Virus record (IMG/VR): IMGVR_UViG_3300046028_003225
Span: 1 to 20,868 of that record
From: a virus
Strand: one strand, 5' to 3'
Length of the DNA: 20,868 nucleotides
Made by a program: the position numbers and the translations under genes. Below are positions 1 through 20,868 of the stretch, piece by piece. The notes beneath the pieces are model-generated. The model was not told the origin of the DNA, made no database searches, and saw only the letters and a program-made list of their open reading frames with translations. Every line of letters starts with the position of its first letter. Within the stretch, counting starts at the first letter, position 1.

Positions 1-2
1 TT

Positions 3-518
3 GTCACTTTTTTCATTGAAGCCGTAGAAATGAAGGCCGAAAGCGAAAAGCTAGGTCGCCCCGTTTATCGTGACGTGCCATTCATTAAAATTGTAGTCCC
101 AGGCGATGTGCATAACATCATCGAACGCAAAGCAAGTGACGCTGATAAAGCGCAATTCCCTTTAGCGTGGAAACGATTTGAGGCTTCCGAAGCCGAAGGC
201 CATGTGGGTACACCTTTAGAGCAATGGCCTCAGATGACACGCTCGATGGTCAAAGAGTGCAAGTATTTCGAAATTCACACGGTCGAGCAATTGGCTACTC
301 TTAGCGACATTAACGTCTCGCGCATGGGCATGGGTTACATGGACTTGCGAAACAAAGCCAAAGCCTATCTAGTAGCGGCGGCGGGTACGGCGGGAGAGAC
401 TGCCCAAGCTGCTGAGAATCAACGCCTAAAAGACATGATTGCAGACTTACAACGACAAATGAATGACGTTTCTGAAAAGAAGCGTGGTCGCCCTGTTAAA
501 GAGGTAGAAACAGCATGA
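3..518 (+). CDS. capsid-adjacent phage protein, 5' end outside the window
   Basis: The reading frame is open from base 3, and the residues before the first ATG (base 30) read VTFFIEAVE, which look like coding sequence. That ATG has no Shine-Dalgarno sequence, so the gene very likely begins upstream of the window. The protein resembles a conserved family usually found just downstream of the major capsid gene in short-tailed phages. Its hallmarks are an N-terminal block ending in a PG-containing turn, a GTPLEQWP motif, and a C-terminal helical region (TVEQLATLSD followed by MGMGYMDLRNKAKAYL). The tail of the protein is a predicted coiled coil (about residues 125-150 counted from the ATG), then KKRGRPVKE, which contains the RGRP core of an AT-hook. 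Its role in head assembly or DNA packing is inferred from position and family recall only. It overlaps the adaptor gene by 4 bases (ATGA). Confidence 0.75.
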   Translation, partial: VTFFIEAVEMKAESEKLGRPVYRDVPFIKIVVPGDVHNIIERKASDADKAQFPLAWKRFEASEAEGHVGTPLEQWPQMTRSMVKECKYFEIHTVEQLATLSDINVSRMGMGYMDLRNKAKAYLVAAAGTAGETAQAAENQRLKDMIADLQRQMNDVSEKKRGRPVKEVETA

Positions 519-1420
519 GTTACAGCGCCTTAGATTTGCTTCAACAAGTGGCGGATGAGTTAGCCATCCAACGGCCTACGCTCGTTATCGGCAGCACTGA
601 CCCTAACATTCGTCAGTTAAGTGCTTTGTTGAACCGTCTAGGCGCTGACATTACCCGTCAATCCGAATGGCAGCTAATGAATAATGAGTATCTCATTGTC
701 ACTAAGTCGTTTGAATTGACGGGAACAACCATTGCGGGAAGCCCTATCATTACGGGCATTTCTAGCACGGCGCAAGTAACGACCGACTTTACAATTTTGG
801 GCGTGGGCATTGAACCCTTCGCCCAAGTCAAAACAGTTGATAACCTGACGCAAGTCACGATGGATATGAACGCCAACGAAAGCGGCACTGTAACGCTGAC
901 TTTCTCGCAAAATAAGTTTGATATGCCTTCGGATTGGAACTGGCAAATCGCATCAACTGAATGGAATCGCACTACTCGATGGCCGTTGCTTGGGCCAAAA
1001 TCAGCGCAAGAATGGCAGACCTACAAAGGCGGCATTGTCTCTGCTGGCCCACGTCAACGCTATCGAATCCTGCAAAACAAACTAACGCTAAACCCAAGCC
1101 CACCAAACGGTGAAACTTTGGCCTTTGAGTACATTTCTAAAGGCTGGGTAATTGGCGCAGATGGCACACGAAAAGAAAAGGTCACGCTTGATACGGATAC
1201 CTTTGTATTTACTAATTCGCTGTTAACTGTCGGATTGAAGGCACAATGGAAACAAGCGAAAGGGCTGGATATGTCCTTTGATATTGGTGAGTTTAGGGGC
1301 TTGTTAGAAGGCGAAAAGGCTACCGATAAAAGTGCGCCAGTGTTGTCGCTATCGCCTCAGTACGGTAGCGTTCTTTTGTCAACCAATTCGGTAATTGACG
1401 GAAACTTTCCAGGGTATTAA
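515..1420 (+). CDS. head-tail adaptor (connector) protein, podovirus type
   Basis: This 301-residue protein matches a family encoded between the head genes and the tail hub of podovirus-type phages. Visible family features are the start SYSALDLLQQVADEL, a LLNRLGADITRQSEW block around residues 37-52, a DMPSDWNWQIASTEWNRTTRW segment near 136-156 with the following GPKSAQEW, a FEYISKGWV strand near 203-212, and a C-terminal helix rich in KGLDMSFD. Adaptors of this kind extend the portal and receive the tail hub. The start ATG overlaps the preceding stop, indicating translational coupling. The next gene follows after 11 bases. The assignment rests on recalled family pattern and synteny; a tail-completion role is the main alternative. 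Confidence 0.6.
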   Translation: MSYSALDLLQQVADELAIQRPTLVIGSTDPNIRQLSALLNRLGADITRQSEWQLMNNEYLIVTKSFELTGTTIAGSPIITGISSTAQVTTDFTILGVGIEPFAQVKTVDNLTQVTMDMNANESGTVTLTFSQNKFDMPSDWNWQIASTEWNRTTRWPLLGPKSAQEWQTYKGGIVSAGPRQRYRILQNKLTLNPSPPNGETLAFEYISKGWVIGADGTRKEKVTLDTDTFVFTNSLLTVGLKAQWKQAKGLDMSFDIGEFRGLLEGEKATDKSAPVLSLSPQYGSVLLSTNSVIDGNFPGY

Positions 1421-1431
1421 AGGGTAAAAAA

Positions 1432-1731
1432 ATGGACAAAAGTTCAATCATCAAAGCTCTACGCGATGGAGTACAAGCAACATCAAACGGCGTGGCAAAT
1501 GCTGCTGTGGGTGACCCTGTTGATATTCTTGCCTCCGGCCTTCGCTATGTTGGTGTGCCAGTTGGCGATCGGCCTATGGGCGGCACTGAATGGCTCAAAA
1601 ATGGTGGCTTTACGCCGCCAGTTGATGAAGGCTTACCTAGTGCGATTGGTTCGGGTTTGGGTCAAGCGGTGGGTACTGCGGCGTTTATGCCGACCCAATT
1701 AAAAGGCTTGATTCAAAGAGCAATGAAATGA
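1432..1731 (+). CDS. small conserved phage structural-module protein
   Basis: This is a 99-residue protein preceded by an AGGGT-type ribosome site. It carries the motif VGVPVGDRPMGGTEWLKNGG (about residues 40-59), which recurs in small proteins of phage tail modules, followed by a Gly/Ala-rich helix (SAIGSGLGQAVGTAAFMP) that could be amphipathic or membrane-associated. No enzyme motif is visible. It ends in ATGA, overlapping the 30-residue membrane ORF that follows. Its place between the adaptor and the ADP-ribosyltransferase-like gene suggests a minor virion or ejected protein. The function is unknown. Confidence 0.65.
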   Translation: MDKSSIIKALRDGVQATSNGVANAAVGDPVDILASGLRYVGVPVGDRPMGGTEWLKNGGFTPPVDEGLPSAIGSGLGQAVGTAAFMPTQLKGLIQRAMK

Positions 1732-1820
1732 AACATTGGCTTGAATTTTTTAAAAAACATCCGACTACGGTGTTTTGGTTAGTGTGCATCTCATTGATTG
1801 CGCTTTTAAAGGTTTTATAA
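1728..1820 (+). CDS. 30-residue single-pass membrane protein
   Basis: A 30-codon ORF starts at the ATGA overlap with the preceding gene and ends one base before the next ATG. It therefore exactly fills an otherwise unexplained 90-base gap in a tightly packed operon. It begins MKHWLEFFKKHPTT, a basic amphipathic N-terminus, and continues with a hydrophobic helix VFWLVCISLIALLKVL. This is the pattern of a tiny inner-membrane protein with the charged end in the cytoplasm. A holin-like, ejection-related or host-modifying role is possible, but nothing in the sequence decides between them. The case for translation is the exact fit and the overlap; it could still be fortuitous. Confidence 0.55.
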   Translation: MKHWLEFFKKHPTTVFWLVCISLIALLKVL

Positions 1821-1821
1821 C

Positions 1822-2682
1822 ATGCCAAGTATTGCACCATTACTAAAAGCGGGGACTAAAGGCGTTGAATTTTTAGTTGACGCTTTAAGAGGTGTTAAAG
1901 GGCCACAATCCGAGGCACTGGCATTAGCGCAACAGAGGGCGGCTTTGCCTGTTAAACAAGGTGGTTTAGGTTTGCCCTCGACAAATACAGCAAGCGAACG
2001 AGCAGCCGCAATGGGATTTGAAGGCGGCTGGAAACATGGATCGCCTAATCCATCAATAAAAGAATTTAATCCTTCTATTGATTTAAGAAGGGGCGCAGAT
2101 TTTGGCCCAGCTACCTTTGCAACTAAAAGCGGTGATAACGCTAGTGGCTATTCTTTAAACTGGCAAGAATATGCAAATCACCCACAAAAATCAGCAATTG
2201 ACGAATCTAGGCAAGAAATACTAAGCAGATTTTTAAAAGCAAGACAAGCTGGCGACTTGGAAAACGCTGCAAAAATTCGACAAGAATTAAGTTATTTAAG
2301 GGATGGTGACCAGCTTTATGATGACTTTCTAAATTACAAGCTACCATCAAGCGGATCTACTGTTTATCCATTAATGATAAGAACAGAAGGAATGCCTTTG
2401 GTTTCTGGTGGCGGTAAAAACTTTAATGCGGTACATCCAACAGAAATACCGAAAGCAAGAAATTCTGGGTCATCTGGTGTATTAATAAACGATGTTGCTG
2501 ACAATTCTGGGAGATTTGCTGGGTCAAGCGACATTGCTGCCGTGTTTGACCCTTCAAGATTTCGTTCACAATTTGCAGCCTTTGACCCATTCCGCAAAAC
2601 CGCAGCCACAGCCGCCGCTATGGGTGTAGCTGCCCCTGACTTAATGGCTCAAGAACTGAGAAAAAACAATGGCAACCGCTAA
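1822..2682 (+). CDS. predicted ADP-ribosyltransferase (ART-PolyVal-like) virion-module protein
   Basis: This 286-residue protein has the layout of ADP-ribosyltransferase domains found in phage polyvalent proteins. A block SERAAAMGFEGGWKHGS (residues 58-74) places His72-Gly73 where the family has Y-H-G-T. The segment GPATFATKSGDNASGY (95-110) is the second conserved strand with its Y. A Pro-Leu-x-Ile-Arg strand lies near 184-188, and a VFDPSRFRSQFAAFDPF block near the C-terminus is typical of the family ending. The usual third catalytic Glu/Gln cannot be assigned with certainty. The N-terminal 50 residues are helical and could be a delivery or packaging region. Members of this family are thought to modify host proteins, perhaps after injection with the DNA, but that is inference here. 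The final 14 bases overlap the tail hub gene. Confidence 0.6.
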   Translation: MPSIAPLLKAGTKGVEFLVDALRGVKGPQSEALALAQQRAALPVKQGGLGLPSTNTASERAAAMGFEGGWKHGSPNPSIKEFNPSIDLRRGADFGPATFATKSGDNASGYSLNWQEYANHPQKSAIDESRQEILSRFLKARQAGDLENAAKIRQELSYLRDGDQLYDDFLNYKLPSSGSTVYPLMIRTEGMPLVSGGGKNFNAVHPTEIPKARNSGSSGVLINDVADNSGRFAGSSDIAAVFDPSRFRSQFAAFDPFRKTAATAAAMGVAAPDLMAQELRKNNGNR

Positions 2683-4177
2683 ACATAGCTCTTTCCCCGC
2701 CTGTGTCGGAGGTTTGAATGACCGCGAGAGCGTGGTCGCCATGCCAAAAGAGGACGCTGTTAAGCTGGTTAACTGGTGGGTGCAACCCGCCTATATTTCT
2801 ACCCGCAAAGGCCATGTACCCCATGTGACAGGGTTCACTTTTCCAGTTGAAACCATCATGGAGTACGCGGCGCAGGACGGTACAAACAAAATCTTTGCGG
2901 CTTCGGGTTCGGGAATCTATGACGTAACGACAGCGGGAGTGGTAGGTGCTGCGGCTGTCTCAGGATTAAATAGCGCACGGTGGCAAGAATCAATGATTAC
3001 GACCCCAGGCGGTTCGTTTCTGATTTGCGTTAACGGTGTCGATACCCCTCGTTTGTACAACGGTACGGCTTGGTCAACCGCATCAATCACGGGCGCAAGT
3101 AACCTTGTTCACGTCAATCTATTTAAAAACCGTCTATTTTTTACGCAGCAAAACTCGTTAGAACTCGCATTTTTGCCTGTTCTCAGCGTTAGTGGGGCTG
3201 CAACCGTCTTACCGTTAGGCTCTATTTTTAGGCGTGGCGGCTACATCATGGCTTGCTATTCTTGGACACTAGACGCAGGTGCGGGTTCTGATGACCATTT
3301 AGTCGTTATCTCAAGTAAGGGCGAAATTGCAGTTTACTCAGGCACAGACCCAAGCAATGCGAATAGCTGGAATCTAGTCGGCGTTTACTATGTGGGCGCA
3401 CCTATTGGGCGGCGATGCGGCATTAAATACGCTGGTGACCTAATTATTAACTGCTTTGGTGGTATTTTTCCATTGTCAAAGGCTTTGTTATCCGCAACGA
3501 TTGACAAGCGAAACGCCCTGACCGACAAGATACAAAACACGGTTGCAGAGGAAATGACTTTCTACAACCAAAACTTTGGCTGGCAGATGTGCTTATTTGA
3601 GGAAGCCAATATGCTGATATTGAACGTGCCAAAGGGTAACGGTTCAAACTATCAGTACGCTCAAAACACGATTACAGGGGCTTGGACACGATTCGAAGGT
3701 TGGGATGCAGAGTGCTGGTTATATAGCCGAGATGGGCTGTTTTACGGCGATTCAACAAGCGTACAAAAGGCTTGGCAAGGCAATACCGACAACGGCGCGC
3801 AAATTCAGTCCGATGTCATCATGTCGTATCAGTATTTCGGGGATATAGCGACAAACAAGTATTTCACGATGGTCAAGCCATTCCTACTGTCAAACGGCTC
3901 GCCTTCTATCCTTTACGGCTTATGCGGTGATTTTAAAGAAACCGAACCCGAAGGCGTATTCAATTACGAAGCGCCCACAGGTATGGTTTGGGGAACGATG
4001 TACTGGGGAACGATGGTTTGGGGTGGCAGTATGAACTCGATTACAAGCGGCTGGCACACGGTAGGGGTAGTGGCTAACGCTGCTGCACTTCGCTTAAAAG
4101 TACAGAATAACGGCTCAGAGGTAAGGTTTATGAATGTCAGCCACGTCCACAATCACGGCGGGATTTTGAACTACTGA
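2669..4177 (+). CDS. tail hub / head-closure protein, beta-propeller-like
   Basis: This 502-residue protein is predicted to be all-beta. The N-terminal pattern is typical of a podovirus tail protein family: FPACVGGLNDRESVVAMP (residues 9-26) followed by KLVNWWVQPAYISTRKGH (32-49). Repeated blades contain motifs such as IFAASGSGIYDV, FLICVNGVDTPRLYNG and DHLVVISSKGEIAVYSGTDP. A Trp/Gly/Met-rich stretch near residues 429-450 (VWGTMYWGTMVWGG) contains a short internal repeat. The length and blade pattern resemble P22 gp10-like stabilisation proteins, which plug the connector and hold the tail spikes. Similarity to P22 gp10 itself is not claimed. It starts inside the preceding gene and ends in a TGATG overlap with the acetyltransferase gene. 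Confidence 0.6.
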   Translation: MATAKHSSFPACVGGLNDRESVVAMPKEDAVKLVNWWVQPAYISTRKGHVPHVTGFTFPVETIMEYAAQDGTNKIFAASGSGIYDVTTAGVVGAAAVSGLNSARWQESMITTPGGSFLICVNGVDTPRLYNGTAWSTASITGASNLVHVNLFKNRLFFTQQNSLELAFLPVLSVSGAATVLPLGSIFRRGGYIMACYSWTLDAGAGSDDHLVVISSKGEIAVYSGTDPSNANSWNLVGVYYVGAPIGRRCGIKYAGDLIINCFGGIFPLSKALLSATIDKRNALTDKIQNTVAEEMTFYNQNFGWQMCLFEEANMLILNVPKGNGSNYQYAQNTITGAWTRFEGWDAECWLYSRDGLFYGDSTSVQKAWQGNTDNGAQIQSDVIMSYQYFGDIATNKYFTMVKPFLLSNGSPSILYGLCGDFKETEPEGVFNYEAPTGMVWGTMYWGTMVWGGSMNSITSGWHTVGVVANAAALRLKVQNNGSEVRFMNVSHVHNHGGILNY

Positions 4178-4596
4178 TGGTGTTTTTTGATGCGTCAATC
4201 ATTGGGCCGTGGGTAGCAGAGAAAACAGGCGGCTCATGGTGCGAAGGTCGAGGTCAGGCGATAGGCAAGCTAAAAAACGGTAATCTAGTCGCAGGTGTGC
4301 TTTATGAGGATTTCAACGGCGCAAACGTGGTATGCCATATTGCGGGTGAGGGTGGATGGGCAGATAGGCGGTTCTTGGGAATAATCTTTGACTTTCCCTT
4401 TAACCAGCTAAAAGTCAAACGCATTACCGTGCCAGTAAACGGTGATAACGATAAAAGCATTAGGCTTGTCGAACACATGGGTTTTAAATTAGAATCTAGG
4501 CTAGAGCAAGCTACCCTTGATTCTGATATTTTGTTGTACCGTCTATTTAAAGACGAATGTAAATATTTGAGAGGTAACTATGCTTATTCCATCTAA
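4177..4596 (+). CDS. GNAT-family N-acetyltransferase (phage tail-module type)
   Basis: This 139-residue protein has a compact GNAT arrangement. An N-terminal strand-helix region is followed by GKLKNGNLVAGVLYEDFNGANV (beta strands 2-3), and the KVKRITVPVNGDNDKSIRLVEHMGFKLESRL block (about 87-117) corresponds to GNAT motif B, with the conserved Asn-x-x-Ser and the Gly-Phe turn. The acetyl-CoA pyrophosphate loop (usual R/Q-x-x-G-x-G/A) is poorly conserved: the region reads ADRRFLGIIFDF. Such small GNATs are recurrent in podovirus tail clusters, and their substrate is unknown. The gene is coupled to both neighbours, with a TGATG start and a 17-base overlap at its 3' end, so it is expressed late with the virion genes. 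Acetylation of a virion or host protein is a reasonable guess. Confidence 0.7.
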   Translation: MVFFDASIIGPWVAEKTGGSWCEGRGQAIGKLKNGNLVAGVLYEDFNGANVVCHIAGEGGWADRRFLGIIFDFPFNQLKVKRITVPVNGDNDKSIRLVEHMGFKLESRLEQATLDSDILLYRLFKDECKYLRGNYAYSI

Positions 4597-5677
4597 ACAC
4601 TCAGGCTATCAGGCAGGGGTTCGCCTTTATCATGGCAAATCTTCGCCACCGCCAGCCCCAGACTATCGTGCTGCAGCCGAACAAACTGCGGCTGGTAATT
4701 TGGATATGGCGAAGTACGCAACAAAATCAAACCGAATCAATCAGGTCACACCTTACGGTTCTTTAGATTATTCATACAAGCCTGAACTAGACGCATCGGG
4801 CAAAGAGACTGGCGGCGGCTGGACGCAAACAATGAACCTTACGCCTCAAGCACAGGCAACGCTTGATAAACAAATGGCACTTTCTGACAAATACGCAGAC
4901 GTTGCCAATCTTGGTTTTGATAAAGCGCGTGGAATTTTTGAAAATCCAAACATTGACCAATCGCTATTGCCTAAAGCCCCGATTAACGCAGGAATGACCG
5001 CGCAACAGGCAATGATGTCTCGGCTGCAACCAACGCTAGACCGCAATGATGAAGCGTTACGCACACGACTTGCAAACCAAGGGATTTCTCTCGGTTCTCA
5101 AGCGTATGGGCGTGAACAAAACCTCGCAGGACAGAACGCAAACGACCTTTATCTCCAATCTGCTATGCAAGGTATTAACCTTGACACCAACGCCCGAAAA
5201 GACGCTTTAAATGAAGCGTATGCGGCACAGTCTCGACCATTGGATTTAGTGAACTCGTTACGGTCAGGCGCAAACGTACAGAACCCGACATTTCAGCCTT
5301 ACGCGCAGCAAGCTAACGTTGCAGGGCCGGATATTCTCGGTGCGACTAACGCTCAATACCAAGGCCAAGTGGCGGCTGCTAATGCACAGAACGCTGGCGC
5401 TGGCGGCATGATGAGTGGCTTGGGTTCATTGGCATTGACAGGTGCAAAAATGGGTATGTTTTCAGACCGCCGCATGAAAGAAAGCATTGTCAAAATTGGC
5501 TTATTGGACAACGGATTGAATTTGTACAAGTTTGATTACAAGCCCGAATTTAAAGACATTGCAGGGCACGGCACTTTTGTTGGTGTAATGGCTGATGAAG
5601 CAAAGGCAATCCCTAATGCTGTAATTCGTCAATCAAACGGTTACGACATGGTTGACTATTCAAAAGTCTACGCATAA
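4580..5677 (+). CDS. tail/ejection-module protein with C-terminal S74-type chaperone domain
   Basis: The 365-residue protein starts at an ATG with a good ribosome site (GAGAGG). The N-terminal half has the pattern seen in podovirus tail-associated proteins: SSPPPAPDYRAAAEQTAAGN (21-40), then NRINQVTPYGSLDYSY (51-66), followed by long Gln/Ala-rich helices (about 90-275). Residues 293-365 form a short peptidase S74/intramolecular-chaperone-like domain with MFSDRRMKESI (Ser295 and Lys300 in the family positions), LYKFDYKP, FVGVMADEAKAIPNAV and a terminal GYDMVDYSKV. In tail spikes this domain drives trimerisation and is then self-cleaved. Its presence on a helical, non-fibre protein suggests a trimeric tail or ejection component. 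Whether cleavage occurs is unknown. The gene lies directly before two ejection-type proteins. Confidence 0.65.
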   Translation: MLIPSKHSGYQAGVRLYHGKSSPPPAPDYRAAAEQTAAGNLDMAKYATKSNRINQVTPYGSLDYSYKPELDASGKETGGGWTQTMNLTPQAQATLDKQMALSDKYADVANLGFDKARGIFENPNIDQSLLPKAPINAGMTAQQAMMSRLQPTLDRNDEALRTRLANQGISLGSQAYGREQNLAGQNANDLYLQSAMQGINLDTNARKDALNEAYAAQSRPLDLVNSLRSGANVQNPTFQPYAQQANVAGPDILGATNAQYQGQVAAANAQNAGAGGMMSGLGSLALTGAKMGMFSDRRMKESIVKIGLLDNGLNLYKFDYKPEFKDIAGHGTFVGVMADEAKAIPNAVIRQSNGYDMVDYSKVYA

Positions 5678-5686
5678 GGATAAAAA

Positions 5687-7108
5687 ATGGCTGCATACGA
5701 TGATTTTGAGCAACAACAACTAGACCTAATGCAACGCCGAAAAACGGCGCGAGAAGGTCAGGCATTCAATATGCCCCAAGGTCAGATGGTGTCAGGCCAT
5801 TATGTAGCTCCGCACTTTACGCAAATTCTCGCCGAAGGACTTAGGGGCTACGCTGACATGAAGGGCGAACAGAAAGCCACTCAGGATTTAAAAGATTTAA
5901 GCACTCAACGCCGACAAGGACTGGCTGCTGCCTTAAAACAATACGGTCAAGACATGAACCCAAGCCAATTAGGAATGGGCGCAACAAACTTGGTGCAAGA
6001 TGCTTTGCCTGATGATTTAAAAACTGTTACTTTGCCTAATAATTACGGGGCAAGAGTACCTGATGCCACTGGCGCACTTGAAAGACTAGCAAGCAATCCA
6101 TACTCAAGTTCGCTTGGCATGGAAATGTTTAAAACAAACGCCGCAAAGCAGTTGGAAAAAGCGCAAGCAAAAGCAGAAACGCAAGGCTACGCAAATATTA
6201 TTTCAGCCAATGCTGGAAACCCACAAGCGGCCGTTCGTGCTGGTGTGCCTTCTAAGGTTGTTGAAGATTATTACAACGCTAAAAACATAGGCAAAAACAA
6301 AGTCGGTCGCACCATTGAAGTTGCAGGGCCGAACGGCAAGAAAATGATTCAACAGTTGGACGAATACGGCACTCCAGTTGGTCAAGCTACCGAGGGCTAT
6401 ATAGCGCCTCAATTGATAAACCAAGGCAATAAAAGTACCTTTGCTTTACCAGTCGCAGGTCAAAGTTTCAACATAAACATGACCCCAGGCGAATCAGCGC
6501 GTTTGGCGCAATCTGCAAGCCAATTTGCAGCTACTCAAGGCGCGCCCACATTTAATGAAAGTGCTGGTGGTTTTGTTTACAAGCCAACCGCTCAAAATCC
6601 TACTGGGAAAGTTGTTCCTGTTGCAGGTTTGGCAAACAATAAGCCAATGACAGAAGATCAATCTAAAGCAAGTGGCTGGCTAGTTCAAGCAACTAATGCT
6701 TATGGAAATATGCAAAAGGCAATGAAAGCTGACCCTGAATCAACAAAACCTGGCTTTCCTGAGATTCTGCAAGAAATTCCTTCAATGGGATTGACAACAG
6801 GCGCAGCCAATATGCTACGAAGCGCACCAAGGCAACAGTTCTTGCAAGGGGCATCTTCATTGAGCGAATCATTGCTACGCGCTGCAACTGGCGCAGGAGT
6901 AAACAAAGATGAGGCCGTACAGAAAATTAAAGAACTTACACCTGTATTTGGTGAAGATCCTGAAACAACAAGGCAAAAAATGGAAGCTATCCCGCTTTAC
7001 ATTGAATCGCTAAAAATGCGAGCAGGCCCAGGCGCTAGAAAAGTTGAATCAATTATGACAAACTCAGGCGGCGGTGGTGGTGTGGTTGATTTTGGGAGTC
7101 TTAAATAA
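5687..7108 (+). CDS. DNA ejection / internal virion-type protein 1
   Basis: This 473-residue protein is rich in Gln, Ala and Asn and lacks enzyme motifs. An N-terminal helical region runs from DDFEQQQLDLMQRRKTAREG to about residue 110. The middle has low-complexity beta-like segments. A conserved C-terminal block includes QQFLQGASSLSESLLRAATG and, downstream, KELTPVFGEDPETTRQKMEA and ESLKMRAGPGA. This C-terminal pattern (a helix with a leucine-arginine core, a Pro-containing turn before a QK-containing helix, and a final AG) is one I recognise from ejection or internal virion proteins of podovirus-type phages. Such proteins leave the capsid and extend the channel through the envelope. A good AGGATAAAAA-ATG site precedes it, and it couples to the next gene through TAATG. 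Confidence 0.55.
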   Translation: MAAYDDFEQQQLDLMQRRKTAREGQAFNMPQGQMVSGHYVAPHFTQILAEGLRGYADMKGEQKATQDLKDLSTQRRQGLAAALKQYGQDMNPSQLGMGATNLVQDALPDDLKTVTLPNNYGARVPDATGALERLASNPYSSSLGMEMFKTNAAKQLEKAQAKAETQGYANIISANAGNPQAAVRAGVPSKVVEDYYNAKNIGKNKVGRTIEVAGPNGKKMIQQLDEYGTPVGQATEGYIAPQLINQGNKSTFALPVAGQSFNINMTPGESARLAQSASQFAATQGAPTFNESAGGFVYKPTAQNPTGKVVPVAGLANNKPMTEDQSKASGWLVQATNAYGNMQKAMKADPESTKPGFPEILQEIPSMGLTTGAANMLRSAPRQQFLQGASSLSESLLRAATGAGVNKDEAVQKIKELTPVFGEDPETTRQKMEAIPLYIESLKMRAGPGARKVESIMTNSGGGGGVVDFGSLK

Positions 7109-8553
7109 TGGACGTTCGTTTGCCCGATGGAACAGTAATTAAGGGCGTTCCCGATGGTATATCAAAGGCTGATCTTGTTAGCAAGTTATCAGCTAATGGT
7201 TACGATACTTCAGGCTTGATGGCTAAAACAGAAGCGCCCAAAAAACCCCAATCTTTTATGTCAAGCGTGGGCGACACACTAGGCAATATCGGCGCAGGTG
7301 CTATTCGTGGCGCAGGCTCAATCGGCGCAACAATCCTAACGCCTATTGACGCGGCTGCTAGGGCAATGGGCATTGAAAACGATTACATTGGGCGCACAGA
7401 CCGCAGGGAAGCAATGGATTACGCATTGCAAGATTTGGGCGCAGACCCTAAATCAATGGCGTACCAAGGCGGCAAGCTAGGTGCTGAGATTGCGGGAACT
7501 GCTGGGGCTGGTGGGCTTTTGGTTAAAGGCGCTACAAAATTACCGATGTTGGCTAAAAATGCACCAATAATTGAAGCGCTCCGAACGGGTGGAATGTCAA
7601 CTGGTAGCAAAGTAGCCCCGTTGTTAACAAAGCAAGGCGCAGGTCAATTAGCTACTCGCGTTGGTAGCGGGGCAACTGTTGGAGGCACTTCTGCTGCTTT
7701 AGTTAACCCTGATGACATTGGAACAGGCGCAGGAATTGGCGCATTTATACCAGCGGCAGGCAAGGCTGTTGGTTCTGTTGCTAGTTTTTTAGACCCGCAA
7801 AGCCTAATGCAAAGCGCACTGAAGCCAACAATTGCCCAATTACGCACAGGAGATGCACAAACCGCTGTTGATACTTTGCTGAAATATGGCGTTAACGCAA
7901 CCAAAGGCGGTGTTGAAAAGCTAAAGTTTATGTCTGACGATGTTGATCAAGAAATTAGCGATTTAATAAAAAATTCAGGCAAAACCGTACCCAAGCAAGA
8001 CGTATTAAACGCCCTTCAAGATGTTGAAAAACGCTTTGCAACACAAGTAAGCCCAACAAGCGATATTGCAGCAATCCAAAACGTAGGCGCTGACTTTGCA
8101 CAGCATCCAATGATTCAAGGCCAAGACATTCCTATCGAATTGGCTCAAGACCTTAAAAAAGGCACGTACAGGCTTTTAGAGAAAAAGTATGGTCAACTAG
8201 GCAGCGCAGAAACAGAGGCCCAAAAAGGGCTTGCAAGGGGCTTAAAAGAGGGTATAGCAACCCAAGTGCCTGAAGTCGCCCCGTTAAACGCAAAACAAAG
8301 CGATTTAATTACAACCATGAAGGTTGCAGGTCGCCGCGCCATGATGGACGAAAACAAAAACCCAATTGGTTTGGCAGGTTTAGCCTCTAACCCGCTTGGA
8401 TTTGCTGCAATGATGGCTGACAAAAGCGCATTGGTTAAATCATTGGCGGCTCGCGGTATTAACGCAATGACACCCGAAGGTAAAAAAATGATGCTTATTG
8501 AAGGCTTACGCGAAGGCATCTACAAAGGCGCTCCAGTTGCCCCCGCTGACTAA
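7108..8553 (+). CDS. DNA ejection / internal virion-type protein 2, membrane-active
   Basis: This 481-residue protein starts with DVRLPDGTVIKGVPDGISK, a short beta-hairpin module that occurs at the N-terminus of many phage ejection proteins. Residues 45-75 and 120-220 contain several Gly/Ala-rich hydrophobic helices (for example SIGATILTPIDAAARAMG, AEIAGTAGAGGLLV, GTGAGIGAFIPAAGKAVG). These resemble membrane-inserting segments of ejected pore proteins rather than stable transmembrane anchors. The C-terminal half (about 250-400) is helical and ends with a conserved-looking PEGKKMMLIEGLREGIYKG. It is coupled to the preceding gene by TAATG. It is the last gene of the first rightward block; its stop codon overlaps the stop of the leftward tiny ORF. 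Pore formation is inferred. Confidence 0.5.
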   Translation: MDVRLPDGTVIKGVPDGISKADLVSKLSANGYDTSGLMAKTEAPKKPQSFMSSVGDTLGNIGAGAIRGAGSIGATILTPIDAAARAMGIENDYIGRTDRREAMDYALQDLGADPKSMAYQGGKLGAEIAGTAGAGGLLVKGATKLPMLAKNAPIIEALRTGGMSTGSKVAPLLTKQGAGQLATRVGSGATVGGTSAALVNPDDIGTGAGIGAFIPAAGKAVGSVASFLDPQSLMQSALKPTIAQLRTGDAQTAVDTLLKYGVNATKGGVEKLKFMSDDVDQEISDLIKNSGKTVPKQDVLNALQDVEKRFATQVSPTSDIAAIQNVGADFAQHPMIQGQDIPIELAQDLKKGTYRLLEKKYGQLGSAETEAQKGLARGLKEGIATQVPEVAPLNAKQSDLITTMKVAGRRAMMDENKNPIGLAGLASNPLGFAAMMADKSALVKSLAARGINAMTPEGKKMMLIEGLREGIYKGAPVAPAD

Positions 8554-8657
8554 TCGTGAAGAAAAAGAACGCATAAGACAGCTCCAACTGCTACAAAAGG
8601 CCAGCCAAATAATGAAAACAGAGCGCAGATAATTAAAAGTATAAAAGCAAAAAACAT
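8550..8657 (-). CDS. 35-residue hydrophobic membrane protein downstream of the HNH gene
   Basis: On the minus strand an ATG at 8657 opens a 35-codon frame, three bases after the HNH stop codon. An AGGAG ribosome site lies inside the end of the HNH gene at 8667-8671, nine bases upstream. The product starts MFFAFILLIICALFSLFGW and continues PFVAVGAVLCVLFLHD, so it is almost entirely hydrophobic: two short or one long membrane segment with a Gly-Trp-Pro break. The frame ends at TAG overlapping the stop of the convergent ejection gene. The strong ribosome site and exact spacing argue for translation. No family is recognised. A function in the membrane, such as affecting lysis or blocking superinfection, is speculation. 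Confidence 0.55.
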   Translation of the reverse strand: MFFAFILLIICALFSLFGWPFVAVGAVLCVLFLHD

Positions 8658-8660
8658 TAT

Positions 8661-9170
8661 TCAAACTCCTGTATTTACTTGGTCGCGTCCGTGATCGTGC
8701 GTAAACAGTTCTGCGCGTTTAGCGGCGGCGACTGCCCCTGCTTCTGCGGCAGTTTCAAAACAGCCTAAGTTTTTATATTTCCCATTGTGCCTAACGTGTG
8801 CTTTCCATTTATTTATAGATTTATCCCAATATGCGCCTCTAAATCCCGATGTATTAGTAGGTAGCAAACATATATTTTCAGAATTTTGTTTGCGTGTTGC
8901 TTCTCTTAAATTTAAAAATTTATTGTCATTTCTAATTCCGTTTATATGGTCAATTTGGTTTTTAGGCCAACAACCAGTTACATATAACCAAGCAAGTCTA
9001 TGCGCTTGATAGCGCTTTCCTTTAATTCCTATTTTTATATATCCGAGCAAGTATGACCCAGCTACATCCCAAGGTTTCATATTTTGACGAACAGACTTTC
9101 TCCACCGAAAAACCCCAGTCTCAGGGTCATAGTGCAAAATCTCTTTTAACTTTTCTTGAGTAATTTCCAT
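8661..9170 (-). CDS. HNH homing-type endonuclease with AP2 DNA-binding domain
   Basis: This 169-residue protein joins two recognisable domains. Residues 1-60 are a lead-in (YDPETGVFRWRKSVR, then a GYIKIGIKGKRYQAHRLAWLY strand-helix), followed by the HNH core with His55, the NQIDHINGIRNDN segment containing the Asp-His pair, and NLREATRKQNSEN with the metal-binding Asn. Residues about 107-155 form an AP2-like domain (TSGFRGAYWDKSINKWKAHV, then a Gly-Cys-Phe and the helix ETAAEAGAVAAAKRAEL). Such enzymes are free-standing homing endonucleases that nick or cut phage DNA. All key HNH residues are present, so it is probably active. It is transcribed against its neighbours, which supports insertion as a selfish module. 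AGGAT lies 7 bases before the ATG. Confidence 0.9.
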   Translation of the reverse strand: MEITQEKLKEILHYDPETGVFRWRKSVRQNMKPWDVAGSYLLGYIKIGIKGKRYQAHRLAWLYVTGCWPKNQIDHINGIRNDNKFLNLREATRKQNSENICLLPTNTSGFRGAYWDKSINKWKAHVRHNGKYKNLGCFETAAEAGAVAAAKRAELFTHDHGRDQVNTGV

Positions 9171-9191
9171 GTTCTTATCCTAGAACTATCC

Positions 9192-9262
9192 CTTAAAAGA
9201 TTGTGGCGGTTCGGGGATAAGTCGAATTTTCAACCGCTAAGTCTAGCCACGGCGCAAGTGTA
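9192..9262 (-). promoter_or_regulatory. degenerate copy of the early promoter-leader cassette before the HNH gene
   Basis: Reading leftward, a TACACTT half-operator (9256-9262) is followed by a TAGACT -10-like box (9240-9245). Next come a hairpin with perfect six-base arms GCGGTT/AACCGC (9206-9211 and 9232-9237) and TCTTTTAAG (9192-9200). The order matches the three leftward early operons, but the operator lacks a proper second half and the loop is longer. This may be the promoter of the HNH gene; the match is partial and could be chance. Confidence 0.35.
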
Positions 9263-9270
9263 ACAAACTT

Positions 9271-9300
9271 TTGGCTAAAATAGACTGAATAATGTAAAAT
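9271..9300 (+). promoter_or_regulatory. candidate sigma-70 promoter for the tail fibre-lysis block
   Basis: TTGGCT (9271-9276) and TAAAAT (9295-9300) are separated by 18 bases, matching the -35 consensus at four positions and the -10 at five. The predicted start near 9307 lies shortly upstream of the AAGGA ribosome site and the ATG at 9330. A separate promoter is needed here because the leftward HNH pair interrupts the rightward operon. Confidence 0.5.
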
Positions 9301-9329
9301 GACGCAAACAACCCTTACAAGGATACAGT

Positions 9330-11066
9330 ATGGCTCGTACTTCAGGCACATATTCACCGCCAAACGGCTCTTGGTCGTCCGGCGCGGTTAACGGCGCTCT
9401 AGCGACTGTCGCTGACTGGCAAGCGCTTCTTGCTGACATCAGCGCAGCCTTAACCCAGTCAGTCTCTAAAGACGGTCAGACTACCATTACTGGCAATCTA
9501 AACATGGGCGGGAACGCCCTAACTAGCCTTGCAGCGGGTGTAGGCGCAGGTCAATCCCTGCGTTTTGAACAGCTATTTAGCCAAGGCGTAGAAACAGATT
9601 TAGCAAGCGCAGCCACTACCGACATTGGCCTACAAAACACCAATTTTTTGCGGGTAACAGGCACAACCACAATTACCTCATTCGGCACAAATTACAACGG
9701 GCCACGGTTTTTGCGGTTTGCGGGTGCGTTAACCCTGACAAACTCAGCGACTTTGATTCTCCCAGGCGCAGCGGACATCACAACCGTTGCGGGTGATACC
9801 TTAATTGCTATCCCCAAGGCCACAACGGGAACGGCTGATGGTTGGCAAGTGGTGGCGTATCAAAAGACCTCTAGCTTGATTCCCGTCACTTCGGGGACTG
9901 CGACTGTCCCATTGACTAACGTAAACGTCACACTTACAGGCTCTCAGGCAGCTTTCCCCGTAATTACCTTTACAGGCACTTTAACGGGTAACGTCAACGT
10001 CATTTTTCCCAATGATGTAAAAAGCTACCGCATCCTAAACAACACGACTGGCGCATTTACCATTACCTGCAAAACCGCATCCGGCTCGGGTGTTGTGGTT
10101 GCGGCGGGTTCTAGTGACATTTTTTGTGATGGCACAAACATTACAACGACTTCCATTTCATCGGCGCAAATTACGTCAAAGATTCAGCCTATCTTGGCAA
10201 CGGTAGCGTCTAACGCCCTGACAATCACGCTAAACCCCACAACGCTAGATTTTCGTTCTACAACCCTTGGAAGCGGAGCAGTTTCTACGGTTACTCTAGG
10301 CAGTGCGGTTACTTTGGTTGTTCCTACGCTTGCAACGCTTGGCACTGTATCTGCCCAACAATCTCGCTTGGTTGTCTTGGCTATCAACAACGCAGGAACA
10401 ATTGAAACGGCGGTGGTCAATATCGCTGGTGGCAACGACCTAAGTGAAACAGGCTTAATCAGCACCACAGCAATAAGCGGCTCTGCGACTGCTAACAATG
10501 TTATCTATTCCACCACGGCAAGAACCTCGGTGGCTTATCGAGTGGTTGGCTATGTTGAAAGCACTCAAGCAACGGCGGGAACATGGGCAACTGCGCCTTC
10601 TACTGTGCAAGGTGCTGGCGGCAATAATCGTATTTCAAGCGCAAGCATGATTCGTTTAAACGGTAGCAACGGTTATGGCAGCACAAATACCAAAATACGC
10701 CGTTTTTCAACAGTAGTGACAAACCAAGGCAATGATATTGCTTATGCTGATTCAGCTACTTTAGGGGCGTCTTTTACAATAAATAGCGCTGGCGTTTATG
10801 GAATTTCTTTTTCCGAATCGTTTTCTGGTGAGGGGTGGAATGGAATTTCACTAAACACAACTCAGCCAACAATAGCAATTCAATCTTCAACTGTCCCCAA
10901 TTCCGAAGTTTTGGCTCTTGCATACATCCCAACTTCTGGGAATATGAATGTTTCTGTATCTGCAATATATTTGCCCGTTGGGTCAATAATTCGACCTCAC
11001 AACTCTGGGCAAGGCAGCAGTCTTACGTCCCCAAATTCTAGTTTTACCGTAACAAGGATTTTTTAA
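9330..11066 (+). CDS. tail fibre / receptor-binding protein
   Basis: This 578-residue protein has a modular fibre architecture. Residues 1-70 (PPNGSWSSGAVNGALATVADWQ, then TITGNLNMGGNALTSLAAG) are the virion-attachment region common to podovirus fibres. Residues 90-185 and 186-275 are two Thr/Gly-rich beta modules, the second containing TFTGTLTGNVNVIFPNDVK, NNTTGAFTITCKT and the FCDGTNI ending. A third beta region follows (to about 430). The C-terminal 140 residues (NGYGSTNTKIRRFSTVV, GASFTINSAGVYGISFSESF, PVGSIIRPH) look like a C1q/TNF-like jelly roll and probably form the receptor-binding head. There is no lyase or chaperone domain. An AAGGA ribosome site precedes the ATG. Trimer formation is inferred from the family. 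Confidence 0.75.
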   Translation: MARTSGTYSPPNGSWSSGAVNGALATVADWQALLADISAALTQSVSKDGQTTITGNLNMGGNALTSLAAGVGAGQSLRFEQLFSQGVETDLASAATTDIGLQNTNFLRVTGTTTITSFGTNYNGPRFLRFAGALTLTNSATLILPGAADITTVAGDTLIAIPKATTGTADGWQVVAYQKTSSLIPVTSGTATVPLTNVNVTLTGSQAAFPVITFTGTLTGNVNVIFPNDVKSYRILNNTTGAFTITCKTASGSGVVVAAGSSDIFCDGTNITTTSISSAQITSKIQPILATVASNALTITLNPTTLDFRSTTLGSGAVSTVTLGSAVTLVVPTLATLGTVSAQQSRLVVLAINNAGTIETAVVNIAGGNDLSETGLISTTAISGSATANNVIYSTTARTSVAYRVVGYVESTQATAGTWATAPSTVQGAGGNNRISSASMIRLNGSNGYGSTNTKIRRFSTVVTNQGNDIAYADSATLGASFTINSAGVYGISFSESFSGEGWNGISLNTTQPTIAIQSSTVPNSEVLALAYIPTSGNMNVSVSAIYLPVGSIIRPHNSGQGSSLTSPNSSFTVTRIF

Positions 11067-11323
11067 TGTTTTATTTTAAAGACCAAAACGATGGGTTTTA
11101 TTCTGTTGCAAGCCTTGATGTAAGACTGCCAGAAGGTTGCGTGCAGATCACAGAAGCCGAAGCCGAAGCACTACGCCCAAAGCCTTCAGTGCCTACCTAC
11201 GCCGAACTCCGCGCAGCCGCATATCCAAGCATTCAAGACCAGCTAGACACTATTTTTCACAATGGGCTAGACGCTTGGAAGGCTGAGATACAAGCGGTTA
11301 AAGACCTTTATCCAAAGGTGTAG
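11066..11323 (+). CDS. small fibre-associated protein
   Basis: This 85-residue protein starts at the last base of the fibre stop codon (TAATG). It has an N-terminal beta-rich part (MFYFKDQNDGFYSVASLDV) and a conserved C-terminal motif AYPSIQDQLDTIFHNGLDAW, then KAEIQAVKDLYPKV. The DQLD...W...I..VK..YPK pattern recurs in short genes located just after tail fibre genes in many phages. By position it may help fibre folding or attachment, or be a minor fibre component; neither is shown. The holin gene follows one base after its stop. Confidence 0.6.
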   Translation: MFYFKDQNDGFYSVASLDVRLPEGCVQITEAEAEALRPKPSVPTYAELRAAAYPSIQDQLDTIFHNGLDAWKAEIQAVKDLYPKV

Positions 11324-11324
11324 C

Positions 11325-11819
11325 ATGGATTGGCTAAAAACAATTGCCCCAACAATCGCCACGGCTATTGCGGGGCCGTTTGGTGGCATGGCTTACGAAA
11401 TAATTGCAAAACAGCTAGGTATTGACGCAGGGGAAGTGCAAAAGACACTCGACAACGGCAAGCTAACTGGCGAACAAATTGCGGCTATCCAGCAAGCTGA
11501 AATTGCATTAAAAGCCCGTGCCCAAGAATTAGGGCTTGACTTTGAAAAGGTGGCGGCGGCTGACCGTGATAGCGCACGGGATATGCAAGTCGCTACACAA
11601 AGCCGCATCCCCCCCACGCTAGCGATTCTTATCGTTTTGGCTTGGGCGGCAATACAAGGGTTTTTACTCACCAACGTAATCGACACTTCAATGCGTGAAC
11701 TAATTATTCGAATGTTGGGAACCTTAGACGGGGCGCTTATTCTAGTGTTATCTTTTTACTTCGGAAGCTCTGCGGGTTCTCAGACAAAGACCGAAATATT
11801 GTCTAAGGCTGCGAAATGA
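11325..11819 (+). CDS. holin, three-transmembrane type (GTA holin-like)
   Basis: This 164-residue protein resembles the 3TM holin family (Pfam GTA_holin_3TM). Residues 5-27 (TIAPTIATAIAGPFGGMAYEI) form a first hydrophobic segment. A long amphipathic middle follows with AALQ-type helices and the conserved AAADRDSARDMQVATQSR block (77-94). Two clear membrane helices come next: IPPTLAILIVLAWAAIQGFL (95-114) and the LGTLDGALILVLSFYFGSS region (about 131-149). The C-terminus is polar with a Lys-rich end. It accumulates in the inner membrane and opens it at lysis. It is directly followed by, and overlaps, the endolysin gene (ATGA). Confidence 0.8.
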   Translation: MDWLKTIAPTIATAIAGPFGGMAYEIIAKQLGIDAGEVQKTLDNGKLTGEQIAAIQQAEIALKARAQELGLDFEKVAAADRDSARDMQVATQSRIPPTLAILIVLAWAAIQGFLLTNVIDTSMRELIIRMLGTLDGALILVLSFYFGSSAGSQTKTEILSKAAK

Positions 11820-12325
11820 AAGACAACTTTAAATCAGCGTTAGCCCACGTCCTCAAATCAGAGGGCGGGTTTGTTTCGCATCCGGCTGACCCCGGAGGCC
11901 GTACTAATTTGGGAGTTACTCAAAAAGTATGGGAGGATTACGTTGGACACCCAGTATCCGAAGCCGATATGAGGGCGCTGACACCTGAATTAGTCTATCC
12001 ACTCTACAAGCGCAAGTATTGGGACAAAGTAAGCGGCGATTTACTACCCTCCGGCCTAGATTACGCAGTGTTTGACGCTGCCATCAATAGTGGCCCTGGA
12101 AGGGCTGCAAAGTGGCTACAAGAGGCCGTAGGTGTCACGGCTGACGGTTCTATCGGCAAAGCTACTTTGGCCGCTGTAGAGGCTATGGACACGCAAAAGC
12201 TGATTAGCCAATACAACGACCGCCGACTTCAATTTCTTGAATCACTGCCCACCTTTGCTGTATTTGGGAAAGGCTGGAGCCGCCGCGTGTCCGAAGTCCA
12301 GTCAGCGGCATCCGCATTGGCTTAG
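11816..12325 (+). CDS. endolysin, GH108 N-acetylmuramidase with PG-binding domain
   Basis: This 169-residue protein has the glycoside hydrolase 108 signature at residues 15-35, SEGGFVSHPADPGGRTNLGV, with Glu16 as the catalytic acid. Further family blocks are LVYPLYKRKYWD (60-71) and DYAVFDAAINSGPGRAAKWLQ (81-101). The C-terminal half (GVTADGSIGKATLAAVEAMD onward) is the PG_binding_3 domain of about 75 residues. No signal peptide or N-terminal anchor is present, so release by the holin is expected. It cleaves the glycan strands of murein. Its TAG stop overlaps the stop of the convergent leftward operon, with no terminator between them. No spanin gene follows, which is unusual for a lysis cassette of a phage with a Gram-negative host. 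Confidence 0.9.
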   Translation: MKDNFKSALAHVLKSEGGFVSHPADPGGRTNLGVTQKVWEDYVGHPVSEADMRALTPELVYPLYKRKYWDKVSGDLLPSGLDYAVFDAAINSGPGRAAKWLQEAVGVTADGSIGKATLAAVEAMDTQKLISQYNDRRLQFLESLPTFAVFGKGWSRRVSEVQSAASALA

Positions 12326-12486
12326 TCAACACTTACCAATTTTCTCAGTTCAACCATAGCGTCTTTAAAATCACGCTGCAAACCCTCAATTTGCCCTTGC
12401 TGTTGCTGCATTTTCAGATAAGCCTCGGTTGCAAATTTGGCTAGATTCTCGTGATTCCACGCTGGAAAGTTTGGCAAGTCTTGCAT
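12322..12486 (-). CDS. small conserved phage protein, coiled-coil type
   Basis: A start at the ATG at 12486 gives a 54-residue protein beginning MQDLPNFPAWNHENLAKFAT. I recognise this N-terminus from small phage early proteins: a DLPNFPAW motif, then helices ending in a Gln-rich segment LKMQQQQGQIEGLQRDFKDAM. The frame is open farther upstream, but the upstream part is unlike the family and lies inside the neighbouring gene. The ribosome site (AAAGAA) is weak. It overlaps the preceding gene by 101 bases in another frame. It is the last gene of operon A. The function is unknown. Confidence 0.6.
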   Translation of the reverse strand: MQDLPNFPAWNHENLAKFATEAYLKMQQQQGQIEGLQRDFKDAMVELRKLVSVD

Positions 12487-12736
12487 TTGTTCTTTTGTAC
12501 TCAGGTTTAGGTTTAGGGCAGTCAGGCGGCGGGACAACGGCAATCCACACTGAAAACGGAATGCGAGAAGTGCGGGAAGTCTGCCATCTGTCAATGTAAA
12601 CGTCAGGCATTTTATCTAGCGCACCTTGCACCGAATCGGCTTCTAAGTTAAGCGCCGCCGCAATGCTATTGATAGAAAGCCCGTCATCATGCTCACGCAA
12701 CAAAGCACGGATTTTAGGATGGTTGGAATTGCTCAC
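12386..12736 (-). CDS. winged-helix-like small phage protein (GTG start)
   Basis: The start is GTG, overlapping the preceding stop codon (GTGA). The 116-residue product opens with MSNSNHPKIRALLREHDDGL, followed by a helix-turn-helix-like block SINSIAAALNLEADSVQGAL (residues 21-40) and then MPDVYIDRWQTSR. The combination of an HTH with MPD-YIDRW and the later PDCPKPKP is a pattern I recall in small phage proteins near replication or early genes. The last 35 residues are basic and overlap the next gene in another frame. DNA binding is inferred from the HTH. It is the eighth gene of operon A. Confidence 0.6.
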   Translation of the reverse strand: MSNSNHPKIRALLREHDDGLSINSIAAALNLEADSVQGALDKMPDVYIDRWQTSRTSRIPFSVWIAVVPPPDCPKPKPEYKRTNARLAKLSSVESRESSQICNRGLSENAATARAN

Positions 12737-12996
12737 GTTGGATAACCCTTACTCTTAATCTGTAACGCATCCGTCGCACCTGGTCGGGCTGGCGGCGAAT
12801 TGTCGGGCTTGTATAGCTGCCCATCAATCAAGTGATTAAACGTGCGAGGTGGTGCCATATCAGGCGTTCGCACCATTGGCACATACCCGCCACTCTGCCC
12901 GTATTTGTAGGTAGTTTTCTCAGGCCGTGCAAATGCGCCTAGTGTTGCGGTGCGGTTTACCCGCATGAGGTTCGGGTTTCCTGCTGCCAGTTTCAT
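12733..12996 (-). CDS. hypothetical small phage protein, Pro-rich and probably disordered
   Basis: The 87-residue protein starts with an ATG overlapping the preceding stop by four bases and ends in the GTGA overlap with the next gene. It is rich in Pro, Arg and Gly, with segments such as TTYKYGQSGGYVPMVRTPD and PDNSPPARPGATDAL, and has no hydrophobic helix, so it is probably mostly unstructured or needs a partner. No family is recognised. Overlaps on both sides, and a frame kept open despite low complexity, support it as a real gene. Nothing indicates its job beyond membership of the leftward operon A. Confidence 0.6.
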   Translation of the reverse strand: MKLAAGNPNLMRVNRTATLGAFARPEKTTYKYGQSGGYVPMVRTPDMAPPRTFNHLIDGQLYKPDNSPPARPGATDALQIKSKGYPT

Positions 12997-13391
12997 GTGT
13001 TTAATTCCTTTAATTTAGCTTCTGCCCACAAAGCACCACGGGCAAATTCAGTGGTTACATGAGCATCCCCGAAATCAAGAACCTTATCCTTATTTACAAG
13101 CCCCACCCAAGGGCGTTGTTGTGGGGTGGTGTATAGAGGGACGGTGTATCTGCCTTCATGACGGTCGTGTTCATCATTGCAGATGCAGTCGTATATCTGC
13201 CCATCCTCCTCCTGAAGCGCCCACGCCACAGGCTCTTGTGCTGGCTGTGCTGCCAAGGCTGCTTTGATGGCGGTGATGGCTTCAATAATGTATTCAGGCG
13301 CTCCGTCGTCATCATTCTCACGATAAATATCTCGCTCCGTTCGCAACGCCTCCAGCGCAAGTTTCAGGGCTTCGTCTTTTGTTTGTGTCAT
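12993..13391 (-). CDS. conserved small phage protein of the QEPVAW type
   Basis: The start ATG at 13391 overlaps the preceding stop (ATGA). A longer frame exists, but the upstream 15 residues lie in the neighbouring gene. The 132-residue product begins MTQTKDEALKLALEALRTER, a helix with an IKAALAAQPA ending, then the linker motif QEPVAWAL (near residue 53). Late blocks are YTVPLYTTPQQRPWVGL and a final helix TEFARGALWAEAKLKELN. This mosaic recurs with variable insertions in early regions of betaproteobacterial phages, and it is one reason for the host guess. The function is unknown. Cysteines and acidic residues in the central variable part (CICNDEHDRHEG) may bind metal, which is speculative. 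Confidence 0.7.
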   Translation of the reverse strand: MTQTKDEALKLALEALRTERDIYRENDDDGAPEYIIEAITAIKAALAAQPAQEPVAWALQEEDGQIYDCICNDEHDRHEGRYTVPLYTTPQQRPWVGLVNKDKVLDFGDAHVTTEFARGALWAEAKLKELNT

Positions 13392-13615
13392 TCCGTTGTC
13401 TCCTCTGTAATAGCTTTTTGCACAATCTTTTCCCACTTGATGTTGGGGCTTTCGTCATACGCTGGTTCGCCTTCTAGCGCCCAATCATCGTGGTCTGGGT
13501 CGTAGTCAACGCCGCAAGCCTTCGCACACTCAGCGTAAACATTCCACTTCACAAAGCCTTCGTATTGGCATTTAAGCGCAAACTTTGCGGCTGTTGTAAT
13601 AATGATTTCTTTCAT
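13388..13615 (-). CDS. hypothetical small phage protein
   Basis: This is a 75-residue protein with four-base ATGA overlaps at both ends. It begins MKEIIITTAAKFALKCQYEG, with a Cys-containing WNVYAECAKACGVDYD helix region, then an acidic Trp-containing stretch and a final helix IKWEKIVQKAITEETTE. There are three Cys but no clear zinc motif, and no membrane segment. It is not recognised beyond a general resemblance to small phage early proteins. It sits in the middle of operon A. Confidence 0.65.
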   Translation of the reverse strand: MKEIIITTAAKFALKCQYEGFVKWNVYAECAKACGVDYDPDHDDWALEGEPAYDESPNIKWEKIVQKAITEETTE

Positions 13616-13818
13616 TCTGTTGTCTCCTTCAACCGTGATTCCAAACGCTTAATGCGACTGTCGTTATATCCTACAAGCGCCGCCGAATAATCCCGCAATG
13701 ATTCCTCCCTCAGCTTTTGACGTTGCGCTTCTAGCAACTCCACCTTCATCATTTCCGTTGGGCTTGGAAGGGTTAACAGGTCTTTAAACCAGTGCCAGGT
13801 GTCTCGCAGGTGTTTCAT
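13612..13818 (-). CDS. small coiled-coil phage protein
   Basis: The frame is open farther upstream, but the ATG at 13818 coincides with the end of the preceding membrane gene (TAATG), has GGGGTG as ribosome site, and gives a 68-residue protein MKHLRDTWHWFKDLLTLPSP. The rest is one long charged helix (EMMKVELLEAQRQKLREES, then ALVGYNDSRIKRLESRLKE), a predicted coiled coil. A Leu-Thr-Pro-Ser-Pro segment before a helix of this kind is common in small early phage proteins located beside membrane proteins. Binding to a membrane partner is possible. The function is not known. Confidence 0.65.
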   Translation of the reverse strand: MKHLRDTWHWFKDLLTLPSPTEMMKVELLEAQRQKLREESLRDYSAALVGYNDSRIKRLESRLKETTE

Positions 13819-13985
13819 TAAAACACCCCAAACCAAATACCCGTGCCGTGAATCCATGCAATCGGGAAAAGCAACGCACCAGCTACCAAAAAGCCCCATG
13901 ATGCGGTTGCAAGGCAAACCACGATGTGAGTAAGCCATGCGGCAACAAGCCAAATTATCAACAATAAACCAAGCGTATCGCTCAT
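13818..13985 (-). CDS. 55-residue two-pass membrane protein
   Basis: A minus-strand frame starts at the ATG at 13985, preceded by the strong ribosome site AAAGGGG, overlaps the preceding stop (ATGA), and ends TAATG into the next gene. The product begins MSDTLGLLLIIWLVAAWLTH and continues with CLATASWGFLVAGALLFPIAW. Two hydrophobic helices of about 15-20 residues are separated by a short polar turn, and aromatic residues sit at the interface (HGTGIWFGVF). It is the third of three consecutive membrane-protein genes at the start of operon A. No family is assigned. Exact couplings and the ribosome site make translation likely. Confidence 0.65.
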   Translation of the reverse strand: MSDTLGLLLIIWLVAAWLTHIVVCLATASWGFLVAGALLFPIAWIHGTGIWFGVF

Positions 13986-14176
13986 TTAAAAAACCCCTTT
14001 GTTAAAACAACTTTTGTCGGCTCGCACTGCTTTGTTGTCGATGGTGTCGAATAAAAATAATACCCAATTGCAAACAGCACGGCGGCGGCTGCACCAACGC
14101 ACTTTAGTAAAAGCATCGTGTAATCCCAGACTACCTCGTACCATTCGAGGGGTTCTTCTTCTATTTGGTCATTCAT
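13982..14176 (-). CDS. 64-residue single-pass membrane protein
   Basis: The start is the ATG at 14176, five bases after a GGAG ribosome site; a more upstream ATG in the frame lies inside the preceding gene and lacks one. The product begins with an acidic segment MNDQIEEEPLEWYEVVWDY, then a membrane helix (about residues 20-46, MLLLKCVGAAAAVLFAIGYY), then a polar basic tail YSTPSTTKQCEPTKVV. The charge pattern would place the basic tail in the cytoplasm, though this is not certain. It belongs to the cluster of three membrane proteins opening operon A. The function is unknown. Confidence 0.65.
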   Translation of the reverse strand: MNDQIEEEPLEWYEVVWDYTMLLLKCVGAAAAVLFAIGYYFYSTPSTTKQCEPTKVVLTKGFFK

Positions 14177-14177
14177 A

Positions 14178-14342
14178 TCAACTCCAAAAAGTGCTAACAA
14201 CCAATCCCGCTATCACAATCACGAGCAGGACTTTGAGAATCGAATCAACAATTTCGTCCATGCGATCATCTCGCTGGCGGCGTTTTATCTGCGTCTCATT
14301 GACAGATTCAAGGTACTCGCCAAGGGTTTGTTTGTGTGCCAT
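14178..14342 (-). CDS. 54-residue membrane protein, first gene of operon A
   Basis: The ATG at 14342 lies nine bases after the conserved TCTTTTAAG leader element. The product begins MAHKQTLGEYLESVNETQIK, a charged helix rich in Arg, Lys and Glu (RRQRDDRMDE). It ends in a single membrane helix at about residues 35-52 (ILKVLLVIVIAGLVVSTFW), so it is a tail-anchored type protein with the bulk in the cytoplasm. The next start codon follows one base after the stop. As the first gene after the operator-controlled promoter, it should be among the earliest and most abundant leftward products. Confidence 0.7.
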   Translation of the reverse strand: MAHKQTLGEYLESVNETQIKRRQRDDRMDEIVDSILKVLLVIVIAGLVVSTFWS

Positions 14343-14351
14343 AACTGCTTT

Positions 14352-14375
14352 CTTAAAAGACCCCGAAGTAGGGGC
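14352..14375 (-). promoter_or_regulatory. 5' leader stem-loop of operon A
   Basis: In the leftward RNA, four C-G pairs (14361-14364 with 14371-14374) closed by a G-U pair (14360 with 14375) enclose a six-base loop containing ACUU, followed directly by UCUUUUAAG (14352-14360). The predicted transcription start is only about two bases before the stem. Two further copies with different but paired stems lie before operons B and C. Confidence 0.6.
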
Positions 14376-14383
14376 GTAGTGTA

Positions 14384-14403
14384 ATTCTAAATCACAATTG
14401 TGT
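14384..14403 (-). promoter_or_regulatory. operon A promoter and palindromic operator
   Basis: A TAGAAT -10 box (14384-14389) is followed upstream by the perfect palindrome CACAATTGTG (14393-14402). The palindrome occupies the -10/-35 spacer, so a bound repressor would block polymerase. There is no good -35 box. The same arrangement occurs at operons B and C and at the divergent regulator gene. Confidence 0.65.
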
Positions 14404-14407
14404 AGGA

Positions 14408-14431
14408 TTACTAGGTGTTTATACCTAGTAA
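14408..14431. repeat. inverted repeat between operons B and A
   Basis: TTACTAGGT (14408-14416) and ACCTAGTAA (14423-14431) are perfect nine-base arms around a six-base spacer. The repeat lies between the stop of the SSB-like gene and the operon A operator. It lacks a following T-run, so it may be a second regulator site or a weak terminator rather than a canonical intrinsic terminator. Confidence 0.6.
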
Positions 14432-14440
14432 CCTATTTAA

Positions 14441-14722
14441 TTAAAACGGCGGAAAACTATCGTCAGAACCGCTATCTTGGCGGCGTGGTGCTTGGCGTTG
14501 TCCTGGTTGCCCTTGTTGGGGTCGCCCGTCAACTTCGGGAAGGTCAACAATACTTAGCCAACCATTCCACAAATTACCCGCCGGAATGCTATCAATCTTG
14601 ATGGTCATTTTGTTTCCGTCTTGAAACAAGCTGCCAACTGTCAGCCATCGAGATTTTTCCTCTCCGGCTGCGTTGCGGTAAGTGCCATTGCTAGCCACTA
14701 GGTTTTTAATTTTGGTTGCCAT
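14441..14722 (-). CDS. predicted single-stranded DNA-binding protein, SSB-like acidic tip
   Basis: This 93-residue protein begins MATKIKNLVASNGTYRNAAG and runs through an OB-fold-like series of strands: EEKSRWLTVGSLFQDGNKMT, IKIDSIPAGNLWNGWLSIV. A disordered Gln/Arg/Gly linker follows (about residues 67-82), then the tip DSGSDDSFPPF. Acidic residues followed by a terminal Phe are the hallmark of SSB tails that recruit partner proteins. The body is shorter than E. coli SSB and resembles compact phage ssDNA-binding proteins. It is encoded directly after a recombination exonuclease and an annealing protein, which fits an ssDNA role. The start overlaps the exonuclease stop. The assignment rests on tail, fold pattern and context. 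Confidence 0.6.
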   Translation of the reverse strand: MATKIKNLVASNGTYRNAAGEEKSRWLTVGSLFQDGNKMTIKIDSIPAGNLWNGWLSIVDLPEVDGRPQQGQPGQRQAPRRQDSGSDDSFPPF

Positions 14723-15357
14723 TACTTATGTTCCTTTGCAATTTTCTCAATGATTTGATAATAAAACTCTCTCGCTGCTTCAACTTTTGCCGTGATTTTC
14801 TCTGCGGCTCCCTCCTCTCGGTCATAGTAAACACGGGTTACACGCAATTCCGGCGCAATATGCTCTACACGGTGAATTTCGGGGTTTTCGTACCCAATTA
14901 GGTGTTCAGGCGTATCAACTAGGCAATAGCAGATTTCGGCCTTTGGCTTGTCCCATAGCCACATATACGCTTGAAGCTGCCAGTAGTAGGTTTTATCCTC
15001 GCCCAACTCAGCCAAGACGGGGAAGGTTTCAATGCTCCAGCTTGTTTTAATGTCACGGATACAGTCATCGCAAACTAGGTCAGCTTCGCCTGTAATCCAG
15101 TCATTTTTGCGGCGTTCGGCGTTTTTCTTGTAATCGGTAAACAGCACCGAATTCAAAAGGTCGATTGACCTATCTTCACACTCAATGCCCTTGGTCATGT
15201 ACTTGCTTGATACCTTGCTGTCGTAGCCATAAACGAATTCCCGCGCCATCTTGATAACGGCGGTCTTTGCCCCGACCGAAAGGGTTTCCCCTTTGGTCTT
15301 TGGCTCCGTCATAATTTCGGCAAGGCTTGAAGCCCTAAAAATTAGCGGTTTAAGCAT
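14722..15357 (-). CDS. YqaJ/lambda-exonuclease-like recombination nuclease
   Basis: This 211-residue protein has a PD-(D/E)XK nuclease core. Glu61 lies in TKGIECEDRSIDLL, and Asp93 in WITGEADLVCDD. The pair Asp102/Lys104 lies in CIRDIKTSW, with Asp in the place of the common Glu, and KTYYWQLQAYMWLW (122-135) is the conserved Gln-containing helix. This matches viral alkaline or YqaJ-type exonucleases that digest one strand of duplex DNA to feed an annealing protein. The C-terminal helices (KITAKVEAAREFYYQIIEK) are typical of the family. It starts eight bases inside the end of the annealing-protein gene, so the two are co-translated as a recombination pair. Length is normal for the family. Confidence 0.8.
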   Translation of the reverse strand: MLKPLIFRASSLAEIMTEPKTKGETLSVGAKTAVIKMAREFVYGYDSKVSSKYMTKGIECEDRSIDLLNSVLFTDYKKNAERRKNDWITGEADLVCDDCIRDIKTSWSIETFPVLAELGEDKTYYWQLQAYMWLWDKPKAEICYCLVDTPEHLIGYENPEIHRVEHIAPELRVTRVYYDREEGAAEKITAKVEAAREFYYQIIEKIAKEHK

Positions 15358-15877
15358 TGGATAGTGCCTCCACTACTTGAGCGTCTTGCTCTGCGGTCAA
15401 AGCAAACGCATCGCGCAGTTTTTGGGTGGTATATGCGCCTTCTTTAATCCTAGTGATTGCGGTCAATAGGCGGTCATTGCTGATTGTTGCCTTGGCTGCT
15501 GGTACAGCTTCATCGGCTTCATCGGGCAAATCTTCGCCTTCAAAAATATACAAGGCAATACCGTGCAGGGCAATAGCCTTGACTAAACAGCGTTGCATTG
15601 ACTTGTTAACCTCGCTGGCATTGGGGTTCGTAATTGCCATGTTGTTATTGTTCATAACAGGCAAAAACGCAGTGCGGCACACGCCAAAAGCGGTAACACT
15701 GCAAAAAACCATCATGGTTTCGCCAAACATCTGAGGCGGCTTAAAGTCCCAATTTGCGTCTTTATCTTCTTGGAGTAGCACGTCAACCGCATAAGCCCAT
15801 GAAAGGTAGTTAAAACGCCCTTTCTTTTTCATTTTGTCCGTGACGTTGATTTTGCGTAATTCTGCAAAAGTTTTCAT
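15350..15877 (-). CDS. single-strand annealing protein (DUF1071/Sak-like)
   Basis: This 175-residue protein matches the DUF1071 family of phage annealing proteins. Visible blocks are KKKGRFNYLSWAYAVDVLL (18-36), with the YLSWA motif, and PPQMFGETMMVFCSVTAFGV (48-67). The strongest signature is LPVMNNNNMAITNPNASEVN (72-91) leading into KSMQRCLVKAIALHGIALY, then IFEGEDLPDE (111-120). The C-terminal 50 residues form a variable helical tail. Proteins of this kind bind ssDNA as rings and anneal complementary strands. Together with the next gene (exonuclease) and the SSB-like protein it forms a complete recombination set. The start overlaps the preceding stop (ATGA). Confidence 0.8.
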   Translation of the reverse strand: MKTFAELRKINVTDKMKKKGRFNYLSWAYAVDVLLQEDKDANWDFKPPQMFGETMMVFCSVTAFGVCRTAFLPVMNNNNMAITNPNASEVNKSMQRCLVKAIALHGIALYIFEGEDLPDEADEAVPAAKATISNDRLLTAITRIKEGAYTTQKLRDAFALTAEQDAQVVEALSNA

Positions 15878-16020
15878 TTCTCATCCTTTGGGTAAACATA
15901 AAACTCGGAGGCTGAATTGCATCCGACTTCTAACTCAATTAATCCGTAAAACTCAATTCCAGCTTGCAAGGCTTGGTACTCGGTATTCCAAGTTTGTGCG
16001 CTAAATTCTTCTTCAGTCAT
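15874..16020 (-). CDS. 48-residue acidic small protein
   Basis: A minus-strand frame from the ATG at 16020 to a stop at 15874 exactly bridges two genes with four-base ATGA overlaps on both sides, and has a GGAG ribosome site (ACTGGAGAGC) 7-9 bases upstream. The product begins MTEEEFSAQTWNTEYQALQA and ends ASEFYVYPKDEK; it is acidic, with no membrane helix and one Cys. No family is recognised. The couplings make it a confident gene of unknown function. Its location just before the annealing protein suggests an accessory of recombination or a small early regulator. Confidence 0.65.
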   Translation of the reverse strand: MTEEEFSAQTWNTEYQALQAGIEFYGLIELEVGCNSASEFYVYPKDEK

Positions 16021-16187
16021 TTTTGCTCTCCAGTGATAAGCCCGTTAATTTCATCGATAGCGTTAAGGTCAAGGTCGCAAAATCCTGCCTCTGCCATCTT
16101 GGATGCAATTACGTTGAGAAGGGCTTGGATGTCATCGCAATCAATAGTGTCAATGTCGCGAATTTCGTTGATGGCTGCTTGTAGCAT
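16017..16187 (-). CDS. 56-residue acidic helical protein, first gene of operon B
   Basis: The ATG at 16187 lies nine bases after the TCTTTTAAG leader element and has an AAGAGAG ribosome-site match. The product begins MLQAAINEIRDIDTIDCDDI and is strongly acidic with a regular helical pattern (QALLNVIASKMAEAGF, DLDLNAIDEINGLI). It has two Cys and no membrane segment. The stop overlaps the next start by four bases. Small acidic early proteins often act by binding host proteins or mimicking DNA, but nothing specific supports either here. Confidence 0.65.
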   Translation of the reverse strand: MLQAAINEIRDIDTIDCDDIQALLNVIASKMAEAGFCDLDLNAIDEINGLITGEQK

Positions 16188-16196
16188 ATTTACTCT

Positions 16197-16223
16197 CTTA
16201 AAAGACCCCGAGAAGTTCAGGGC
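16197..16223 (-). promoter_or_regulatory. 5' leader stem-loop of operon B
   Basis: In the leftward RNA, the arms at 16217-16222 and 16206-16211 pair as CCCUGA with UCGGGG, including a G-U pair that would be a C-A mismatch on the other strand. A further G-U pair (16205 with 16223) closes the stem. The loop is ACUUC. UCUUUUAAG (16197-16205) follows, nine bases before the start codon. Transcription should begin about three bases before the stem. Confidence 0.65.
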
Positions 16224-16232
16224 ATGGCATGA

Positions 16233-16252
16233 ATTCTATACACTTTTGTGTA
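16233..16252 (-). promoter_or_regulatory. operon B promoter and operator
   Basis: TAGAAT (16233-16238) is the -10 box of the leftward promoter. Immediately upstream is the inverted repeat TACAC-TTTT-GTGTA (16239-16252). No convincing -35 is present, as at operons A and C. The site differs from the operon A operator only in the A/T centre and flanks. Confidence 0.65.
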
Positions 16253-16269
16253 GATATACCACCCACTTA

Positions 16270-16286
16270 AAAATATAAATCTATCG
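16270..16286. repeat. 17-base repeat, copy 1
   Basis: The 17-base string AAAATATAAATCTATCG occurs here and, identically, at 18907-18923, at nearly the same distance upstream of the operon B and C promoters. Together with the promoter, operator and leader it forms a duplicated block of about 90 bases. Here the string also supplies part of the left arm of the terminator. Confidence 0.75.
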
Positions 16287-16311
16287 GGTTTTGACGCCCA
16301 ATAGATTTTTT
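16277..16311. terminator. bidirectional intrinsic terminator after operon C
   Basis: Twelve-base arms (16277-16288 and 16297-16308) pair around an eight-base loop, with one G-U or mismatched position, and are flanked by T-runs on both strands (ATATTTTTAAG reading leftward, TTTTT reading rightward). It lies 12 bases after the stop of the HTH gene and separates operon C from the operon B promoter. Confidence 0.8.
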
Positions 16312-16322
16312 CTATCGCCTTT

Positions 16323-16622
16323 TTACGTGATTAAAACGTGCGTTTCATACGAAATTGCTTTCTCAATCGTGCGAACGTGAACCCCGTATTGACTGGCAAG
16401 CGCCTGATTCGTGAGGTTCTCATTAATATGCTTTCTCAATGCCTCACGCTGTTTAACCGCGCTGCGAATGGCCCCTACTGCATCGGCCATTAGCTTAGTA
16501 TGCGGTAGCTCTTTCCCGCGCTTTGCATAGCTGGGCGCGGTTTGAAGGTAAGTGTGGCGATCTACAAAGCCATCACGCCGCGCTGGTTTGACAAAGCCTT
16601 TAGAGTATTTCGTCTGTGCCAT
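16323..16622 (-). CDS. small helix-turn-helix protein
   Basis: The start ATG at 16622 immediately follows the TAA of the helicase-methyltransferase gene. The 99-residue product has a basic N-terminus (MAQTKYSKGFVKPARRDGFV). A central helix follows (KLMADAVGAIRSAVKQREAL), then a C-terminal helix-turn-helix LTNQALASQYGVHVRTIEKA (about residues 70-89), close to the pattern in recombinase or sigma-type HTHs. The HTH at the C-terminal end and the basic front suggest DNA binding. It could guide the methyltransferase, act as a late regulator, or regulate the operators; none is shown. The terminator follows directly. Confidence 0.7.
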   Translation of the reverse strand: MAQTKYSKGFVKPARRDGFVDRHTYLQTAPSYAKRGKELPHTKLMADAVGAIRSAVKQREALRKHINENLTNQALASQYGVHVRTIEKAISYETHVLIT

Positions 16623-18818
16623 TTAGAACAGTCCTACTTGTTCATTTTTTGCATCTTCGATATTTTGGCAAGCCAACTCAAAGTATGCGGGTTTTAACTC
16701 AGTACCAATAAATCTACGGCCCATTTTTACTGCCGTGTAACCCTCAGAACCGATACCTGTAAACGGGCTAAAAACCAAATCGCCTTTGTTTGTCCATAAG
16801 TGAATGCAACGCTCAATAACGTCTAGCTGCAATGGGCACATATGCTTGGTGTCGTTCTCATCCCGCGCTGGCAGCTTGTTCAGTGTCCGACCTTGATTAA
16901 TGTCAAACCATACGGGGCTAGCGTATTTTTGCCATAAATCTACGGGCAGCTCGTTTTCTGCATCATGTTTTACGCGATCTTCAATTTCCCCAGGCTTACG
17001 CATGGTTACAACGTAATCAGGCAATCCCATGCGGCTCATAGTCCCATTTTCGCGGATTGTTTTATGCAGTAAACCAAGCGCCTTTGTACGTTGCATGGCT
17101 GTTACTGGGTCTTTCCAAATGCAAACCTCGGAATGGTAGATAAAACCTTCTTCTTGAAAAAGACGGATTAAATCCCCGCGAAAATCACGGATACCAATAA
17201 AACCTTGCCTCATTTTTGTTGTTGGTAGATTCATGCAATGAAATGACACGTTACGCCCTGGCTTTAATGTCCGCAATAATTCTTTGACTAAATAGCGAAG
17301 CTGCTCTGCAAATTCAGCATCGTCTTTGCAGTTCCCCATGTCGTGATCGCTGTTGGAATAAACGAAAAGATCGGCAAACGGGGGAGAAAAAACCGAGTAA
17401 TCAAGGCTGTTATCAGGGATTTTCTTTGACCATTTCACGCAGTCGCCTAAGTAAACGGTGAAATTCTCACTTTGGTAAGTATCTTCCCTGTAATCGTCAA
17501 CTACGTTTGTTTGTCCTGTGAGTTCTTTGTTCATAATGTCTTTCATGTAGGAAACCATCTTTGTTGATAATTCGTGATGCTGTTCTTCTTTGCGTTTCAA
17601 GTTCAGCAAAATTTGACCTTCGCTCTCAGCGGTGAATAAGTGAACTTTGACTTCACGCTTTTGACCAAATCGATAGCAACGGCGCACAGCTTGATAAAAC
17701 TTCTCGAAAGAATCATCAAGACCGACAAAAGCCATGCGAGCGCAATGTTGCCAATTCATGCCATAACCTGCAATTTTTGGCTTAGAAATCAAAACACGAA
17801 AGTCGCCATGAGCAAAGCCTAAAAGGTTCTTTGACTTGGTTTCGGGTTTGTCAGAGCCTTGAACGTTTACCGCGCCTTCAATCAATTCAGTCAGCAATTC
17901 GGCTTCATCATTCAAGTGACACCAAATAAGCCAAGGTTCGGACTTATCAGCGTTTACCACTTCGGCTAAAGCTTGGCAACGGTTCATAATTGAATCACGC
18001 TGGGCTTTGCGGCGCTCAAGCATAGTTTGGGCTGGCTTTGCAAACAAATCGCCCATTTGCTCTGTTTCGACTACGTGTTCAATGTACTCAAGTGCTGGCA
18101 GGTTGTATTTAGCCCCATCAAAGCCAATATCCGAAGGGTTGCGGACAACGACAGACCAAGTGCCCATCCATTCCCAAAAGCGAGATTGACCCCATCCTTT
18201 AAGTATCCATGTGCCTGTATCGCCTGTATCGTTGATAAAGTACGTTGCAAGCATTTCTGTGCGAGTCATTACCCCTAAAAATTCGCATTGGTTTCCAAGT
18301 TCCTCAAAATCATTGGGGCTTGGTGTTGCAGTACAGCTTAGGCGGTATGGGACAGACTGGCATGATTCGATTAGCTTTGTGCGCGTTTTCCCATCATGGG
18401 ATTTAAGGATTGATGATTCATCCAAAACTACGCCATGCAATTCATCAAAGTCAATGGAATCAATGCGCTCGTAATTGGTAATCCAAATGCCAGGCGCATC
18501 GGGTTTGCCGCCGTTAGCAACTCGTTTTACTTCAATCCCGAAAGTGTTGCCTTGTTCAATAGTCTGCTCGGATACCGCCAATGGCGCAAACACCAAAACC
18601 ATGCCGCCAGTGTGTGAAGCCACTTCATCGGCCCATGAAAGCTGCATTAGCGTCTTACCTAGCCCTGTATCGGCAAATATGGCAGCACGGCCACGCCTGA
18701 CAGCCCAAGACACAATCGTATGTTGAAAGTCAAATAAATGCTCGTTTAATTCGCTAGGTTGGTGGCCTGTTGCCACTTCTGCGCGGCGTTTAGCCGTTAC
18801 AAATTCCATATAGTCCAT
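16623..18818 (-). CDS. SF2 helicase (SNF2-like) fused to a DNA methyltransferase
   Basis: With the ATG at 18818 the protein has 731 residues; a TTG six bases upstream is an alternative start (AAGGGG lies 10 or 4 bases before them). Residues 1-430 are a helicase with Walker A ADTGLGKT (49-56), LDESS (132-136), SCTATP (161-166) and motif VI VRRCYRFGQ (378-386), as in SNF2-type enzymes. Residues about 450-731 are an amino-methyltransferase with the catalytic SPPF (478-481) ahead of the cofactor site FSPFTGIGS (683-691) and RRFIGTEL, a permuted order. SPPF resembles N4-cytosine enzymes such as M.PvuII, but N6-adenine cannot be excluded. No nuclease domain is present, so it is not a restriction enzyme by itself. 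It may methylate phage DNA while translocating. Confidence 0.85.
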   Translation of the reverse strand: MDYMEFVTAKRRAEVATGHQPSELNEHLFDFQHTIVSWAVRRGRAAIFADTGLGKTLMQLSWADEVASHTGGMVLVFAPLAVSEQTIEQGNTFGIEVKRVANGGKPDAPGIWITNYERIDSIDFDELHGVVLDESSILKSHDGKTRTKLIESCQSVPYRLSCTATPSPNDFEELGNQCEFLGVMTRTEMLATYFINDTGDTGTWILKGWGQSRFWEWMGTWSVVVRNPSDIGFDGAKYNLPALEYIEHVVETEQMGDLFAKPAQTMLERRKAQRDSIMNRCQALAEVVNADKSEPWLIWCHLNDEAELLTELIEGAVNVQGSDKPETKSKNLLGFAHGDFRVLISKPKIAGYGMNWQHCARMAFVGLDDSFEKFYQAVRRCYRFGQKREVKVHLFTAESEGQILLNLKRKEEQHHELSTKMVSYMKDIMNKELTGQTNVVDDYREDTYQSENFTVYLGDCVKWSKKIPDNSLDYSVFSPPFADLFVYSNSDHDMGNCKDDAEFAEQLRYLVKELLRTLKPGRNVSFHCMNLPTTKMRQGFIGIRDFRGDLIRLFQEEGFIYHSEVCIWKDPVTAMQRTKALGLLHKTIRENGTMSRMGLPDYVVTMRKPGEIEDRVKHDAENELPVDLWQKYASPVWFDINQGRTLNKLPARDENDTKHMCPLQLDVIERCIHLWTNKGDLVFSPFTGIGSEGYTAVKMGRRFIGTELKPAYFELACQNIEDAKNEQVGLF

Positions 18819-18831
18819 AAACAAATTACCC

Positions 18832-18858
18832 CTTAAAAGACCGCATAAAAGTTGCGGC
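18832..18858 (-). promoter_or_regulatory. 5' leader stem-loop of operon C
   Basis: In the leftward RNA, CCGCA (18853-18857) pairs with UGCGG (18841-18845), with a G-U closing pair (18840 with 18858) and a seven-base loop starting ACUU. UCUUUUAAG (18832-18840) follows and runs into the AAGGGG ribosome site. The stem sequence differs from operons A and B while keeping all pairs. Confidence 0.65.
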
Positions 18859-18867
18859 TTGGCCTGA

Positions 18868-18887
18868 ATTCTAAATCACAAAAGTGT
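18868..18887 (-). promoter_or_regulatory. operon C promoter and operator
   Basis: TAGAAT (18868-18873) and CAC-AAAA-GTG (18877-18886), with a following T, repeat the arrangement of operons A and B. This promoter is divergent from the regulator gene promoter 80 bases to the right, so the two share an intergenic control region. Confidence 0.65.
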
Positions 18888-18906
18888 ACATCCACACCAC
18901 AGTACG

Positions 18907-18923
18907 AAAATATAAATCTATCG
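18907..18923. repeat. 17-base repeat, copy 2
   Basis: This is identical to 16270-16286 and similarly placed upstream of the operon C promoter. The downstream half of the operon B terminator is not conserved here: only a weak AAA/CTAT stem remains. The repeat may be an upstream AT element or a remnant of duplication. Confidence 0.7.
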
Positions 18924-18965
18924 CTTATGGCTTTGTAATAGTTTTTTACAATAACACCCATCAAT

Positions 18966-18983
18966 CACAATTGTGTCTATAAT
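18966..18983 (+). promoter_or_regulatory. regulator gene promoter with overlapping operator, leaderless start
   Basis: A perfect TATAAT (18978-18983) lies six bases before the ATG at 18990, so transcription should begin at or next to the start codon. The palindrome CACAATTGTG (18966-18975), identical to the operon A operator, sits two bases upstream of the -10 box. No -35 match is present at normal spacing. Binding there would shut off the gene (autoregulation). Confidence 0.6.
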
Positions 18984-18989
18984 GGCGAA

Positions 18990-19172
18990 ATGAACACTTT
19001 AGAAATTTGCATTGCATCCGTGGGCGGGACTGGCCGATTGGCTTACCTGCTAGACGTAAAACAGAACGTTGTCAGCAATTGGCGAGCGCGTGGCGTTCCT
19101 AAGTCCTGGGAAAAAGTCATGCAGCTCAAGTTTAAGAAAGCCATTGCGGAGGCTAAAAAAGCAGTGGTATAA
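18990..19172 (+). CDS. Cro/YdaS-like transcriptional regulator
   Basis: This 60-residue protein has a helix-turn-helix of the Cro/YdaS type. ICIASVGGTGRLAYLLDVKQ (7-26) is the first part of the HTH, and NVVSNWRARGVPKSWEKVMQ (27-46) the recognition helix plus wing, with the Asn-x-x-x-x-Trp-x-x-Arg-Gly-x-Pro pattern typical of the family. The rest is a basic helix KFKKAIAEAKKAVV. There is no oligomerisation domain as in full-length CI. The gene has no ribosome site, and its -10 box is six bases upstream, so a leaderless message is likely, as for lambda cI from PRM. By location between divergent promoters with shared operators, it is the best candidate to bind CAC-W4-GTG. Confidence 0.8.
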   Translation: MNTLEICIASVGGTGRLAYLLDVKQNVVSNWRARGVPKSWEKVMQLKFKKAIAEAKKAVV

Positions 19173-19173
19173 T
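19144..19173 (+). promoter_or_regulatory. extended -10 promoter for the replication genes
   Basis: TGGTATAAT (19165-19173) is a perfect extended -10 element, and TTGCGG (19144-19149) lies 18 bases upstream of the hexamer as a partial -35. It overlaps the last codons of the Cro-like gene, and transcription would start near 19180. No operator copy is present, so the replication genes could be transcribed independently of the shared regulator. Confidence 0.5.
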
Positions 19174-19179
19174 TTCCGC

Positions 19180-19282
19180 ACACGGATAGGTCGAGGGGTT
19201 GCTCCCAAGGCCGAAAAGCGATTCTGGTAACGCCTTCCGATTGTGTTTTTTCTATTACCAATGACCGAACCAGAGGTACATC
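19180..19282 (+). other. 100-base leader before the replication operon
   Basis: No ORF with a ribosome site is visible here. The stretch holds a small GGG-TTGCT-CCC hairpin and a longer-range TGGTAA/TTACCA pairing around a T-run. These are hints of RNA structure only; no riboswitch class is recognised. AGAGGT precedes the ATG at 19283. Confidence 0.3.
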
Positions 19283-19519
19283 ATGGCGACATTAACGCTA
19301 AAAAAGCCCACAAAAATTGGGCAATCTCCCCTTCTCAATTTGCAAGATAAATTTGTTGTTGTTCGCCAAGCGGTGAAGCAATACTCTTGCCGTTTTACCG
19401 CATATCACGACACTTTTGATGATGCCATACGGGAAGCAAAGCGGCTTCAAAAAACTGCGCCTGACCAGCGTTTTCTTGTTTTGCAAGTCAAAGGCTTTGC
19501 AGACTGGGAGACAACATAA
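19283..19519 (+). CDS. small protein preceding the replication initiator
   Basis: This 78-residue protein starts after AGAGGT and ends in TAATG, so it is coupled to the replication gene. The fold pattern is beta-rich at the front (MATLTLKKPTKIGQ, LLNLQDKFVVVRQAV), then a strand with RFTAYHDTFDDAIREAKRLQ (37-56), where the helix is of the type that packs against a sheet, and a closing strand QRFLVLQVKGF. It is basic overall. No known family is recognised. A DNA-associated or regulatory role is possible from its place between the regulator and the replication genes. Confidence 0.6.
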   Translation: MATLTLKKPTKIGQSPLLNLQDKFVVVRQAVKQYSCRFTAYHDTFDDAIREAKRLQKTAPDQRFLVLQVKGFADWETT

Positions 19520-20286
19520 TGGCACGAATAAGAACAATTAAGCCTGAATTTTGGCGTGATGAAGCCTTGGCTTTGGTTAGTCCAGAAGCTTGTCTTTTAG
19601 CGCTTGGGTTGCTTAATCATTGTGACGATGAGGGCTATTTTAATGCCAATCCAAAACTGGTTGAATCTGACATTTTTCCGCTACGGGATTTAAAAGTTAA
19701 GACTACTGTACTACTACAGGAGTTGTCCAAGATTGGTTATTTACTTGTATTTCAAGGGTCTGACGGTAAGACATATGGCTGCGTTAAGAATTTTGAGAAG
19801 CATCAAGTCATAAACAAGAAAACACCTAGCAAAATCAAGCACTTATGCGAATTACAGCAAGACTACGGTAGTGATACGGTAGCACTACCTATAGGAAAGG
19901 AAAGGAAAGGAAGTGGAAAGGAAATGGAACAGGGAAAGAAAAGCGCTGACGCGCCTCGCCCTAATGACGTTGCCGAACAAGTTTGGATTGATTGGGTCGC
20001 ATTAAGAAAGCGCAAAGGCACGACAATCTCAGAAACCGCCATTCAAGGTGCAAGAGACGAAGCTGCAAAAATTGGATGGACTTTAGAACAGTTTTTAGTT
20101 GAATGGTGTACACGTGGAAGCCAAGGATTAAAAGCTGAGTGGGTTCTTGAAAAACAAACTGCCTCGCAAAAAGCCCAAAGCAATATGCACCAGTTGACAC
20201 GAGGGCAGACAGCACCAGTGGCAAAGCCATTTTGGGCAAACACAGACATTTTGGAGGTGGAAAATGAACCAAAACTTTTGCGATAG
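19519..20286 (+). CDS. phage replication initiator, O-like
   Basis: This 255-residue protein starts MARIRTIKPEFWRDEALALV, the N-terminus typical of phage replication proteins with a winged-helix DNA-binding domain. The domain continues with LLALGLLNHCDDEGYFNANP and a VLLQELSKIGYLLVFQGSDG wing (to about residue 78), ending at NFEKHQVINKKTPSKI. A low-complexity Lys/Gly/Glu linker (about 124-148) follows. The C-terminal domain (AEQVWIDWVALRKRKGTTIS, then AARDEAAKIGWTLEQFLVEW-type helices and RGSQGLKAEWVLEKQ) is the part that in lambda O or related proteins contacts the helicase loader. The coding region contains the candidate origin. It is coupled to both neighbours (TAATG at the start, a 23-base overlap at the end). 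Confidence 0.7.
   Translation: MARIRTIKPEFWRDEALALVSPEACLLALGLLNHCDDEGYFNANPKLVESDIFPLRDLKVKTTVLLQELSKIGYLLVFQGSDGKTYGCVKNFEKHQVINKKTPSKIKHLCELQQDYGSDTVALPIGKERKGSGKEMEQGKKSADAPRPNDVAEQVWIDWVALRKRKGTTISETAIQGARDEAAKIGWTLEQFLVEWCTRGSQGLKAEWVLEKQTASQKAQSNMHQLTRGQTAPVAKPFWANTDILEVENEPKLLR
19864..19913. other. candidate replication origin inside the initiator gene
   Basis: Two direct TACGGTAG repeats 11 bases apart (19864-19871 and 19875-19882) are interleaved with the inverted repeat GTAGTG/CACTAC (19868-19873 and 19883-19888). A strongly purine-biased tract of GGAAA repeats follows (19894-19913). This lies between the DNA-binding and C-terminal domains of the initiator, the place where lambda carries its ori. 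The purine tract also encodes the Lys-rich linker, so its bias may be coding-driven. Confidence 0.4.
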
Positions 20287-20641
20287 TGACACGGGCTTTG
20301 ATTACATTTTTACCCGCATGAGCGCAATCTATGGTGCTGGATTTGCTAGGCATTGGGATGGAATCAACGCAAACCACGTCCGTGAGGAATGGAAGCGACA
20401 GATTGGCATTTTCTTGACCTACCGCCCAAGCATGGATTACGCAATAAACTGCCTTAGTCCTGATTACCCACCAAGCGCAATTAAGTTTAAAAACCTTTGC
20501 ATTGATGGCCCAAGAATACCAAGGGACGATAAACAGATTGCTTACGTCCCAAAGGTGATAGACCCCGAAGTGGTTGCAGAAGCCAAGCGAAAACTAGAGC
20601 AATTTAGCTCACGGCGATTTAAAAACAGGGGAATAAATTGA
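20264..20641 (+). CDS. helicase-loader / P-like replication partner
   Basis: This 125-residue protein has a strong GGAGG ribosome site (20252-20256) 7 bases before the ATG, within the end of the initiator gene. The body contains FDYIFTRMSAIYGAGFARHW (13-32), then VREEWKRQIGIFLTYRPSMD (39-58) and YPPSAIKFKNLCIDGPRIP (68-86). This combination, a W-rich N-terminus followed by a YPPS-FK-LC block with DGPRIP, is found in small replication proteins placed after O-like initiators, where the expected partner is the host replicative helicase. The C-terminus is basic (EQFSSRRFKNRG). The direct match to lambda P is weak; position is a main argument. It is coupled to the next gene by TTGA. Confidence 0.6.
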   Translation: MNQNFCDSDTGFDYIFTRMSAIYGAGFARHWDGINANHVREEWKRQIGIFLTYRPSMDYAINCLSPDYPPSAIKFKNLCIDGPRIPRDDKQIAYVPKVIDPEVVAEAKRKLEQFSSRRFKNRGIN

Positions 20642-20868
20642 TTAAAAGCAAAAAACAAGAATCCGATTTTGACAACGGTCAGCATTTAATTTGCACTCAC
20701 CCTGGGTGCGGTATGCCTTGGAGTATCAACATTGAACGACCATTGTGCAGCTATCACCAGTGGGGCGTATATCCCTCAAGGGTAGAGCAAAGGGAACAAA
20801 CACAGGCCGATAAAGCCAACGTAAACGATAAAAAGTATTGGGCAAAACGGATAGTTGCTGAACATCTC
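20638..20868 (+). CDS. zinc-ribbon-like protein after the replication genes, 3' end outside the window
   Basis: A frame opens at TTG (20638), overlapping the preceding stop as TTGA, with a GGGGAA ribosome site, and is still open at the window end (77 residues visible). Near residues 19-42 it has a Cys-x4-Cys pair (CTHPGC), an intervening GMPWSINIERP, and CSYHQW, giving Cys-His ligands for one zinc. A similar CTHPGC...RPLCSYH pattern recurs in small phage proteins following P-like genes. The rest is charged and helical (EQTQADKANVNDKKYWAKR). The TTG start is uncommon but is the only start consistent with the overlap. The exact function is unknown. Confidence 0.7.
   Translation, partial: MIKSKKQESDFDNGQHLICTHPGCGMPWSINIERPLCSYHQWGVYPSRVEQREQTQADKANVNDKKYWAKRIVAEHL

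Follow-up and report, generated by a model that had tools for sequence, protein, structure and literature searches.

The window, meaning the whole 20,868-nt stretch of viral DNA that was analysed, contains three minus-strand operons, A, B and C, each preceded by a promoter and a short leader. One tRNA only is present in the window. Operon A starts with a gene for a 54-aa protein of unknown function (14178..14342, ATG at 14342) that has relatives in L123 and L124. Upstream lie an operator-like palindrome, TACACAATTGTGA (14392..14404), of a class that adjoins the Cro-like gene in relatives, and a -10 box, TAGAAT (14384..14389). The -10 box stands 6 nt before the first leader base, a spacing kept in relatives, and predicts a +1 at A14377. 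The leader hairpin G-CCCC-UACUUC-GGGG-U (14360..14375, model match 26.6 bits) is followed by the U-rich tail UCUUUUAAG, which runs into the Shine-Dalgarno (SD) sequence AAGAAAG (14352..14360).

Operons B and C have the same arrangement. Promoter B comprises the operator-like palindrome TACACAAAAGTGTA (16239..16252) and TAGAAT (16233..16238), with a +1 at A16225 predicted from the -10 box. Hairpin B, G-CCCUGA-ACUUC-UCGGGG-U (16205..16223), gave a model match of 49.7 bits. Its homologue in L123 is CCCCGA/UUGGGG with all pairs kept. The tail UCUUUUAAG leads into SD AAGAGAG (16197..16205) and the ATG at 16187 of a 56-aa gene of unknown function (16017..16187). Genes for a Sak-like annealing protein and an exonuclease follow. 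Promoter C comprises the palindrome TACACTTTTGTGA (18876..18888) and TAGAAT (18868..18873), and its -10 box predicts a +1 at A18860. Hairpin C, G-CCGCA-ACUUUUA-UGCGG-U (18840..18858, 35.2 bits), is followed by UCUUUUAAG and SD AAGGGG (18832..18840). The likely gene start is ATG 18818, opening a helicase-DNA methyltransferase fusion (16623..18818). Re-reading of the sequence placed the three hairpins on the minus strand where the initial annotation had reported them, with the closing G-U in A, B and C and the inner U-G in B that it had described.

A Cro-like 60-aa HTH regulator with 56 relatives is encoded on the plus strand (18990..19172). It is the likely reader of the operators, and its own mRNA is predicted to be leaderless (TATAAT-6 nt-ATG). 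Among the gene starts of the window UCUUUU precedes the SD only in leaders A, B and C, apart from one copy that has no stem and lies at a considerable distance upstream of the HNH gene. TCTTTTAAG occurs at 8241 and 9192 without a proper leader hairpin.

Outside the window the leader has the layout 5'-AUGCC-stem-loop-stem-GGUCUUUU(U/A)AG followed by the SD and AUG, and was found at no fewer than 119 distinct phage loci. The search pattern fixed only CATGCC and GGTCTTTTTAGGA and gave at least 119 distinct viral matches. Of the 119 listed, 116 had two or more further inner pairs and all had an ATG just downstream. The same pattern gave 11 chance matches in cellular genomes, two with at least two inner pairs and two with the ATG; prophage copies beyond chance were not found there in the pattern scan. 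A looser initial pattern was set aside as its matches were mostly chance, and EBPR podovirus 3 and records MW202520 and MW202489 were rejected as family members. Neither leader copies in named phages nor a close named phage relative were found. About 60 unrelated families of small early genes have the leader at a constant position ahead of the SD and ATG. The tail is GGTCTTTT(T/A)AGGAG, with TCTTTT invariant in relatives, and natural variants have the U run shortened to UCUUUAAAGG.

The stems of A, B and C differ and yet had been reported to pair, and relatives bore out this covariation. Among 28 distinct 17-nt hairpins 99.5% of cells were paired, with double changes at five of the seven stem pairs, a result matched by 0 of 500 shuffles. 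The hairpin folded in all 72 distinct leaders, with a mean of -8.6 kcal/mol compared to -2.8 kcal/mol when shuffled. The folding energies of the three window copies alone were not beyond chance (z -0.2 to -1.2), and the proof of the hairpin comes from the relatives. Conserved sequence without pairing, which the initial annotation had named as evidence against the hairpin, was looked for in the relatives; their stems pair.

At variable pairs G-U/U-G outnumbered A-C/C-A by about 55 to 6 on the mRNA strand. As wobbles are G-U on that strand and rarely A-C, selection acts on this RNA strand, as had been proposed, and many changes are compensatory. The closing G-U, which had been put forward as part of that argument, is present in every copy but never varies across the family, so that by itself it is not covariation evidence. 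The ACUU loop noted earlier occurs in all three window copies, while among relatives it is merely the commonest loop. AUCCC, AUUUC, ACAUC and AAAUC also occur, and the leader loops show an ANNYC trend. Pairing between the loop and the SD as a pseudoknot was rejected: the pyrimidine-rich loops show better pairing with SDs than their letter-shuffled versions, without preference for their own SD, and permuting the tails among elements gave pairing that was equal or better (478/500).

The 55 to 6 ratio also bears on a DNA-level origin as a second operator, cruciform or transposon-like repeat. A true palindromic operator does lie just upstream, but the strand bias, the freedom of the stem sequence and an operator that varies where the leader does not make this reading disfavoured and extremely improbable. 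The leader is unchanged behind several different operator palindromes, and L259 and L260 have the operator without the hairpin; the leader was thus rejected as part of the operator.

The position of the hairpin was examined at 55 Cro-adjacent loci picked independently of the motif. The element was present at 53, and in 44 of these 53 TANNNT preceded the first base of the element by exactly 6 nt. In relatives sequence conservation jumps at the predicted +1. The -10 boxes predict the A of AUGCC as the first transcribed base, with the hairpin from +3. The fixed spacing agrees with the earlier placement of the hairpin at the 5' terminus, the +1 being that indicated by the -10 boxes. A stem-loop a few nucleotides from the mRNA 5' end, as in ompA, is therefore predicted here. 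The frame opened by the +1 AUG reads AUG CCC UGA in one leader class and is open in others. A leaderless mini-ORF from this AUG was rejected by eye, as neither frame nor length is conserved.

A promoterless intercistronic form, new in this analysis, was observed as GGGGC-UUCG-GCCCC-AUCAAU-CCC-GCAA-GGG-UCUUU..AGGAG. It usually lies 200-320 nt downstream of a leader and nearly always one gene on. Both of its hairpins show compensatory changes. The second hairpin has only 3 bp, a point against a role in stability or translation. Homologous genes have the same U-rich/SD tail whether they stand behind a leader or behind the intercistronic form. The intercistronic copies favour an RNA-stability or translation role over a purely promoter-linked one.

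Another reading is a transcription-elongation element, either an antiterminator of the boxA/nut or put kind or a pause hairpin close to the promoter. The element lies directly behind early promoters, much as putL of HK022 follows closely on PL (PMC9378689). UCUUU(A)A is similar to a portion of boxA, and suhB offers a known case of boxA beside an SD (PMC5725501). However, all 72 distinct leaders have G before UCUUU where the boxA consensus GYTCTTTAANA wants a pyrimidine at position 2, the two stem-loops of put, spread over about 70 nt, contrast with one hairpin of 16-24 nt here, and the element always abuts the SD and, in short operons, is repeated ahead of the second gene. An elongation role is accordingly improbable. 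A weak intrinsic terminator or attenuator trimming early transcription at about +25 is suggested by the GC stem followed by UCUUUUU, but is very improbable. A d'Aubenton-Carafa-type score, a borderline yardstick here as rrnB T1 also falls below zero, was below zero for 95% of the leaders and for the intercistronic hairpins tested, compared to +49 for the trp attenuator. A terminator scan of the window did not list A, B or C, and the natural variants with the U run cut to UCUUUAAAGG also count against termination.

On balance we lean towards a cis-acting stability and translation leader, in which the hairpin would shut the 5' end and keep upstream sequence off an open, U-rich ribosome binding site (RBS). 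The RNA would begin pppA-U and pass directly into a hairpin of 5-8 bp, after which the unpaired stretch UCUUUU would lead into the SD. With about two free 5' bases the hairpin may hinder 5'-end-dependent decay of the RppH/RNase E type; 5' stem-loops are known to block RppH/RNase E (PMC3997798). Self-pairing of the leader would keep its own bases off the RBS and expose the SD along with an open, U-rich landing site for S1/30S, and an A/U-rich enhancer upstream of the SD raises translation (PMC8748333). The intercistronic form would do the same job for the downstream gene: behind the stop of the upstream gene come a UUCG/GNRA-capped hairpin, a short AU-rich linker that may be cleaved, a small hairpin and the same tail. 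Predicted openness from the U-tract to the start was 0.60 for native leaders; it was 0.61 when the hairpin was removed and 0.52 when it was shuffled. Native leaders exceeded shuffled hairpins in 92% of cases (p 8e-17) but were no more open than leaders without the hairpin, which counts against the proposed function.

The invariant GGUCUUUU and the recurrent ANNYC loop would not be needed by a pure insulator and hint at a binding partner. The hairpin and GGUCUUUU could be bound by an RNA-binding protein of phage or host origin, or by an Hfq-like factor, which would turn early translation on or off in the manner of T4 gp43 at its own leader; T4 gene 43 has a protein-binding translational operator hairpin (PMC3014915). 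GGTCTTTT and the AG are invariant beyond the needs of the SD, and the ANNYC trend points the same way. Against this the stem sequence is free, and a protein that reads the loop is unlikely because leader loops (ANNYC) and intercistronic loops (GCAA/UAAC) are wholly different. This regulatory site is considered a minority possibility. A position-dependent RNA cassette is likewise doubtful. Here, in a large group of phages, early genes would have a portable UCUUUU-SD tail, and location would decide what precedes it: the 5'-terminal AUGCC hairpin where a promoter lies upstream, and two hairpins joined by a cleavable AU linker where the tail stands between genes. Each gene would thereby have its own hairpin-capped mRNA. 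If true, early mRNAs would be equally stable and translatable whichever repressor controls the promoter.

Rfam gave no gathering-threshold matches in the window, where the only match was AgvB at noise level (16.3 bits, threshold 56), and no matches at E<=1 in L396 2740-3120. Searches of the published literature turned up nothing corresponding to the motif, in line with the initial annotation, which knew of no named element with this structure. The leader is apparently an RNA part not yet described or catalogued.

The preferred stability and translation leader resembles the ompA and papA mRNAs of E. coli, in which a hairpin with very few unpaired 5' bases is followed by the RBS region. Unlike these it is a conserved modular family that serves many phage genes unrelated to one another, always has the UCUUUU-SD tail and has an intercistronic counterpart; its stability role is putative. 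The SAS/ESAS motifs of Cluster K mycobacteriophages are repeated at the starts of many non-structural genes, contain the SD and have an upstream inverted repeat in half of copies; their function is unknown (PMC3203893). The leader likewise repeats at the starts of about 60 gene families; within the window it is confined to the starts of early operons. Its tail GGTCTTTT(T/A)AGGAG is unrelated to the 13-bp SAS/ESAS sequence GGGATAGGAGCCC, the leader has a short RNA hairpin with covarying stems at the predicted +1, and the hosts are presumably different. In the T7 gene 10 leader, too, a strong SD is preceded by an A/U-rich enhancer (PMC8748333), but this T7 leader shares no common sequence by eye, belongs to late genes and does not recur as a family with this hairpin. 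The rrn and suhB leaders carry boxA, a UCUUU-type element near the SD, whereas here position 2 of the consensus is violated in every copy and a hairpin precedes UCUUU instead. HK022 put also places nascent RNA structure behind early promoters, but its two stem-loops have no SD link, unlike the single SD-linked hairpin. Engineers tune operons with hairpin-flanked cleavage sites, which the intercistronic form resembles.

The leader is a compact RNA part that recurs at 119 or more phage loci, with a wide range of gene families and several kinds of operator, and it probably keeps early messages intact and open for translation. Natural compensatory stem variants allow a direct test of how a 5' hairpin affects mRNA decay and translation. 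The leader may offer synthetic biology a ready-made expression leader, and it provides a signature by which early promoters and early genes can be recognised in the sequences of uncultivated aquatic phages.

The three leaders that the initial annotation placed before the leftward early operons A, B and C (14352-14375, 16197-16223 and 18832-18858) were found in the minus-strand sequence exactly as described. They share a layout of -10 box TAGAAT, 6-7 bases, A-N-G, stem-loop, UCUUUUAAG, a purine-rich SD and ATG. Folding of these three copies was ordinary for their base composition (z -0.2 to -1.2) and relatives were therefore needed as proof. UCUUUUAAG also occurs with no stem before it upstream of an HNH endonuclease gene (9192-9200, minus strand), possibly as a decayed or chance copy. 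Longer hairpins lie upstream of operator A (10 pairs, 14408-14431) and operator B (12 pairs, 16308-16277 on the minus strand, with a U-rich tail); the latter may serve as terminator for the operon C transcript.

The pattern CATGCC-N8..18-GGTCTTTTTAGGA, with the stem interior left free, had at least 119 distinct matches in viral contigs. At least two further inner pairs were present in 116 of the 119 listed and ATG lay just downstream in all 119. Cellular genomes gave 11 matches in 257 Gb, about or below the ~20 we estimate by chance, with inner pairs in two and a -10 in none. This comparison is the cleanest test of real pairing. Element counts are lower bounds. All members were from uncultivated phage contigs and none of the named phages searched had the element. 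Record L417 (MW202544.1, Manatee Spring phage) encodes a homologue of a leader gene; in the stretch 15540-15620 (plus strand), CCUUAACAGG stands near its predicted start and the SD lacks a preceding UCUUUU.

CATGCC and GGTCTTTTTAGGA are fixed in the pattern-derived set; neither is fixed in sequence taken upstream of relatives of the Cro-like regulator (60 aa, 18990-19172, plus strand, divergent from operon C) on the divergent strand. There were 56 relatives among viral contigs. The element was present in 53 of 55 loci with enough sequence (41 distinct sequences), and in 44 of the 53 a TANNNT box precedes the element's first base by exactly 6 nt. The two sets agreed. The element model matched 70 times across these loci. 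A further set of 46 sources, comprising the window, related exonuclease and helicase loci and two named phages, yielded only the copies of the window and viral loci L123 and L124. The Cro-like gene itself looks leaderless from its sequence, with TATAAT, 6 nt and ATG at the predicted +1 (18978-18992, plus strand); operator-like TCACAATTGTGT is immediately upstream of its -10. Two loci of the same Cro family, L259 (7760-7906, minus strand) and L260, have a promoter without the hairpin. Their leader is long, different and closed by CCAACGCAC...GUGCGUUAGG, with a folding z of only -1.1 and no match in Rfam.

The stems differ and still pair, as first proposed: 28 distinct hairpins that share one length had 99.5% of cells paired. 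Both-sided changes occurred in five of seven stem pairs, none of 500 shuffles reached the observed covariation and slid partners paired at 30-63%. Compensated stems include CCCUGA/UCGGGG, CCUUGA/UCAAGG, CUCUGA/UUCGGAG, CCGA/UCGG and CCAUCC/GGGUGG. Folding gave a hairpin at the predicted +3 in all 72 distinct leaders (mean -8.6 kcal/mol compared to -2.8 for shuffles). G-U/U-G outnumbered A-C/C-A about 55 to 6 at variable pairs, bearing out the reported strand-specific pairing and identifying the leftward mRNA as the selected strand. The outermost G-U and C-G pairs are nearly constant and so cannot by themselves count as covariation. Structure, strand and position of the leader are established. 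Conservation jumps at the predicted +1, from <0.7 bits at -6 to -2 to about 2 bits; the search pattern itself partly fixes positions -1 to +5.

Rfam families gave no match to the element. By the tests made, it fits neither boxA, whose consensus (PMC5725501) requires a pyrimidine where the element has G, nor a put antiterminator (PMC9378689) nor an intrinsic terminator, and a loop-SD pseudoknot was unsupported by the pairing test. What selection keeps is a hairpin at the predicted 5' end, preceded by some two unpaired bases, together with an open U-rich stretch and an SD. Calculated openness from U-tract to start was 0.60 with the native hairpin, 0.52 with a shuffled hairpin and 0.61 with none, suggesting that the hairpin pairs within itself and so leaves the ribosome site free. 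Stem-loops at the 5' end are an established obstacle to RppH and RNase E (PMC3997798), and in T7 A/U-rich enhancers that precede the SD increase translation (PMC8748333). On these grounds a stability/translation leader is favoured, by a modest degree, and would stabilise the mRNA and may use S1. The invariance of GGUCUUUU makes a protein-bound leader the best remaining rival. Start-Associated Sequences of Cluster K mycobacteriophages, likewise without an assigned function, are the closest precedent in concept (PMC3203893).

A second, intercistronic form lacks a promoter and runs stop codon, GGGGC-UUCG-GCCCC, AUCAAU, CCC-GCAA-GGG, UCUUU(UU/AA)AGGAG, ATG. It lies one gene downstream of leaders in L237 (minus-strand offset 1836), L396 (3055, plus strand), L283, L288 and other viral loci; the distance from the same-strand leader across 46 copies was mostly 200-320 nt, one short gene. 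Both hairpins show compensatory changes (GAGGC/GCCUC; CCU-UAAC-AGG) and the caps are of UNCG, GNRA or UAAC type. It looks like a protected cleavage linker, at which the transcript may be processed between genes. Of 30 distinct genes preceded by this form, at least 15 have homologues that follow the 5' leader in other phages and keep the same tail, indicating that the tail moves along with the gene and that position decides the hairpin type.

About 60 unrelated small proteins, a lower bound, are encoded behind the leader. Between -35 and -7 of the leader promoters, overlapping the -10, relatives carry at least six different operator palindromes at one and the same position, among them TTCACANNTGTGAA, TGTTTAG-N4-CTATACA, ATAAG-N4-CTTAT and TCTAGC-N5-GCTAGA. 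Repressor specificity thus changes while the leader stays, and this operator diversity in otherwise similar early regions suggests that the phages may form immunity groups.
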